The position numbers and the translations under genes were made by a program. A stretch of DNA of 64,000 nucleotides from Halogranum rubrum (GTDB taxonomy: Archaea; Halobacteriota; Halobacteria; Halobacteriales; Haloferacaceae): NCBI RefSeq assembly GCF_900114455.1, contig NZ_FOTC01000009.1:1-64000 (forward strand), given 5' to 3'. The notes below the pieces were generated by a model that was given only the letters and a program-made list of their open reading frames with translations, did not search any database and was not told the DNA's origin. Shown in pieces: positions 1 to 64,000 of the stretch. Numbering within the stretch: the stretch's first letter is position 1; each line of letters starts with the position of its first letter.

Positions 1-75
1 TGGTGGCTAGAGTTCCGCGAAATAATTCTCAAAGCAACCGTCTACAACCTGCGGCGGAGCGTGAGAAATCCGTGA
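1..75 (+). mobile_element. 3' end of a probable IS transposase gene, cut by the window edge
   Basis: Frame 1 is open from the first base and encodes 24 residues before a TGA at 73-75. The peptide contains WWLEFREIILK followed by TVYNLRRSV. This aromatic, FRE(I/L), VYN pattern resembles the extreme C-terminus of IS5/ISH-type halobacterial transposases. The rest of the gene lies to the left of the window. No terminal inverted repeat could be defined in the 70 bases after the stop. It fits an accessory-region boundary, since the following 3 kb is A+T-richer and carries orphan genes. The family assignment rests on pattern recall from a short peptide. Confidence 0.45.
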
Positions 76-142
76 AATCCACCGCCGTCTAGCGAAGCTA
101 CAGAGCCGAATATAGAGGGTGTATGTAGCAGTCAGTCCGTCA

Positions 143-412
143 TCATAGCCATAGCCATGGCCCGCCGAAACCTAGGTCAAGGAGGACTGAAATCGCCGCA
201 GTTGAGATACTGATGAAGACAAATGTACGGCCGATTGCAGGCCAAGACTCATGTCCGAACTGAGTAAGCACAACACCCACAATTAGGAATGTAGCAAGCG
301 GAAACCTCACTGGCTGGACGAAGGTCTGAAATATTCCAAGCAGTACACCGATCGTAATCCCTGTTTGGGTTGGAGAGTATGTGAACTCAAACTGATTATG
401 TTTCATACACAT
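143..412 (-). CDS. small hydrophobic membrane protein, hypothetical
   Basis: An 89-residue protein that is mostly hydrophobic, with probable membrane segments near residues 17-35, 38-52 and 64-82 and few charges after residue 10. I do not recognise a family. It lies in A+T-rich accessory DNA between a transposase remnant and another orphan membrane protein on the same strand. The ATG at 412 is preferred because A+T-rich sequence able to serve as a promoter lies just upstream (413-445). It may be a degraded gene rather than a functional one. Confidence 0.45.
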   Translation of the reverse strand: MCMKHNQFEFTYSPTQTGITIGVLLGIFQTFVQPVRFPLATFLIVGVVLTQFGHESWPAIGRTFVFISISTAAISVLLDLGFGGPWLWL

Positions 413-482
413 ATTAATTGTAGATATCGGAAAATAGCTTTGTTTTGCTCAGTAGGGACACGAGTCAAACGGAATAGACGCG

Positions 483-523
483 CTCTGTGTTCAGCACACT
501 CGCAAAAACCTCTCACCGATTAC
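483..523. repeat. dispersed non-coding repeat, copy 1
   Basis: The core gtgttcagcac is followed about 12 nt later by cctctcaccg. The same order of words recurs at 1233-1305 and, more diverged, at 3202-3275. All three copies are intergenic and confined to the first 3.3 kb. See the other two copies for the alignment. Confidence 0.4.
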
Positions 524-540
524 AATTTCAACCCTGCCTA

Positions 541-1197
541 CTATCGGCTCTCTGAGCGACCGTCGAACAGTGAGGTAACCCGTGTCAGCAGTGCAAGCAC
601 GATGGCAAGACCGAGCATCGGATATTCGACATTGACGACCATCCACTTCAACGCTTCAGAGCTGTTCATGAGACCGATCAGGATGGTCGCGTAATCGTCG
701 GGGTTCGTGTAGATGAGGATGACCCAGAGGTTCTCCAGAGAATCAAGAAGTCGAGAGACGACTGTCAGACCCATCCCTATCTTCGGTATCAGGACTAGCC
801 TGTCGTGGCCTGCCAGCGCCTTCAGAGAGACCGAATGGAGTGAGAAAAACAGGAAAAACCCTGCGACGATGAAGACGTAATCGAGGATGGAGAGAAGCAT
901 CACTGACTCCATGACTGGGTCGATGGCCTGCAGTATCGTGTCCACTTCCTCTCGGGTCGTCGCGGCCTGCAAATCTGCAGTGGAATAGCCGGACGTCTCG
1001 ATTCGGCGAGTCACCGGAACGAACCCCAGAGCAATCACCCCGACAAAGATGCAAAACGAAATAGAGGCGACGATACCGTGGTTTTTAGCAGAGAGCGCAT
1101 CGGCATACCGTTCGAGAGGGCGAACGAGCGCATCCAGCCGTTGCATACCAGAACCAGACTGTACTCGCGTTTCAGTCAATCGATAGTCTGTCTTCAC
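541..1197 (-). CDS. multi-pass membrane protein, hypothetical
   Basis: A 218-residue protein with about four probable transmembrane segments near residues 42-60, 97-118, 135-175 (weaker) and 190-208, and a charged N-terminal 35 residues on the cytoplasmic side. No catalytic motif or known family is recognised. It is flanked on both sides by A+T-richer non-coding DNA that carries copies of a short repeat, and it has no functional neighbour. It is probably a lineage-specific gene. The ATG at 1197 gives a full-length reading frame without an obvious better internal start. Confidence 0.6.
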   Translation of the reverse strand: MKTDYRLTETRVQSGSGMQRLDALVRPLERYADALSAKNHGIVASISFCIFVGVIALGFVPVTRRIETSGYSTADLQAATTREEVDTILQAIDPVMESVMLLSILDYVFIVAGFFLFFSLHSVSLKALAGHDRLVLIPKIGMGLTVVSRLLDSLENLWVILIYTNPDDYATILIGLMNSSEALKWMVVNVEYPMLGLAIVLALLTRVTSLFDGRSESR

Positions 1198-1535
1198 GGT
1201 CCCGCTTCTCAGAAGAAACTAGGTGGCCGAGATGCGCGTCGAGTTCAGCACGACTGCAGAGATCTCACCGAACGTTGTCAGAAGGTTCGTGCAACAGTCG
1301 GAGGGTGGGTTCAGCAAGACGGATTTGTTTATTTTATTCAGATATCTTGGGATTAGATGTTGCAGTCTTGATACGGACTGTCTGGTTCAGGGCTAGGTTG
1401 ACAAGATAACCAAGCCCAAAACCGTAATTGCGACAGTTATCATGCACACAACCATTGTATCCTCGGAGACAACGTGAGCTGTGAAGTTCCGAAGAGTTCT
1501 CAGAGCGATTTCCAGTTCTCCGTTGTGGCCTTGTT
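1198..1535. other. 338-base gap with one repeat copy and no convincing gene
   Basis: Only short or poorly composed frames are present. On the minus strand a roughly 20-codon hydrophobic frame (beginning MVVCMITVAITVLG) lies at about 1395-1455 but is too short to support. The left part carries repeat copy 2 and the middle (1320-1350) is strongly A+T-rich. It looks like eroded accessory DNA. Confidence 0.5.
1233..1305. repeat. dispersed non-coding repeat, copy 2
   Basis: This copy aligns with 3202-3275 over roughly 70 bases by eye. Shared blocks are tgcgcg-cg, ttcagcacgac, gagag/gagat, cgaacg-tgtca and gt-caac. With copy 1 at 483 it shares gttcagcac and tctcaccg. The copies are clearly diverged with small indels, as expected of an old element or remnant. 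Confidence 0.45.
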
Positions 1536-3011
1536 TCAATCCCCAGTCCTTTCCTCACTGAAGAGTCGCTCGAGCAGATCTCGAAGCTCTTTGACCGAAT
1601 CGATCCGGACGACGTTTCTTGAGTCAGTAATCTCTACGGCCTGGTTGTCGTTCCCCTCGAGGATGTTGAGCAGGAGCCACACCTGCCTCGAGTTATTAAC
1701 CTCAATCCCGTCGTCACCGTTGTCGTTCGCGATGTTCGTCGCCAGTGCGACGGCCTCCGAGTCGTCAATCACAATCCCATCGCGGGCGTTCGCACTGGCG
1801 TTGTTCGAGAGCAACAGGACGGTGTCGCTTCCGTCCCGCACGACGACGCCGCTGGCGTTGTTTCCGACGACTCGGTTCTCGTTGAAGGTGGTATCCGAGA
1901 CGTTGAAGAGGAGGACACTACCCGACGGGAACGGTACGTCGGCGGGCTTCACTCCTTGGGTCTCCAAGATTACGTTGTCCGACACGACGCTGCCCTCGGC
2001 GTTGGCGACCCTGAGACCAATGTAGCCATTGTCGATGATGGCGTTGTCGGTGATTGTGTGGTTCGACGACCTATTCACGGATATACCGACGACCGCGTTC
2101 TCGCGGGCGGTGACGTTCGAGATAGTGACTTCATCGTGTCCCGCCGCCAGCGTTCCGTAGAGATTTCCGGTGGACGTGGCGTCGACAACGGTGTTGTTCG
2201 ACGAGGCGAATCCGTCTCCGGAGAGGAGTTTGATTCCCGCGTCCCCGTTGTTCGAGGTAGTGACGTTGGTTACGATCGTATCCTTCGTACTGAACAAGAG
2301 AATGCCGTCCACCCCGTTTTCGCGAGCGATACTGTCGGACACCATCGAGTCATTGGCGGTCCCCACAGCAATCCCGAGGGCACCGTTTCGCTCGGTGACG
2401 CTCCCGGAGACGGTGTTGTTGGAGACGGGACGACCGCCGAGTGACTCGAAGACGATGCCGTCTACGACGTTATCCATCGCGGCGCTGTCGGTCACCACCG
2501 AGTCGCTCGAGTTGTTGATGAACACCCCGAACGTGTTGTTCGAGGCAGTGGCGTCTTCGACCCGTGCGTCGGAGAGATTCGTCCCATAGACGCCGAAGAT
2601 GGAGTTAACGACGGTTGCGTTACTGACGGTAACGTTCGAGAGCGATTCGGACGTATCGATCCCGATGCCGACCGAGACGTTCTGTGGCTCCGGGAACGGT
2701 CCTTCCGTGACCTCTGTGCGAACGCTTTCGTTCACTCCGCTATCGACCGTGTAACTGTTCCCGTCGAAGTGAACGTCGCTCGCCTGAATGTCGACACAGA
2801 CGTTCGCGTCGGGGTCTTCGATATCCTGGGTCAAGATGTACCGCCCGGGTTCATCGATTACGGTACATGAACTGATCTCGGCCGGACCAACGGTATTGTT
2901 CCCGTTCTGTGCGCCGACGAGGAGCGTACTCGCCCCGACGGTTCCAATCATAAGAGCGGCAACGAGGAGGACGGAAAGGTACTGGGTTCGCCACGGCAAT
3001 TGATATGTCAT
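1536..3011 (-). CDS. secreted right-handed beta-helix (NosD-like) repeat protein
   Basis: A 491-residue protein with an N-terminal signal segment (hydrophobic residues about 13-34), so it is exported. The rest consists of imperfect repeats of about 23 residues rich in N-x-T/S, SDN, VSDS and NNT steps, typical of the parallel beta-helix (PbH1/NosD) fold that in haloarchaea forms surface or sugar-interacting proteins. Many sequons suggest N-glycosylation. I see no C-terminal PGF-CTERM anchor and no copper-transport partners of true NosD, so it is a stand-alone secreted or loosely attached protein. The ATG at 3011 has a TATA-like element about 27 nt upstream. Substrate and role are unknown. Confidence 0.8.
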   Translation of the reverse strand: MTYQLPWRTQYLSVLLVAALMIGTVGASTLLVGAQNGNNTVGPAEISSCTVIDEPGRYILTQDIEDPDANVCVDIQASDVHFDGNSYTVDSGVNESVRTEVTEGPFPEPQNVSVGIGIDTSESLSNVTVSNATVVNSIFGVYGTNLSDARVEDATASNNTFGVFINNSSDSVVTDSAAMDNVVDGIVFESLGGRPVSNNTVSGSVTERNGALGIAVGTANDSMVSDSIARENGVDGILLFSTKDTIVTNVTTSNNGDAGIKLLSGDGFASSNNTVVDATSTGNLYGTLAAGHDEVTISNVTARENAVVGISVNRSSNHTITDNAIIDNGYIGLRVANAEGSVVSDNVILETQGVKPADVPFPSGSVLLFNVSDTTFNENRVVGNNASGVVVRDGSDTVLLLSNNASANARDGIVIDDSEAVALATNIANDNGDDGIEVNNSRQVWLLLNILEGNDNQAVEITDSRNVVRIDSVKELRDLLERLFSEERTGD

Positions 3012-3032
3012 GTCTATCTACCTCACTCATGT

Positions 3033-3043
3033 AAATTATTTAA
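3033..3043 (-). promoter_or_regulatory. TATA box of the beta-helix protein gene
   Basis: Read on the minus strand it is AGTTAAATAAT. It lies about 25-32 nt before the ATG at 3011, the spacing of a leaderless haloarchaeal promoter. Confidence 0.5.
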
Positions 3044-3201
3044 CTCCAATCCCGTTGTTCGTGAGTCTCGTTAGCGAAAGAATGTGTTTGTGTATAAAAT
3101 AATTGATATGTCACACAGGGGAGTACGCGCTGTAGTCAATAATATCCGAGTGAACTCGTCTCTCGTAGGAAAGTTGAAAACTCAAGCGTGTGCTAACCGG
3201 C

Positions 3202-3275
3202 TTGCGCGCCGTATTCAGCACGACCCCGGAGAGTCCTCGAACGCTGTCAAGAGTGGCGTACAACACTCAGAGAGT
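3202..3275. repeat. dispersed non-coding repeat, copy 3
   Basis: It shares ttgcgcgccg, attcagcacgac, gagag, tcgaacgctgtcaa and gt-caac with copy 2 at 1233-1305. The beta-helix gene sits between copies 2 and 3, which are in the same orientation. Confidence 0.45.
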
Positions 3276-3328
3276 CTATCCCGCACGATTCCTGAGAACC
3301 GTCTGGACGACATACCGACGACGTACCG

Positions 3329-3667
3329 TCACGGCTTGATGTAGGCGTACCCTTCACTCTGCAGTCGCGCCAACTCGCCCACGCCGGACGACACGATTTC
3401 GACGCCGTCGAGCAGGTCAGTCTCCTCCCAGTCGCTCCGTGCGAGTGTGTTCTCACACTGTTTGAACAGGACGTTTCGTTCCTGCAGCGACTCGATCAGT
3501 TCGCGGTGGTCGGTGCCATCGACGAGGAGTCCGAGGCCACCGCCGTTGACGACGACTGCGACTGCCTCGACGTCGACTGTCTCGTCGGCGAGGAGGTTCG
3601 CGACGTTGTTGACGACGCGGGCGTGCATCTCGGCGTCGTCGCTCGAGTGGTGGAAGACAACCTTCAT
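3329..3667 (-). CDS. DsrE-family sulfur-relay-like protein
   Basis: A 112-residue protein with the compact alpha/beta DsrE/DsrF-like fold pattern: MKVVFHHS at the N-terminus, a hydrophobic VVVNGGGLGLLV core strand near residues 37-50, and a C-terminal strand-turn ending YAYIKP. DsrE relatives relay sulfur through a conserved cysteine. Here the only cysteine lies near residue 71 in FKQCENT, the usual place for such a residue. It is single-copy in the area with no dsr genes nearby, so the substrate is unknown. Its composition is typical of the host chromosome, marking the end of the accessory edge. Confidence 0.75.
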   Translation of the reverse strand: MKVVFHHSSDDAEMHARVVNNVANLLADETVDVEAVAVVVNGGGLGLLVDGTDHRELIESLQERNVLFKQCENTLARSDWEETDLLDGVEIVSSGVGELARLQSEGYAYIKP

Positions 3668-3822
3668 GTGTGAGGATTCGACGGCTCAGGAGATAACCGC
3701 TCGCTCGTTGGGTTCGCTACTTATGGAGATTCTCGTAGCCACCCAGGCGAGTCTCACTCGGTAGTCTCCTCACGTGGGACGATGCTTCCACGAACGGTGT
3801 CTCCCTCCTCCGAGAACCTCGA

Positions 3823-3975
3823 TTAGCCCTCGTACTCGTCTTCTAACCCCTCGATGTGATCCCGAAGAAGCGACAGTGCGGCGTCGGCGTCCATGTAGCC
3901 TTGGTCGTACTCGCCGAAGACGGTGTCTGCGTCGTCGAGGAACGATTCGACTGCTGTTTCGAGTTCGTCGCTCAT
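3823..3975 (-). CDS. small acidic conserved-type protein, 50 aa
   Basis: A 50-codon frame starts MSDELETAVESF and ends LEDEYEG. It is acidic and predicted to be two amphipathic helices. Codon use (GAC, GTC, CTC) matches neighbouring real genes, and it sits in an otherwise unoccupied stretch between the DsrE gene and the XPB helicase. The frames covering the same DNA in other phases have arginine-rich, shadow-like composition. No function can be assigned. Confidence 0.6.
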   Translation of the reverse strand: MSDELETAVESFLDDADTVFGEYDQGYMDADAALSLLRDHIEGLEDEYEG

Positions 3976-4029
3976 ACACCTGCCTGCTCGTCCGGAGGGC
4001 ATAAATCCGCATCCAACGAAGCGCCGTTA

Positions 4030-5382
4030 GTGACAGTCAGGCTCTCGTTCGAGAACGGCACGCTCCGAGTCGACGCCGACGAGTTGGACGTCGAGTGGCT
4101 TGCAGACCTCCCCGGGGTCGAAGTCGACCCACGGAGCGGGACGGCCCGCGCGCCTGCCTACCGGTACGCCTTCCTCCGCGCCGTCCTCGGCGAACGCGGT
4201 GCCGACGTCGACGACCGGGTCAAGACGCCCGCGTCGCTCTCGCTGTCGACCGACTACGACCTTCGCGAGTACCAACGCGACGCGCTCGACGCGTGGCACG
4301 ACGCCGGTGAGCGCGGCGTGCTCGAACTGCCGACCGGGAGCGGCAAGACGGTCATCGCCATCGCGGCGATAGTCGACTCCTCGGTGCCGACGCTCGTCGT
4401 CGTCCCCACCATCGACTTACTCGAACAGTGGCGACGGGAGTTGGAAGCCGAGTTCGACGTCCCCATCGGGCAGTTCGGCGGCGGCGAGCAAGTGCAGGAG
4501 GCCATCACCGTCTCGACGTACGACTCGGCGTACCTTCGCGCCGACGACGTCGGCGGCGACTTCGGACTGGTCGTCTTCGACGAAGTCCACCACCTCGGGG
4601 GTGAGGGCTACCAAGACATCGGCCGCATGTTCACGGCCCCGGCGCGTCTCGGCCTCACAGCGACGTTCGAGCGTCCAGACGGCGCACACGAGGCCATCAC
4701 CGACCTCGTCGGCCCGAACGTCTACGACGTCGACGTCGACGACCTCGCGGGCGAGCATCTCGCGGCCTACGACATCAAGCGCGTCGAAGTCGACCTCACG
4801 CCCGAAGAACGCGAGCGATACGACGAGGCCCAGGGGACGTTCGTCGACTACCTCCGTACGTCTGGACTCTCGCTTCGAAGTGGCAGCGACTACCAGAAAC
4901 TCGTGATGCGCTCGGGCTACGACCCGCGGGCACGTGAGGCGCTCCTCGCCAAACAGCGCGCTCGCGACATCATGCTCAACGCCGACGAGAAGGTGCGCGA
5001 ACTCGCCGAGATACTCCAGCGTCACCGCGAGGACCGAATCATCGTCTTCACGGCTCACACGAATCTGGTCTATCGGCTCTCAGAGCGGTTCTTGATCCCG
5101 GCTATCACCAACGAGACAGGTGCCAAAGAGCGTCGCGAGATTCTCGAACGGTTCCGCGAGGGTGGGTACAGCCGTGTCGTGACGGCGAACGTCCTCGACG
5201 AGGGTGTCGACGTCCCCGACGCTAACGTCGCCGTCGTCCTCTCGGGCAGTGGGAGCGAACGCGAGTTCACGCAGCGTCTGGGTCGAGTGCTCCGACCGAA
5301 GGCGGACGGCGGACGGGCCGTCCTCTACGAGTTGGTGAGCGCCGAGACGGCCGAAGAGGGGATTGCGAGTCGGCGGCGGTAG
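4030..5382 (+). CDS. XPB/Rad25-type superfamily 2 DNA helicase
   Basis: A 450-residue ATP-dependent helicase of the XPB family, which opens DNA in nucleotide-excision repair and transcription. Visible motifs are Walker A PTGSGKT at 101-107, DEVHH (motif II) at 184-188, LGLTATF (motif III) near 207-213, and QRLGRVLRP (motif VI) near the C-terminus. An N-terminal damage-recognition-like region of about 75 residues precedes the first RecA domain. The GTG at 4030 is chosen because upstream codons run through the divergent small gene and lack family similarity. Archaeal XPB works with the nuclease Bax1, and a DUF790/Bax1 gene lies at 9022 on the same strand, separated by five genes. Confidence 0.9.
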   Translation: MTVRLSFENGTLRVDADELDVEWLADLPGVEVDPRSGTARAPAYRYAFLRAVLGERGADVDDRVKTPASLSLSTDYDLREYQRDALDAWHDAGERGVLELPTGSGKTVIAIAAIVDSSVPTLVVVPTIDLLEQWRRELEAEFDVPIGQFGGGEQVQEAITVSTYDSAYLRADDVGGDFGLVVFDEVHHLGGEGYQDIGRMFTAPARLGLTATFERPDGAHEAITDLVGPNVYDVDVDDLAGEHLAAYDIKRVEVDLTPEERERYDEAQGTFVDYLRTSGLSLRSGSDYQKLVMRSGYDPRAREALLAKQRARDIMLNADEKVRELAEILQRHREDRIIVFTAHTNLVYRLSERFLIPAITNETGAKERREILERFREGGYSRVVTANVLDEGVDVPDANVAVVLSGSGSEREFTQRLGRVLRPKADGGRAVLYELVSAETAEEGIASRRR

Positions 5383-5389
5383 CGGCGTG

Positions 5390-5617
5390 TCAGTCTGAGG
5401 TAGTACCCCCACACGTCTCGGTCACTCGTTCGGACTGCTCTCTGTACCGCTGATACTGCGCTTCGGCCCAGCGACGAGCACCGGCGGAGTCGGTCTCGAC
5501 GAGCGCCTTCGGCACTCCGTCTCGCACGACATCCATCTGGACGGTTTCGTCGAACTCTCCGCCAAGCCGGACGACCACAGAACCGCTCAGAACCCTCTGT
5601 ACCGGTATATATCCCAC
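5390..5617 (-). CDS. small hypothetical protein, about 75 aa
   Basis: A short protein ending in SERVTETCGGTTSD, with a strand-rich middle (SGSVVVRLGGEF) and a charged helical stretch. The frame stays open to an ATG at 5704, but GTG at 5617 is preferred because a TATA-like CATATCC (minus strand, about 5644-5650) lies about 27 nt upstream. It is convergent with the XPB helicase (7-nt gap) and divergent from the next gene. No family is recognised. Confidence 0.5.
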   Translation of the reverse strand: MGYIPVQRVLSGSVVVRLGGEFDETVQMDVVRDGVPKALVETDSAGARRWAEAQYQRYREQSERVTETCGGTTSD

Positions 5618-5715
5618 ATACGCAGCTTTACACGTCGGTCGGCGGATATGCGCCTGTGACACTGCGTCGCCCGCGGCGTCTGCGCTCGGGCCCGCTTGGT
5701 TCACACGACCTCACC

Positions 5716-6144
5716 ATGTCGAAATCCGACAAGACACTCGCCGACGACACGACTGAATCGGTGTTCAAAGCGTACATCTTAGACGTCCGAATCGTCGAGT
5801 GCCATCCCACCGACGCCGACGGCCCTCGCTACCGGTTCGAGGCTCCACAGCACACCGAAATCACCTTCGACGATGCCGACACCGCAGCACTCTACGCCGA
5901 CGTCTACTTCGACGTCAACGGCTTTCAGGAGGCGGGAACCGGTGACCGTGGTGTCCCGCCGGAGATAATCCAAGCCGGAAAAGACACCGTCGCCGCCTAC
6001 TTCCTCACGATGCCCGGTGTCGACGTCAACTGGGTCGCGTCGTTCTACGGCGTGAAGCCGACGAAGATCGAACGCTACGCGTCGTGGGTTCACGAGCGTG
6101 CCGAGGAGATTCGAGCGGGTGCAAAGGCACAGGGAATGTCGTAA
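5716..6144 (+). CDS. hypothetical haloarchaeal protein, 142 aa
   Basis: A soluble, acidic 142-residue protein. The N-terminal half (about 20-80) looks like mixed beta strands, and the C-terminal half (about 90-140) is helical and helix-turn-helix-like (WVASFYGVKPTKIERYASWV). It might bind nucleic acid, but no conserved catalytic motif is visible. ATG 5716 is chosen because upstream codons are arginine-rich and unlike the rest. A TATATAT-like element at 5604-5611 would give a leader of about 80 nt. It lies between the XPB helicase and PhoX on the same strand. Confidence 0.65.
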   Translation: MSKSDKTLADDTTESVFKAYILDVRIVECHPTDADGPRYRFEAPQHTEITFDDADTAALYADVYFDVNGFQEAGTGDRGVPPEIIQAGKDTVAAYFLTMPGVDVNWVASFYGVKPTKIERYASWVHERAEEIRAGAKAQGMS

Positions 6145-6297
6145 GACGGTTCGCGGCGTTCGGTTGAGATTCGTGGCGTCCGGTCGCCACGGCGTCAGAG
6201 GCGCCGATTCGCGTGCCACCTGCTCATTCTTCGTGAAGAATACATCTTTTTCGCCGAACTTGATGTTAGTCTCTATACTACTCAATCGTTTACGGAT

Positions 6298-6340
6298 ACT
6301 CTATAATTCTATATGTCCCACTTACAAATTTACTTTTCAT
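6298..6340 (+). promoter_or_regulatory. promoter region of the PhoX gene
   Basis: A strongly A+T-rich stretch in G+C-rich DNA. The element TTTACTTTT at about 6329-6338 lies 25-34 nt before the ATG at 6363, consistent with a leaderless transcript. A second A+T-rich block, ctctataattctata, lies just upstream and could hold a regulator site. Phosphate control is expected for phoX but no operator was identified. Confidence 0.5.
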
Positions 6341-6362
6341 CTGCCTCCTGTGGTCCAGTTGC

Positions 6363-8456
6363 ATGCCTGACTTCACACGACGGAACTTGATGGCGACGAC
6401 AGCAGCAGCAGCGCTGGGTGCCAGCGTTGCTGGCGTCGCTACCGCCGCAGACGAAGACACGGATACACCGAACGCGCCTAGCGTCAGAGGGGACCTCCGG
6501 CGGTTCGCTTCGACCGCACTCGGTGCGGAGGTGACGGGGCCGGAAGTGACGGCTGGCGGGTCGCTCTTCTTCAGTCTCCAACACCCCAGCCGAGACAACC
6601 CTGCCCCGTTCGACAAAGGTGGCGTCGGCTACGTCGCTGGCTACGACGTGATGAACCCCGAGTTCGAGGAACTGGACGTTCCGTCGACGAACGACCAGCG
6701 CTCTCGGGTTCGGGTCGGTAACGGCGAGTACACGTTGTTCGCACAGGAGGGAGACACGGTCGGGAACGGTGAGACACTCGGCATCCCGACGACGCCGGAC
6801 GGAACGAGCGTCACCGAGTTCGCCGGGTCGCGCTACTCCGAACTCGGCTACAACCCGGACATGAACCGGTTCGTCCCGACGAACGAAGCCGAGACGGAGG
6901 GCTATCTGTTCACCAACTGGGAGCAGAGTCCGGGCGACATCTCGAAGATGCCCCTCAGCCAGACCGAAGATGGACGCTGGGAGGCAGACCTCGAAGACAC
7001 CACGAACCTCGCGAACACCGATGCCTTCCGCAGTATCGGCGGCACTCGAATCAACTGTTACGGCGATCTCAGCCCGTGGGGAACCCCCCTGTCCGCAGAA
7101 GAGGAGTACTCGCACCCGCGACTCTCGTTGCAGACGAAGACGAGCGACTTCGCCGACACCGACGGCCCGAAGCAGCGCGGTGCAGCGCAGTTCTACAACC
7201 GTCCGAACCCGACCGACGTCCAGAGCGCCGTCGACGAGTACTACGGCGACGACTCGTGGATGGTTCAGGGCTACTGGGCGCTCGGCGGCCTCGAACTGCT
7301 CGCGTACTACCTCGGTGCCGACCCGGTCGACCAAGACGGCGACACGAACACGACGACACCCATCGACGGCCCGTACCCGAACCCGTACCGCTACGGCTAC
7401 ATCGTCGACTTCCGCGAACCGACGAGCGAGACCCCGCAGCCAGTGAAGTACCACGTCATGGGCCGCGCCGCGTGGGAGTGCCCGGACGTCCAGAGCGACC
7501 GAAAGACGGTCTATCTCACCTCCGACGGCGACGACAAGGGGTTCTACAAGTTCGTCGCGGACCGACCGATTCCCAGTTACAAAGAGCCGATGGACGTCGC
7601 CGGGACGCTCTCGGTCGCGAAGGTGACGAATCAGGAGGCCGCCGCGAACGAACCGCCCGCCGAGGTGAACCTCGAACTCGACTGGATCGAACTAGGACAC
7701 GCCTCGAACGCTGAGGTAGCCGAGTGGATTGCCGAATACGACGACGTCGACCAGGTCTGCTACCTCGAGACGCACGCCGAGACTGACTGGAGAGAGGACT
7801 TCGAGCAGGCGCTGATGGAAGCCGACAAGGCCGTCGTCGAAGGCGGAAATCAGAGCTACGTCTCCGACGAGGAGATTTTGGCGTGGGCCAGCCAGTACGA
7901 GGCGAACGGCCCAAACGGCGTCGACGAGGAGCTACGAAAGGTTCCGTTCCTCGAAACCCGCGCCGCGGCCAAGGAGGTCGGCGGCACCGTCGAGTTCCGC
8001 AAGAGCGAGGGTATCGACAGCGCCGACGGCGCCAAACCCGGCGACTACATCTACGTCGGCATCTCCGAGGTCAACACCGGCATGAGCGACGATGCGGGTG
8101 ACGTGCGCGTCGACCGCGTCGACGGCGGCCTCGTCTACCGTGCCGAAATCGAACCGGACTACGACATCTCAACGCTCGAACCGGTCATCGTCGGCCCCGA
8201 CGCGACCGACACCGCCGAGACTGCCGACGACGCGCTGGTCAACATCGACAACCTGCTCGTCCTGAACGACGGCCGTGTCCTCTGCTGTGAAGACGCCGAC
8301 CAGTACGGCCGCTCGTACCCTAACGACTGTCTGTACGTCTATACGCCCTCCGATTGGTCACCCGACGGGAACAACGAGGACAACGGGAACAGAGGCGGCA
8401 ACGGGAACGGTGACGACAACGGAAGCGACGACGGCGACGGCGAAGACGAAGAGTAG
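6363..8456 (+). CDS. PhoX-type (DUF839) alkaline phosphatase, Tat-exported
   Basis: A 697-residue protein starting with a Tat signal (TRRNLM then AAAALGASVAGVA), cleaved probably near residue 29. The mature part matches the PhoX/DUF839 family, Ca/Fe-dependent phosphatases that release phosphate from organic esters outside the cell. Features include the conserved TNWEQSPG region, a Cys in INCYGDLSPWGTP near residue 232, and a late CCEDADQYGRSYPND segment. The last 30 residues are a low-complexity Asn/Gly/Asp/Glu tail, a common halophilic surface tail. It is monocistronic between a promoter at 6298-6340 and a T6 tract at 8485. It interrupts the XPB-Bax1 neighbourhood. Confidence 0.88.
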   Translation: MPDFTRRNLMATTAAAALGASVAGVATAADEDTDTPNAPSVRGDLRRFASTALGAEVTGPEVTAGGSLFFSLQHPSRDNPAPFDKGGVGYVAGYDVMNPEFEELDVPSTNDQRSRVRVGNGEYTLFAQEGDTVGNGETLGIPTTPDGTSVTEFAGSRYSELGYNPDMNRFVPTNEAETEGYLFTNWEQSPGDISKMPLSQTEDGRWEADLEDTTNLANTDAFRSIGGTRINCYGDLSPWGTPLSAEEEYSHPRLSLQTKTSDFADTDGPKQRGAAQFYNRPNPTDVQSAVDEYYGDDSWMVQGYWALGGLELLAYYLGADPVDQDGDTNTTTPIDGPYPNPYRYGYIVDFREPTSETPQPVKYHVMGRAAWECPDVQSDRKTVYLTSDGDDKGFYKFVADRPIPSYKEPMDVAGTLSVAKVTNQEAAANEPPAEVNLELDWIELGHASNAEVAEWIAEYDDVDQVCYLETHAETDWREDFEQALMEADKAVVEGGNQSYVSDEEILAWASQYEANGPNGVDEELRKVPFLETRAAAKEVGGTVEFRKSEGIDSADGAKPGDYIYVGISEVNTGMSDDAGDVRVDRVDGGLVYRAEIEPDYDISTLEPVIVGPDATDTAETADDALVNIDNLLVLNDGRVLCCEDADQYGRSYPNDCLYVYTPSDWSPDGNNEDNGNRGGNGNGDDNGSDDGDGEDEE

Positions 8457-8484
8457 GCCGCTCGTAACGTTCTCGTAGTCACGC

Positions 8485-8490
8485 TTTTTT
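8485..8490 (+). terminator. T-tract terminator after phoX
   Basis: Six consecutive T residues 29 nt after the phoX stop, typical of archaeal intrinsic termination on U-rich RNA. No strong hairpin precedes it. Confidence 0.4.
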
Positions 8491-8527
8491 GACTGGTCGA
8501 CAGACCCCGAATACCGCCTGCGCCGAC

Positions 8528-8926
8528 TCAGTCGACGGTCGCCGAGAAGTCGAACGAGTCAGCGTCTCGGAACTCGTCGAAATCGACTTCCTCGTACAGT
8601 AGCTCGGTCTCTACGGTCTCTCCACCGCCGACGGTGACCTCGGTCGTCCGTTCGTACGTCTCGCCGTCGAGCGTCAGCGTCCCGGTGACGGTGCCAGTCT
8701 GTTCGTCGTCCGTCCGGTTCGTAATCGTGAGCACGACGCGAAGTCGGTCTTCGTCGTTTCGTTTGAATCGGAAGTCGCCGGCGACGAGCGGTTTCTGCTC
8801 GCCGTCGTCTCGGGGGTTGTCCGCCGGTTCGGTCGGTGGCATTCGTGGACCATCCGGGCCGGGCAGCGCCGAGAGACAGCCGGACAGGGTGAAGGGGAGC
8901 GTCGCGAGGAGTGCCCGTCGCTTCAT
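8528..8926 (-). CDS. putative secreted lipoprotein
   Basis: A 132-residue protein with MKRRALLA followed by a short hydrophobic stretch and a lipobox TLSGC with Cys17. It is therefore a predicted lipoprotein, possibly Tat-routed because of the RR pair. Residues 20-50 form a Pro/Asp-rich linker. The rest is a beta-sandwich-like domain with alternating Thr/Glu strands (GTLTLDGETYERTTEVTVG), resembling small haloarchaeal FxLYD-like extracellular domains. It is transcribed toward phoX (convergent) and divergently from the Bax1 gene. No binding partner can be inferred. Confidence 0.7.
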   Translation of the reverse strand: MKRRALLATLPFTLSGCLSALPGPDGPRMPPTEPADNPRDDGEQKPLVAGDFRFKRNDEDRLRVVLTITNRTDDEQTGTVTGTLTLDGETYERTTEVTVGGGETVETELLYEEVDFDEFRDADSFDFSATVD

Positions 8927-8992
8927 ACCCGAGGCTCAGTCGCTCGGCGTATGAGCCTTGTCCTCCGCGACCGTCCTCTCGTCCCACGTTAC

Positions 8993-8999
8993 TTATAAA
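8993..8999 (+). promoter_or_regulatory. TATA box of the Bax1 gene
   Basis: TTATAAA lies 23-29 nt before the GTG at 9022, so the transcript should start at or within a few bases of the start codon. This supports 9022 rather than the upstream in-frame start at 8911. Confidence 0.65.
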
Positions 9000-9021
9000 G
9001 AATCGGGGACTACCGACGCTC

Positions 9022-10545
9022 GTGCTCACGAAGGACCTCCTGCGCGTCTCCCGCGCCGGCGGTGGCTACCACCCCCAGTTCGTCGGCCCGGAGGTACAGT
9101 CGCTCGCTGCCCGCGTCGTCGACACGTTCGAGTCACACGTCGGCGAGCGACGCGGCACGCTGGAGGAGGCGCTCACCGCGCTCGAGAGCGAAGCGGAGTC
9201 GTTCAAACTCGTCCGTGGGTTTGCGGCGCTCTGTGACCGCGAGACGACGTTCGAGACGCGGGCGTCGGTGCCGCCGGAGCGCGTCCGACGAGTCGTCTTC
9301 GAGGCAGCCGAATCGGTGGGTGTCGCCAGCGACGACGACCGAGACGCGGCACTCGACGTCGCCGCCGACCGACTCGGCGTCGAGACAGTCGCAATCGACC
9401 GGTCGCTCTACGCCGACCGCGACGTGAATCAGGTCCTCTCCGAGTTCACCCCTCGATGGAGTCCCGAGGAACTGCTCGACCAGTACAACCTCTCTTTGGC
9501 GCAGACGGCGCTGTTCGACGCTACCGAGGTCCGGATTCGGTGCGCCGACCCGAAAGCGCTCGTCTCGGCGGTCAAACGCCTTCGACTGATGTACGAGGTC
9601 CACCAGACGCCGCAGGGTCGAGAACTGGTCGTCACCGGCCCGGACGCGCTGTTCCGCCGGACGCGACGATACGGAACGGGCTTCGCCCGTCTACTCCGGA
9701 CCGCCGCCAAGACCGACGACTGGCGACTCGTCGCGACCATCGACGACCGAGGCACCGACCGCGAGTTGGTGCTCACCGACGCCGACGTGCGCGTGCCGGG
9801 TGTCGACCCCGTCGCGGAACCAGCCTTCGACAGCGACGTAGAGGCCGACTTCGCCGCCCGGTTTCGCTCCTTGGACCTCGATTGGACGCTCGTGCGCGAA
9901 CCCGAACCGCTCGCCGTCGACGACGGTGAACGGGTGATGATTCCGGACTTCGCGTTCGACTACGAGCCATCCGGCACGGCGACCGACAGCAGGTTTCGGG
10001 TCTACTTCGAGATTATGGGCTTCTGGACACCCGACTACGTCGAGAAGAAACTCGGACAGTTAGCGGGCGTCGAAGACGTAGACCTGCTCGTCGCCGTCGA
10101 CGAGTCGCTGGCCGTCAGCGACGAGGTGGCGGCACGCGACCATCGGGCGATTCCGTACACCGGGTCGGTGCGTGTGAAAGACGTCGTCGACGTGCTCCGC
10201 GAGTACGAGTCGGACCTCGTCGCCGACGCCGCCGACTCGCTCCCCGACTCGCTGGAACCCGACGTCGACGTCGTCACTCTCGCCGACCTCGCGGCCGAAC
10301 ACGGGGTGAGCGTCGACGCCGTCGAGGCGAAGTCGTTCCCCGCCCACCGTCGCATCGGCCGGACGCTCGTCCGACCGTCGGTGCTCGACGAACTCGGCGA
10401 CGCTATCGAACCGGAGATGACGCTCTCGGAAGTCGAGGCGGTCTGCAACGAGGCTGGCCTCACCGACACGAGTGCCGTCCTCGCGGCACTCGGTTACCGT
10501 ATCGCGTGGGAGGGGCTCTCCGGCGGAACCGTCAAACGAGCCTGA
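9022..10545 (+). CDS. Bax1-like DUF790 nuclease, partner of XPB
   Basis: A 507-residue DUF790 protein. Archaeal Bax1 binds XPB and acts as a structure-specific endonuclease in a minimal excision-repair machine. The nuclease core is visible near residues 310-350: IPDFAFDYE, then VYFEIMGFWT and YVEKKL, matching a PD-(D/E)xK-type arrangement of Asp, Glu and Lys. The N-terminal part is helical. The C-terminal part has a small helix-turn-helix-like repeat (LADLAAEHGVSVDAVEAK). The GTG at 9022 is set by a TATA box about 27 nt upstream. In several archaea this gene is adjacent to xpb. Here XPB ends 3.6 kb upstream. Confidence 0.88.
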   Translation: MLTKDLLRVSRAGGGYHPQFVGPEVQSLAARVVDTFESHVGERRGTLEEALTALESEAESFKLVRGFAALCDRETTFETRASVPPERVRRVVFEAAESVGVASDDDRDAALDVAADRLGVETVAIDRSLYADRDVNQVLSEFTPRWSPEELLDQYNLSLAQTALFDATEVRIRCADPKALVSAVKRLRLMYEVHQTPQGRELVVTGPDALFRRTRRYGTGFARLLRTAAKTDDWRLVATIDDRGTDRELVLTDADVRVPGVDPVAEPAFDSDVEADFAARFRSLDLDWTLVREPEPLAVDDGERVMIPDFAFDYEPSGTATDSRFRVYFEIMGFWTPDYVEKKLGQLAGVEDVDLLVAVDESLAVSDEVAARDHRAIPYTGSVRVKDVVDVLREYESDLVADAADSLPDSLEPDVDVVTLADLAAEHGVSVDAVEAKSFPAHRRIGRTLVRPSVLDELGDAIEPEMTLSEVEAVCNEAGLTDTSAVLAALGYRIAWEGLSGGTVKRA

Positions 10546-10592
10546 ACGCGGCCCATCGACTTTTCCGGCGTGAACTCCAAGAGTGGCGTACA

Positions 10593-10814
10593 ATGCTGAC
10601 TAAACTGTTCAATCTACTCGGGTCGAAACGTTCGCGTCAACTCAGTACCATCTCGACGCTCGCGGAGGCCGTGATGTCGTTCAAGCGCGGACAGAAGAAG
10701 GTCGGTGCAATCCTCCTCGGTGCCGCCATCATCTCCTACAAACGCAGCGAACTCGGCTACCTCGCGCAACTCGCGGCCAAACTCTACCAGCGAAAGCTGA
10801 GCAAGGCGAACTAG
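10593..10814 (+). CDS. small basic amphipathic protein, 73 aa
   Basis: A basic 73-residue protein, unusual in an acidic halophile proteome, with KRSRQ, SFKRGQKK and YKRSE clusters and one weakly hydrophobic segment (VGAILLGAAIISYKRSEL). It may be membrane-peripheral or nucleic-acid binding. It follows bax1 by 47 nt on the same strand and could be cotranscribed. Its codon use is normal for the window. No family function is known to me. Confidence 0.65.
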   Translation: MLTKLFNLLGSKRSRQLSTISTLAEAVMSFKRGQKKVGAILLGAAIISYKRSELGYLAQLAAKLYQRKLSKAN

Positions 10815-10823
10815 TCGAAGTCC

Positions 10824-11351
10824 TTACTCGCTCAACGCGTCTAGATTTTCGCGACGACCTTTCGGCACCGTCGAACGCAGTTCTCCGTAGAGAAAGAGGC
10901 CGACACCGATGGGTTCACGCTCGCCAGCGACGTCGTGGGCGGCGATGAGGTAGCCCCAATCACCCTCCCAGTCGAGTTCTTGGTCTTCGCCGGCGGCGAA
11001 CGTCGTCGCCTCCTCGGCACCGAGTTCGACGACGTTCTTCGTCGCCTCGCGGCCGAAGCGCTGGACGGCGTTCGTCGTCGGTTTCCAGTGTTCCTGTCGC
11101 GTGCGGAGGAAAGTCATCCCGAGTCCCTCCACGGAAATGGGGTTCGCGGTGTCGCCGCGAAGTACCCACACTTTCCCCGCACCTTTCTCCCAGAACGTGT
11201 ACTCGTCGAACGTCTCCGGCGGGATTTCGAACCGCTCGTTCCACCAGTCGAGCACTTCTTCGCGAGTCGCTCGTCCCGGAACCTCGCGTTCCTCGGCCGT
11301 CTCGGGGAGACGGTCGAACCGCTGGCCGTCGTTCGACGGTTCGTCGCTCAT
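10824..11351 (-). CDS. stand-alone RNA-binding (PUA-like) module coupled to the m5C methyltransferase
   Basis: A 175-residue protein whose start overlaps the stop of the upstream RNA methyltransferase by 4 nt (ATGA), so the two are translationally coupled. Its C-terminal third (about 128-168) has the pattern GYLIA...EPIGVGLFLYGELRS-VPKGRR. This closely recalls the C-terminal RNA-binding module of bacterial RsmF-type m5C methyltransferases (hydrophobic strand, PLG-G, G-LK, KG-R). I infer it supplies RNA binding in trans to the methyltransferase, which lacks such a tail. In databases it is likely to appear as a haloarchaeal DUF. The inference is from pattern recall. Confidence 0.75.
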   Translation of the reverse strand: MSDEPSNDGQRFDRLPETAEEREVPGRATREEVLDWWNERFEIPPETFDEYTFWEKGAGKVWVLRGDTANPISVEGLGMTFLRTRQEHWKPTTNAVQRFGREATKNVVELGAEEATTFAAGEDQELDWEGDWGYLIAAHDVAGEREPIGVGLFLYGELRSTVPKGRRENLDALSE

Positions 11352-12283
11352 GCTTCTCCCTCCTCACTTTCGGCAACCCCACCGACCCGCAACTTCGCAC
11401 AGAAGAAGCCGCCCGTGTCGTTCTGATGCGGATAGACGCGGTGGGTCTTCTCGACGCTCGGGTGGTACTCCTCGTCCTCCCACTCGGTGATGCCCGGTGA
11501 CGTTTCGAGCGGCGTGTCGAACTCCACGACTTCGCAGTCTTCGGTTTCGAGCGCGTGGTTCACGATGGCTTCGTTCTCTTCGGGGGCGAACGTACACGTC
11601 GAGTAGACGACGGTGCCGCCGGGTCGCGTCGCCTGAATCGCGCGGCGGATGATTCCCTTCTGGATGCCGACGACGCTGTGGACGTGGTCCATCGTCCACT
11701 TCTCCAGCGCATCGGGGTTCTTCCGACACGTCCCTTCACACGAGCAGGGCGCGTCGACGAGGGTGCGGTCGAACTGGTCGAAATCGAAGGGTTTCAGCGA
11801 GAAGTTTCGCGCGTCTTTGTTCGTCACGGCGACGTTCGTCACGCCGAGACGTTCGGCGTTGTGCCGGAGCGCAGAGAGTCGCCCGAGGCTGTTGTCGTTG
11901 GCGACGACGAACCCCTCGTCGTCCATCAGCGCCGAAAGTTGCGTGGACTTGCTCCCCGGTGCAGCGCAGGTATCCCAGACGGTTTCGCCCGGTTGGGGGT
12001 CGAGTGCGATGGCGGGCAGCGCAGAGACCTCCTCTTGGCCGTGGAGCCAGCCGTGGAAGTACGGCCACGTCGTCCCCGCTTTCCCCTCGGTGAGACGCAG
12101 AATCTCGGGGTTCCAGTCGGTCTGTTCGTAGCCGACGCCTTCGTCGTCGAGCGCTTCCGTCGCTCGGTCGACAGTCGTCTTGATGGTGTTGACCCGGACG
12201 GAGTACGGAAGTGGCCGGTCGCAGGCCTCCAGAAACGCCTCCTCGTCGTCGACGAGCGGGAGGTACCGCTGTAAGGGGTTCAT
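11348..12283 (-). CDS. RsmB/NOP2/Sun-family RNA m5C methyltransferase
   Basis: A 311-residue SAM-dependent RNA cytosine-C5 methyltransferase. Motifs include the SAM-binding CAAPGSKSTQ near residue 113, the TLVDAPCSC motif (catalytic-release Cys) near 183-191, and the VYSTCTFAPEENE motif with the second, catalytic Cys near 246. The N-terminal extension MNPLQRYLPLVDDEEAFLEA resembles the short cap of archaeal tRNA m5C enzymes. ATG 12283 is chosen over upstream starts because the family begins here. It lacks a C-terminal RNA-binding domain, and the next gene overlapping by 4 nt probably provides it. The likely target is tRNA or rRNA, not fixed by sequence. Confidence 0.9.
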   Translation of the reverse strand: MNPLQRYLPLVDDEEAFLEACDRPLPYSVRVNTIKTTVDRATEALDDEGVGYEQTDWNPEILRLTEGKAGTTWPYFHGWLHGQEEVSALPAIALDPQPGETVWDTCAAPGSKSTQLSALMDDEGFVVANDNSLGRLSALRHNAERLGVTNVAVTNKDARNFSLKPFDFDQFDRTLVDAPCSCEGTCRKNPDALEKWTMDHVHSVVGIQKGIIRRAIQATRPGGTVVYSTCTFAPEENEAIVNHALETEDCEVVEFDTPLETSPGITEWEDEEYHPSVEKTHRVYPHQNDTGGFFCAKLRVGGVAESEEGEA

Positions 12284-12377
12284 TACGTCTCTCTTTCCGA
12301 TGGGGTCGTTTGTCGGTTTCGGAGTCTGTCGGACGGGTTTCCACTCTCGTGCACTCGGTGCGCCCACGGCCAACCCC

Positions 12378-12384
12378 TTTAGTA
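12378..12384 (+). promoter_or_regulatory. TATA box of the PAC2 gene
   Basis: TTTAGTA lies 24-30 nt before the ATG at 12408, giving a leaderless transcript. Confidence 0.5.
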
Positions 12385-12407
12385 GTCTGCCACTCCTTCG
12401 CACAACT

Positions 12408-13148
12408 ATGGCTCATATCGACATCCTCGCCGACGACCTCTCGCTCGACGAACCGATGATGGTCGAGGGACTGCCGGGCGTCGGCCTCGTCGGGAAAATC
12501 GCCGCCGACCACCTCGTCGACGAGTTCGAGATGGTCCACTACGCGAACGTCCACTGCGACGGTATCCCTCGCGTCGCCGTCTACGCCGCCGACGACGCCG
12601 AACTCCGGACGCCGGTCCGCATCTACGCCGACGAGGAACGTGACCTGCTCGTCCTTCAGAGCGACGTCCCCATCCACCCGCAGGCGGCGACGGAGTTCGC
12701 CACCTGTATCCGCAGTTGGTTCGAGGAAGACGGCGTCGTCCCCATCTTCCTCAGCGGTATCGGCGAGGAGAAGTCCGACGACGTACCCGCACTCTACGGC
12801 GTCGCAACCGGTGAGGGAACCGCACACCTCGAACAGGCCGGTATCGGCCGGCCGACCGAGATGGGTATCGTCACCGGGCCGACGGGTGCGTTGATGAATC
12901 ACGTCCTCGAACACCACCTGACGAGCGTCGGTCTCGTCGTCGAGTCGGACCCACAGTTCCCCGACCCCGAAGCGGCACGGGTTATCATCAAAGACGGTAT
13001 CGAACCGCTCACGGGTATCGAGTGTCCCGTCGACGACCTCGTCAATCACACCGAAGAGATTCGCGAGGCGAAACAGCGACTCGCCCAGCGGATGCAGGAA
13101 GTCGACGAGGAGAGTACGCAGGCACAACCGCTCCGGATGTATCAGTGA
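12408..13148 (+). CDS. PAC2-family proteasome assembly chaperone-like protein
   Basis: A 246-residue member of the PAC2 family (archaeal PbaB relatives), which chaperones 20S proteasome assembly or otherwise interacts with the core particle. The signature MVEGLPGVGLVGKIAADHL is at residues 18-36. The GIPRVAVYA, QSDVPI and conserved FLSG-G-G segments follow. A charged C-terminal helix of about 40 residues (EEIREAKQRLAQRMQEV) ends the protein, the region used to reach the proteasome in PbaB-type proteins. The beta subunit gene psmB is 48 kb away in this window. ATG 12408 matches the TATA spacing. Confidence 0.88.
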   Translation: MAHIDILADDLSLDEPMMVEGLPGVGLVGKIAADHLVDEFEMVHYANVHCDGIPRVAVYAADDAELRTPVRIYADEERDLLVLQSDVPIHPQAATEFATCIRSWFEEDGVVPIFLSGIGEEKSDDVPALYGVATGEGTAHLEQAGIGRPTEMGIVTGPTGALMNHVLEHHLTSVGLVVESDPQFPDPEAARVIIKDGIEPLTGIECPVDDLVNHTEEIREAKQRLAQRMQEVDEESTQAQPLRMYQ

Positions 13149-13152
13149 GCGG

Positions 13153-14148
13153 CTAACACCGGTCGCCGAACCTCCCTAACCCCGGATAGTCCGCGATGAG
13201 ACCGTCGACGCCAGCCTTCGCAAGTTCCTGCGCCTGATACCACGTGCCGATGGTCCACACGTTGACCGCTCTCCCCTCCTCGTGGGCGACGTCGACGAGG
13301 TCGATATCTGCGTACGGCCCACTCGTGTAGTACTCGTCACCGAAGAACGGCGTCCCCTTCACGAGGTTGTACGGTGGGTGGAGCGCCTCACAGCCGTACG
13401 TTCGAGTGATGTCCAGTCCGGCCTCGATGTCGTCCCAGAAGAGGAACGCGACCGGAATCTCGGGGGCGGCCTCCCGAACCGTCGCGATGGCCGCCTCGCA
13501 GAACGACGAGACCAGTATGTCGTGTTCGTACTCGTCGACGACCGCGAGGACGTCCTCGGTGAACGGCCGCCAGAGCTCTTTTTGCGTCTCCAGCGTCTCA
13601 CCCGAGAGGTTCTCGGCGAACCTGATGTCCGTCGACCCCGGATTCTTGAACTCGACGTTGACGCCGACAGACGCCGGGAGGGCGTCCAGCAGTTCCGAGA
13701 GCAGGGGAACCGTCTCGCCGCTGTCGAGCACTTCGGCGCTCGTCACGACGTCGGTGGGCGTCTCCCAGACGATTCCTTCCGTGTCGGTCAGTCCACGCTC
13801 GCCGCCGTCGCGGCCGGCGAGTCCGTCGTCGTGGAAGACGACGACGTCGCCGTCGGCGGTCGGCACGACGTCTATCTCGACCATGTCCGCGCCGTCCCGC
13901 GCCGCCATCTCGACTGCGCCGACGGTGTTCTCGGGGTACATACCCGCGAACCCGCGGTGAGCAATCGTCGTCGGTTCGCCGTTTTGTCCCATCGTACGAC
14001 GCTCGTCTCGGTCGGATTGCTTGTCCGTTTCTGTCTCCTCGCTCGCGAGGGCGACGCCGCTCCCGGCCGCCGTCGCGGTGAGTCCCGCTACCGTGACACC
14101 AGTTCCGCGCAGGAACGTTCGTCTGCCGACGTCTCCGTTCTCAGGCAT
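13153..14148 (-). CDS. glycerophosphodiester phosphodiesterase, Tat-exported
   Basis: A 331-residue protein with a Tat signal (GRRTFLRG, then VTVAGLTATAAGSGVALA). The mature part is a GDPD TIM barrel: AHRGFAGMYPENT with the catalytic His-Arg pair near residues 60-61, then EIDVVPTADGDVVVFHDD carrying metal ligands Glu/Asp and the second His. It hydrolyses glycerophosphodiesters to glycerol-3-phosphate and alcohol outside the cell, complementing the exported PhoX phosphatase at 6363. ATG 14148 is chosen because the Tat motif follows and a TATA element lies 25-35 nt upstream. It ends 4 nt from the convergent PAC2 gene. Confidence 0.9.
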   Translation of the reverse strand: MPENGDVGRRTFLRGTGVTVAGLTATAAGSGVALASEETETDKQSDRDERRTMGQNGEPTTIAHRGFAGMYPENTVGAVEMAARDGADMVEIDVVPTADGDVVVFHDDGLAGRDGGERGLTDTEGIVWETPTDVVTSAEVLDSGETVPLLSELLDALPASVGVNVEFKNPGSTDIRFAENLSGETLETQKELWRPFTEDVLAVVDEYEHDILVSSFCEAAIATVREAAPEIPVAFLFWDDIEAGLDITRTYGCEALHPPYNLVKGTPFFGDEYYTSGPYADIDLVDVAHEEGRAVNVWTIGTWYQAQELAKAGVDGLIADYPGLGRFGDRC

Positions 14149-14172
14149 AGCGAATCTATCCACTCGACGAAC

Positions 14173-14183
14173 ATAATTAAAAT
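14173..14183 (-). promoter_or_regulatory. TATA box of the glycerophosphodiesterase gene
   Basis: A+T-only stretch ataattaaaat, 25-35 nt upstream of the ATG at 14148 on the minus strand. Confidence 0.5.
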
Positions 14184-14305
14184 TTGTTTCGATGTGAGAC
14201 AATGTCGAACCGTGGAAAACGATGTCACTGGGAGCGGTCGGGAGACGGGCGTCGAAGAGAGAGGCGAGAAGGACGGACGGAGACTCTGCGTACCACATCT
14301 ACAAC

Positions 14306-14312
14306 CTTATAC
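14306..14312 (+). promoter_or_regulatory. TATA box of grpE
   Basis: CTTATAC lies 24-30 nt before the ATG at 14336, indicating a leaderless transcript. Confidence 0.55.
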
Positions 14313-14335
14313 CTCGTCGGGCGTTTCTTCCGAAC

Positions 14336-14974
14336 ATGACAGACGAGGCTCCCGACGTAGAGCAAGTCGAAGAGGTGCCGGTCGACGACGCGGGCGTCGC
14401 TGAGGAGGAGTCCCCAGCGGACGCAGCGGCCACCGAGGCCGAGGAAGTCGACATCGCCGCTCGCGTCGCCGAGTACGACGACGAACTCGCCGCCGAGGTT
14501 CGTGACCTCCAGTCGCGAGTCACGCATCTCGAATCGGAACTCGGAGACCGCGAAGAGCGAATCGAGGAACTGGAAGGGAAACTCAAGCGCAAGCAGGCGG
14601 ACTTCCAGAACTACAAGAAGCGCTCGAAGAAGAAACAACAGCAGGTCAAAGAGCGAGCGACGGAGGACTTCGTCGAGCGTGTCGTCAGCGTTCGCGACAA
14701 CCTCGTGCGTGCGCTCGACCAAGACGACGACGCCGACATCCGCCCCGGCGTCAAGTCGACGCTCGACGAGTTCGACCGCATCCTCGACAGCGAGAACGTC
14801 GAAATCATCGACCCCGAACCCGGCACGGACGTGGACCCACAGCGCCACGAGGTGATGATGCGCGTCGACAGCGACCAACCCGAGGGCACCGTCGCCGACG
14901 TGTTCCAACCGGGCTACGAGATGGCCGACAAGGTCATCCGCGCGGCACAGATTACGGTTAGCGACGGTCAGTAG
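14336..14974 (+). CDS. grpE: GrpE nucleotide exchange factor
   Basis: A 212-residue GrpE, the ADP-release factor for DnaK. An acidic disordered N-terminus (about 1-45) is followed by a long coiled coil (about 55-115; ESELGDREERIEELEGKLK) and the C-terminal beta domain with the conserved G-x-x-x-DPQRHEVM-like segment near 165-175. ATG 14336 is supported by the TATA box. It precedes dnaK by 314 nt and dnaJ follows, the usual haloarchaeal order. The gap suggests grpE and dnaK have separate promoters. Confidence 0.95.
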   Translation: MTDEAPDVEQVEEVPVDDAGVAEEESPADAAATEAEEVDIAARVAEYDDELAAEVRDLQSRVTHLESELGDREERIEELEGKLKRKQADFQNYKKRSKKKQQQVKERATEDFVERVVSVRDNLVRALDQDDDADIRPGVKSTLDEFDRILDSENVEIIDPEPGTDVDPQRHEVMMRVDSDQPEGTVADVFQPGYEMADKVIRAAQITVSDGQ

Positions 14975-15079
14975 CTGTTCCCGTCGAGACCGAGAACACC
15001 CGCTCTTCGACGCTTGCAGTCTATCGACTGGTCCGCTCCACAGAATCTCTTGCCGAACTGCCTCGCAGCCACCGCCCCA

Positions 15080-15112
15080 GTGAACCACCGGTGAACGACC
15101 GGTGAATCACCG
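15080..15112 (+). repeat. three tandem 11-bp direct repeats upstream of dnaK
   Basis: The units are GTGAACCACCG, GTGAACGACCG and GTGAATCACCG, perfectly phased at 11 bp, one turn of B-DNA. Junctions create near-palindromic accggtga steps. They lie 177-209 nt before the dnaK ATG and about 50-80 nt before the upstream TATA box, a plausible site for a regulator bound on one DNA face. Confidence 0.6.
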
Positions 15113-15255
15113 CCGACGTATCTACACTCTGCCATCATCGCACCCACGATTCGCGGTTCGATATAAACCTCCCGAACGGTCTGATTCGAAAGAGACAAAA
15201 ACCGCACGACTGCGGCGGGTTATCGTTCTCGCCAATCTCGTCTCGTCTAGTAACC

Positions 15256-15260
15256 TTTAA
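15256..15260 (+). promoter_or_regulatory. proximal promoter of dnaK
   Basis: TTTAA 29-33 nt before the ATG at 15289 would give a transcript with a leader of a few bases. An additional TATAAA at 15162-15167 could drive a transcript with a leader of about 100 nt. Confidence 0.5.
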
Positions 15261-15288
15261 CCGCGGGAAGCCGGTACGACAAACCAAC

Positions 15289-17196
15289 ATGGCGAGCAAC
15301 AAGATTCTCGGTATCGACCTTGGTACCACGAACAGCGCGTTCGCCGTGATGGAGGGAGGCGACCCCGAAATCATCGTGAACGCGGAGGGTGACCGAACCA
15401 CCCCATCCGTCGTCGCCTTCACCGACGACGAGGAACGACTGGTCGGCAAGCCTGCGAAGAACCAGGCTATCCAGAACCCAGACCGGACGTTCCGCTCCAT
15501 CAAACGGCACATGGGCGAGGACGACTACACCGTCGACGTCGAGGGTGAGCAGTACACCCCCGAGCAGATTTCGGCGATGATCCTCCAGAAGATCAAACGT
15601 GACGCCGAAGACTACCTCGGCGACGACGTCGAGAAGGCCGTCATCACGGTCCCGGCGTACTTCAACGACAAGCAGCGTCAGGCGACGAAAGACGCTGGCG
15701 AAATCGCCGGCTTCGACGTGGAGCGTATCGTCAACGAGCCGACGGCCGCGTCGATGGCGTACGGTCTCGACGACGACTCCGACCAGACCGTGCTCGTCTT
15801 CGACCTCGGTGGCGGGACGTTCGACGTCTCGGTACTGGACCTCGGCGGTGGCGTCTACGAAGTCGTCGCCACGAACGGGGACAACAGCCTCGGCGGCGAC
15901 GACTGGGACGAGGCCATCATCGACCACCTCGCACAGGAGTTCAAGAACAACCACGGTATCGACCTCCGCGAGGACCGGCAGGCGCTTCAGCGACTGAAGG
16001 ACGCCGCCGAAGAGGCCAAAATCGAGCTCTCCAGCCGCAAGGAGACCGACATCAACCTGCCGTTCATCACGGCGACCGACTCTGGACCGGTTCACCTCGA
16101 ACAGTCGCTCACACGCGCGAAGTTCGAGTCGCTGACCTCGGACCTCATCGACCGTACCGTCGGCCCGACGGAGCAGGCGCTCGAAGACGCCGGCTACGAC
16201 AAAGACGACATCGACGAGGTCATCCTCGTCGGCGGGTCGACCCGGATGCCGCAGGTCCAAGAGAAGGTCACCGAACTGCTCGGTAAAGAGCCGAAGAAGA
16301 ACGTCAACCCCGACGAAGCGGTCGCACTCGGTGCGGCCATCCAGGGTGGCGTCCTCGGCGGCGAAGTCGACGACATCGTCCTCCTCGACGTCACGCCGCT
16401 CTCGCTCGGTATCGAGGTCAAAGGTGGGCTGTTCGAGCGTCTCATCGAGAAGAACACCACCATCCCAACCGAAGAGTCGAAGATATTCACCACCGCAGCG
16501 GCCAACCAGACCTCCGTCAACGTCCGTGTCTTCCAGGGCGAGCGTGAAATCGCCGAAGAGAACGAACTGCTCGGCGAGTTCCAACTGAGCGGCATCCCAC
16601 CGGCACCCGCCGGAACGCCGCAGATCGAGGTCGGTTTCAACATCGACGAGAACGGTATCGTCAACGTCGAAGCCGAGGACAAAGGCTCCGGTAACGCCGA
16701 GTCCATCACCATCGAAGGCGGCGCCGGTCTCTCCGACGACGAGATAGACCGCATGCAGCAGGAGGCCGAACAGCACGCCGAAGAGGACAAGGAACGTCGC
16801 GAGCGCATCGAGGCACGCAACAACGCCGAGAGCGCGGTTCAGCGCGCGAACTCGCTGCTCGAAGAGAACGAAGAGCAGGTCGACGACGACCTTCGCGCCG
16901 ACATCGAGACCGCAATCGAGGACGTCGAGGCGACGCTCGAAGACGACGACGCGACGACCGAGGAACTCGAAGAGGCGACCGAGTCGCTCTCGAAAGAGCT
17001 CCAAGAGATCGGCAAGCAGATGTACCAGCAACAGGAGGCCCAGCAGGCGCAGGCCGGTCCGGGCGGTGCCGGCGGTATGGGTGGCGGCGCTGGTATGGGT
17101 GACATGGGCGGTGCAGGTCCCGGCGGTGCCGACTCCGATGGCGGCGACGAGTACGTCGACGCCGACTTCGAAGACGTGGACGAGAGCGACAAATAG
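15289..17196 (+). CDS. dnaK: Hsp70 chaperone DnaK
   Basis: A 635-residue Hsp70. The ATPase domain has phosphate-loop 1 IDLGTTNS at 9-16, the [12 protein letters not shown] loop near 172-183 and LVGGSTRMP near 313-321. The linker [13 protein letters not shown] near 365-377 leads to the substrate-binding domain. A helical lid follows and then a Gly/Met-rich tail ending in acidic residues DESDK. It folds proteins with GrpE and DnaJ encoded on either side. The 22 codons after the TAG repeat the last codons of the gene in frame (see the 17197-17262 entry). Confidence 0.97.
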
Positions 17197-17262
17197 TCGC
17201 TCTCGTTCGCTCACGAGAGCTTTGCTCTCGTGAACGTTGACGTCGATGAAGACGACAAATAA
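17197..17262 (+). repeat. in-frame echo of the dnaK 3' end with a perfect hairpin
   Basis: After the dnaK TAG (17194-17196) the same frame reads 21 more codons to a TAA at 17260-17262. The final codons encode DVDEDDK-stop, mirroring the real DVDESDK-stop, so the end of dnaK looks duplicated. Between the two ends lies a perfect 10-bp inverted repeat, TCACGAGAGC / GCTCTCGTGA, with a TTT loop at 17211-17233. It may be a small hairpin insertion that created a new stop, and it could also act as an RNA 3' structure. Confidence 0.6.
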
Positions 17263-17411
17263 GTCGTCTCAGCGCATCACCTGCTGATTGCAGTTCTCTC
17301 TTTCCGCTGTTGCTACTCGTCGACAGTCCCGACTGTCGGCACGGGCGACACCGATTCGACGCGACAAGCGCGCTTTTCAAGTAGTTCGACCGATAACGGA
17401 TGCGATAACTG

Positions 17412-18563
17412 ATGAGCGAGGACTTCTACGACGTGCTCGGAGTATCCCGGGATGCCGACGAGGACGAGATCAAGAAGGCCTATCGGAAGAAGGCAACCGA
17501 GTACCATCCGGACGTCAGCGACGACCCCAACGCCGAGGAGAAGTTCAAACAGGTGAAGAAGGCGAAGGAGGTCCTCTCCGACGAGGAGAAACGCTCGGCG
17601 TACGACCGCATGGGCCACGACCAGTTCGAACAAGCCGAGAAGCGGGGCGGCTTCGACGGCGGTGGCGGCGGCCGCGGCGGCGGGTTCGGCGGTGGCGGTG
17701 GCATGGGTGGCGGCATGGGCTTCGAGGACATCTTCAACAACCTGTTCAACGGCGGTGGCGGCGGCCAGCGGAGTAACCGCCCGCAGAAGGGCGCGGATCT
17801 CCGCACCCGTCTGACCCTCGACCTGGAGGACGCCTTCAAGGGCGTCGAGAAACAGGTGACTATCACTCGTCCCGAGCGGTGTCCCGACTGCGACGGAAAG
17901 GGCCACCCCGAGGACGCCGACGTCGAGACGTGTTCGGAGTGTAACGGACAGGGCCAGACGACGACGGTCCAGCAGACGCCGTTCGGCCGGATGCAACAGA
18001 CCCAGACCTGTCGGCACTGTGGCGGCGAAGGCGAACTCTACAGCGAGACCTGTGACACCTGTCACGGCGACGGACAGGTGCGCAACGAGGCGACGCTCTC
18101 CGTCGACATCCCCGCCGGTATCCGCGACGGACAGAGTCTCCGGATGGAGCGCGAAGGCGCGCCCGGCGAGAACGGTGGGCCGAACGGCGACCTGCTCATC
18201 GAGATTCAGGTCACCGACCACGAGACGCTCCGTCGCGAGGGTGACGACCTGTACGTTCAACTCCCCATCTCCTTCCCACAGGCCGTCTTCGGCGCGACAG
18301 TCGACGTCGAGACGCTCGACGGAACCGTCGAGATGGACGTCCCCGAAGGGACACAGAGCGGCGAGACGTTCCGTCTGAAGGGCAAAGGAATGCCTCGTCT
18401 TCAGCGACGTGGACAGGGGAATCTCTTCGTACAGGTCCAAATCGTCACGCCAGAGAAACTCAACAAAGAGCAAAAAGAGGCGCTCAAGGAGTTCGCCGAG
18501 GCGGGCGGCGACGAAGTCGACGTGAAAGAGGGCTTCTTCGAGAAGATCAAGAACTCGTTCTGA
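17412..18563 (+). CDS. dnaJ: Hsp40 co-chaperone DnaJ
   Basis: A 383-residue type I DnaJ. The J domain (about 1-70) has HPD at 32-34. A Gly/Phe-rich region with [17 protein letters not shown]-type repeats covers about 75-115. The zinc centre has all four CxxCxGxG repeats ([32 protein letters not shown]). Two C-terminal beta-sandwich domains and a short dimerisation end follow. It stimulates DnaK ATPase and delivers clients. It starts 215 nt after dnaK, with a possible own promoter (CTTTTCAAG at about 17373-17381). Confidence 0.96.
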
Positions 18564-18576
18564 CCCGGTTTTCGGT

Positions 18577-19143
18577 TTACGACAGGTCCGGTTCCGTCTC
18601 CACGAGCGGCGTAGTCGACTCCACTTGCGTCTGTGGTTGCGTCGGCGTCGACGACGGAACGCGGCCACGCACGAAGGCGGTACTCAGCATGTGGGCCGCG
18701 GCGCCGGCGACGAGGAACCCCGCGTTCGCCGTCGGGTCGCTCGCGTAGACGAGGTTCAGCGTGTAGTGTGCGTCGAGTAGCGGTGCGAACGGCTGGATTC
18801 CCATCGGCGTGATGACGTCGCCAGCGAGATGCGTGCTGATTCCGAGTGTTCCGACGGCGAACCCGAACGTGAAGTCGCGTCGGCGACTCTGGAGAGCGGG
18901 GAGTCGCGTCGAGGCAGCGACGACACCGAACAGGAGGCCGACGGCCGTCGCCGCGACGAACGTATGCGTGATTCCTCGGTGCGGAACCGCAGACAGATAG
19001 AGGTCAACGTCGGGTGCCGACGCTGTGACGAGAAATCCGAGGACACCGACCTGCGACGCACGTCGCAACCCAGACTGCTGAAAGAACGCCGCGAGTGGAG
19101 TCGAACACAGCAGTGCGATACCAAGGTGCCCTGGGAGGTACAT
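18577..19143 (-). CDS. YdjM/DUF457-type membrane-bound metal-dependent hydrolase
   Basis: A 188-residue membrane protein of the LexA-regulated YdjM (DUF457) type. Conserved metal-ligand-like motifs lie next to membrane segments: HLG near residue 6, SAPDVDLYL near 42-50, HRGITHTF near 55-62 and HLAGDVITPMG near 104-114. Four or five hydrophobic segments span the first 150 residues. The last 35 are Thr/Pro/Glu-rich and probably disordered. The substrate is unknown; phospholipid-type hydrolysis has been suggested for relatives. It is convergent with dnaJ (13-nt gap). Confidence 0.85.
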   Translation of the reverse strand: MYLPGHLGIALLCSTPLAAFFQQSGLRRASQVGVLGFLVTASAPDVDLYLSAVPHRGITHTFVAATAVGLLFGVVAASTRLPALQSRRRDFTFGFAVGTLGISTHLAGDVITPMGIQPFAPLLDAHYTLNLVYASDPTANAGFLVAGAAAHMLSTAFVRGRVPSSTPTQPQTQVESTTPLVETEPDLS

Positions 19144-19302
19144 ACTCTCACGGCGTCGTTCTCCCCTTTAACTCTCAGACAACCATTCGGTAACTACCCC
19201 CAGTTACGCAGTGGTAAGAGTTCACATGCGTGACATACGCACACCCACCGTAGCCTTCGACTCGTGTGAAACTATTTGCACTCACGAACCGAATCTGAGA
19301 GA

Positions 19303-19623
19303 ATGGCTCACACGAAGGTGAACTACCACGATGTCGACGCCATCGGCGGGGGACTGTACTTCCTCCGGGACGCATTGAACTGCGAGAACTTCGGTGTCAC
19401 CGTCGTCGACGCCGAACCCGGATGGACGGGCAAGAAACACGACCACGTCGAATCCGACCACGAGGAAGTGTACGTGCTTGTCGACGGGACAGCGTCGCTC
19501 ACCGTCGACGGTGAGACGCTCGAACTCACTGCGGGCGACGCCGTCCGTGTCTCACCCGACGCCGTCCGGCAACTCCACAACGGCGACGTCGCGAGTACGT
19601 TGGTCATCGTGGGTTCGCCGTAA
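19303..19623 (+). CDS. small single-domain cupin protein
   Basis: A 106-residue cupin. Motif 1 is recognisable around GWTGKKHDHVESDHEEVYVLVDG (two His and a Glu as metal ligands). Motif 2 is around AGDAVRVSPDAVRQLHN, which supplies the third His. Such small cupins bind a divalent metal and act as isomerases, dioxygenases or sensors. ATG 19303 is chosen because it begins the domain directly. It lies 47 nt upstream of a COG0523 metal-chaperone GTPase on the same strand, so cotranscription and a metal-related role are plausible. Confidence 0.85.
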   Translation: MAHTKVNYHDVDAIGGGLYFLRDALNCENFGVTVVDAEPGWTGKKHDHVESDHEEVYVLVDGTASLTVDGETLELTAGDAVRVSPDAVRQLHNGDVASTLVIVGSP

Positions 19624-19670
19624 CGTCACCGCACCGACAACGATACGTGTCATACGTCCTAACAGATAAC

Positions 19671-20813
19671 ATGGCTATGAGTGACACACAACACGACCAG
19701 ATTCCGGTCACACTCGTCAGCGGCTATCTCGGGTCGGGGAAGACGACGCTCGTCAACCACGTCTTGAACGACCCGCAGGGTCACGACGTCGCCGTCATCG
19801 TCAACGACATGGGCGAGGTCAACATCGACGCCGAACTCATCGCCGACAGCTCTGAAGACGACGGCGTCGTCGACCTCTCGAACGGCTGTATCTGTTGTCG
19901 CCTCCAGTCGGACCTGCTGACCGAGGCGAAGCGACTGGCCGAGACGCGGTCGTTCGACTACCTGCTCGTCGAGGCGTCGGGCATCAGCGAACCGATTCCG
20001 GTCGCACAGGTGTTCACCGTCGGGTCCGACGAGAGCGACGTCGACCCGGCCGACTACTTCCGTCTCGACACCACCGTCTCCGTCGTCGACGCCTACGGGT
20101 TCTGGAAAGAGTTCGACGTCGACGAGGGGGTTCCGGACCGAATGCGGACGCCCGACCGCCCGCTGGCAGACGTACTCGTCGACAGCATCGAGTTCTGTGA
20201 CGTCCTCCTGCTCAACAAATGCGACATGGTTCCGGACGACGAACTAGCGCGAATCGAAGCAGTCGTCCGTGAACTCCAACCCCGCGCCGAGATTATCCGG
20301 ACTGAGTACTCGGCGGTCGACCCGTCGCTCGTGCTCGGGACCGGACGGTTCGACTTCGAACAGGCACGCAGAGAGGTGGGGTGGAAACGGCATCTCGCAG
20401 ACAGTCACAGTCACGGAGCGGAGAGCGCCAGCCACGACAAACACGACGACCACGACCACCCCTCGACCGCCGAGCGTCACGGTATCTCGTCGACGGTCTA
20501 CCGCCAGCAGCGACCGTTCCACCCGAAACGACTGCAGGCGTGGTTCGACGACTGGTCGGGCGACATCGTCCGCGCGAAGGGGTTCTTTCACCTCGCCGGT
20601 CGGCCGGACACCGTCATGGGGTTCAGTCAGGCCGGACCGTCGATACAGGCCGGCCCAATCGGTGCGTGGGGTGACGACGACCCCGAGACACGGTTGGTCT
20701 TTATCGGGACGAACCTCGACGACCTCTCGCTCGCCAGTGAACTCGACGACTGTCTCGCCACCGACGACGAACTCGATGCGGGGAGCTTCGACGACCCGTT
20801 CCCTACGACATGA
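19671..20813 (+). CDS. COG0523 (CobW/ZNG1-like) GTP-dependent metal chaperone
   Basis: A 380-residue G3E-family GTPase. Walker A is GYLGSGKT at 18-25, the metal-binding GCICC at 72-76, and the guanine-specificity motif NKCD near 183-186. A His-rich loop (repeated H-D, H-S pairs near 240-265) joins the GTPase to the C-terminal CobW domain. Family members deliver Zn or Co to client enzymes. ATG 19671 is used; an ATG two codons later is equally possible. Neighbours are a cupin, two Cys-rich microproteins and a zinc dehydrogenase, suggesting a zinc-handling locus. Confidence 0.9.
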   Translation: MAMSDTQHDQIPVTLVSGYLGSGKTTLVNHVLNDPQGHDVAVIVNDMGEVNIDAELIADSSEDDGVVDLSNGCICCRLQSDLLTEAKRLAETRSFDYLLVEASGISEPIPVAQVFTVGSDESDVDPADYFRLDTTVSVVDAYGFWKEFDVDEGVPDRMRTPDRPLADVLVDSIEFCDVLLLNKCDMVPDDELARIEAVVRELQPRAEIIRTEYSAVDPSLVLGTGRFDFEQARREVGWKRHLADSHSHGAESASHDKHDDHDHPSTAERHGISSTVYRQQRPFHPKRLQAWFDDWSGDIVRAKGFFHLAGRPDTVMGFSQAGPSIQAGPIGAWGDDDPETRLVFIGTNLDDLSLASELDDCLATDDELDAGSFDDPFPTT

Positions 20814-20958
20814 GGTCGGCTTTGAGTTCGTCCCACGACTCGTGGAAGCCGTAGGTCGACTCGCTCTCGGCGAGGTCGGCGATGGCCGCTTGATAGACGT
20901 CGTCGTACTGGAGGAGCTGCGTCCAGCCCTCGGCGTTGTACATGCAGTACTGACACAT
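20803..20958 (-). CDS. CxxC microprotein, 51 aa
   Basis: A 51-residue protein beginning MCQYCMYNAEGW, with a CxxC at residues 2-5 and a helical acidic remainder. It overlaps the 3' end of the GTPase gene by 11 nt in convergent orientation. Its start is 31 bp from the centre of a palindromic ATTAAT shared with the divergent zinc-finger gene. One CxxC can provide half of a zinc site, so metal binding may need dimerisation. Codon use is typical of real genes. Confidence 0.6.
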   Translation of the reverse strand: MCQYCMYNAEGWTQLLQYDDVYQAAIADLAESESTYGFHESWDELKADLMS

Positions 20959-20985
20959 CGTACACAGTAGTGGGGCACGAGAGAG

Positions 20986-20991
20986 ATTAAT
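20986..20991. promoter_or_regulatory. shared bidirectional TATA element of two microprotein genes
   Basis: The palindrome ATTAAT lies in the middle of a 61-bp gap between two divergent start codons (20958 and 21020), 28 nt from each. Each gene would be leaderless from this one element. No other A+T-rich site exists in the gap. Confidence 0.55.
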
Positions 20992-21019
20992 GCGTCGGGC
21001 GCGTAGGTCGACCTGACCA

Positions 21020-21148
21020 ATGGAGATGCTCGGAGGGTCCTGTCCGCACTGTGAGTGGCAGGCCGTCGCGGAGTCGTACGCAAAAATCGTCGAGTTGTAT
21101 CAACGTCACCTCAGGGACGAACACCCCGAGGCGTGGCTTCGTTCTTAG
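21020..21148 (+). CDS. zinc-finger microprotein, 42 aa
   Basis: A 42-residue protein with CPHC at 8-11, a helix of about 17 residues, then H30 and H35 (RHLRDEH), a classic C2H2-like zinc-finger arrangement with an acidic helix. Haloarchaea encode many such zinc-finger microproteins that influence stress or biofilm phenotypes. Its last four bases overlap the convergent dehydrogenase gene end. A TATA-like ATTAAT about 29 nt upstream supports a leaderless ATG at 21020; an ATG two codons in is an alternative. Confidence 0.75.
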   Translation: MEMLGGSCPHCEWQAVAESYAKIVELYQRHLRDEHPEAWLRS

Positions 21149-22305
21149 GGTTCGAGGAGGACTTTCGTCACGCCCTCTTCGCGCTTGTCGAAGCGTTCGT
21201 ACATCTCGGGGGCCTCGTCGAGGCCGACGCGGTGAGAGACGACGAAACTCGGGTCCGCGCGACCCTCGATGATGAGGTCACGGAGTTCGCGGTTGTACTC
21301 CTTGACGTTACACTGCCCAGTTCCGACCTTGAGTCCTTTCTCGAACAGTTTCCCGAAGTCGATACCGAGGCGGCCCTGTGCGGCCATCTCGTCCGGTGCA
21401 CCGGGGTCCGAAGGAACGTACAGACCGGGAACGCCGAGTTCGCCGGTCGGTCGGACGACCTGAATCAGTTGGTTCAGGACGACCGCCGGATTCTCTCGCG
21501 CCGGGTCGTAGGCGTCGTCACTGGGGTCGGTCTCGGGGTCGATTGCCTGATAGCCGACGGCGTCGACGCCTTTGTCGACCATGTCACCGTGGGCGTCTTT
21601 GATCTGTTCGACCGGGTCGGAGTCCTCGAAGTTGATGGCTTTCGCGTCACAGTGCTCTTCGGCCAGTTCGAGACGACTGTCCACGCGGTCGACCACGTAA
21701 ATCTCCGCCGCGCCCTTGACCTTCGCACTGTAGGCGGCCATCAGTCCGACCGGTCCCGCACCGAAGATGGCGATGGACTCGCCCGGTTGGAGGTTGGCCA
21801 GTTCGGTTCCATGCCACCCGGTCGGGAAGATGTCCGCGAGGAGCGAGAACGAGTCCTCGTGTTCGTCTCCGTCCGGGAGTTTGAGCGCGTTGAAGTCCGC
21901 GTACGGCACGCGGAGTTTCTCTGCCTGCCCGCCTTGATACGGTCCCATGGCGACGTAGCCGTAGGCTCCCCCCGCGAACCCGGGGTTGACGTTGGTACAG
22001 AACCCGGTGTAGCCGTTCTCGCAGTTCCGGCAGAACCCGCAAGCGACGTTGAACGGCATGACTACACGGTCGCCCTCCTCTAGTGTCGATACCCCTTCGC
22101 CGACTTGCTCGACGATTCCCATGTTCTCGTGGCCGAAGACGATTCCCGGGTCGGCGGCGGTCCGTCCCTCGTACATGTGGAGGTCGGAGCCACAGATACA
22201 GGTCGTCGTGATGTCGACGACGACGTCGTTCGGATGTTGAATCTCTGGCTCGTCGACGTCCTCGACGGCCACTTCCTTCTCTCCTTTGTAGACGACTGCT
22301 TTCAT
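21145..22305 (-). CDS. zinc-dependent glutathione-independent formaldehyde/alcohol dehydrogenase
   Basis: A 386-residue medium-chain dehydrogenase. Catalytic zinc ligands are Cys38 (in CICGSD) and His59-Glu60; structural zinc cysteines are at 89, 92, 95 and 103. The Rossmann motif GAGPVGLMA is near residue 178. A long insertion (about 232-262, rich in DPETDPSDD) and the overall pattern match glutathione-independent formaldehyde dehydrogenases, which oxidise formaldehyde or alcohols with NAD. An A+T-rich promoter lies at 22345-22372. Its need for two zinc ions makes it a conceivable client of the COG0523 GTPase nearby. Confidence 0.88.
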   Translation of the reverse strand: MKAVVYKGEKEVAVEDVDEPEIQHPNDVVVDITTTCICGSDLHMYEGRTAADPGIVFGHENMGIVEQVGEGVSTLEEGDRVVMPFNVACGFCRNCENGYTGFCTNVNPGFAGGAYGYVAMGPYQGGQAEKLRVPYADFNALKLPDGDEHEDSFSLLADIFPTGWHGTELANLQPGESIAIFGAGPVGLMAAYSAKVKGAAEIYVVDRVDSRLELAEEHCDAKAINFEDSDPVEQIKDAHGDMVDKGVDAVGYQAIDPETDPSDDAYDPARENPAVVLNQLIQVVRPTGELGVPGLYVPSDPGAPDEMAAQGRLGIDFGKLFEKGLKVGTGQCNVKEYNRELRDLIIEGRADPSFVVSHRVGLDEAPEMYERFDKREEGVTKVLLEP

Positions 22306-22504
22306 TGGTATGTGAGCACCTACCAGTGACGTAGGCGAGGAGCCGTAAATGATTGATTGTTAACTATTACCCGTCCTCTTGTGAATCTCTAGCAACTTTC
22401 ATCTGACAGGTTTGCGCACAACCTCACTGTCGTTCGGTTTCGAACGATGCAGTCGTCGTGTCGCTCTTCGGCGCGTTTTTGTCTCCGTCCCGCATACCGC
22501 GACT

Positions 22505-23230
22505 GTGAACACGCTCGGTGACCTCGTCGCTCGCGACCGGCGCTCGTCCGCACTCGCACTTCGCGTGCCGGCGCTCGACCGCGACTACAGCTATCGCGAC
22601 TTCTGTACGACGGCGTGGAAGGCGGGCAACTTCCTGAGTTTCCTCGGCGTCCGCGGCGGCGGCCGCGTCGCCATCGAACCCGACCCGCTACCCGAACCAC
22701 TGTTGACCTTCTTCGGGGCGGCCCTCCACGGTGCGACGACGACGTTCGACACGACGGACATCGACGTTCGCGCACTCGTCGTCCCGTGGGACCGAGAGGA
22801 CGACTTCGCCGACGTTCCCGGGACGAAACGTGTCGTCTACGGCGGCCCGCCGAGTGACCCCGGTGTCTCACACTGGGAGAAAGACGTGTGGAGTGAGAAT
22901 CCAGCGTTCCCACAGACCGACGTCGACCCGGCCTCACCCGTCTTGGCCAGCGGTGGCGACGAGTACAGCCACCGGACGCTCTTGACCGCCGCCGCTCGCG
23001 TCGTCGAGGACGTAGGCTTGACGGCAGACGACGACGTCGTCGTTCGCGACCCGCTCACGGACCCGGGTGTCGTCGCCGCGGGCGTCCTCGCACCGCTCTC
23101 GGTCGGTGCGACTGTCGTCTTTCCGGACCCCGACCGTGACGAATCGCAAGGAACCGTCGCCGTCGGCAGCGAGATACTCGAAGGCGACGTCCCCGAGGAC
23201 CGCACGCTCTCGCCGCCGAACGTGGTCTGA
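22505..23230 (+). CDS. truncated acyl-CoA-synthetase-like (ANL) protein, probably non-catalytic
   Basis: A 241-residue protein resembling the N-terminal part of AMP-forming acyl-CoA synthetases (YSYRDFCTTAWKAGNFLSFLGV near residues 30-51). Where a working enzyme has the Thr/Ser/Gly-rich P-loop with its Lys, this protein has ASGGDEYSHRTLL, keeping the following SHRTLL but losing the loop. The C-terminal domain with the catalytic Lys is absent; the protein ends at 241 instead of 500-650 residues. GTG 22505 begins the similarity. It is intact, with normal codon use, so it may be a conserved regulatory or degenerate paralog. Confidence 0.7.
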   Translation: MNTLGDLVARDRRSSALALRVPALDRDYSYRDFCTTAWKAGNFLSFLGVRGGGRVAIEPDPLPEPLLTFFGAALHGATTTFDTTDIDVRALVVPWDREDDFADVPGTKRVVYGGPPSDPGVSHWEKDVWSENPAFPQTDVDPASPVLASGGDEYSHRTLLTAAARVVEDVGLTADDDVVVRDPLTDPGVVAAGVLAPLSVGATVVFPDPDRDESQGTVAVGSEILEGDVPEDRTLSPPNVV

Positions 23231-23278
23231 TACCACGCCTCAGCGAACTTTTTGCTGGTTCTCCGTGACTGGAGAGTC

Positions 23279-23860
23279 GTGCCAGGTTCTACGTTCCTCT
23301 ACGGAGAGCGTCTCACGCTCCGAACCGTCGAACGCGACGATGCTGAGTTCCTCCAGCGATGGCAGTCGGACCCGAGGGTCCGCATCCCCCTCGGGATGAT
23401 GCACCCGCAGAACCGCAAGCAGGTCGAAGAAGGGATGGAGAAGTACGTCGAGAGCGACGACGGTATCAACCTCCTCGTCTGCGTCGACGACTGGGAGGAG
23501 ACGGACGGGGCTGACGGCGACGACGCCAAGGCCGACGAACCGGCCCCCATCGGCATGGTCAGCGTGATGCACCTCGACCACACTCGGCCGGAACTCGCCT
23601 ACTGGTTGGTTCCCGACGCGCGGGGTGACGGGTACGCGACGGAGGCGATGGAACTCCTCCTCGACTACACCTTCGACACGTTCGAGATTCAGGGGCTCTG
23701 GGCGCAGGCGTTCGCCTACAACGAGGGGTCGTGGGGTCTGTTGGAGCGACTCGGTTTCGAACACGAGGGGACGATGCGGAACCACCGATTCGTCCGCGGT
23801 GAGTACGTCGACGTCGTCTGCTACGGCCTCCTCCGCGAGGAGTGGAGCGACCGCGAATGA
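23279..23860 (+). CDS. GNAT acetyltransferase, RimJ/RimL type (first of a tandem pair)
   Basis: A 193-residue GNAT of the RimJ/RimL group. It starts with the typical GERLTLRTVERDDAEFLQRW. The acetyl-CoA loop is read as LVPDARGDGYATEA near residues 113-126, and the C-terminal strand is FNEGSWG-LERLGFE-like. An acidic insertion (ETDGADGDDAKADE, residues about 77-90) is absent from the next gene. GTG 23279 is chosen because the family N-terminus follows directly. Its TGA overlaps the ATG of the next paralog (ATGA), so the two are coupled. The acetyl acceptor is unknown. Confidence 0.85.
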   Translation: MPGSTFLYGERLTLRTVERDDAEFLQRWQSDPRVRIPLGMMHPQNRKQVEEGMEKYVESDDGINLLVCVDDWEETDGADGDDAKADEPAPIGMVSVMHLDHTRPELAYWLVPDARGDGYATEAMELLLDYTFDTFEIQGLWAQAFAYNEGSWGLLERLGFEHEGTMRNHRFVRGEYVDVVCYGLLREEWSDRE

Positions 23861-24405
23861 GCGAGGAACGTGACGTCGACACCACCGTCGTCGAAGGCGA
23901 ACGAGTCTCACTCCGACCCGTTGAGCGCGACGACGCGGCGTTTATGCAGCGTTCGACGACGGACCCCGACATCCGTATCCCGCTCGGGTCCACCTCGCCG
24001 AGCAACGAACACGAGAGCGAGTCGTTCATCGAGGAGTACGTCGAGGGCGACGACGGCATCTCACTCGTCGTCGAGACGGACGAGACACCTATCGGACTCG
24101 TCGCCGTGAAGAGTCTGAAGCCTGCCCGTCCGGAACTGGTCTACTGGTTCGTCCCCGAGTACCACCGGCAGGGTTACGGGACGGAGGCGGTCGGCCTCTT
24201 CGTCGACTACCTCTTTCGGACCGTCGACTGCCACGGACTCCACGCCCGGGTGTTCGCGTTCAACGAGGGTTCTCAGGGTGTCCTCGAAGGACTCGGCTTC
24301 GCCGAAGAAGGCCGATTCAGAGAGGCGAGGTTCGTCGACGGCGCGTACGTCGACGTGTTCCACTTCGGACTGCTGCGGCGGGAGTGGACAGACGCTCGGA
24401 CGTAA
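23857..24405 (+). CDS. GNAT acetyltransferase, RimJ/RimL type (second of a tandem pair)
   Basis: A 182-residue paralog of the preceding acetyltransferase: GERVSLRPVERDDAAFMQR at the start, acetyl-CoA loop WFVPEYHRQGYGTEAVG, then FAFNEGSQGVLEGLGFAEEG. Start and stop of the two genes overlap by 4 nt. The shared IRIPLG segment after the first helix shows a local duplication. Relatives acetylate protein N-termini, tRNA-derived or antibiotic substrates, and the target here cannot be read from sequence. Confidence 0.85.
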   Translation: MSEERDVDTTVVEGERVSLRPVERDDAAFMQRSTTDPDIRIPLGSTSPSNEHESESFIEEYVEGDDGISLVVETDETPIGLVAVKSLKPARPELVYWFVPEYHRQGYGTEAVGLFVDYLFRTVDCHGLHARVFAFNEGSQGVLEGLGFAEEGRFREARFVDGAYVDVFHFGLLRREWTDART

Positions 24406-24455
24406 ACCGACGTAACCGCCTCTCGACCGTATGTAGAAATTGTTTCTCTATACGT

Positions 24456-24467
24456 AGTATTAATACT
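24456..24467. promoter_or_regulatory. 12-bp palindrome before the symporter gene
   Basis: AGTATTAATACT is a perfect palindrome in an A+T-rich stretch (24432-24470), 39-50 nt before the ATG at 24506. It can serve both as the TATA region and as an operator. Confidence 0.45.
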
Positions 24468-24505
24468 TATGTGTGGGTTTGACAATCGATACGGTAGGTC
24501 AACAC

Positions 24506-25813
24506 ATGGTATCTGGACGCATTAGCTCGGCGTGGAAGTCGTATCGGTCGGTCGGTATCGTCTACCGTATCGGCGTCGCGTTCGTACTCGGTTCGGTGCT
24601 CGGCCTCGTCGTCGGCGACGCTGCAACCATACTTCAACCGGTCGGCGACCTGTTCGTCCGACTGCTGAAGATGCTCATCGTCCCCATCGTCGTCTTCACC
24701 TTGTTAATGGGCGTCAGGCAGTTGACGCCGTCGTCGCTGGGCCGGGTCGGCGGACAGGTCGTCGCCCTGTACGCGGCGACGTCAGCGCTCGCCGTCGCCG
24801 TCGGTCTTACGGTGGCGAACGTGATTCAGCCTGGGTCGCGCGGACTGGAGAGCCTCCTCGACCAAGCGGAGGCACAGAGTGCCGAAGCGCCGTCGTTCAC
24901 CGAAGTCGTGCTGAACATCGTCCCGGCGAACCCACTCGGCGCGATGGCCGAGGGGTCGGTGCTGCCGACCATCTTCTTCGTCGTCGTCTTCGGACTTGCC
25001 CTCGCGCTCGTTCAAGAAGAGACCGACGACCCGGCCGTCTCCCGCGGCATCGAGACGTTCTTCGACCTCGCGGAGGCCGGTGCCGAGGCGATGTTCAAGG
25101 TCGTCTGGGGCGTGATGGAGTTCGGCGTCCTCGGCGTCTTCGCGCTCATGGCGAGCGTCTTCGGCGAGGCGGGCGTCGACGCCATCGTCCCGTTCGCGCT
25201 GCTCATCCTGACGATGTTCGTCGCCGCCCTCGTCCACATCGGCGTCGTCTACCTCGGCGGCGTCGTGCTCGGCGTCCTCGGTCGCTCGCCGCTCTCGTTC
25301 CTCTCGGGCGCTCGCGACGCGATGGTCACCGCCCTCAGCATCCGGTCGTCGAGCGGGACGCTCCCCGTGACGATGTCCGACGCCGACGACAACCTCGGTG
25401 TCGCCGAGCGAATCTACAGTTTCACGCTCCCGCTCGGCGCGACCATCAACATGGACGGGACGGCGATGTACCAGGGCGTCGCGGCCATCTTCGCGGCCAA
25501 CGTCGTCGGCGTCAACCTCTCGCTGGCCGACCAGTTCGCCGTCGTCTCGGTGGCCGTGCTCGCCAGCGTCGGCACCGCCGGTGTCCCCGGGTCGGGACTC
25601 ATCATGCTGACGCTCGTGCTCACGCAACTCGGCCTCCCGCTAGAAATCGTCGGCGTCGTCGCCGGTGTCGACCCGATTCTGGACCGACTCCGCACGATGG
25701 TCAACGTCACCGGTGACCTCGCGATTACGACGGCCGTCGCGAAGTGGAACGGTGCCGTCGACTTCACCACCGGCGTCTGGGGCGACGGGGTTCGGTCGCC
25801 GCTGGCCGACTGA
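24506..25813 (+). CDS. dicarboxylate/amino acid:cation symporter (DAACS family)
   Basis: A 435-residue membrane transporter with about eight transmembrane helices and two re-entrant hairpins. Signature elements are the serine-rich hairpin RSSSGTLPVTMSDA near residues 284-297, the NMDGTAMYQG motif near 315-324 (Na+/substrate site of GltPh-type carriers), and the second hairpin GTAGVPGSGL near 357-366. It probably imports glutamate, aspartate or C4-dicarboxylates with Na+. An upstream GTG at 24473 is in frame, but ATG 24506 gives the usual N-terminus. No substrate-specific neighbours are present. Confidence 0.9.
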   Translation: MVSGRISSAWKSYRSVGIVYRIGVAFVLGSVLGLVVGDAATILQPVGDLFVRLLKMLIVPIVVFTLLMGVRQLTPSSLGRVGGQVVALYAATSALAVAVGLTVANVIQPGSRGLESLLDQAEAQSAEAPSFTEVVLNIVPANPLGAMAEGSVLPTIFFVVVFGLALALVQEETDDPAVSRGIETFFDLAEAGAEAMFKVVWGVMEFGVLGVFALMASVFGEAGVDAIVPFALLILTMFVAALVHIGVVYLGGVVLGVLGRSPLSFLSGARDAMVTALSIRSSSGTLPVTMSDADDNLGVAERIYSFTLPLGATINMDGTAMYQGVAAIFAANVVGVNLSLADQFAVVSVAVLASVGTAGVPGSGLIMLTLVLTQLGLPLEIVGVVAGVDPILDRLRTMVNVTGDLAITTAVAKWNGAVDFTTGVWGDGVRSPLAD

Positions 25814-25839
25814 CCTCGCTTCTGGCCGTTCCTCGCCGA

Positions 25840-27855
25840 TTACTTCGCGTTCTCGATTTTCTCCAGCGACTCGGGGTTCTCGATACTGCTCATGTCACCG
25901 AGGTCTTCACCCTGATACAGCGAGGAGATAGCGCGACGGATAATCTTCCCCGACTGCGTCTTGGGGAACTCGTCGACGAACAGTACCTCACGGGGGCGGA
26001 ACGGCTTGCCCAACTCCTCACCGACGAGCGCGCGCAGTTCGTCGCGCAACTCGTCGGTCTCGTCGACGCCGTCTTCGAGGACGACGTAGGCGACGACGGC
26101 GGTTCCCGTCGTCTCGTCGGGGACGCCGACGGCGGCGGCCTGGTTCACCGACTGGTGTTCGATGAGTGCGCCTTCGACTTCGGCGGGGCCGACCTTCCGC
26201 CCGGCCACGTTGAGTGCGTCGTCGGCGCGGCCGTGGAGGAACCAGAAGCCGTCTTCGTCTTTCTGTGCCCAGTCGCCGTGGTCCCACATCGGCGGGTTCT
26301 CGAACGTCGACCAGTAGGTGTTCAGATACCGCTCGTCGCCCTCCCAGAGCGATTTGGTCATCGACGGACAGGAGTCGCGGGCGACGAGGAAGCCGCGTTC
26401 GTGGGCGTCGGCGACCGATTCGCCGGCCGAGTTCACGATGTCGATGTTCATACCCAGCCCCGGCCCACCGAGCGAGCAGGGTTTCAGTGGCTCTGTGGGC
26501 ATCGGCATGAGGAAACAGCCGCAGATTTCGGTGCCGCCGGAGATGTTGATGATGGGTGCTTCGCTGCCACCGACGTGCTCGTAGAACCACATCCACGACT
26601 CGGGGTCCCACGGTTCGCCCGTCGACCCCAGGAGGCGAAGACTGGAGAGGTCGTGTTTCTCGACCCACTCGTCGTCGTACTTGCGGAGCGCGCGAATCGC
26701 CGTCGGAGAGATGCCGAAGGTGGTGAGTTTGTGACGCTCTATCATCTCCCAGAAGCGGTCCGGTTCGGGGTGGTCGGGCGCTCCTTCGTACATGAAGATG
26801 GTGCCGCCGAAGGTGTGGTTTCCAATCAGCGTCCACGGCCCCATCATCCACCCGATGTCCGAGACCCAGAAGAAGCGGTCGGAGGGCTTCTGGTCGAAGC
26901 CGAAGTGAATCTCTTTGGCCGTCTGCATCTGGACGCCCGCGTGTGTGTGGACGATACCTTTCGGTTTCCCCGTCGTGCCCGAGGAGTACAGCAGCATCGA
27001 CTCCTGGTCGGAGGGGAGTTCCTTCGTGTCGTAGGCGTCGTCCTGCGGTTCGACGGCGTCGGCCCACCACTCGTCGCGTTCGTCGTGCCACGGCACTTCG
27101 GTGTCGCTCTCGTCGTCGCTGGCTCCGAGACGGCCGAACACGACAGTGTGCTCGACGTGTCCCGCTTTCTCGATGGCGTCGTCAGCAGCGCCTTTCAGGA
27201 ATATCTCGCCGCCGCGACGCTGGAAACCGTCGCCGGTGAAGAGCACGGAACACTCCGAGTCTGCGATTCTGGTTGCAGTCGCGTCGACGCCGAATCCCGA
27301 GAAGATAGGGACGGCGACGGCACCGACTTTGAAACAGCCGTAGAGGATGGAGATGACTTCGGGGACCATCGGCATGTACAGCCCCACAGTGTCGCCAGTT
27401 TCGATGCCGACGGACTCCAGATAGTTCGCTACCTTGTTGGCCTGTCGGTGGAGTTCGTGGTAGGTGACCTCTCGAACCTCGCCGTCCTCACCCTCCCAGA
27501 TGCACGCGACCTTATTGCGCGTCTCGCTGTCGACAGCGGCGTGTCTGTCGAGGGTGTTGTGTGCGACGTTGATCTTCCCACCGGGATACCAGTCGGAGAA
27601 CTGCGGTCCGTCTGAGTCGTCACGGACGGTGTCGTAGTCCTCGTAGAACTCGATGTCGAGGTAGTCGACGAGTTCGTCCCAGAACCACTCGACGCCGCTC
27701 TCGTCGACGCCGTCGACGTCCGTACACGTCCGCTCGACGAGTTCGTCGTAGTCCTCGATACCGTACGCCTGCATGAACGCCCAGACGTTCGTCGACTCGA
27801 CGAATGCCTGGTCCGGTTCGTGTACGACCTCGTCGGTGTCTGGTACCGTCTTCAT
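25840..27855 (-). CDS. AMP-forming acetyl-CoA synthetase-like acyl-CoA synthetase
   Basis: A 671-residue ANL-family enzyme that makes acyl-CoA from acid, ATP and CoA. Motifs are YSSGTTGKPKGIVHTHAG (P-loop, near 272-289), the STGEPWDPESW region, the ISGGTEICG motif, YWSTFE...WDHGDWAQ, the GRADDALNVAGRKVGPAEVE hinge, and QSGKIIRR with the catalytic Lys near the C-terminus. Length and the N-terminal NVAHNTLDRH segment match the acetyl/propionyl-CoA synthetase group rather than long-chain ligases. ATG 27855 is preferred over ATG 27882. The truncated ANL-like gene at 22505 lies on the other strand nearby. Confidence 0.9.
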   Translation of the reverse strand: MKTVPDTDEVVHEPDQAFVESTNVWAFMQAYGIEDYDELVERTCTDVDGVDESGVEWFWDELVDYLDIEFYEDYDTVRDDSDGPQFSDWYPGGKINVAHNTLDRHAAVDSETRNKVACIWEGEDGEVREVTYHELHRQANKVANYLESVGIETGDTVGLYMPMVPEVISILYGCFKVGAVAVPIFSGFGVDATATRIADSECSVLFTGDGFQRRGGEIFLKGAADDAIEKAGHVEHTVVFGRLGASDDESDTEVPWHDERDEWWADAVEPQDDAYDTKELPSDQESMLLYSSGTTGKPKGIVHTHAGVQMQTAKEIHFGFDQKPSDRFFWVSDIGWMMGPWTLIGNHTFGGTIFMYEGAPDHPEPDRFWEMIERHKLTTFGISPTAIRALRKYDDEWVEKHDLSSLRLLGSTGEPWDPESWMWFYEHVGGSEAPIINISGGTEICGCFLMPMPTEPLKPCSLGGPGLGMNIDIVNSAGESVADAHERGFLVARDSCPSMTKSLWEGDERYLNTYWSTFENPPMWDHGDWAQKDEDGFWFLHGRADDALNVAGRKVGPAEVEGALIEHQSVNQAAAVGVPDETTGTAVVAYVVLEDGVDETDELRDELRALVGEELGKPFRPREVLFVDEFPKTQSGKIIRRAISSLYQGEDLGDMSSIENPESLEKIENAK

Positions 27856-27938
27856 GGTCGAGGATTTTCCCTCCGCTGTCAAGTAGCTTTCCGCACTATC
27901 GTCCGTGTATATCTGACCGAGTGCCGTCCGGCAAACGC

Positions 27939-27945
27939 TTTTTAT
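27939..27945 (+). promoter_or_regulatory. TATA box of the GNAT gene at 27969
   Basis: TTTTTAT lies 24-30 nt before the ATG at 27969, consistent with a leaderless transcript. Confidence 0.5.
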
Positions 27946-27968
27946 CGGCTTGGATGCTACGGAGTCGC

Positions 27969-28550
27969 ATGTACGTCCGTGATGCCAAGAACCGCGACGA
28001 GGTCTGGCTACTCGACCACATCGAGGCGATGGGACTCGACGACGCGGCGTTCCGCTCGCGGGATTACGTCATCGCGGTCGACGAGGAGACCAACGAGCGC
28101 GCAGGGTTCGGCCGCGTTCGCGTCCACAAGACCGACGACGGCGACATCTGCGAACTAACTGGTATCGGTGTGCTGGATGCATGGCGCGAACAGGGCGTCG
28201 GTGCACACGTCGTCGAGCGACTGGTCGACAAAGCCACCGCAGACGGGTTCGAAACGGTGTACTCCATCACCGACCGCCCGAACTATCTCGTCCAGTTCGG
28301 CTTCGACCCCGTCGAGTCGACGGACCTCCCCGCGAAACTCCGCGAGCGGTTCGACGAGAAACGCGAATCGGTCGACGAGAGCGTCGTCGCGACGGTGCTC
28401 GCCGTCGACAACTTCGAGATGCCGTCGCGACTCAGAGAGGCGTTCAAAGAGGCGACGCCGCACGAGGAGGAACCAGAACCGGTCGAGAGCGCAGAAGACT
28501 TCGGTATCGACCCGGACCGAGCGACCTACAAGTACGACACCGGTCGGTAG
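27969..28550 (+). CDS. GNAT-family acetyltransferase (ArgA-like fold)
   Basis: A 193-residue protein with an N-terminal GNAT domain. The core strand reads GDICELTGIGVLDAWREQGVG near residues 57-78, the Q/R-x-x-G-x-G/A acetyl-CoA loop, followed by TVYSITDRPNYLVQFGFDPV. The last 60 residues form a charged extension with an acidic, Glu/Pro-rich segment, not usual for the minimal domain. It is not closely similar to the tandem RimJ-type pair at 23279. The substrate is unknown. ATG 27969 fits the TATA box. Confidence 0.82.
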   Translation: MYVRDAKNRDEVWLLDHIEAMGLDDAAFRSRDYVIAVDEETNERAGFGRVRVHKTDDGDICELTGIGVLDAWREQGVGAHVVERLVDKATADGFETVYSITDRPNYLVQFGFDPVESTDLPAKLRERFDEKRESVDESVVATVLAVDNFEMPSRLREAFKEATPHEEEPEPVESAEDFGIDPDRATYKYDTGR

Positions 28551-28556
28551 CGTCGG

Positions 28557-28793
28557 TTACGTTCGGTCGTCGAGGAAGTCGGTACTGAACACGATCCACG
28601 CGAGCACCGAACAGAACAAGACGGGTGGGAGAAGTGCGAACCCCCAGAGCTTCTCCATCCCCATCATGAGAATGATGAGCACGTTGCCGACGCCGATGAC
28701 GAGGAAGGGCAGGACGGCGAGGGCGGCGCGTTTCCTGTTTCGGTTCGAGGACTCCTGGGGCGGAGTGTCGCGCTCGCTCGCTGACGTAGCCAT
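28557..28793 (-). CDS. small two-TM membrane protein, 78 aa
   Basis: A 78-residue protein with a polar N-terminus (about 1-22), two hydrophobic helices (about 24-44 and 50-70) separated by MEKLWG, and a charged C-terminus. It is convergent with the preceding GNAT gene (6-nt gap). ATG 28793 is preferred because the longer frame upstream has shadow-like composition. A second small membrane protein lies 163 nt away on the same strand. No function is known. Confidence 0.65.
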   Translation of the reverse strand: MATSASERDTPPQESSNRNRKRAALAVLPFLVIGVGNVLIILMMGMEKLWGFALLPPVLFCSVLAWIVFSTDFLDDRT

Positions 28794-28907
28794 ACTGGGA
28801 CTCGGGTCTCTGTCGACAAAAACACCCCGTTTGGTGGCTCGGTTTCGAGTCGCACTCACGATTGTTGCTGTAACTGTCCCGCTCCGACCGCATACTGTCG
28901 TGCAGTC

Positions 28908-28942
28908 GGTCCAGTGCTGTCCAGTACTGACCAGGACTGACT
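28908..28942. repeat. short imperfect CCAGT-CTG repeats
   Basis: Within 35 bases the words gtccagtgct, gtccagtact and gaccaggact follow each other, making tandem and partly inverted copies of GtCCAGtaCT. They lie in the gap between two small membrane-protein genes, just beyond the stop of the upstream one. Confidence 0.35.
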
Positions 28943-28956
28943 TACGGCAGTCGGTA

Positions 28957-29235
28957 TCAGGCGTCGTCGTACCGCGAAGCGAACTCGACGGCGACGAAGA
29001 ACCCACCCATGACCACGCCGGCGAGGAGCATCCCGTAGAGTGCGACGCTCACTGGTGTCGTCGGCAGGACGAGCGTACTGAACACCTCGAACGTCGGCGA
29101 CGACTCGGCGCTGTTCGACCCCACGAAGAAGCCGACGACACCGGCGAGGAGGACCACGATACCACCGAGAACGAGGAGGAGACGCCGACCGGTTTGACTG
29201 TCTCCATCACGTGGTTCGTGAGCTACGTCGTTCAC
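28957..29235 (-). CDS. small two-TM membrane protein, 92 aa
   Basis: A 92-residue protein starting at a GTG, with a polar N-terminus (1-17), a first membrane helix (about 18-38) ending FFVGSN, a linker, a second helix (about 62-84; SVALYGMLLAGVVMGGFF), and an acidic end. Its size and topology recall small haloarchaeal proteins found near respiratory oxidase genes, but no such genes are here. It is divergent from cytidine deaminase. Function is unassigned. Confidence 0.65.
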   Translation of the reverse strand: MNDVAHEPRDGDSQTGRRLLLVLGGIVVLLAGVVGFFVGSNSAESSPTFEVFSTLVLPTTPVSVALYGMLLAGVVMGGFFVAVEFASRYDDA

Positions 29236-29295
29236 GCCTCGGAGTCGGGACTGGCCACTATAGACTCTTTCTCTCTCGGGTTCCGTGTCGAGACG

Positions 29296-29301
29296 TATAA
29301 A
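29296..29301 (+). promoter_or_regulatory. TATA box of the cytidine deaminase gene
   Basis: TATAAA lies 25-30 nt before the ATG at 29326, so the gene is predicted to be leaderless. Confidence 0.6.
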
Positions 29302-29325
29302 CCGCCGCTGTGTGAACTGTCGCCT

Positions 29326-29745
29326 ATGTCAGACGACCTGATTCAGCAGGCCCGCGACGTCCTCGAACACGCCTACGTCCCGTACTCGGAGTACCGTGTC
29401 GGCGCGGCGCTCCGGGCGACAGACGGCACCGTCTTCGTCGGCTGTAACATCGAGAACGCGAACTACAGCAACAGCCTCCACGCCGAGGAAGTCGCCATCG
29501 CTGAAGCCGTGAAGCAGGGATACACCGAGTTCGACCGTCTCGCCGTCACCTCCGCCGCCCGCGACGGCGTCACACCCTGCGGGATGTGTCGACAGACGCT
29601 CGCGGAGTTCTGCGACGAGGACCTCACCGTCGTCTGTGACGAGGGCGACGACGAGACGACCGAGTACACGCTCGGCGAACTCCTTCCGAACACGATTTCG
29701 CTCGGAACACTGGAAGCCGCAAAAGCACAGCGCGACGGCGAGTAA
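29326..29745 (+). CDS. cdd: cytidine deaminase
   Basis: A 139-residue cytidine deaminase that converts (deoxy)cytidine to (deoxy)uridine in pyrimidine salvage. VPYSEYRVGAAL (18-29) and GCNIENANYSNSLHAEEVAI carry the substrate and zinc sites: H52-A-E54 and P84-C85-G-M-C88. The zinc set is therefore His, Cys, Cys with Glu54 as proton shuttle. Short tetrameric enzymes more often have Cys at the first position. The uridine produced can be cleaved by the nucleoside phosphorylase at 31822. ATG 29326 fits the TATA spacing. Confidence 0.93.
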   Translation: MSDDLIQQARDVLEHAYVPYSEYRVGAALRATDGTVFVGCNIENANYSNSLHAEEVAIAEAVKQGYTEFDRLAVTSAARDGVTPCGMCRQTLAEFCDEDLTVVCDEGDDETTEYTLGELLPNTISLGTLEAAKAQRDGE

Positions 29746-29753
29746 CTCGTCGC

Positions 29754-31565
29754 CTATTCGAGGTGATGGTAGTTCAGTTCGTACCCCTCGTCGAGCGCCG
29801 CTTGGACCTCCGGCGACGGGTCGCCGACGCCACGCGTCGACAACTCCATTCCGGTGTCGCCCCGGCGGACGAGCACGTTCTTTCGCCACTCGTCGCTCTT
29901 CTCGGGGAAGTCCTCGCGGAAGTGTGCGCCGCGAGACTCCTCTCGCTCCAACGCTCCTCGGAGGATTGCTTCACCGACCGTGAACATGAACGAGAGGTCC
30001 ACGGCGTACTCGAAAGCGAGACTGGTCCGGTCGCCGTCGACACGGAGGTCGGCAGTCCGTTCGCGAAGGTCCTGTAACCGCTCTAACCCTGCACGGAGTC
30101 CCCCCTCGTCGCGAAGGATACCGGCGTGGTCCCACAGCAGTCGACCGAACGTCTCGTGGATTTCTACCGGTGTCACGTCGCCGTCAGACGCCTCCAGTGC
30201 TTCGAGCGCCCGGAACTCGCGCTGTGCGAGCGCCCGCATCCCGTCGGGGAGTGTCGGTGTCTCGCTCGTAACCTGTCGAGCGACGTGCTCTCCGACGAGT
30301 TTCCCGATGGCGACCGTCTCGGCCAGCGAGTTGCCGCCGAGTCGGTTGGCTCCGTGGACGCCTGCGACTGTCTCGCCGACGGCGTACAGGCCTTCGATTC
30401 CGGTCTCACCGGTGTTGAAGTCGATATCGACCCCACCCATCGTGTAGTGAGCCGTCGGCGCGACTTCGACGGGTTCCGTAGCCATGTCGACGCCGAGGCG
30501 CTGGAACCGTTCGTACATCCGGGGGAGGCGTTCCTCGATGAACGCACGCTCACGGTGAGAGATGTCGAGGTAGACGCCGCCGTTCGGCGTGCCACGGCCC
30601 TCTCGGACCTCTTGGGCGATGGCGCGGGCGACGACGTCACGAGCGTCGAGTTCCATCTGGTCGGGCGAGTACCGCTCCATGAATCGCTCTCCGTCCGCGT
30701 TGAACAGACGGCCACCCTCGCCGCGAACTGCCTCGGTGACGAGGCGTCCGCCCCACTCCTCGTCCCAGTCGGGGTTCTGTACCATCCCCGTCGGGTGGAA
30801 CTGAACGAATTCGGTGTCGAGGAGGTTCGCACCGGCCTCGTAGGCGAGTGCCGGGCCGTCGCCGTTGTTCTCCTCGTCACGCGAGGAGTGACGGTTGTAG
30901 AGGGCGCTGAACCCGCCTGCGGCGAGGACGACGTGCTCGGCAGTGAAGACGACGAAGTGACCGTCCGCCATGTCGTAGCCCGCAGCGCCGTAGACCCGCG
31001 ACCCGTCCGAGAGCAGACGAGTAATCATCACGTTGTCCCGGTAGGGAATCTCCAACTCTTGGGCTTTCCCGACGAGCGTCTCGAGAATCGCCTCGCCCGT
31101 TCGGTCGCCGACGAAGCAGGTCCGGCGGAACGACTGTGCGCCGAAGTAACGTTGGTTTATCTTCCCGTCGTCGGTGCGGTCGAACGGCATCCCCCACTCG
31201 TCGAGTTCCCGGATGCGGTCGGGCATGTGCTCTGCGACGAGTTCGACCGCGTCGGGGTCGTTGAGGAAGTGTCCCTCGTCGTAGGTGTCCGCGGCGTGGA
31301 TAGTCCAGTCGTCTTCCTCGTCGAGACTACCGAGTGCGGCGTTGATGCCGCCCGCGGCCCACGTCGTGTGTGCGTCGCCGTGGTCGCGTTTTCCGATGAC
31401 CAACGGTTCGACGCCGTTCTGTTCGAGCGCGATTGCCGTCCGTGCTCCCGCTGCTCCGGCACCGACGACGAGGACGGGAACGGTCACTTCCTCGTACTCG
31501 ACGTCGTCGCCATCGTCGACTCCCTGCACCGCCTCTTCGGGTACCGACGGTTCGGTGGGTGTCAT
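29754..31565 (-). CDS. SdhA/FrdA-type FAD-binding flavoprotein without partner subunits
   Basis: A 603-residue flavoprotein of the succinate dehydrogenase/fumarate reductase/L-aspartate oxidase family. The FAD-binding VLVVGAGAAGARTAIALE is near residues 31-48. HTTWAAGGINAALG matches the segment in which SdhA carries covalent FAD on His. TEFVQFHPTGM, HYTMGGVDID and HGANRLGGNSLAE complete the active-site set. The pattern is nearer SdhA/FrdA than NadB. No iron-sulfur or membrane-anchor subunit gene is adjacent, so it is either a soluble fumarate-reductase- or aspartate-oxidase-like enzyme or a duplicate. It is convergent with cytidine deaminase (8-nt gap). Confidence 0.85.
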   Translation of the reverse strand: MTPTEPSVPEEAVQGVDDGDDVEYEEVTVPVLVVGAGAAGARTAIALEQNGVEPLVIGKRDHGDAHTTWAAGGINAALGSLDEEDDWTIHAADTYDEGHFLNDPDAVELVAEHMPDRIRELDEWGMPFDRTDDGKINQRYFGAQSFRRTCFVGDRTGEAILETLVGKAQELEIPYRDNVMITRLLSDGSRVYGAAGYDMADGHFVVFTAEHVVLAAGGFSALYNRHSSRDEENNGDGPALAYEAGANLLDTEFVQFHPTGMVQNPDWDEEWGGRLVTEAVRGEGGRLFNADGERFMERYSPDQMELDARDVVARAIAQEVREGRGTPNGGVYLDISHRERAFIEERLPRMYERFQRLGVDMATEPVEVAPTAHYTMGGVDIDFNTGETGIEGLYAVGETVAGVHGANRLGGNSLAETVAIGKLVGEHVARQVTSETPTLPDGMRALAQREFRALEALEASDGDVTPVEIHETFGRLLWDHAGILRDEGGLRAGLERLQDLRERTADLRVDGDRTSLAFEYAVDLSFMFTVGEAILRGALEREESRGAHFREDFPEKSDEWRKNVLVRRGDTGMELSTRGVGDPSPEVQAALDEGYELNYHHLE

Positions 31566-31609
31566 TAGTATCCTCAGTATACTCTCGGGGCCAGACTGAC
31601 TTGAGGGCT

Positions 31610-31637
31610 TCGCGCGTGTGCGCGCGCGAGGCGCGCA
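31610..31637. other. alternating CG-rich tract
   Basis: A run of alternating purine-pyrimidine CG/TG steps (cgcgcgtgtgcgcgcgcg then gcgcgc) lies in the gap between the divergent flavoprotein and phosphorylase genes. Such tracts favour Z-DNA under supercoiling and high salt. Confidence 0.4.
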
Positions 31638-31790
31638 AGAATTTCAAAATGGAAAGAGAACGTCGAACAGTCGAGTTTCTCACGCATCGTCGAAGAGAGC
31701 CGACGAGAGGGTAGGCTCCAGTACGAGGCGACAACCCGCCACGTCTGACCTGTACTCACCGAAACACGACGGAGGCCGATGGACAAACAC

Positions 31791-31797
31791 TTTTACA
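31791..31797 (+). promoter_or_regulatory. TATA box of the nucleoside phosphorylase gene
   Basis: TTTTACA lies 25-31 nt before the ATG at 31822, predicting a leaderless transcript. Confidence 0.55.
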
Positions 31798-31821
31798 CCG
31801 TCTTTCGTCCGATTCGGTATC

Positions 31822-32649
31822 ATGGTCGACGACACTGACGACAGCGAAGACCCGAACAAAGGGATGCAGTACCACGTCGAACTCGAAGCAGGCGACGTCG
31901 CAAACGCCGTCTTGCTCCCCGGTAACCCCGAGCGACTGGACAAGATTACGCCGTTCTGGGACGACCACGAAGAGGTCGCCTACCACCGCGAGTACCGAAC
32001 GGCGACCGGAACCTACGAGGGAACACCCATCTCCGTCACCTCGACGGGAATCGGGAGTCCCTCCGCGGCCATCGCGCTCGAAGAACTCGCCCGCGTCGGT
32101 GCAGACACCTTCATCCGCGTCGGTTCCTGTGGAGCCATCCAACCCGAGATGGACGTCGGCGACCTCGTCATCTCCTCTGGTGGCGTTCGACAGGAGGGGA
32201 CGAGCAAGGCCTACGTCCGCGAGGACTACCCCGCCGTCGCCGACCAAGAGGTCGTCTCCGCGCTCGTCGCCGCCGCCGAGCGTCTCGGCTACGACTACCA
32301 CGTCGGCCTGACGATGAGCGCCGACTCCTTCTACACCGGCCAGGGCCGCCCTGGCTTCGAAGGGTTCCGTGCGATGGGGAGCGAAGACCTCGTGAAGGAA
32401 CTCCAGGATGCGAACGTCAAGAACATCGAGATGGAGGCGTCCGCTCTTCTCACCATCGCCAACGTCTACGGTCTCCGCGCTGGCGCAGTCTGTTCCGTCT
32501 ACGCCAACCGCGTCACCGGCGAGTTCCGGACCGAAGGTGAGACGAAGTCGGCCGAGACGGCGAGTCTCGCCGTGAAACTCCTCGCACGCATGGACGAAGT
32601 GAAAGCAGAGGCAGGCGTCGACCACTGGCACGCGGGACTCTCGTTGTAA
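31822..32649 (+). CDS. nucleoside phosphorylase, uridine phosphorylase type
   Basis: A 275-residue phosphorylase of the PNP/UDP-1 family. LLPGNPERLDKIT near residues 31-43, STGIGSPSAAIALEEL near 73-88, RVGSCGAIQPEMDVGDLVI near 97-115 and the MEASALLTIANVYGLRAG motif near 207-224 (ribose-binding Glu) match uridine phosphorylases. It cleaves uridine (perhaps other nucleosides) with phosphate to base and ribose-1-phosphate, which can enter sugar metabolism. Together with cytidine deaminase it gives a cytidine-to-uracil route. ATG 31822 is supported by TATA spacing. Confidence 0.9.
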   Translation: MVDDTDDSEDPNKGMQYHVELEAGDVANAVLLPGNPERLDKITPFWDDHEEVAYHREYRTATGTYEGTPISVTSTGIGSPSAAIALEELARVGADTFIRVGSCGAIQPEMDVGDLVISSGGVRQEGTSKAYVREDYPAVADQEVVSALVAAAERLGYDYHVGLTMSADSFYTGQGRPGFEGFRAMGSEDLVKELQDANVKNIEMEASALLTIANVYGLRAGAVCSVYANRVTGEFRTEGETKSAETASLAVKLLARMDEVKAEAGVDHWHAGLSL

Positions 32650-32758
32650 CTGTCGTCGTCTCTCGCTGACACCACGACACTCGTTCACACACGAAACGGC
32701 TGTTTTCGGCGGTGTGCGGCAACATCTGCCGCGGAGAGACACGTCACTTCCAAAGCTC

Positions 32759-32765
32759 ATTTATC
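32759..32765 (+). promoter_or_regulatory. TATA box of the NDH-2-like gene
   Basis: ATTTATC lies 23-29 nt before the ATG at 32788. Confidence 0.5.
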
Positions 32766-32787
32766 TCAGGCCTTCGGACTGTCGCGT

Positions 32788-33969
32788 ATGACTACGCAGG
32801 TCGTCGTCCTCGGTGCAGGCTACGCCGGTGCCGGCGCAGTAAAATCGTTCGAGAACGAAATCGACGACGGTGAGGCCGAACTCACCTGGATTTCGGAACA
32901 AGACTACCACCTCGTGCTCCACGAGGTCCATCGAGTCGTCCGGAAGCCGTCCGTCGAATCGAAGATCGCCATCCCGGTCGACGAGATCAAATCGCCCGAG
33001 ACGAACTTCGTCGAGGGCCACGTCGCGAACGTCGACACCGACGAGCGCGTCGTCGAACTCGACGACGACACGAGCGTCGACTACGACTACCTCCTCGTCG
33101 CGCTCGGCAGCGCGACGGCCTTCTACGGTATCGAAGGCCTCGAAGAGTACTCGCTCACCCTGAAGGGTCTCGACGACGCACGCGAGATTCACGAGGAAGT
33201 CAAGGCGGCCGCAGAAGCCGGTTCCCGAAGCGAACCCGCCCAGATCATCGTCGGCGGTGCGGGTCTCTCAGGCATCCAGTGCGCTGGCGAAATCGCGGCG
33301 TTCCGCGACCAGCATCGCGCACCCATCGACATCAAAATCGTCGAGGGTCTCGACGAAATCTTCCCGGGACAGGACCCCGAAGTGCAGGGCGCACTCCGCA
33401 AGCGTCTGCAGGACGCCGACGTCGAAATCCTGACGGGCGACTTCATCTCGAAGGTCGACGAGGAGACCATCTACCTCGGCGGCGGCGAGGACGAAGACCC
33501 CGAAGAACTCGACTACGACACCCTCGTCTGGACCGGCGGCATCACCGGCCAAGAGGAAGTCGCCGAAGCCGACGTCGACAAAGACGAGCGTTCGAACCGC
33601 ATCTTCGCGGACCAGGACTTCCAGACGTCAGACGAGCGCGTCTTCGCCATCGGCGACTCCGCACTCGTCGACCAAGGCGACGACACCATCGCCCCGCCGA
33701 CGGCACAGGCCGCCTGGCAGGCCGCCGACGTCGCTGGCGAGAACCTCGCGCGTGCCGTCCGCGGCGGTCCGCTGAAGACGTGGACCCACAAGGACAAGGG
33801 AACCGTCATCTCTGTCGGTGACAAGGCCGTCGCCCACGACGTGCAGGGCGTCCCCATCAACACCTTCGGCGGCCCGGGCGCGAAAATTCTGAAGAAGGGT
33901 ATCGCAGCCAAGTGGATTGCCGACGTCTCCTCCGCCAAGCGTGCGTACGACGCTTGGGAGGACATGTAG
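32788..33969 (+). CDS. NDH-2-like FAD/NAD(P)-dependent pyridine nucleotide-disulfide oxidoreductase
   Basis: A 393-residue two-dinucleotide-domain oxidoreductase. The FAD fold starts VVVLGAGYAGAG (5-16) and the NAD fold IIVGGAGLSGIQCAGE lies near 152-167. The late FAD motif RVFAIGDSALVD is near 287-298. The protein lacks the redox CxxC of disulfide reductases and the cysteine pattern of sulfide:quinone reductases. It best fits type II NADH dehydrogenases, which pass electrons to menaquinone at the membrane face without proton pumping. The Lys/Ala-rich C-terminus could contact the membrane. It is monocistronic, followed by a pyrimidine-rich tract. Confidence 0.88.
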   Translation: MTTQVVVLGAGYAGAGAVKSFENEIDDGEAELTWISEQDYHLVLHEVHRVVRKPSVESKIAIPVDEIKSPETNFVEGHVANVDTDERVVELDDDTSVDYDYLLVALGSATAFYGIEGLEEYSLTLKGLDDAREIHEEVKAAAEAGSRSEPAQIIVGGAGLSGIQCAGEIAAFRDQHRAPIDIKIVEGLDEIFPGQDPEVQGALRKRLQDADVEILTGDFISKVDEETIYLGGGEDEDPEELDYDTLVWTGGITGQEEVAEADVDKDERSNRIFADQDFQTSDERVFAIGDSALVDQGDDTIAPPTAQAAWQAADVAGENLARAVRGGPLKTWTHKDKGTVISVGDKAVAHDVQGVPINTFGGPGAKILKKGIAAKWIADVSSAKRAYDAWEDM

Positions 33970-34308
33970 ACGCGACGGACGACCAAAGCAACAGACGCGT
34001 TCTGCGGTTCTTCTCTCTCTTTCCTTTCTCACACGCCGATAGCACACTGCTTGCGGTTCGCCGCTCGTCGACGTTTCCTCGCCGTCTCTCGTCTGTCGCT
34101 CCCGTCGCCGACTCATTGCGGTCTGTTGCCAGTTCGACCGAGTGCGTCGTCGTTCGTTCAGTTCGGGCTTCCGTAGCCTTCTGCCCACTTCCGAATCTCC
34201 CCACCAGTCGTCTCGCTGATGGCACGTGTCGTCCTAAATGCACTCTGATTGATGTCTCTGGCCGCACATATATAGAACGAACTCGAATGCAGTTAGAAGA
34301 CAGACAGG
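33970..34308. other. 339-base convergent gap with a T-rich tract and an orphan TATA box
   Basis: The gap follows the NDH-2-like gene. The left part has a pyrimidine-rich stretch (34007-34031) suited to termination. The right part has an isolated TATA box (34266-34275) followed by a 21-codon frame that runs antisense into the regulator gene. No protein gene is supported. Confidence 0.5.
34266..34275 (+). promoter_or_regulatory. orphan TATA box in a convergent gap
   Basis: ACATATATAG is the strongest TATA-like sequence in this area, yet no gene starts at the right distance on either strand. On the plus strand transcription would begin near 34298 and run antisense to the 3' end of the regulator gene. 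It may mark an unannotated non-coding RNA. Confidence 0.4.
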
Positions 34309-34842
34309 TTAGTGTGCAGGTTCTTCGGCCGGAGCGACCATATCCTCGATGATGAGGATGAGGGTGTTGCTGGTGTCGTCTTTCCCGTCGAGGACACCTT
34401 CGATGACGAGCTTCGAGAGCGGCGTCGGACCGACGGTGACTTTGTCGCCCTCGTGGAAGTCACGGACCGACCCCTGGACGTGAATCTCTGCACGGCACTT
34501 CTCGGGGTGGTGGACGCTGGAGAGGTCGATACCTTCGACGTTCGCCTCGGCGACGAGTTCGCCTTCGTGGTACAGCGGCACCGTCGCAGGCTCGTCCATC
34601 TCTTGGATGTCGAGTGCCTCGTAGGCGTTGGCGGTCGGTTTGTACCCACCTTTCGGACCGGGGACACCTTCGACCAACTGGAGCGCCTTCAGACTCTGCA
34701 TCTGGTTCCGAATCGTTCCGGGGTTGCGGTTTACCTCTTCGGCGATATCCTCACCTTTGACCGCGGACTCGGATTCACGATAGAGATTAATCAGGGCCGT
34801 CAGAATCTGTTTCTGACTCGGTGTTAGTTCGATTGATGACAT
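34309..34842 (-). CDS. winged-helix transcriptional regulator with C-terminal effector domain
   Basis: A 177-residue DNA-binding protein. The winged helix occupies about residues 5-70: LTPSQKQILTALINLYRE, KGEDIAEEVNRNPGTIRNQMQSLK (recognition helix), and VPGPKGGYKPT (wing). The C-terminal domain (about 90-170) is strand-rich and ends IIEDMV-PAEEPAH; a metal- or ligand-binding role is possible but unproven. The family is highly conserved in haloarchaea and sometimes labelled Rrf2-like. ATG 34842 is set by a TATA box 24-32 nt upstream. It is divergent from the epimerase gene. Confidence 0.85.
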   Translation of the reverse strand: MSSIELTPSQKQILTALINLYRESESAVKGEDIAEEVNRNPGTIRNQMQSLKALQLVEGVPGPKGGYKPTANAYEALDIQEMDEPATVPLYHEGELVAEANVEGIDLSSVHHPEKCRAEIHVQGSVRDFHEGDKVTVGPTPLSKLVIEGVLDGKDDTSNTLILIIEDMVAPAEEPAH

Positions 34843-34865
34843 ACGGTCAACTTCGGGATAGATGT

Positions 34866-34874
34866 CCTTAAATG
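34866..34874 (-). promoter_or_regulatory. TATA box of the winged-helix regulator
   Basis: Minus strand CGCATTTAAGG, with TTTAA about 24-32 nt before the ATG at 34842. Confidence 0.55.
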
Positions 34875-35021
34875 CGATGGATAGCCCTGTGAACGTCTGG
34901 GTTCCCATCACGTCTCTTTTCGGTGTCACCTCTGTTACATCATCTGGACACACTGGCAGTTCTGATGCATTCCCTCCAACAGAACGACAACACTTTGGCA
35001 CTCGCACCTGCGGATACGCAC

Positions 35022-35933
35022 ATGGACGGAAAACGTGTCCTCGTTACTGGCGGTGCGGGCTTCATCGGGTCGAATCTCGCGAACCACCTTGCGGCCGACA
35101 ACGACGTCGTCGCCGTCGACGACCTCTATCTCGGAACACCCGAGAACCTCCATGACGACGTCGAGTTCGTCGACGCGAGCGTCGTCGACGACGACCTCCC
35201 GACCGACGTCGACGTCGTGTTCCATCTCGCGGCGCTCTCGTCGTACAAGATGCACGAAGAAGACCCGACGACGGGCGCTCGCGTCAACATCGAAGGGTTC
35301 GTCAACACCGTCGACCAGGCCCGTCAAGACGGCTGTGACACCGTCGTCTACGCCTCCACGTCCTCCATCTACGGCAGTCGAACCGACCCTTCCCCCGAAG
35401 ATATGGCCGTCGAAGCCCGGACGGGCTACGAAGCGTCGAAACTCGCCCGCGAGCGCTACGCCGAGTACTTCCACAACCACTACGAGATGAACCTCGCCGG
35501 GATGCGCTTTTTCTCCGTCTATCAGGGCTTCGGCGGCAACGAAGCACACAAAGGCGAGTTCGCCAACACCGTCGCCCAGTTCGCCGAGCAGATTGCGAAC
35601 GGCGAGTCGCCGGAACTGTTCGGTGACGGGTCGCAGACGCGCGACTTCACCCACGTCGACGACATCGTCCGCGGCCTCGAACTCGCCGCCGAAAACGAGT
35701 TGAACGGCGTCTACAACCTCGGAACCGGCGAGAGCTACGACTTCAACACGATGGTCGAGATGATAAACGACGTTCTCGGCACCGACGTCGAACCCGTCTA
35801 CATCGAGAACCCCTTCGACATCTACGTCCACGACACGATGGCGGACATCGGCAAGATCAAAGCCGAGACCGGATGGGAACCGCAGATTAGCTTCGAAGAA
35901 GGCGTCGAGCGCGTCTGCGCGCCTTACAAGTGA
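35022..35933 (+). CDS. NAD-dependent sugar-nucleotide epimerase/dehydratase (SDR)
   Basis: A 303-residue extended SDR. The NAD motif GGAGFIGS is at 10-17, VVYASTSSIYG carries the catalytic Ser/Thr near 113-114, and Y136-x-x-x-K140 forms the YEASK motif. RDFTHVDDIVRG and GVYNLGTGES are typical of UDP-glucose 4-epimerase and related enzymes. It probably makes a sugar nucleotide for surface glycans, but no glycosyltransferase cluster is adjacent. ATG 35022 starts the fold directly. Its 3' end overlaps the convergent DUF389 gene by 10 nt. Confidence 0.9.
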   Translation: MDGKRVLVTGGAGFIGSNLANHLAADNDVVAVDDLYLGTPENLHDDVEFVDASVVDDDLPTDVDVVFHLAALSSYKMHEEDPTTGARVNIEGFVNTVDQARQDGCDTVVYASTSSIYGSRTDPSPEDMAVEARTGYEASKLARERYAEYFHNHYEMNLAGMRFFSVYQGFGGNEAHKGEFANTVAQFAEQIANGESPELFGDGSQTRDFTHVDDIVRGLELAAENELNGVYNLGTGESYDFNTMVEMINDVLGTDVEPVYIENPFDIYVHDTMADIGKIKAETGWEPQISFEEGVERVCAPYK

Positions 35934-37309
35934 CGCGGTCGGCGGGTAGGTAGTCCGACCGACTCCAGTAGTTCGTTCTCTCGTCGCTCGTCGACTCGCT
36001 CGTTTCGCGTCGAACTCGTCGTCTGGACGTCGTTGAACTGGATGCTGACGTCTACATCTCGCTTCGTCTCGTCGACGATGCGCTGTTTGAACACGTCCGC
36101 GAGGCCGGGATACGGTTCGTCTGCGGGGCGGTTCAGCACGATAGTTACCTCCGGCGTCTCGCCGACGTGTCGGGCGAGTTGCACCTCCGTCTGGACGCTC
36201 GTCAGTTCTAGGTCCTCGTACTGGTCGTTCTGCATGACGTCTTCGACGGCGGTGTTGACACCGTTGGTGAACGACACTTCGGCGGCGACGAGGCCACCGG
36301 CGACGACGAACGTCGAGACGAGCACCGTGAGACCGATGATAGTGGGTGCGTACCGACGAAGGGTCTGTCTCGTCCCACTGATAGCGTCTTCGTCCCAGTC
36401 GATGGGTCGGTAGCCGAAGTACCAGAGTACGACGAACCCCGCGAGGTTCACCGCCACGGCGTTGACGACGAGTAAGACGAGTGCGCCGAGCGCGACGCTC
36501 GGGAGTCCCCAGGCGAGGCCGATACCGACGGCGGCGGCCGCCGGGATGAGGGCGGCCGCAATCATGACGCCGACGAGCGAGACGGGCAGCGCCGTCGCGA
36601 GGCCGAACGCCCCCGCCGCACCGGCACAGAACGCGACGGTAATCGACAACAGACCGGGTGAGATACGCTTGCTTATCTGGCCGACCGTCGAGACGTCGAG
36701 AACCGACGTGACGATTTGGCCGTGTTTGAGCGAGAGACCGAAGGCGAACGCGCCGACGATAGCGAGGCCGAGTCCGACGAACTGGTCGCGAAAGCCGAGC
36801 CAAATCATCCGTCTGTCGTCGAGCGCCATCCCGACGCTCGCGATGAGCGCCGACCCGACCTGTGGAGCGATGACCATCGCCCCGACGACGACGGCCGGAG
36901 CGTCCAACAGGAGACCGGCGGCGGCGACGATGGCGCTGAACACCGTCATCGCGTAGTAGGTGAACGCCGTCCGGTGCATGTCGAGTGCTTTCGCCCGAAT
37001 CTCTTCCGGGGCGACGGAGTCGTCTTCTTCCACCCCCGCGACGAAGCGCTCTTCGAGTTCGTGGTAGTTCTGTGTCTTCGCCGTCTCGGCACTCGAGATG
37101 ATGGTGTACTCGCGGTCGTCGATGCCAGCGTCGCGGAGTTGGTTCATGACGTACTCGACGGCCTGTGTGGGAAGTGGAAATTCGACGAGTACGGTGTCCC
37201 GGCGTTCTGTCGCCTCCTTCGTTACGATGTGATCGATGTTCTCTCCTTCCAACACGTCGAGTGCTGAATCCAGAGAGTCTTCAGAGACGAGCAGTTTAAT
37301 CAACCGCAT
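35924..37309 (-). CDS. DUF389 (TIGR00341) integral membrane protein, copy 1
   Basis: A 461-residue DUF389 protein. It begins MRLIKLLVSEDSLDSALDVL, an ACT-like soluble domain (about 1-95), then a membrane core of about eight helices with VVGAMVIAPQVGSALIASVGMALDD near residues 150-175 and CAGAAGAFGLATALPVSLVGVMIAAALIPAAAAVG. A C-terminal soluble domain of about 110 residues (RPADEPYPGLADVFKQRI) ends it. Function of the family is unknown, with transport often proposed. ATG 37309 is preferred since the family starts there. It is divergent from a second copy 103 nt away. Confidence 0.88.
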   Translation of the reverse strand: MRLIKLLVSEDSLDSALDVLEGENIDHIVTKEATERRDTVLVEFPLPTQAVEYVMNQLRDAGIDDREYTIISSAETAKTQNYHELEERFVAGVEEDDSVAPEEIRAKALDMHRTAFTYYAMTVFSAIVAAAGLLLDAPAVVVGAMVIAPQVGSALIASVGMALDDRRMIWLGFRDQFVGLGLAIVGAFAFGLSLKHGQIVTSVLDVSTVGQISKRISPGLLSITVAFCAGAAGAFGLATALPVSLVGVMIAAALIPAAAAVGIGLAWGLPSVALGALVLLVVNAVAVNLAGFVVLWYFGYRPIDWDEDAISGTRQTLRRYAPTIIGLTVLVSTFVVAGGLVAAEVSFTNGVNTAVEDVMQNDQYEDLELTSVQTEVQLARHVGETPEVTIVLNRPADEPYPGLADVFKQRIVDETKRDVDVSIQFNDVQTTSSTRNERVDERRENELLESVGLPTRRPRHL

Positions 37310-37412
37310 TACAACTCTCTGATACGGCGGATTGGCTTGGTTGTGGCGGATTCCGTCCCCCGCTTCCGTCTCGGCCCGAACCTTGATGACTCGGCTTAGT
37401 GACCTATTCGAC

Positions 37413-38804
37413 GTGCGACTCGTCCAGACGAGAGTAACTGACACGAACCGGCGGGCGATTCTCGACGCGCTCGACGACGTCGACGCGGAGTACGCCGTCG
37501 TCGACGAGGCGAGCGAACTCAACACGACGCTCGTGCAGATTCCCGTCCCCGACGGTGCCGAAGAACCGCTGTTGGACTACCTCACCGACGCCGGTCTCCC
37601 CGACGACGCCTTTACCCTCGTGACGGACACGACGGCACGACGAGAGGTGAACCAACAGTTGGCCGAGCGCTTCGTCGAAGGGCCGAGCGGGGCGTTCGGT
37701 ATCTCACACCCCGAAATCAGAGAACGAGCGCTCGACTTACAACCGAACCGGCCGACGTACATCGCTCTCGCCGCACTGAGTGCAATCGTGGCCGTCTCGG
37801 GTCTGCTCTTGGACTCCGCAATCGTCATCGTCGGGGCGATGGTCATCGCCCCCTTCGCCGGGTCGTCGCTCTCTGCGAGCGTCGGCGCGGTCATCGACGA
37901 CAGAGAGATGCTCGTCGAGAGCGTCAACTCACAACTACTCGGTCTCGGTGTCGGTTTCCTCGGTGCACTCGCCGTGACGTTCGCGGTCAAGCAGACGTCG
38001 TTCGTCCCCTCAGGTATCGCTATCACCCGCAGCGAACAGGTCGGACTCTTTCTCACACCGAACTTGCTCGCGTTGACCATCGCGCTCTGTGCCGGTGCAG
38101 CGGGTGCACTCGCGTTGGCGACGGACCTTCCCGTCTCTATCGCCGGTGTCGCCATCGCGGCGGCTATCGTCCCCTCCGTCGCCACCGCCGCCATCGGTGT
38201 CGTGTGGGGTGACGTTCTCATCACACTCGGCGCAGTCGTCTTGCTCGCGATGAACATCGTCTTCATCAACCTCGCCGCCTACGTCGGCCTCGTTGGTCTC
38301 GGCTATCGGTCGTCGCTCGTGACCGACACGTGGACCGACGTCGGATTCAGTCTCCGAACGGGTGCGTACGCGGTCCTCGTGCTCCTGTTCGTCGTCGTCG
38401 TCGTCGCGACGTCGCTGGCGACGGCGCAGTACATCGTCTTCGAGCATCAGGTCAAACAGGACGTCGAAACCGTCGTCGCCACCTCCCAGTACGACGAGTT
38501 GGAACTGGTGAGCGTGCAAGCGGAGTACAACGACGTGAACGTCTTCGACCGCGCCGAGTCGGTGACGGTCACCGTCACGCAGTCCTCGGGAACCGACTAT
38601 CCGTTCTTGGCCGAGACACTCGAACGCCGTATCAGTCAGACCACCGGCCACGACGTGTCGGTGAGCGTCAGGTTCATGGAGTACCAGACGGCGAATCAGG
38701 AGACACAAGCGTCGGAATCGGACCTGCACTCCTCAGCGCTTCGGTCGGGGGCCGGGTCGCTCGGTGCGTTCGGTGCGTTCGCTCGTCCGCTCTCCGCTCG
38801 ATAG
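37413..38804 (+). CDS. DUF389 (TIGR00341) integral membrane protein, copy 2
   Basis: A 463-residue paralog of the divergent neighbour with the same three-part layout: N-terminal ACT-like domain, eight-helix core (VIVGAMVIAPFAGSSLSASVGAVIDD) and C-terminal soluble domain (SSGTDYPFLAETLERRI). The GTG at 37413 encodes the same position as the start of copy 1 (VRLVQTRV against MRLIKLLV). An in-frame ATG at 37386 is possible. The last 24 codons overlap the convergent downstream gene. Two divergent copies may form a heteromeric complex or differ in regulation. Confidence 0.85.
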   Translation: MRLVQTRVTDTNRRAILDALDDVDAEYAVVDEASELNTTLVQIPVPDGAEEPLLDYLTDAGLPDDAFTLVTDTTARREVNQQLAERFVEGPSGAFGISHPEIRERALDLQPNRPTYIALAALSAIVAVSGLLLDSAIVIVGAMVIAPFAGSSLSASVGAVIDDREMLVESVNSQLLGLGVGFLGALAVTFAVKQTSFVPSGIAITRSEQVGLFLTPNLLALTIALCAGAAGALALATDLPVSIAGVAIAAAIVPSVATAAIGVVWGDVLITLGAVVLLAMNIVFINLAAYVGLVGLGYRSSLVTDTWTDVGFSLRTGAYAVLVLLFVVVVVATSLATAQYIVFEHQVKQDVETVVATSQYDELELVSVQAEYNDVNVFDRAESVTVTVTQSSGTDYPFLAETLERRISQTTGHDVSVSVRFMEYQTANQETQASESDLHSSALRSGAGSLGAFGAFARPLSAR

Positions 38805-39119
38805 CGTCACTTCTTCGACGAGACGAAGCGCACGAGCGACGACGGCTTGCACCAGAAACGGGATACTCGCGATAGCGACAGTCATCCCGGCGTAGGTGAG
38901 AATGGCGGTTCGGATGCCACTGTGCATGACGAACCCGACGTAGCCGAACAACGCCATCGACGCGCCGAACGCGACGAGCGAGGCGGCTACCTGTGGTGGA
39001 CGTAACTGCCGGAGTTCGTACTCGGAGGGACTGTCGACGACACGGCCGGTCACCACGACGCCGACGACCCACACGAGAAACCGGCGAGGAACCGAACTCT
39101 TGTGGGGATTTACTGCCAT
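38733..39119 (-). CDS. two-TM membrane protein with basic tail, hypothetical
   Basis: A 128-residue protein with a basic N-terminus, hydrophobic segments about 46-66 and 69-95 (TAILTYAGMTVAIASIPFLVQAVV), and a repetitive basic C-terminus (RTSERTERTERPGPR). The final 72 nt overlap the 3' end of the convergent DUF389 gene, which is unusual in length. Codon use in the membrane part is typical of real genes. The true stop could in principle have been elsewhere ancestrally. Function is unknown. Confidence 0.6.
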   Translation of the reverse strand: MAVNPHKSSVPRRFLVWVVGVVVTGRVVDSPSEYELRQLRPPQVAASLVAFGASMALFGYVGFVMHSGIRTAILTYAGMTVAIASIPFLVQAVVARALRLVEEVTLSSGERTSERTERTERPGPRPKR

Positions 39120-39223
39120 GGTAACTGGTAGTGTGAGTCACACAAAAACCTGACTGCGACGCGGATTCTCGTTCGTCTCGTTCAACCACATGCGCTAAGT
39201 GGCGACCGGTTCCAGATGGGACC

Positions 39224-40135
39224 ATGACACGAACCGCTCGACTCATCGGTGCACCGACCGACTACGGTGCGAACCGACGTGGTGTCGACATGGGTCCGTC
39301 TGCGATTCGCTACGCAGGCCTCGCAGCGCAGTTGGCGAAGGCCGGAATCGACGTCGAAGACGCCGGTGACCTCAACGTCCCACTGGCAGACGAACGGGCA
39401 CAGGACGACAGCGTCGAACTCGGCGACGGACAGGCCAGATTCATCGACGAAGTCGAGGAGGTCAGCACCCTCCTCGCCGACGAAGTCGCTTCGGCACTCC
39501 GAGACGGCTCGACGCCCGTCGCACTCGGCGGCGACCACTCCATCGCCATCGGGTCCGTCCGTGGCTCCGCCCGCGACGCCGACATCGGCGTCGTCTGGTT
39601 CGACGCACACGGCGACTTCAACACGCCGAGTACGTCGCCATCGGGGAACGTCCACGGGATGCCGCTCGCGGCCGCTCTCGGCATCGGCGACTTCGAGGGC
39701 GTCGAGTGGGCCAACGCTCGCGGCCTGAACCCGGAGAACGTCGTCCTCGTCGGTCTGCGTGACCTCGACGAGACCGAAAAGCGGGTCATCCGCGAGTCCG
39801 ACGTGACGGCCTACACGATGTCTGACATCGACGAGCGCGGTATCACGCCCGTCGTCGAAGACGCACTCGCCGTCGCCGGTGAGGACACCGACGGCGTCCA
39901 CGTCAGTCTGGACCTCGACTGGCTGGACCCCAAGGAGGCACCTGGCGTCGGGACACCTGTCCGCGGCGGTGTCTCCTACCGCGAGGCGCACGCCGCCTTA
40001 GAGATGGTCGCGACGTCGGGTGTCCTTCGGTCACTGGAACTCGTCGAGGTGAACCCGATTCTCGACCAGCACAACGAAACCGCAGAGTTGGCGACGGAAC
40101 TCGCGGCGAGTGCGCTCGGCAAACGGATTCTCTGA
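39224..40135 (+). CDS. arginase
   Basis: A 303-residue ureohydrolase that hydrolyses arginine to ornithine and urea. Binuclear Mn ligands are H105 (GGDHS 102-106), D127, H129 and D131 (DAHGD), and D230 and D232 (SLDLD). The SPSGNVHGMPL segment (138-148) is the arginase-type substrate loop, which distinguishes it from agmatinases. ELVEVNPILDQHNETAELA near the C-terminus is also characteristic. No urease or ornithine genes are adjacent. The gene is followed by an HTH_10 regulator with its own promoter. Confidence 0.9.
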   Translation: MTRTARLIGAPTDYGANRRGVDMGPSAIRYAGLAAQLAKAGIDVEDAGDLNVPLADERAQDDSVELGDGQARFIDEVEEVSTLLADEVASALRDGSTPVALGGDHSIAIGSVRGSARDADIGVVWFDAHGDFNTPSTSPSGNVHGMPLAAALGIGDFEGVEWANARGLNPENVVLVGLRDLDETEKRVIRESDVTAYTMSDIDERGITPVVEDALAVAGEDTDGVHVSLDLDWLDPKEAPGVGTPVRGGVSYREAHAALEMVATSGVLRSLELVEVNPILDQHNETAELATELAASALGKRIL

Positions 40136-40193
40136 ATCGCTCGTCTGCGACCTGCCGGTCGGCACTCTCACGACCGAGACGCAGATACCGACG

Positions 40194-40199
40194 CTTATC
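40194..40199 (+). promoter_or_regulatory. TATA box of the HTH_10 regulator
   Basis: CTTATC lies 24-29 nt before the ATG at 40223, predicting a leaderless transcript. Confidence 0.5.
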
Positions 40200-40222
40200 T
40201 CGACCGAACCACTTCCCTCTCT

Positions 40223-40870
40223 ATGGACAGCGGCATCCACGTCCAACTCGCAGTCGAGGGCGTCTCCAGTTGCCCCGTCACGTCGGTGAGCGAAACAGTC
40301 GACGTAGAGTCGATAACCACCAGTCGACAGACGGCGTCCGGCGAGCAGACGGTCGTCGGCGAGTTCACCGTGTCGGAGACGGGAGACGCCGACGGCGACG
40401 CCGCTCGCGACGTCGCGGACCGTGTCTTTTCGGACGGCGCCGAGTCGGTCTATCGATACACGACCGACGGGGACGAGTGTCCCTGCGGCCGCGTGCCGAC
40501 GCACGGTTGTCCCGTTCGAGACGTCTCCGCGGAGTCGGGAACGGTCGTCCTCTCCTTTATCGCTCCCGGCGTCGAGACGCTCCGAGCAGTCGTCACCGAC
40601 CTCCGGTCGTGCTGTGAATCCGTCCGCGTTCGGCGACTGACTCACTCGACGGCCGACGACCAGCAGTCACTCCTCGTCGTCGACCGAACTGCCTTCACCG
40701 ACCGGCAGTACGAGGTACTTCAGACTGCCCACGAGATGGGTTACTTCGCCCAGCCAAAGGAGTCGTCCTCCACCGACGTCGCCGCCCGCCTCGGCATCTC
40801 GGTGCCGACGTTCAGCGAGCATCTCGCCGTCAGTCAGCGAAAACTCATGGACCAACTACTCGACGTCTGA
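40223..40870 (+). CDS. cysteine-rich HTH_10 (bacterio-opsin activator type) regulator, NarO-like
   Basis: A 215-residue regulator. The C-terminal HTH_10 domain (about 158-209) reads FTDRQYEVLQTAHEMGYF then DVAARLGISVPTFSEHL. The N-terminal sensor domain has six cysteines: C17, C86 and C88 in ECPCGR, C96 in HGCPV, and C130-C131. This resembles the Cys-motif regulator NarO, which controls denitrification genes in Haloferax under low oxygen. A metal, haem or redox-sensing role is inferred. The next gene, 106 nt downstream, is a truncated haemoglobin. ATG 40223 fits the TATA box. Confidence 0.85.
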   Translation: MDSGIHVQLAVEGVSSCPVTSVSETVDVESITTSRQTASGEQTVVGEFTVSETGDADGDAARDVADRVFSDGAESVYRYTTDGDECPCGRVPTHGCPVRDVSAESGTVVLSFIAPGVETLRAVVTDLRSCCESVRVRRLTHSTADDQQSLLVVDRTAFTDRQYEVLQTAHEMGYFAQPKESSSTDVAARLGISVPTFSEHLAVSQRKLMDQLLDV

Positions 40871-40908
40871 GCCACCACCGTGTCGACTGTCGCTGCCCAC
40901 GCTATCGC

Positions 40909-40917
40909 TTAAATAAA
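40909..40917 (+). promoter_or_regulatory. promoter of the truncated haemoglobin gene
   Basis: TTAAATAAA lies 26-34 nt before an in-frame ATG at 40943 and 59-67 nt before the preferred ATG at 40976. If transcription starts near 40943, the gene is either leaderless with an 11-residue extension or has a leader of about 33 nt. Confidence 0.55.
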
Positions 40918-40975
40918 CCCCGCTGTACTAGTGACAGTCGCTATGTGGCTTCTCGCCCGATATCGAAGTACATCG

Positions 40976-41335
40976 ATGTCACAGTCTCTGTATCACGAAA
41001 TCGGTGGACAGGAAGCGGTCGAAGCCGTCGTCGACGACTTCTATGACCGCGTGCTCTCGGACGACCAACTCGCCGGGTTCTTCGAGGACTACGACATGGC
41101 CCAACTCCGGGCGCATCAGGTACAGTTCATCAGTGCCGTCGCCGGCGGTCCGGTCGACTACTCGGGCCGCGACATGCGCGAGGCCCACGCCCACCTCGAC
41201 ATCGGCGAGGACGACTTCGACCTCGTCGCCACGTACCTGGAACGGGCACTTCGAACGAACGGTGTCGCCGACGAGAACGTCGACGCCATCATGGCCGAGG
41301 TAGCCGCGTTGAAAGCACCGATTGTCGCCGAATAA
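40976..41335 (+). CDS. group I truncated haemoglobin
   Basis: A 119-residue 2-on-2 globin. It begins SLYHEIGGQEAVEAVVDDFYDRVL with the B-helix Phe-Tyr pair (about 23-24; the Tyr stabilises bound O2). AHQVQFISAVAGGP follows (E helix), and REAHAHLDI supplies the proximal His near residue 70. Group I globins bind O2 or NO and commonly detoxify NO. ATG 40976 gives the family N-terminus; ATG 40943 is an alternative. It lies behind a Cys-rich NarO-like regulator, consistent with a NO or low-oxygen response. Confidence 0.92.
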   Translation: MSQSLYHEIGGQEAVEAVVDDFYDRVLSDDQLAGFFEDYDMAQLRAHQVQFISAVAGGPVDYSGRDMREAHAHLDIGEDDFDLVATYLERALRTNGVADENVDAIMAEVAALKAPIVAE

Positions 41336-41557
41336 GCGACGGTCGATTAGACGTTTCGACGCGACGTTCGGCGGTACAGTGCCGAGAAAATATGAATCTA
41401 TCCGAGTATATTTGTCGAATCTCTGATATCAATTGATGTGTGTTGCAGGTGTACTCTCTCGGATGCTCTCCAGAAGCACAGACTACATCCACGGTAGTTA
41501 CAGAGCGGACCGAAAGCGGGCGAAGCCGAACTCTCGCCGATTCGATTGGAGTCGCGT

Positions 41558-43228
41558 ATGAATACGTCGCTCTTCGGCGAGCGTGGTCTCTCGCTGACCG
41601 TCGTCGACGGTCGACTCGGCGAGATTCTACTCGTCGTGGCGATAGCCGCGGTCAGCGTCTCTATCGTGACGACACGGGTGTTCAGTCGGTGGCTCCCACC
41701 GAACGACGCGAAACACTGGCTGCTCCGGGCGCGGTACTTCGCCGGTTGGGCTGTTCCTGCATCCGAGGGAGCGGGACAGTTCGCCACACACCCCGTCGCG
41801 ATTATGTCGCTCGCACTCCTGTTGTTGCTACTGGGGTCTGCGGTCTTGGCTGCAAAAGTGTGGGCGATTACGGCGTTTCTCTGGACCACGTTGGCCGTGT
41901 TCGTCACCGCTCGTGAGTTGTTCTCGCCCCGAGTCGCCGTTCTCGCGTTCGCGTTCGTCAGTCTCGGGCAGTCGCTGTTCTTCGACCTGCTCTCGTTCGG
42001 CGGGATTCCACAACTCATCTCGGTCGGCTTCTTGACGCTCTGTGTCGGCGCACTTGTCCGTGCACGACGAACGGGCTACCGTGCCGACCGAATCGTGTTC
42101 GCGCTCCTGTTACTGCTCGGATTGCTGGCGCATCCACCTAGTTCACCAGTCTACCCTGCCACGCTCGGTGCAGTCGCAGTCGGACTCGCGGTAGTCAGCT
42201 CACAGCGTCGTCCTGTCGTCGAGACAGTCGTCGACGCAGCGATTCCCTCGCTGTTGTTTCTCGGTTATCTGGCGAGCCAGTGGAACATCTTCTCACTGTA
42301 CACCTCGACGGTCGGCGGCCACGATTTCGGTGTCTTACTGTACAAACTCTCTCGTGACCCGGTACTCGAAGTGATGGGACTCGCCCTCTTGGCCTTCTTC
42401 CCACTCGTCGTGTACGTACTGTTCCTCCAGGGAACGGTCGACGGCGTGTTCGACCCCCTCGACCAGTACCGAAACGACACGTCTCCGCGAGCGTTCGAAC
42501 TCACTGGTGGGGCCGTCGGAGTGGTGGTTCTCGGCTGGCTCCTCGGTCCGCTGACGATGGCCGCCGTCGTATCGAGCCTTCCGAACGTGAGTACGGAACT
42601 GGCGCGCGTCTCGTTCTTCCTCGCCCCACCGATTGCCATCGGGACTGCCGTCACCGTCGGTGTCGCCGCGTGGACCGTGAGTCGGTTCGTGGGCGGCAAC
42701 GAATCGAACGACCGTGCCCGACGAATCGTCGCCGTCGTCCTCGCACTCGTCGTCCTCGTTCCCGGCGCTTACTGGTCGAGTGGGTACTACGAGAGCGCAC
42801 AGGACTACTACTCGGTGAAGAACGACGACTCCTTGCGAAGCGTCGTCGGATGGCTCGACCAGCAACAGCCGTTCTCGGGGACGGTCGCTGGCCCGTTCTA
42901 CGTCGTCTCGTGGACGAAAGCGCTGACCGGTCAGAGTGGCCTCACGGCGACACCAGCGGGTGGCTCGTATCGCCCGGACGAGCGCCGAGAGTCGGCGGCG
43001 TTCCAGACGCTCGAAGACCTCCGCTGGGAGGGCGCGACACCCGCGAACCTCGACGCCGCGAGAGACGTCATCCGAGCGTACGACGTCCGATACATCGTCG
43101 TCCCGAACAACTGGCGGCAGACCCGATTCGACTCGCTCGGGACGGTCGTGTACACGACCGACGACCTCGTGGTCATCGAAGTCGATCCCACGATTCGGAA
43201 CACCGCGTCGTCGGGAGGTGACGCATAG
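41558..43228 (+). CDS. multi-pass membrane protein of GT-C glycosyltransferase appearance
   Basis: A 556-residue protein with about 11-12 transmembrane helices in the first 410 residues and an extracellular C-terminal domain of about 140 residues with no membrane segment. The topology resembles PMT/ArnT/STT3-type (GT-C) glycosyltransferases. The first outside loop contains RWLPPNDAKHW, where GT-C enzymes place a catalytic Asp, but no full family motif is recognised. It overlaps the following arylsulfotransferase-like gene by 1 nt, so the two act together. The upstream 222-bp gap has a palindrome (ATCAATTGAT, 41428-41437) and A+T-rich promoter sequence. Confidence 0.7.
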   Translation: MNTSLFGERGLSLTVVDGRLGEILLVVAIAAVSVSIVTTRVFSRWLPPNDAKHWLLRARYFAGWAVPASEGAGQFATHPVAIMSLALLLLLLGSAVLAAKVWAITAFLWTTLAVFVTARELFSPRVAVLAFAFVSLGQSLFFDLLSFGGIPQLISVGFLTLCVGALVRARRTGYRADRIVFALLLLLGLLAHPPSSPVYPATLGAVAVGLAVVSSQRRPVVETVVDAAIPSLLFLGYLASQWNIFSLYTSTVGGHDFGVLLYKLSRDPVLEVMGLALLAFFPLVVYVLFLQGTVDGVFDPLDQYRNDTSPRAFELTGGAVGVVVLGWLLGPLTMAAVVSSLPNVSTELARVSFFLAPPIAIGTAVTVGVAAWTVSRFVGGNESNDRARRIVAVVLALVVLVPGAYWSSGYYESAQDYYSVKNDDSLRSVVGWLDQQQPFSGTVAGPFYVVSWTKALTGQSGLTATPAGGSYRPDERRESAAFQTLEDLRWEGATPANLDAARDVIRAYDVRYIVVPNNWRQTRFDSLGTVVYTTDDLVVIEVDPTIRNTASSGGDA

Positions 43229-44820
43229 TGGCGCGTAGCCGTGTCGGGCAGACGCTCGAACGAGCGACGACGGTACGACACGTCTTCGGTCGGTGGCCAC
43301 CCCACTGGCAGTTCGTCACTGTCACACTTCTCGGATGTGCCACGTTCCTCTTGCTCGGAGCGGTAGTCACGACTGCGAGGATTGTCGTCGCCGGCGACCC
43401 AGTCTCGATTGCGGCCGTCGCTCTCGGATGGGTCGTCGCACTCTGGGTCGTGTCGTCTCCGACAGGTGAACCGAGTTCCTTCGACGAGTGGACGGTGTCG
43501 CGCGACGACGCCTCGGTCGTTCGACTCCTCGTCGTGTTCGTCGTCCTCCTCCTCGTTCTCCCGGTCGGCGTCAATGCTCTGACCGGCGACGTTCGTCCGT
43601 CCGCAGAGACTGCACCACCGACCGAGAACATCACGTTCTACACCGTTCAGGGCAACGAACAGGGCAGCAAGACGGCCGGTGTGTTCGCTATCGACACCGA
43701 ATCGAAGGCACTCGTCTGGGAGCACACGTCGTTTCACACCAAGTACTTCGACGTCGACCCGCTCGACAACGAGACGATTCTCTTCACGGTCAAGCGAAAC
43801 GCCGACCGCTTCGAGAGCGGCTACTCGTGGCAAGCGGTGGTGTTGAACTGGCGGACCGGCGAAATCGTCGACACGTTCTTGGTGCCACCCGACACCCACG
43901 ACGTGGACTACCTCGGTGACGGCCAGTACGTCGTCGCCAACAAACTCCAGAAACGACTCCAAGACCCGTGGCGCGCCGTCCTTCGAGCGAACGACTGGAG
44001 CGGTCAGAACCGTTCGGTTATCGGCCACCAAATCTACATCTACGACGCCAACACCGACGAAATCGTCTGGTCGTACTACTTCGACGACCATTTCCCCCCG
44101 ACGGACGGCGACGGTATCGACAACGACTACACGCATCTGAACGACGTCGACTCGGTTCGGAACGGCAGCGCGTTTCTCGTCAGCCCCCGCGAGTTCGACC
44201 GCGTCTTGCTCATCAACCGCTCGACGAAGGAGGTCGAGTGGGCTGTCGGTGAAGAGGACAACTACGACATCCTCCACGAGCAACACAACCCCGTCCTGCT
44301 CTCGGAAGACCCGCCGACGGTCCTCATCGCCGACAGTGAGAACGACCGCATCGTCGAGTACACGAAACGGGGCGACGACTGGCTTCTCTCGTGGGAGTAC
44401 CACGGTGACCTCGCGTGGCCACGAGACGCCGACCGACTTCCGAACGGAAACACGCTCATCGCGGACAGCGGTGGCGGTCGGTTGGTCGAAGTCTCTCCCG
44501 AAGGCGAGGTAGTCTGGGAACACGACGTCGGCTTCAGCGTCTACGACGTCGAACGGTTGGAGTACGGCGACGAATCAGCAGGGCCACCGATGCACACGCT
44601 CACCGACGGGGTCAGCGTCGGCGACGACGGGGCTTCGAACGCCGGCATCGGCGACCAACTCTACGACCAGTGGACCGATTACTACCAACTCGCTCGGTGG
44701 GTGATGCCACAGTGGGTGACGTCGCGTGATTTCTTCCTCCTGCACGTCGCCGTCGTCGTCGTACTCGGGTGGCTCCGATTCGAGTGGCGAGTGAGACGGA
44801 CGCGACCGCTGTCGACGTAG
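43228..44820 (+). CDS. membrane-anchored arylsulfotransferase-family beta-propeller protein
   Basis: A 530-residue protein starting at GTG 43228, 1 nt inside the upstream gene. Three membrane segments occur near residues 28-55, 58-75 and 90-112, one more near 505-520. The middle (about 130-490) is a beta-propeller with repeated steps such as YTHLNDVDSV, HEQHNPVLL and LPNGNTLIADSGGGRLVEV, matching ASST-type arylsulfotransferases. In that family a His accepts sulfate from aryl sulfates. Coupled to a GT-C-like membrane protein, it may modify a surface polymer or lipid-linked sugar; this is inference. Confidence 0.8.
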   Translation: MARSRVGQTLERATTVRHVFGRWPPHWQFVTVTLLGCATFLLLGAVVTTARIVVAGDPVSIAAVALGWVVALWVVSSPTGEPSSFDEWTVSRDDASVVRLLVVFVVLLLVLPVGVNALTGDVRPSAETAPPTENITFYTVQGNEQGSKTAGVFAIDTESKALVWEHTSFHTKYFDVDPLDNETILFTVKRNADRFESGYSWQAVVLNWRTGEIVDTFLVPPDTHDVDYLGDGQYVVANKLQKRLQDPWRAVLRANDWSGQNRSVIGHQIYIYDANTDEIVWSYYFDDHFPPTDGDGIDNDYTHLNDVDSVRNGSAFLVSPREFDRVLLINRSTKEVEWAVGEEDNYDILHEQHNPVLLSEDPPTVLIADSENDRIVEYTKRGDDWLLSWEYHGDLAWPRDADRLPNGNTLIADSGGGRLVEVSPEGEVVWEHDVGFSVYDVERLEYGDESAGPPMHTLTDGVSVGDDGASNAGIGDQLYDQWTDYYQLARWVMPQWVTSRDFFLLHVAVVVVLGWLRFEWRVRRTRPLST

Positions 44821-44886
44821 CTCCGGTCTCACCGGACCACTGTAAAAGAGTTCGCCGGGTCGCCGAGTCACCGAGACGGGAGCGGA

Positions 44887-47403
44887 CTATTCGGCTGGCT
44901 GTTCCAGTTCGCCCGCGTCTTCTTTCTCGTCTTCTTCCGGACTCACGCGTGCGGCCGGAACCACGTCGACGGCGGCGACGTGGTCGCCGTCGTCTAAGTC
45001 CATCACGATGACGCCCATCGTGTTACGGCCGACGGTCGAAATCTCGTCGACGCGAGTGCGCATGATCTGACCGCTCTCGCTCATGGCGACGAGGTGGTCG
45101 CCGGGAGCGACTGTCTCGATAGCACAGGTCGGCCCGTTGCGCTTGACGGTCTTGATGTCGATGAGACCCTTCCCGTTACGCGACTGGGTTCGGTAGTCGT
45201 CGATGTCGGTCCGCTTGCCGTAGCCGTTCTTCGTGACGGTGAGCAGCCACTGGTGGTGGTCGCCGACCGCACCGACACCGGCCACCTTGTCGTCGCCGGT
45301 GAGTTGGATACCGCGGACACCGCGTGCGGTTCGGCCCATCGCACGGGCTTCGTTCTCGTCGAATCGGATGCTCATCCCGTCTTCGGTGGCGATGACGATG
45401 TCGCGGTCACCGTCGGTGACTTCGACGTCGACGAGCGCGTCGCCGTCTTCGAGACGGATGGCGCGAATCCCCGTCGAGAGGATGTTCGAGAAGTCGTCGA
45501 CGGCCGTCCGCTTGATGTAGCCGTCGCGGGTGACCATCGTGAAGAACTCGTCTTCGTCCATCTCGTCGGTGTTGACGACGGCCTCTATCTCCTCGCCGTC
45601 GTCGAGGTCGATGACGTTCACCGCCGACTTCCCCCGAGCAGTTCGGGACATCTCCGGAATCTCGTAGGTCTTCAACTGGTAGACCTGCCCGTGGTTGGTG
45701 AAACAGAGGAGGTAGTCGTGGGTGTTCGCGTAGAACACCGACGACACGCTGTCTCCCTCTTTCAGGTCCGTGCCGATGACTCCCTTCCCGCCGCGGTTCT
45801 GTGCGCGGAAGGTCGTCGCGGGCATCCGCTTGATGTAGTCGTCCTCGGTGACGACGACGACGACGTCCTCCTGCGGGATGAGTTCCTCGCGGGTAATCGA
45901 GCCAGTGTCCTCGATGATGCTCGTGCGTCGGTCGTCGGCGTACTCGTCTCTGATGTCGCCGAGTTCGTCTTTGATGACGCCGAGCAGTTCGCTCTCGTTG
46001 TCGAGAATCTCGTTCAGACGTTCGATGGTCGCCTGCACCTCTTCGTACTCGTCTTCGATGGCTTCGGCCTCCAGCGAGGTGAGCGAACCGAGCTGCATCG
46101 AGACGATGTGGTCTACCTGCGCCTCCGAGAAGTCGTAGGCCTCCATCAGCGCGACCTTCGCGTCGTCTCGGCTCTCGGAGTCGCGGATGCGGTCGACGAC
46201 GTCGTCGACGTTCTCCAGCGCCGTCAACCGACCTTCGAGGATGTGTGCGCGGTCCTCGGCTTCCGCGAGGTCGTACTCGCTACGACGACGCACGACTTCG
46301 CGTCGGTGTTCGAGATACTCGTAGAGCGTCTCTTTGAGGTCGAGTACCTTCGGTTGGCCGTCGACCAGCGCGAGGTTGATGACGCCGAAGGTGGATTCGA
46401 GATGGCTGTCGAGCAGTTGGTTCTTGACGATGTCTGCGCTCGCCCCGCGCTTGAGGTCGATGACGACCCGAATCCCGTCGCGGTCGGACTCGTCACGCAG
46501 GTCACGAATCCCTTCGAGTTTACCGTCGTTGACGTCGTCCGCGATGTTCTTGATGAGTCGCGCCTTGTTCTCCTGGAACGGGAGTTCGGTGACGACGATG
46601 CGCTCGTCGTTTCCGTTCGAGTCCCGTTCGACGTCGATTTCGGCGCGGACGCGAACCCGTCCACGACCGGTCTTGTACGCCTGGTGGATGGCGTTTCGGC
46701 CGACGATGTTCGCCCCCGTCGGGAAGTCTGGCCCCTTGACGTACTCCATCAGGTCTTCGATGGTACAGTCGGGGTTGTCGATGAGGTGAACCGTCGCGTC
46801 GATGACCTCGCCGAGGTTGTGCGGCGGGATGTTCGTCGACATCCCGACGGCGATGCCCGAAGAGCCGTTGACGAGCAGGTTCGGGAACGCCGAGGGGAGC
46901 ACGTCTGGCTCTTGCAGACGGTCGTCGTAGTTCGACTTGAAGTCGACCGTGTCCTTGTCGATGTCGGCGAGGAGTTCCTCGGCGATGGGCGACATCCGAG
47001 CCTCCGTATACCGCATGGCGGCCGGTGGGTCGCCGTCGACAGAGCCGAAGTTCCCCTGTCCGTCGACGAGGGGGTTCCGCATCGAGAAGTCCTGTGCCAT
47101 CCGCGCGAGTGCGTCGTAGATGGCCGAGTCACCGTGCGGATGGAAGTCACCCATCGTCTCGCCGACGATGGAGGAGGACTTCCGGTGGGCGGAGCGAGCG
47201 GTGACGCCCGCTTCGTTCATCGCGTAGAGGATACGCCGGTGGACCGGCTTGAGGCCGTCGCGGACGTCCGGGAGGGCACGTCCGGCGATGACGCTCATCG
47301 CGTAGTCGATGTACGACTGCTCCATCTCGTCTTCGATGCGTGCAGTCGTGACCTGTGCCGCCGGTACGTCTTCGTCGTCTGGATTCGGAATCTCTGAACT
47401 CAT
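44887..47403 (-). CDS. gyrA: DNA gyrase subunit A
   Basis: An 838-residue GyrA. The winged-helix/tower part has the quinolone region [19 protein letters not shown] near residues 83-101 and the catalytic Tyr in AMRYTEAR near 126. The coiled-coil dimer gate runs around 370-470. The C-terminal domain has six pinwheel repeats ([24 protein letters not shown] and similar). An acidic tail of about 20 residues ends the protein. With GyrB it introduces negative supercoils. It starts 12 nt after gyrB and is cotranscribed. Confidence 0.97.
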
Positions 47404-47415
47404 GTAGATGTAGAC

Positions 47416-49458
<2,043 letters not shown>

Positions 49459-49532
49459 TCACGAGACCCACGAGAACGTGTCACAAGAACGTCGCCGTCC
49501 GGGCGTTTCACTTTCACCGCGCTGACCGAGAG

Positions 49533-49539
49533 GTTTTAT
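49533..49539 (+). promoter_or_regulatory. TATA box of top6B
   Basis: GTTTTAT lies 27-33 nt before the ATG at 49566. The 215-bp gap is shared with the divergent gyrB promoter (TTTAAGG on the minus strand near 49383-49389). Confidence 0.55.
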
Positions 49540-49565
49540 GGGTCCGTCGGGTAAGTTCCCAACGA

Positions 49566-51986
49566 ATGACCTCGTTCCAGTCGACACTCGGCGAGGATTC
49601 TGGGATCGCCGACGAGCTGGCGCAGAACCAGCGGGAGATCTCAATCGCCGAGTTCTTCGAAAAGAACAAGCACATGCTCGGGTTCGACTCCGGGGCCCGA
49701 GGGCTTGTAACCGCCGTAAAAGAGGCGGTCGACAACGCGCTCGACGCGACGGAGGAAGCCGGTCTCGCACCCGACATCTACGTCGAAATCGCCGAAGCCG
49801 GTGACTACTACAAACTCATCGTCGAAGACAACGGGCCGGGAATCACCAAGGCGCAACTGCCCAAGGTGTTCGGGAAGCTACTCTACGGCTCTCGGTTCCA
49901 CGCTCGCGAGCAGTCACGCGGGCAGCAAGGTATCGGTATCTCCGCCGCCGTCCTCTACTCGCAACTCACCAGCGGGAAAGCCGCGAAGATTACGAGTCGA
50001 ACACAGGGTAGCGCAGACGCCCAGTACTTCGAGCTCATCATCGACACGGACACCAACGAGCCCGAAATCAAGGAAGCCCGCGAAACCTCGTGGGACCGCT
50101 CGCACGGCACCCGTATCGAACTGGAGATGGAGGCGAACATGCGCGCTCGCCAACAGCTCCACGACTACATCAAACACACTGCCGTCGTCAACCCGCACGC
50201 ACGCCTCGAACTTCGCGAACCAGGACTAGAGGAACCGCTGAAGTTCGAACGGGCGACGGACCAGTTGCCTGCAGAGACCGAGGAGATTCGTCCGCACCCG
50301 CACGGTGTCGAACTGGGGACGCTCATCAAGATGCTGCAGGCGACCGAGTCGTACTCGGTCTCCGGCTTCCTCCAAGAGGAGTTCACCAGAGTCGGCAAGA
50401 AGACGGCCGACAAGGTCGTCGACAGCTTCCGTGACCGCCACTTCGGCCGCGAGATGGGCTGGTCTGCTCCGGACGCCCACGAGGACGCGGACCTCCGGGC
50501 CGCTATCGTCGACGCCGTCTCCGGGAAGGGCGCAGATGCGACGGATGCCTTCGCCGACACGGTCGTCGACGTGCTCCAGAATCGTGAGCGAACGACCCAC
50601 CACGAACTCCGCGACATCGTCGACAACGCGGCGGCGGCCGCCGCAGAAGACTTCGACAAGACGTTCGGTGAGACGGTCAAAGAGAACGCCGTCGAAGCCG
50701 CCTGGGCCGTCCTCGCCGGCTACGACGAAGAGAGCGAGACGGACCGACTCACCGCCGACGTCTACGCGCTCGTCGACGGCGCGACGAGTACCCGGAAAGA
50801 CGACGCGACAGTCACCGCACTCGCCGAGCGCCTCGCCCGCAAGTTCGGGACGGCGGACGACTACCGCCACCGCACGACCTTCAAGCAACTCCGGACCTAC
50901 GTCGACGACGCGGCCAATGCGACGGTCGAGTACGACGACGCCACCGTCGGCGACACCGCCCGCGAGAACGTCACCGAGGCGTTCTGGTCGGTCATGCAGA
51001 CGGTCCCCGACGAGGTGCCGAAGGTGAACGACGTCGCCGACGACCGCGACATCTCGTCACAGCTTTTGGAGGCGATGCGCGAGACGGACATCCTCGCGCC
51101 GCCGACGAACTGTCTCTCGCCCATCTCCGCCGAACTCGTCGAAGCGGGTCTCCGCAAGGAGTTCGACGCCGACTTCTACGCGGCGGCGACGCGCGACGCC
51201 GAGGTCCACGGCGGCGACCCGTTCATCGTCGAAGCCGGTATCGCCTACGGCGGCGACCTGAAAGCCGAAGGAAGCGTCGACCTGCTTCGCTTCGCGAACC
51301 GCGTTCCACTCGTCTACCAGCGCGGCGCGTGTGCGACGACTGACGTAGTCAAGCGCATCGGCTGGCGGAACTACGGACTCGACCAACCCGGCGGCAGCGG
51401 GATGCCGAACGGCCCCGCCGTCATCATGATTCACGTCGCCTCGACGAACGTGCCTTTCACCAGCGAGTCGAAGGACGCACTCGCGAACATTCCGGCCATC
51501 GAAGACGAGATAGAACTCGCGATTCGAGAGGCGGCCCGCGAGTTGAAGTCCTACCTCAACAAGCGCCGTTCGATGGAGAAGCGCCGGCAGAAACAGGACG
51601 TCCTCGGGAAGATTCTCCCGCAGATGGCCGACAAGGTGTCGGAGGTCACGGGCCGACCACGACCCGACATCGACGGCGCGCTGGCCCGCATCATGAACAA
51701 CGTGAGCGTCGAGCGCGAACTCGAGGACGGAACGGTGACGCTCATCGTCGAGAACTACTCCGATAGAACCGAACAGCCCGACATCACCGACATCGTCTCC
51801 GTCGAACCGCAGAACGTCTCCGACGGTGCGACGGTCGTCGACCTCGACGGCGAGTGGTTCGTCAAGTGGTCGCCGTCCGTCCCCTCCGGAGAGACGGTGA
51901 AGTTGACGTACGACGTGAGCGACGACGCGGACTTCGACATCAACGTCGACGGCGTCGAAAACGAGAAACTGACGGTCCAAGCCTAA
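49566..51986 (+). CDS. top6B: DNA topoisomerase VI subunit B
   Basis: An 806-residue Top6B, the ATPase subunit of the archaeal type IIB enzyme. Its GHKL motifs are [10 protein letters not shown] near residues 53-62, VEDNGPGI near 88-95 and [13 protein letters not shown] near 119-131. The H2TH and transducer domains follow. It is longer than the usual 530-residue archaeal form because of an acidic insert of roughly 250 residues (about 300-510) with repeated [15 protein letters not shown]-like helices, typical of haloarchaea. ATG 49566 fits the TATA box. top6A follows 1 nt after its stop. Confidence 0.96.
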
Positions 51987-51987
51987 C

Positions 51988-53082
51988 ATGAGCCCCAACA
52001 CCCAAGACGAGAAAGCCCGCGAGCAACTCATCGACCTCGCCGCGGAGTTCTACGACCAGTTCGCCGGCGGCGAGATTCCCGAGATGAAACTCCCGACCCG
52101 GACGAAGAGCAACATCGTCTTCGACGAAGACTCCAACGTGTGGGTCTACGGCGACCGTACCTCGACGCGGTCGGCCAACTCCGTGCGCGGTGCGCGCAAG
52201 TTGCTGAAGGCCGTCTATACTATCGACTTCCTCGCGAAACAGTTAGACGAGGACCGCTCTTCGACCCTCCGTGAGTTGTACTACCTCTCGGAGTCGTGGG
52301 ACAACGAGGAGGCGCAGTTCTCCGACCAAGACGAGTCGAACCAGTTGGTCGAGGACCTCGAAATCGTCTCGAAGGTCACTCGCGAGGACTTCCACATGCG
52401 CCCGGAGGAGTCGGGTGCGACCCTGATGGGACCGCTCGAACTCCGCGAGCAGACCCGTCGCGGCGAACGCGAGATACACTGTCAGAAGGACGTCGGCGAG
52501 GGTGGCTACCAGATTCCGAACAACCCCGACACCATCGAATTTCTCGACCACGACATCGACTTCGTGCTCTGTGTCGAGACCGGTGGGATGCGCGACCGAC
52601 TCGTCGAGAACGGCTTCGACGAGGAGTACAACGTCCTCGTCGTCCACCTGAAGGGACAGCCAGCACGAGCGACGCGCCGCATCACGAAGCGTCTCCACGA
52701 CGAACTCGACCTCCCTGTCGTGGTGTTCACCGACGGCGACCCGTGGTCCTACCGTATCTACGGCTCTGTCGCCTACGGCTCTATCAAGTCTGCACACCTC
52801 TCGGAGTACCTCGCGACGCCCGAGGCAGAGTACGTCGGCATCCGTCCACAGGACATCGTCGACTACGACCTGCCGACCGACCCGCTCGCCGACTCCGACA
52901 TCAACGCCTTGGAGTCGGAACTGACCGACCCGCGGTTCCAATCGGAGTTCTGGAAGGAGCAGATCGAACTCCAACTCGACATCGGCAAGAAGGCAGAACA
53001 GCAGGCGCTCGCATCTCGAGGACTGGACTTCGTGACCGACACCTATCTGCCCGAGCGTCTCTCGGATATGGGCGTCATCTAA
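51988..53082 (+). CDS. top6A: DNA topoisomerase VI subunit A (Spo11-like)
   Basis: A 364-residue Top6A, the DNA-cleaving subunit related to Spo11. The winged-helix catalytic tyrosine lies in [11 protein letters not shown] (Tyr98/Tyr99). The Toprim domain follows with [10 protein letters not shown] near 197-206 (Glu) and [13 protein letters not shown] near 247-259 (the DxD metal site). It makes double-strand breaks with 2-nt overhangs together with Top6B and relaxes and decatenates DNA. Its start lies right after the top6B stop, so the two are coupled. Confidence 0.97.
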
Positions 53083-53106
53083 CTCGAACCGCGTCGCTCT
53101 CTCGAC

Positions 53107-53703
53107 TCACGCAATCTCGCGTTCTTTCTCGCGTTCGTAGTCGCTCGTTCGCGCCGGCCGTCTCGAATCGGTCGCACAGTGCCGACAGTATCGGTTCGTC
53201 CCCGATTCGTGCGTCTTGACGGGCATGCCGGCGACGTACGTTCGGGTCGCAAAACTCCGTTCGACGCCGTCCAAGATGACCTCGCCACAGTCCGAACAGG
53301 CTTCGGGGACGTCGCCGATGGGGCGTTCGGTGAGCGACCGTTTCCGACCGAACGTCGTCGGTGACTTCGTGTTGCTCGTCCGGTTCCACAGGGTGACGCC
53401 GAGGAGCACGAGCGTCGTCACGAGGAGGGCGAAGACGAGTACGTTGGTGTAGCCGACGAGGAAGAGCCAGAGAACCAGTGGAAGGGCGACCATCCCGACA
53501 CCGAGCCCTGCAACCGTCGGCAGGTCGACGCCGGAGAACCGGCCGCCGGTGTCGCCGAGTGACTGGTCTGTTCCGTCGGCGCGGAGTTCCCGCCGTGGTG
53601 CGCCCGGACCGTAGCAGTACCACGCGTAGACGAGGTTGCCGATGCCCTGCGTGAAGAACACGAGCGCGATGTGTGGGACGAGCGACCCGAACCCCCGGTT
53701 CAC
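53107..53703 (-). CDS. membrane protein with C-terminal zinc-ribbon-like cluster
   Basis: A 198-residue protein starting at GTG 53703. Hydrophobic segments lie near 10-30, 62-82 and 87-106. The last 80 residues are soluble with CSDC near 136-139 and CRHC near 172-175, so two CxxC pairs form a probable zinc site, with an intervening basic linker. It follows a zinc-ribbon microprotein gene on the same strand (42-nt gap) and they are probably one unit. No known family was recognised. Confidence 0.65.
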   Translation of the reverse strand: MNRGFGSLVPHIALVFFTQGIGNLVYAWYCYGPGAPRRELRADGTDQSLGDTGGRFSGVDLPTVAGLGVGMVALPLVLWLFLVGYTNVLVFALLVTTLVLLGVTLWNRTSNTKSPTTFGRKRSLTERPIGDVPEACSDCGEVILDGVERSFATRTYVAGMPVKTHESGTNRYCRHCATDSRRPARTSDYEREKEREIA

Positions 53704-53745
53704 GAGGACGACTCGGTCGTCGAACTCGTGTTCGATCTTCCATCC

Positions 53746-53904
53746 TCAGGCGAGGTAGTGTTCGATGCGCCTCTGAAACAGTACGTCGGGTGTCCGGACC
53801 GTTCCACGCTGGGAGACGGCGGTGCCGCAGGCGGGACAGTAGGCGGCGTCGAGGGGGAGGAAGTCACCACAGCCACGACAGTAGGTCGCTCTGGAGGGAC
53901 GCAT
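53746..53904 (-). CDS. zinc-ribbon microprotein, 52 aa
   Basis: A 52-residue protein with CRGC and CPAC pairs (TYCRGCGDFLPLDAAYCPACG), a double-CxxC zinc ribbon of the type found at the N-terminus of many haloarchaeal membrane proteins. The remaining C-terminus is a short helix. ATG 53904 is the simplest start; an ATG at 53958 would add 18 residues of poor composition. The gene immediately downstream encodes a membrane protein with its own CxxC pairs. Confidence 0.7.
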   Translation of the reverse strand: MRPSRATYCRGCGDFLPLDAAYCPACGTAVSQRGTVRTPDVLFQRRIEHYLA

Positions 53905-54088
53905 ACTCCCTGGTACGAGCCACCGAGACATCTGTGTTGTGTGTGTGGCTGTCGCCACGTCGTCGAACTCGTCGCTCTGACGAACACGCTGTCGAGACGC
54001 AGACTCCCGGACTCATCGGGAGACGTGTGCCATAGAGACAGAGTACCTAGGAACGTTCATCATTGTGTAGAGTGTATATATTTCAAGA

Positions 54089-55147
54089 ATGAATCGAACT
54101 CTGACACTCGGTGCGGCCGCGCTCGACGCACTCTCGCTGCAGGTGACGATACTCCGAGCGGACGGAGTAATCGTCCAAACCAACCACGCGTGGCGAACGT
54201 TCGGTGTCGAGAACGGACTTGCCACGGACGCCACCCTCGGGATGAACTACCTCGGCGTCTGTGATGCGGACGGTGGCGACGAATCGACCGAGATTGCAGA
54301 CGGCGTGCGGGCAGTTCTCGACGGCGAATCTGACGAGTTCGTCTTCGAGTATCGGTGTGACGGCCCGACCGACCGTCGCTGGTTCCTCATGCGGGCGACT
54401 CCCTGTCTCGTCGACGGCGAGCGGTACGGCGTCGTCACTCACGCAGACATCACCGACCGCAAACTGGCCGAACTGGAAGTTCAGCGTCGGAACGACGAAC
54501 TCCGTAATCTCGTCCACCTACTCGCACACGATATCCGCAACCCGTTGAACATCGCCGACGGCTGGTTGTCGGAACTCGGCGATGCAGACCCCGCCGTCGT
54601 CGACCGAATCCACACCTCGTTGAAGCGTATCGACGCCATCGCCGACGACGTTCTCGCACTGATGCAGTCGGAGATTGCCGCGACGGAACCCACCGAGGGG
54701 TCGATTGCAGACCACGCCCGAGACGTGTGGGAGGGCATGGATACGGCCGACGCGACGCTCGTCGTCGAAGCGGACCGAATCGTCACGTGCTATCCGAAAC
54801 TGTTCGACCACCTCCTGTTGAACATCTTTCGCAACGCCATCCACCACGTCGGTTCCGACGTGACGGTCACCGTCGGCACCACCGACTGTGGCTTCTTCGT
54901 CGCCGACGATGGGCCCGGTATTCCCGAAGAAGACCGCGACCGACTGTTCGAACCGGGGTACACGACCCACACCGAGGGAACGGGGTTCGGACTCGCCATC
55001 GTCGACAGTGTCGCAGCGAAACACGGGTGGACGGTCGAACTCGCGGACGTCGGTTCGGGTGCTCGCTTCGAGGTTCGAACGACGCCGTCGTTCACGTCGA
55101 ACGGCCCTCTGTCCGAACTTCTCGACGTTTCGGAGCCAGCAGACTAG
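54089..55147 (+). CDS. PAS-domain sensor histidine kinase, orphan
   Basis: A 352-residue soluble kinase. An N-terminal PAS domain (about 8-130) has YLGVCDADGG and a C-terminal RWFLMRATPCLVDG strand. The H-box LLAHDIRNPLN is near residues 147-157 (phospho-His in HDIRN). N-box DHLLLNIFRNAIHHV is near 249-263 and G boxes DDGPGIPEEDRDRLFEPG and TGFGLAIVDS follow. No membrane segment or response regulator is nearby, so it is an orphan kinase. A TATATAT box ends only about 9 nt before the ATG, closer than the normal spacing. Confidence 0.9.
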   Translation: MNRTLTLGAAALDALSLQVTILRADGVIVQTNHAWRTFGVENGLATDATLGMNYLGVCDADGGDESTEIADGVRAVLDGESDEFVFEYRCDGPTDRRWFLMRATPCLVDGERYGVVTHADITDRKLAELEVQRRNDELRNLVHLLAHDIRNPLNIADGWLSELGDADPAVVDRIHTSLKRIDAIADDVLALMQSEIAATEPTEGSIADHARDVWEGMDTADATLVVEADRIVTCYPKLFDHLLLNIFRNAIHHVGSDVTVTVGTTDCGFFVADDGPGIPEEDRDRLFEPGYTTHTEGTGFGLAIVDSVAAKHGWTVELADVGSGARFEVRTTPSFTSNGPLSELLDVSEPAD

Positions 55148-55156
55148 CGCCTGCGA

Positions 55157-55879
55157 CTACTGGTTCGCCGACCGTTCGTCGAGGACGACAGGGATTCCGC
55201 GTTTGGCGACGTCGGTGACGAACGCCTCCTCGTCGGTTTCGAGCAACTCGATGGTGTTGTAGTGAATCGGCAACACGAGGTCGGGGTCGAGTGCCTCTGC
55301 GAGGTCTGCGGCCTCGTGGCGGTCCATCACGACGCTGCCACCGATGTTGGCGAGAAAGAGCGACACTTCCAGTTCGCGGAACCCGTCGAGTGCGTCGGAG
55401 TCACCCGGCCAGAAGACGGTTCGCCCGCCGAGCGAGAGCATGAACGCACAGCCGAGTCCACGCGGGTGGACGACGTCACCGTTCTCGTCGGCGTGCGGTC
55501 CGTCAGGTTCGTTGTAGGCGGGAAGCGACCAGAGGTCGACCTGTCCGATGTCGCCGACGGTGAGATGGTCTTCCTCGCCGACGCGGACGACGTCGTAGTC
55601 GAGTTCGTCGACCGCTTTCACGTCGCGGTCGATGTCGCTCGCGTCGACACCCTCGTAGACGACGACGGTCGCATCTCCCTTCGCGACGCGCTCGATACCG
55701 TCGGAGTCGTAGTGGTGGTTGTGCGTGATACAGACGAGGTCACCGTCGCGAGCGTAGTAGTCGTCGAGCACACCGTATCGCCCGGGGTCGAGATACGCGA
55801 CGAAGTCGTCTGCCGTCTCGATACGTACGGTCGCGTAGCCGAGCCACGTCACAGAGAGGCTGTCGTGTCTGATGCTCAT
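55157..55879 (-). CDS. metallo-beta-lactamase-fold hydrolase (UlaG/UPF0173-like)
   Basis: A 240-residue MBL-fold protein. The expected HxHxDH is THNHHYDSDG (near residues 52-61), where His-x-His is followed by His-Tyr-Asp, so the metal site is shifted as in UlaG/UPF0173 relatives. PGDSDALDGF (near 157-166) and LPIHYNT (near 207-213) supply later Asp and His ligands. It probably hydrolyses a lactone or phosphoester, with no substrate known. It is convergent with the histidine kinase (9-nt gap). Confidence 0.85.
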   Translation of the reverse strand: MSIRHDSLSVTWLGYATVRIETADDFVAYLDPGRYGVLDDYYARDGDLVCITHNHHYDSDGIERVAKGDATVVVYEGVDASDIDRDVKAVDELDYDVVRVGEEDHLTVGDIGQVDLWSLPAYNEPDGPHADENGDVVHPRGLGCAFMLSLGGRTVFWPGDSDALDGFRELEVSLFLANIGGSVVMDRHEAADLAEALDPDLVLPIHYNTIELLETDEEAFVTDVAKRGIPVVLDERSANQ

Positions 55880-55931
55880 GACTCTCCGTTCTGCTCGATG
55901 GGCTATAACTCCCCGCCTGCGATTCCGGTCG

Positions 55932-56150
55932 CTACTGTGCGCCAGTGAGTTCGATAGCTGCCAACACGGCGGTAAAGAGGACGAGAAGTACCAGTAGCGT
56001 CCCGAGTTTCGTGACCGACGGCGGTGCCTTCGACGTTCGCACCGCGGTCCCGGTGCAGAACGACGTGGTCCGCGTCAGTGTCCCGGACGACGGCGCTCTC
56101 CGTGTCGGAGAGACGGCGCCGGGCGTCCGGGTGGGGTCTATCGATGACAT
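55932..56150 (-). CDS. small membrane-anchored protein with Thr/Arg-rich segment
   Basis: A 72-residue protein with a Ser/Thr/Arg/Pro-rich first 45 residues and one C-terminal membrane helix (TLLVLLVLFTAVLAAIEL). ATG 56150 is chosen because CCTTTTCAG about 26-34 nt upstream on the minus strand serves as a TATA box; an earlier start at 56213 has shadow-like composition. It lies between the MBL-fold gene and DNA ligase. Function is unknown and the basic composition is unusual, so it may be poorly conserved. Confidence 0.5.
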   Translation of the reverse strand: MSSIDPTRTPGAVSPTRRAPSSGTLTRTTSFCTGTAVRTSKAPPSVTKLGTLLVLLVLFTAVLAAIELTGAQ

Positions 56151-56227
56151 GGTGGCGACGTATCGGACTCGGACTGAAAAGGCTTCTGTGGGGGCGTTCA
56201 CACACCTCCGCACTTCGACCGACTGAC

Positions 56228-58000
56228 CTACTGTTGCTCGGCCAACCGCTCGACACGCTCCAGGGTGTCTGCCGTCTCGGGTGTCTTGTCCTCACGGACC
56301 TCGACGAACCGCGGGAACCGAAGCGCGTAGCCCGACGAGTACGTCGGCGACTGCTGAATCTCCTCGTAGCCCACCTCGAACACCGTCGTCGGGCGCAAGT
56401 CGACTTGCGTCCCGGATTCGGCGACGATGTCGGGTTCGAGTCGCTCGGTCAACTCGGCGAGACGCTCGTCGGTGATTCCTGTCGCGACTTTACCGAGCGT
56501 TCGGAACTCGGCGTCTTCGCTCTCCTCGACCCGCGCCGACACGAGGAACGTCCCGAGGAACGTCGCGCGGCGGCCTTCGCCCCACTCCGCGCCGGTGACG
56601 ACGAGGTCCAGCGTCTCCACGTCCGGCTTTCGTTTCAGCCAGTTCTTCCCGCGTTTCCCCGGCGAGTACGGGGCGTCCGGGTTCTTGAGCATGATTCCTT
56701 CGTGGCCTGCGTCGAGAGCCTCGGCCTCGTAGGCCTCGATTTCCTCGGCGTCCTCGGTTAGCAGGAGGTTCGAGACGGCGTCCGTCTCGCCGAGCAGGTC
56801 GGTCAGTCGGTCGTGGCGGTCGGTGACCGATTCGGCGAGTAGGTCGTCGCCGTCGACGTGCAGACAGTCGAACGCTCGGAGTTCGACGGTCACCTCGTCG
56901 CGCATCCGGTCGACGTCGTGTTTCCGGCGGAACCGACGCAGAATCTCTTGGAAGGGCAGCGGTGACCCGTCGTCGTCGACGGCGACGACTTCGCCGTCGA
57001 GGATGACCGGCACGTCGACTTCGCGTTCGACGAACTCGACGACTTCCGGCAGCGCGTCGGTGACGTCCTCCATGTTACGCGAGAACAGCGAGACGTCGGT
57101 GTCGCCTTCGCCGTTCTCACTCCCACCGTCGTAGTGAACCTGTACGCGCGCGCCGTCGAACTTCGTCTCGACGGCGACGTCGCCCCACGCGTCGAGCGCA
57201 TCCAGTACCGTCCCTGCCTGCGCGAGCATCGCTTGGACTGGTCTCCCCACTTCGAGTTGGACCGCGTCGAGTCCGGTCTCTCCCTCGTCACGGGCAATCA
57301 CGGCGACGCGCCCGTAGTCGTTCGAGACCTGGAGGGCACGTTCGACTGTCTCGATGGCGGTGTCGCGTCGTTCGCGTGCGGCCGTCACCTGTTCGTCGTC
57401 GGCGTCGTCGTCTCGAACGGCCGCTGCGTCGGCCGCATCGGCGAGAAACGCTTCGGCGATGGCGTCGCGGACGGTTCCTTCGCCGACGCCAATGCGCATC
57501 TCTGCAAGGACGAGACGAGCGAGATACCGGGCTTCCGCGGGCGAACAGCGGTTGAAAAGCCCGAACAGCGTGTCGAGTTTCCGGTCTTGGCTGCCGGACC
57601 CGGAGGCGGCAGCGAGCGCACGAAGCGCTTCGTCGACCCCTTCGACCGTCAGATTCGACTGGCCGCCGCTGCCGAAGGCGGCGAGTCCGCGTTGGCCGCC
57701 GAAGTCGAAACTCGCGGCGACGTCACCGATTTCGCCCATCTCGGCGAGTCGGTCTTCGACCGCTGCGGCGGTGACGTTCTGCCCCGCCGCTCGCGCGATA
57801 GCCTCGTAGCAGAGGCTCGGCCCGATATCGAGCGTCGTCGAGTCCCACGCGGGAAAGACGCGACCCTGCACGAACCGTGCGACGACCGAGAGGTCGTCGC
57901 CGGCGGCCGCGAACAGGTCGCGAACGAGCGCCGTCTTGGCGAGGTCGGCAGCCTCGGCGTCGATGTCGTCTGCACGGGCGGTGAAGGCGGCGAACTCCAT
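56228..58000 (-). CDS. lig: ATP-dependent DNA ligase (archaeal LigI type)
   Basis: A 590-residue replicative ligase that joins Okazaki fragments and repairs nicks. The N-terminal DNA-binding domain covers about 1-230, with an acidic insert (RDDDADDEQV). The adenylation domain has ETKFDGARVQVH with the nucleotide-accepting Lys280, VILDGEVVAVD (motif IIIa), FDCLHVDG, EGIMLKNPDAPYSPGKRGKNWLK (motifs IV-V), and the OB domain follows. A DICT-domain gene lies 45 nt upstream on the same strand. ATG 58000 gives the expected N-terminus. Confidence 0.96.
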   Translation of the reverse strand: MEFAAFTARADDIDAEAADLAKTALVRDLFAAAGDDLSVVARFVQGRVFPAWDSTTLDIGPSLCYEAIARAAGQNVTAAAVEDRLAEMGEIGDVAASFDFGGQRGLAAFGSGGQSNLTVEGVDEALRALAAASGSGSQDRKLDTLFGLFNRCSPAEARYLARLVLAEMRIGVGEGTVRDAIAEAFLADAADAAAVRDDDADDEQVTAARERRDTAIETVERALQVSNDYGRVAVIARDEGETGLDAVQLEVGRPVQAMLAQAGTVLDALDAWGDVAVETKFDGARVQVHYDGGSENGEGDTDVSLFSRNMEDVTDALPEVVEFVEREVDVPVILDGEVVAVDDDGSPLPFQEILRRFRRKHDVDRMRDEVTVELRAFDCLHVDGDDLLAESVTDRHDRLTDLLGETDAVSNLLLTEDAEEIEAYEAEALDAGHEGIMLKNPDAPYSPGKRGKNWLKRKPDVETLDLVVTGAEWGEGRRATFLGTFLVSARVEESEDAEFRTLGKVATGITDERLAELTERLEPDIVAESGTQVDLRPTTVFEVGYEEIQQSPTYSSGYALRFPRFVEVREDKTPETADTLERVERLAEQQ

Positions 58001-58045
58001 TACGACGACGTAGCCACGTCTCGGTCAAAAACGCGCCGAAGCGAC

Positions 58046-58828
58046 TCAGAGGTTCGTGTCGAGATACTGGTCGATGTCGCGAACGCGGTCGGCGTCGTAC
58101 GTCCACTGGCCGCGCCAGACGTTCGGGCCGGTTTCGACCGCGACCAACGCGGCGTGGTCGTCCGTCGGTCGCTCTGGAACGAACACTACGCACCACGAGC
58201 GTCGGTAGTCGGCGTTAGTTCCGGTATGGACAGTGACGTCGGGTATCTCGTCAGGTATCTGCCCGTGTCTCCCGGACTGACCGTACACGTGAACGTCGAC
58301 ACCCGACGCGGCGAGTGCCTCGTAGACGTCGCGTGTGCCTCGTTCGTCGTCGAAGCGTGAGAGGCGTTGGAACGTCGACCTGAGACGCCCGGAGTCCGTC
58401 TGGAGCGCCAACTGCTCGATGTGACGCGAGATGAGAATCAACAGGAGCTTCTCCTTGTTCGAGACGGGGTAGCCCCGAAGGTCGAAGACGACGTCGTCGA
58501 GTGCGGTCAACACGTTCGGGACGTCGACGTTCTCGGCGTTACCTCTCCCCGTGATGTACGTGTCCGAGTTGATGAGTAAGAACGCGTTCATCACGTCTTC
58601 TAGCGGCGACGCCGCGACGATGTCACCGTCTTCGACGACGATGACGACGTCGTCGTCTACGTCGGGTAACTCCGATTCGGAGACCGTGACCGACTGTCCG
58701 TCGAACGCCGACCGAAGCAGGTTCTGGACGGCGTTCGGTTCTCGTCGATTGACGACGACGAGCGAGCGGGCCGGTGACTCGACTCCGTCGAAGAACGTGG
58801 AGAGTGAGGGCTGTGCCGAGTCAGACAT
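58046..58828 (-). CDS. DICT-domain sensory protein
   Basis: A 260-residue protein of the DICT group of haloarchaeal sensory proteins. Typical elements are SLVVVNRREPNAVQNLL (near 23-39), the DDVVIVVEDGDIVAASPLEDVMNAFLLINSDTYITG core (near 58-94) and a C-terminal WCVVFVPERPTDDHAALVAVETGPN-W-G segment. DICT domains are thought to transmit light or small-molecule signals, often beside histidine kinases. The gene is upstream of lig on the same strand, with no kinase adjacent; an orphan kinase lies 4 kb away. Confidence 0.8.
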   Translation of the reverse strand: MSDSAQPSLSTFFDGVESPARSLVVVNRREPNAVQNLLRSAFDGQSVTVSESELPDVDDDVVIVVEDGDIVAASPLEDVMNAFLLINSDTYITGRGNAENVDVPNVLTALDDVVFDLRGYPVSNKEKLLLILISRHIEQLALQTDSGRLRSTFQRLSRFDDERGTRDVYEALAASGVDVHVYGQSGRHGQIPDEIPDVTVHTGTNADYRRSWCVVFVPERPTDDHAALVAVETGPNVWRGQWTYDADRVRDIDQYLDTNL

Positions 58829-58905
58829 ACCCCAACATCACACACGAAATAGATAATCGTTGTGTAATTTCAAAAAATTCGTACTGTCGACGTCTATCGG
58901 CGGCG

Positions 58906-59112
58906 CTACTGCTCTCGAGAGATGCTGATGTTCTGCATCTCGCCGCCGCACGACTCACACATCGGCGGGCGGTGAGCGGCTTCGATACGACTGCTACACT
59001 CGGTACACTCGTAGGTGAACATTCGTTCCATGCTCGTCTCCGCGGCTGGTAGCATCGCTGTCTCCTCGTTCGTCTTCGTCGGCCCAGACCTCGTAGCTGT
59101 GTTCTTCGCCAT
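58906..59112 (-). CDS. rubrerythrin-like zinc-ribbon microprotein, 68 aa
   Basis: A 68-residue protein with a polar N-terminus and a C-terminal rubredoxin/rubrerythrin-like ribbon. CTEC and CESC pairs (YECTECSSRIEAAHRPPMC) bind one metal ion, probably zinc. Haloarchaea encode many such DUF7129-type ribbons. ATG 59112 is preferred over a start 8 codons earlier. The gene lies on the minus strand between the DICT gene and the divergent GCS2-like ligase. Confidence 0.75.
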   Translation of the reverse strand: MAKNTATRSGPTKTNEETAMLPAAETSMERMFTYECTECSSRIEAAHRPPMCESCGGEMQNISISREQ

Positions 59113-59218
59113 ACGTGTTGTATGGTAGCACAGCACACTAACTCTTTCTGCGGCATCCTCAGTAGGTCTCGCTCCGGAAAGCCAACGGGTTCAAGAAGAG
59201 CCGATACACAGTAGAGAT

Positions 59219-60757
59219 ATGAGCAAGGACCTCGCAGGGGCCGTTCGGGACGTTCTCTCTGTGGACATCGAGACGTTCCGAGCGGACGCCGAGGCTGACG
59301 CCGAAGTCGTCAAGAAAGAACTCAGAGACGGCACCTTCGACAACCATCAGTCTATCGTCGGCTTCGAGTACGAGTTCTACGCCGTCGACGACGGCCGGTG
59401 GTCGGGTGACGAAGACTTGGCGTGTTCGCTGATGCGGGTCCCACGTCGCATGCTCGAACTCATCGGCTTCGAGAAGGAACTCGGCTTGCACAACGCCGAG
59501 ATGAGTACGAGTCCACAACCGTTCAACCCACACGGTCTCCGCGCACAGGAGTCGGAGGTTCTCGCGCGTCTGAGCGCCGCACTCGACTGTACGCGCTCGG
59601 AGGGGATGCGTCTCGTCAGCGACGCGATGTGGACGATTCCCCCCGCCGGCGAGACGGCCGGGGAGTACCTCGGTGGGAGCGTCGACGACGACGGTATCGA
59701 CATCGCGACCAACATGAGCGACGCCGTCCGGTATCACGCGATGGCCAACGGTCCGGACGCCCCCGAGACGTTCACTATCGAGGCTCCGAACGTCTCCTAC
59801 GACGCGCCGACGGTGATGCCCGAGAGCCTCATCACGTCGATTCAGCCCCACTACCAGATGTCGCACGCGGCGGACCTCCCGACCCACTTCAACTACGCCG
59901 TCCGCGTCGCCGGACCACTCCTCGCACTCGGCGTCAACTCGCCGTTCTTCCCGCCGGACCTCTACGACGACGGCGTCGACGCCGAGACGATTCTCGCGGA
60001 GGCGTGGGACGAACATCGCGTCCGTGTCTTCGAGTCCGTGTTGAACACGGCGACTGAGGTGGACAAGGTGGCGTTCCCGAGAGACCTCGAAACGATCGAG
60101 GAGGCGGTCGACCGGGTCGTCGACGACGAGACGTTCGTCCCGATGCCCGTCACGCGAAACGGCGAGCGCTTCGACGACACGTTCGCGACGCTCCGGATGA
60201 AACACGGCACCTACTGGCGCTGGGTTCGTCCGGTGTTCGGCGGGTCGAGTCGCTCCTCGGCCAACGCCCGTATCGAGTTCCGGCCGATTCCGGCCCAACC
60301 GACGGTCAGAGACTCTATCGCCTTCCAAGCCGCCTTCGCGGGGTTGATGGAGAGTCTGCCACAGCGTCAGCATCCCGTCGCCGACATGGACTGGGAAGTC
60401 GCGAGGGAGAACTTCTACGCGGCGATGCGCGACGGTCTCGACAGCGGCCAGCGGTGGATAGCGAACGACGGCCACGAGACGACGAACCCCGTCGAAGTGT
60501 ACGAAGACCTGTTGGCACACGCCACCGACGGACTGACCTCTGCGGGATGTAGCGACGCCGAAGCCGAACGCTACATCGCACCGCTGCAGGCGCGGGTCGA
60601 TGCGGCCCGGACGCCGGCGAGTTGGAAGCGCGAGGAAGTGGAGTCACGGTTGACCGACGGCGACGACTTGGCGACGGCGATTACGGGGATGCAGCAGGCG
60701 TACATCCGCAAGCAGTCGGAGACGCTGCTCGACGGAAGCTTCGCTGACTGGGTCTGA
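59219..60757 (+). CDS. glutamate-cysteine ligase-like (GCS2 family) enzyme
   Basis: A 512-residue protein of the GCS2/glutamate-cysteine-ligase superfamily. IVGFEYEFYAVDDG near residues 46-59 is the conserved E-x-E metal/ATP site, ELGLHNAEMSTSPQP near 87-101 the second acidic group, and ARIEFRPIPAQPTVRDS near 346-362 the C-terminal Arg-Glu motif. Haloarchaea make gamma-glutamylcysteine, so a thiol role is possible, but this is longer than the usual gshA product (about 360 residues) and may join other amine substrates. No gsh genes are nearby. Confidence 0.78.
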   Translation: MSKDLAGAVRDVLSVDIETFRADAEADAEVVKKELRDGTFDNHQSIVGFEYEFYAVDDGRWSGDEDLACSLMRVPRRMLELIGFEKELGLHNAEMSTSPQPFNPHGLRAQESEVLARLSAALDCTRSEGMRLVSDAMWTIPPAGETAGEYLGGSVDDDGIDIATNMSDAVRYHAMANGPDAPETFTIEAPNVSYDAPTVMPESLITSIQPHYQMSHAADLPTHFNYAVRVAGPLLALGVNSPFFPPDLYDDGVDAETILAEAWDEHRVRVFESVLNTATEVDKVAFPRDLETIEEAVDRVVDDETFVPMPVTRNGERFDDTFATLRMKHGTYWRWVRPVFGGSSRSSANARIEFRPIPAQPTVRDSIAFQAAFAGLMESLPQRQHPVADMDWEVARENFYAAMRDGLDSGQRWIANDGHETTNPVEVYEDLLAHATDGLTSAGCSDAEAERYIAPLQARVDAARTPASWKREEVESRLTDGDDLATAITGMQQAYIRKQSETLLDGSFADWV

Positions 60758-60829
60758 AAAGCGGAAGCGGAAGACGCTCTTTTGTGTGCTCGTGAGTACG
60801 AGGAGTCTAAGTCTACGAGGTTCGCCGGC

Positions 60830-61555
60830 TTAGAGGACCTTCGCGATGTCCTTGTGGCGCGTGATGTCGACGCCTTCGTCGGTGACGACGGCGACGTTGA
60901 TACCGTTACCCGAGGCGAGGTCACGCTCGACGGCGCTCTGGATGGCCTTCGCGGCGACGGTCTTTGCCTCCTCGATGGAGAGGTCCTCTTCGTAGTGCTG
61001 TTCGAGGACACCGAGCGCGTACTGGCTACCCGACCCGGTGACGGTGTAGTTCTCTTCGCTCATGCCGCCGAGTGCGTCCATGCTGTAGACGTGTGGACCT
61101 TCCTCGTCGACGCCGCCCAGGATGGGCTGGACGACGAAGAACGCGCCCGAGCGCAGGAAGTTCGCGAGCAGCGTCGCGAGCGCCTGCATGCTCATGTCCT
61201 GACCGCGACGGGTCTCGTAGAGGCTGGTCTCGGCCTTGAGCGAGCGGATGAGCGACTGGGCGGCCGAGACGGACCCGGCGATCGTCAGGGCTGCCGTCGG
61301 GTGAATCTGCTCGACCTTCTGGACGTCCTTCGAGGAGACCATGTAGCCCATGCTGGCGCGCATGTCGGTTGCGAGGACGACGCCCTCGCTGGTCTTGAGA
61401 CCGACCGTCGTGGTCCCGGTCTTCATCTCTTCGTCGGGCGACGCCTGTGCACGGCGTTCGGTCTCGGGGAACTCGCCGAGTTCCGGGCCGAACACGTTGG
61501 AGTGGTCGCCGTTCAGCGCGTCGAGATTGCTGGAGAAGTCGCCTGGCGTACGCAT
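60830..61555 (-). CDS. psmB: 20S proteasome beta subunit
   Basis: A 241-residue beta subunit. The 47-residue propeptide ends KTG and self-cleavage exposes Thr48 as the catalytic N-terminus (TTTVGLKTSEGVVLATD), with conserved Asp and Lys33-equivalent (RASMGYMV then K) following. The rest, with YSMDALGGMSEENYTVTGSGSQYALGVLE, is the standard NTN-hydrolase fold. It forms the proteolytic chamber with alpha rings encoded elsewhere. A GATAAATG element 26-33 nt upstream of the ATG supports a leaderless transcript. Confidence 0.96.
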   Translation of the reverse strand: MRTPGDFSSNLDALNGDHSNVFGPELGEFPETERRAQASPDEEMKTGTTTVGLKTSEGVVLATDMRASMGYMVSSKDVQKVEQIHPTAALTIAGSVSAAQSLIRSLKAETSLYETRRGQDMSMQALATLLANFLRSGAFFVVQPILGGVDEEGPHVYSMDALGGMSEENYTVTGSGSQYALGVLEQHYEEDLSIEEAKTVAAKAIQSAVERDLASGNGINVAVVTDEGVDITRHKDIAKVL

Positions 61556-61580
61556 TAGCCCCTTCTTGGCCCGGCGCGCT

Positions 61581-61588
61581 GATAAATG
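61581..61588 (-). promoter_or_regulatory. TATA box of psmB
   Basis: Minus strand CATTTATC, 26-33 nt before the ATG at 61555. Confidence 0.55.
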
Positions 61589-61691
61589 CCACCCTTCCCT
61601 CCCGGCTTGCCTCTGCCAGCACGGCGAAACGAGTCAGCGTCCGCTCACGTGACGAGTGAACTGGAGAATCCAAAAGTGTCGGTCCCGACGC

Positions 61692-61865
61692 TTAGCGAGC
61701 GCCGGCGCTCTCGTAGGCGTTCCCGAGTCGGGCGACGATTCGGCCGAGCGGGAACTCGACTCCGGCGCGGCGGGCGAGGAGGGCGAGCGGGAACAGGAGG
61801 ATTCCCAGTGCGATGGTGAACTGGTACAGTGCGAACAGGCTGAGTCGGTACGCCGTTTCGATCAT
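61692..61865 (-). CDS. small membrane protein, 57 aa
   Basis: A 57-residue protein with a hydrophobic helix (about 6-31; LFALYQFTIALGILLFPLAL), a basic ARRAG step, then an amphipathic tail. It is encoded upstream of psmB on the same strand (136-nt gap). ATG 61865 has a TATA-like element (minus strand CTTATGTA, 61893-61902) about 29-37 nt upstream. Other frames through the region have shadow composition. Function is unknown. Confidence 0.65.
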   Translation of the reverse strand: MIETAYRLSLFALYQFTIALGILLFPLALLARRAGVEFPLGRIVARLGNAYESAGAR

Positions 61866-62183
61866 CTGCTATCAGTGGAGGCACCATCGGGGTACATAAG
61901 CTTTCTCGCCTCCCTGTCTCTCCGACCTCGCTCACGTCGTGCGATTAAAGCGCAGTTGCACTCGGGACAAGTCGAGTGAGTGTTTGGGAGAGATTTACAA
62001 AATCACCTCGTCACTGAGAGGCGCTATTTCCATAAGTTATGGAGATCATTCGCGACTGATGCGCACACGAGATCGGCGATTTTCGGCGGTGTTTCTACGT
62101 GTGTGTCCAGTTCCCAAGGGTCGCTGTCACGGGGCGACAGCCGAACCACAAAGCACGAAACCCTCCGTCTCTTTCTCCATGCT
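61866..62183. other. 318-base divergent gap between a membrane-protein gene and the DUF555 gene
   Basis: The left side holds the promoter of the minus-strand membrane protein. The right side contains GCTGTC-ACGGGGC-GACAGC, a 6-bp hairpin (about 62123-62141), and an A+T-poor region before the DUF555 start. A plus-strand frame continues back to 61980 but its upstream part has no coding character. The long leader could be regulatory. Confidence 0.45.
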
Positions 62184-62552
62184 ATGAGTAACTATCTCGT
62201 CGCGATGGAGGCGGCGTGGCTCGTCCGCGACGTCGAGGATGTCGACGACGCTATCGGCGTCGCCGTGAGCGAAGCCGGGAAGCGCCTGAACCAGAAGAAC
62301 AAGGAGTACGTCGAGGTCGAAGTCGGCGTCACGGGCTGTCCGGCCTGCGGTGAGCCGTTCGACTCGGCGTTCATCGCCGCCAACACGGCCCTCGTCGGTC
62401 TCCTGATGGAGATCGAGATCTTCAACGCCGAGAACGAAGAGCACGCCTCCCGTATCGCCAAGAGCGAAGTCGGCGGCGCACTCCGCGACGTGCCGCTCTC
62501 GGTCATCGACATCATAGAGCACGAAGGCGACGACGACGAGTCTCGCGACTGA
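62184..62552 (+). CDS. DUF555 (UPF0212) protein
   Basis: A 122-residue archaeal DUF555 protein. The N-terminal YLVAMEAAWLVRDVEDVDDAI and a CPACG motif near residues 49-53 mark the family, with an alpha/beta core that follows (AFIAANTALVGLLMEIEIFNAEN). The CxxC could bind metal. The protein is broadly conserved in archaea with no established function. ATG 62184 starts the family region. The next gene, 51 nt downstream, has its own promoter/operator. Confidence 0.88.
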   Translation: MSNYLVAMEAAWLVRDVEDVDDAIGVAVSEAGKRLNQKNKEYVEVEVGVTGCPACGEPFDSAFIAANTALVGLLMEIEIFNAENEEHASRIAKSEVGGALRDVPLSVIDIIEHEGDDDESRD

Positions 62553-62572
62553 ACTCCCTGCCGCGTCGAAAG

Positions 62573-62595
62573 ATTTTCTAATAACCTACGGTTAT
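62573..62595 (+). promoter_or_regulatory. promoter with dyad operator of the XRE-CBS gene
   Basis: TTTTCTAATAA (62574-62584) is the TATA region about 24-30 nt before the ATG at 62604. Overlapping its 3' side is a 6-bp dyad, ATAACC-TAC-GGTTAT, at 62581-62595. Binding of an HTH dimer there would block transcription initiation, suggesting autoregulation. Confidence 0.55.
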
Positions 62596-62603
62596 GAGGG
62601 GGT

Positions 62604-63143
62604 ATGGAACTCCCCACGCCGCAAGACCTCAGAGAGAGACGGACGTCACTCGAACTGACGCAGAGTCAACTGGCCGAGATGGCTGGCGTCTCCCAACCGC
62701 TCATCGCCCGTATCGAAGGCGGCGACGTCGACCCACGGCTGTCGACGCTGCGGCGTATCGTCAACGCACTCGACGAGGCGGAGGGGAGCGTCGTCCGCGC
62801 CGACGACATCATGCACGAGACAATCATCAGCGTCGCACCCGACGAGTCAGTTCGACAGGCCGAACAGCAGATGGACGACGCCGCGTACTCCCAACTGCCC
62901 GTGATCCAGAGTGGGATTCCGGTCGGCTCTATCAGCCACAGTGACATCATTCACGCGGGCGACGACGTCGGTGACCTCCCGGTCAGCGAAGTCATGAGCG
63001 AGTCGTTCCCCGCCGTCGCTCCCGACGCGACGGTCGACGAAGTCCGAAATCTGCTGGACCACTACAAAGCCGTCATGGTGACGCAAGCGGGCGAAGCAGT
63101 CGGCATCATCACCGAGGCGGACATCGCGCGACAACTCTCCTGA
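62604..63143 (+). CDS. XRE-type HTH protein with tandem CBS domains
   Basis: A 179-residue fusion. The XRE/Cro-like HTH (about 5-58) reads LRERRTSLELTQSQLAEMAGVSQPLIARIEGG. Two CBS motifs follow (about 66-120 and 125-178; IMHETIISVAPDES, VMSESFPAVAPDATVDE), which bind adenosyl nucleotides such as AMP, ATP or SAM. It is thus a nucleotide-sensing transcription factor, and a dyad at its own promoter suggests autorepression. Similar proteins in archaea often regulate cell-energy or purine genes; purM lies 0.5 kb downstream on the opposite strand. Confidence 0.88.
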   Translation: MELPTPQDLRERRTSLELTQSQLAEMAGVSQPLIARIEGGDVDPRLSTLRRIVNALDEAEGSVVRADDIMHETIISVAPDESVRQAEQQMDDAAYSQLPVIQSGIPVGSISHSDIIHAGDDVGDLPVSEVMSESFPAVAPDATVDEVRNLLDHYKAVMVTQAGEAVGIITEADIARQLS

Positions 63144-63208
63144 GACCCCCGCTCTCCGTTCTTGCACCGAGCAAAAAGCCGATAGGCTTCGACTGCGACG
63201 TGTTGACA

Positions 63209-63646
63209 ATGCGTCGCCTGTCGCCCTCCACCCAGTCCACCCTCACTCTCCTCGCGTCGATACTCGTCGCTACGGGGTCGATACTGCCGTGGCTTCGCGT
63301 CGACCCCGCACACGAGGGTCCGGTCATCGCCATCTACCTCGCCGGGATGGACTCGGGCCTCGACCTCTGGGGTCTCGTCTTGGTTCCCGCCGTCCTCGCA
63401 CTCGGCGTACTTCACGCGTTCGACGCTCGGCCGATTTCGGACCTCACGACACTCCTCGTCGGCTGTCTCTCGGTCGGACTCGTCACGCTGTACTGGCAGT
63501 CCGCCGTCGGTGGCTACTTCGTCCCCGACGTCGGCTGGTACGTCGCGCTCGCCGGGAGTCTGTTGCTTCTCACGGTCGGTGTCCAGCGCGTCTGGTCGCA
63601 CATGTACTACGAGAAGAGCAAGTCCGAGGAACTGCGGTCTGTCTGA
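63209..63646 (+). CDS. four-TM membrane protein, hypothetical
   Basis: A 145-residue protein with four predicted membrane helices (about 9-26, 50-68, 76-94 and 106-124) and a charged C-terminus YYEKSKSEELRSV. No motif is recognised. ATG 63209 is chosen because the GTG at 63200 adds only three residues. It abuts the convergent purM gene with no gap. Function is unknown. Confidence 0.7.
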   Translation: MRRLSPSTQSTLTLLASILVATGSILPWLRVDPAHEGPVIAIYLAGMDSGLDLWGLVLVPAVLALGVLHAFDARPISDLTTLLVGCLSVGLVTLYWQSAVGGYFVPDVGWYVALAGSLLLLTVGVQRVWSHMYYEKSKSEELRSV

Positions 63647-64000
63647 CTACAGTTCCAGCCCGCGAATCGAGACGCCCTCACCTTCTTCGACGTGGCCGAT
63701 GACGCGGCCGTCCGTCTCGTCGGCGAGTGCCTCGGCGTCGTCGGGAGCGAGTGCGGCGACGAACCCGGTGCCCATGTTGAACGTCCGGTGCATCTCCTCG
63801 TCGGAGACGTTGCCCTCGGACTGGACGAACTCGAAGACCGACTGTGGTTCGAAGGCGTCCTCGATTTCGTAGTGGTAGTCGCCCATACGTGTGAGGTTCG
63901 TCCAGCCACCGCCGGTGACGTGGGCGGCGGCGTGGACGCCGTGTTCACGCATCGGGTCGAGGAGGTGTGTGTAGATTTTCGTCGGCTCCAGGAGCGCCTC
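63647..64000 (-). CDS. purM: phosphoribosylformylglycinamidine cyclo-ligase, C-terminal part
   Basis: The reading frame continues beyond the right edge of the window. The visible 117 residues include LLEPTKIY near the start, then HAAAHVTGGGWTNLTRM and the C-terminal MGTGFVAALAPDDAEAL, typical of AIR synthetase (PurM). It catalyses ATP-dependent closure of the imidazole ring in purine synthesis. The ATP-binding N-terminal half lies outside the window. It is convergent with the preceding membrane-protein gene, whose stop is the adjacent base. Confidence 0.9.
   Translation of the reverse strand, partial: EALLEPTKIYTHLLDPMREHGVHAAAHVTGGGWTNLTRMGDYHYEIEDAFEPQSVFEFVQSEGNVSDEEMHRTFNMGTGFVAALAPDDAEALADETDGRVIGHVEEGEGVSIRGLEL

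Follow-up and report, generated by a model that had tools for sequence, protein, structure and literature searches.

A NarO-family regulator probably dedicated to a neighbouring truncated haemoglobin gene in Halogranum rubrum

The window analysed here, 64,000 nucleotides of Halogranum rubrum DNA (GCF_900114455.1, contig NZ_FOTC01000009.1, positions 1 to 64,000, forward strand), holds a cysteine-rich regulator gene followed by a gene for a truncated haemoglobin. Is the regulator dedicated to its neighbour, and what might the pair do? A preliminary description had proposed a NarO-like regulator, a sensor of nitric oxide or oxygen, controlling its own haemoglobin. The NarO-like character of the regulator and its dedication to the globin received strong support from comparative genomics (synteny, clade and promoter), and a search of the literature found no description of the regulator-globin pair. 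We consider it probable that the regulator is a NarO-family paralogue dedicated to one globin, with a signal sensed by cysteines and a part in the handling of nitric oxide (NO) or oxygen. For the NarO/DmsR family, whose signal is not settled, one regulator with one target would be a far simpler place than a denitrification regulon to identify signal and cofactor. The pair also serves as an example of joint divergence, after duplication, of a regulator and the DNA site that it would bind.

Table 1. Features of the regulator-globin locus, with positions in the window or residues of the regulator.
Feature	Position	Strand or part	Basis and remarks
Regulator ORF	40223..40870	+	215 aa; Pfam, orthologue alignment, AlphaFold2 model
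DmsR_N sensor domain	regulator residues 1-142	N-terminal	Pfam PF24277
HTH_10 DNA-binding domain	regulator residues 158-210	C-terminal	Pfam PF04967
Cys17, first cysteine of the C-Xn-C-X-C-X7-C motif	40271..40273	+	comparison of paired and unpaired proteins
Cys86, Cys88, Cys96 (CPCGRVPTHGC)	40478..40510	+	comparison of paired and unpaired proteins
Cys130-Cys131, extra pair typical of the paired clade	40610..40615	+	comparison of paired and unpaired proteins
TATA-like box of the regulator's own promoter	40194..40199	+	about 29 nt 5' of ATG, leaderless type
TTAAATAAA, TATA-like box upstream of globin	40909..40917	+	strong conservation in 38 paired promoters
Operator-like element CCGCTGTACTAG; clade consensus CGAGTATnTTAG	40920..40931	+	clade profile compared with CGAAYATDKTYG
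cGTATCC-like element	40940..40946	+	conserved; 30-36 nt 5' of globin ATG
Group I truncated haemoglobin	40976..41335	+	119 aa; PF01152, structure matches, start conserved in relatives

The regulator scored 146.5 bits against DmsR_N (cut-off 27) and 66.3 bits against HTH_10 (cut-off 23.1), the latter in agreement with the domain first assigned to it. The six cysteines described for it were found at positions 17, 86, 88, 96, 130 and 131, with CPC at 86-88 and HGCP at 94-97. With DmsR_N, HTH_10 and the C-Xn-C-X-C-X7-C cysteine motif, the protein is of the NarO/DmsR type, and no second DmsR_N protein was found in the 4.57 Mb genome. A Bat-type activator was rejected: BAT scored 17.2 bits, below its cut-off of 25.8, and neither PAS nor GAF was found in the regulator by Pfam.

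A search of solved structures with the regulator sequence returned no relative of note. In the AlphaFold2 model (mean pLDDT 88) the sensor half reads as two beta-alpha-beta-beta-alpha-beta repeats, and Cys17 and Cys86 both lie at the start of the equivalent first helix, one per repeat. This equivalent placement in the model hints at a possible shared cofactor site. Fold comparison matched the sensor half mainly to common ferredoxin/ACT-like arrangements (best 5m86, Z 9.4, 135 residues, rmsd 3.2) and the DNA-binding half to sigma-region-4 and NarL-type HTHs; for both halves it yielded no function assignment.

The downstream gene had been called a group I truncated haemoglobin, and this call holds: the protein matched PF01152 at 89.5 bits, and among solved structures its best relatives, 5ab8 and Mycobacterium tuberculosis HbN (1idr), are both group I truncated haemoglobins. 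The pocket residues are Tyr23, Leu44, Gln48 and His71, which we take to be B10, E7, E11 and F8, respectively, carrying the labels over from HbN. The B10, E11 and F8 residues are invariant among 65 haloarchaeal globins. ATG 40976 is the start kept in relatives. GTG 40931 was rejected as a start since it is not conserved and one relative has its frame closed immediately 5' of the ATG. The globin follows the regulator on the same + strand, and the spacing, given before as 106 nt, is 105 nt when counted to the conserved ATG.

The profile of the regulator was used to search 392 genomes of the order. This search gave 36 matches of at least 283 bits, after which scores dropped to 220 bits. A globin lies downstream on the same strand for 36/36 of the high-scoring regulators, at a distance of 77-188 nt in 35 of the 36 and 1.7 kb in the remaining one (G191). 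The 18 family members that come next in score were compared by coordinates, and none has a globin adjacent. Synteny therefore excludes pairing by chance (36/36 vs 0/18). A 37th regulator is frameshifted and stands beside its globin (L096, G182). Because the two genes stay together almost without exception in relatives, the regulator is very probably a dedicated globin switch.

The pair is kept in 35 of the 392 genomes sampled. Among its named carriers are Halogranum, Haloprofundus, Haladaptatus, Halomarina and Halobium. Of the named relatives, Halogranum amylolyticum is the nearest, with a regulator that is 74% identical. The distribution is patchy, and in several species the pair is on plasmids. 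Two genomes hold two copies each, G215 (contig C1) and G223 (L065, L111). At L102 (G191) the regulator and the globin are separated by about 1.7 kb of extra sequence. Two loci, L097 (G021) and L098 (G271), carry a globin of the paired type but lack both the regulator and a clear NarO-type motif; these globins perhaps stand alone after loss of the regulator. An arginase gene lies 5' of the regulator, a placement found only within the genus. Elsewhere in the window, two genes for DUF389 membrane proteins stand head to head at 35924-37525 (-) and 37332-38804 (+), and 43228-44820 (+) encodes an arylsulfotransferase-like protein (PF14269), preceded by a protein without a known Pfam family.

In a tree of 127 family proteins, paired and unpaired, the paired regulators form one clade with support 100/100. 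The only row of this clade not flagged as paired, L059, is the G191 regulator whose globin is 1.7 kb off. The clade falls inside a group (99/93) that also holds NarO-like proteins linked to nar in Haloferax and Halorussus. The Haloferax protein of this group adjoins a Rieske gene, which is taken to be part of the nar operon. We rejected the regulator as a NarO orthologue, since it belongs to its own clade (100/100) and has arginase and globin, not nar, as neighbours. The globin tree, at only 119 columns, has too few to place the paired globins as one clade or several.

The cysteines were compared across paired and unpaired proteins. All four motif cysteines (17, 86, 88 and 96) are present in 39/39 paired regulators. 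Cys17, Cys86 and Cys88 are near universal, being found in 38/38 paired and 88/89 unpaired proteins. Cys96 is present in 38/38 paired proteins vs 39/89 (44%) of the unpaired ones, and at least one cysteine at 130/131 was found in 34/39 paired vs 1/88 unpaired proteins. The C-Xn-C-X-C-X7-C motif was reportedly described for NarO by Hattori and co-workers (Hattori et al. 2016), and its four cysteines are said to be necessary.

Each gene of the pair has a conserved promoter. Before the regulator, 38 paired loci share a conserved T-rich box that spans roughly -32 to -26, and no NarO-like element was seen there in these loci. Auto-regulation through the same site was rejected for this reason. Before the globin, the TATA-like TTAAATAA begins at 40909, where the preliminary description had placed the promoter. 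The order in 38 paired globin promoters is TTAAATAA, then CCCGAgTATnTTAGCGA, then the cGTATCC-like element, a possible weak second TATA box. An activator site upstream of TTAAATAA was rejected, as no conserved columns were found there in the 38 promoters.

A motif published for denitrification promoters of H. mediterranei is CGAAYATDKTYG (PMC11218638). Among all offsets, this motif fits the column profile of the clade best at 40920-40931, and the fit beats 4983/5000 letter-shuffled motifs (17/5000 were as good). The match covers 10 positions of the clade consensus and 6/12 positions of the H. rubrum copy; since this copy is poor, the case for a NarO-type operator rests on the clade. In paired promoters the element stands at about -56 from the ATG, its start falling mostly 53-57 nt 5' of it. 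Most unpaired globins examined carry the CGAAYATDKTYG motif itself, mostly 50-57 nt 5' of the ATG (for example, CGAATATATTCG at -52). Because of the motif fit and the same distance from the ATG, the promoters of paired globins resemble a NarO-type promoter that has diverged. In the globin promoters of L216, L217, L220 and L221, a CACAC-type sequence with an A/T-rich stretch recurs slightly upstream of the NarO-type motif.

Globins of this family are associated with denitrification genes in a different way when unpaired. Unpaired globins co-occur with NorB (143/222 vs 42/135 genomes, p ~1e-9) and the pair is depleted in NirK genomes (9/35 vs 189/357, p 0.002), both p values being optimistic since the genomes are related by descent. 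The pair is not linked to NorB (14/35 genomes), and the H. rubrum genome gave no match to NirK and none to NorB. In four genomes an unpaired globin lies directly upstream of norB (L216, L217, L218 and L219). At these loci the globin is about 160-180 nt from norB on the same strand, and in 3/4 a NarO-type motif lies 51-53 nt before the ATG. The association of globin with NO reductase in haloarchaea makes NO relevant to the globin. As the pair is rarer in NirK genomes, self-made denitrification NO cannot be its general purpose, and the pair as a general denitrification accessory is ruled out by the same depletion. Pairing, we infer, took the globin out of the denitrification regulon and let it answer NO or low oxygen in non-denitrifiers.

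The same data bear on a competing account, in which the regulator would be an ordinary low-oxygen regulator with several targets, like NarO, and the globin an oxygen-handling member of its regulon with no NO role. We think this unlikely, but it has substance: anaerobic respiration is where NarO and DmsR work (PMC11218638, PMC10062603), genomes with NirK tend to lack the pair, and H. rubrum itself has neither NirK nor NorB. Against several targets, a scan of the 4.57 Mb genome that tolerated up to 3 mismatches found the full pattern of TATA box plus element a single time, although a looser site could be missed. Against an oxygen role without NO, globins of this family co-occur with NorB and in some genomes stand immediately upstream of its gene.

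A second alternative concerns the sign of regulation and is compatible with dedicated pairing. The regulator may be a repressor that sits between TATA box and start site and is released by a reaction of its cysteines with NO, oxygen or oxidants. In paired promoters TTAAATAA is only a few nucleotides 5' of the conserved element, and a location between this box and the start site suggests a repressor-like position. Unpaired globin promoters show the reverse arrangement at the same distance from the ATG: the motif is just 5' of a TATA-like box that itself stands about 30 nt before the ATG, and this position upstream of the box suggests an activator. Characterised NarO/DmsR relatives are moreover described as activators, in anaerobic respiration (PMC11218638, PMC10062603). 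Because the characterised members of the family act in this way, activation of the globin appears somewhat more likely than repression, by analogy, and we regard release of a repressor as a doubtful though tenable choice. It is very improbable that the two genes merely travel as a small cassette while the regulator controls something else: the pair is indeed plasmid-borne in several species, patchy and duplicated in two genomes, but the globin promoter is conserved and resembles the NarO motif, with no comparable element before the regulator.

The dedicated NarO-family paralogue for one globin is thus the reading that the sequence comparisons support well. A NarO/DmsR-family regulator would have separated in haloarchaea as a single clade and become dedicated to a single target, the gene for the adjoining group I truncated haemoglobin. 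Transcribed from a leaderless-type promoter of its own, the regulator would bind the diverged NarO-type site at 40920-40931 in the globin promoter. A low-oxygen or NO signal sensed by the cysteine cluster would then change transcription of the globin, whose HbN-like Tyr-B10/Gln-E11/His-F8 pocket most likely serves to remove NO (NO dioxygenase) or to handle scarce oxygen. The pairing, the clade, the cysteines and the conservation of the promoter are observed, and from them we infer the binding, the signal, the sign of regulation and the enzyme activity of the globin. Membership in the family makes it reasonable to expect that NO or oxygen is sensed via a metal or redox cofactor. The globin, by its likeness to HbN, may reasonably be expected to act as an NO dioxygenase. 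It is probably for NO protection; archaeal globins are without a proven function of this kind (PMC11218638). A more specific version, which we offer tentatively and hold to be less likely, would place an NO-reactive metal or Fe-S centre at the cysteine cluster, including 130/131. The regulator would then control only an NO-dioxygenase haemoglobin, protecting non-denitrifiers from the NO of their neighbours.

How does the pair compare with known systems? HbN (trHbN) of M. tuberculosis has NO dioxygenase activity. Like the H. rubrum globin it belongs to group I, and the Tyr-B10, Leu-E7, Gln-E11 and His-F8 positions match; however, HbN is bacterial and has no such regulator. The cyanoglobin E6P09_11805 of H. 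mediterranei is likewise a truncated haemoglobin from a haloarchaeon; its promoter carries a NarO-type motif, and it is up 4.16 log2 in denitrifying conditions (PMC11218638). No paired regulator is reported for it, and its promoter motif is instead shared with denitrification genes (PMC11218638).

Among regulators, Bat, the bacterio-opsin activator, shares the HTH_10 domain but has PAS, GAF and BAT domains, whereas the H. rubrum protein is without PAS and GAF. DmsR of Halobacterium salinarum, an activator of DMSO respiration, has the same domain order and is the source of the Pfam name of the sensor domain. Its target is the dms operon, unlike that proposed for the regulator here. NarO of Haloferax volcanii, a denitrification regulator upstream of the nar operon, is also among the closest systems. 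The H. rubrum regulator differs from it in its separate clade (100/100), about 45% identity to the nar-linked Haloferax proteins, its place beside a globin, the extra Cys130/131, a diverged operator-like element and a genome without NirK/NorB. However, it shares with NarO the DmsR_N and HTH_10 domains, the cysteine motif, a larger clade with the nar-linked Haloferax proteins and, on the profile of the clade, a similar promoter element.
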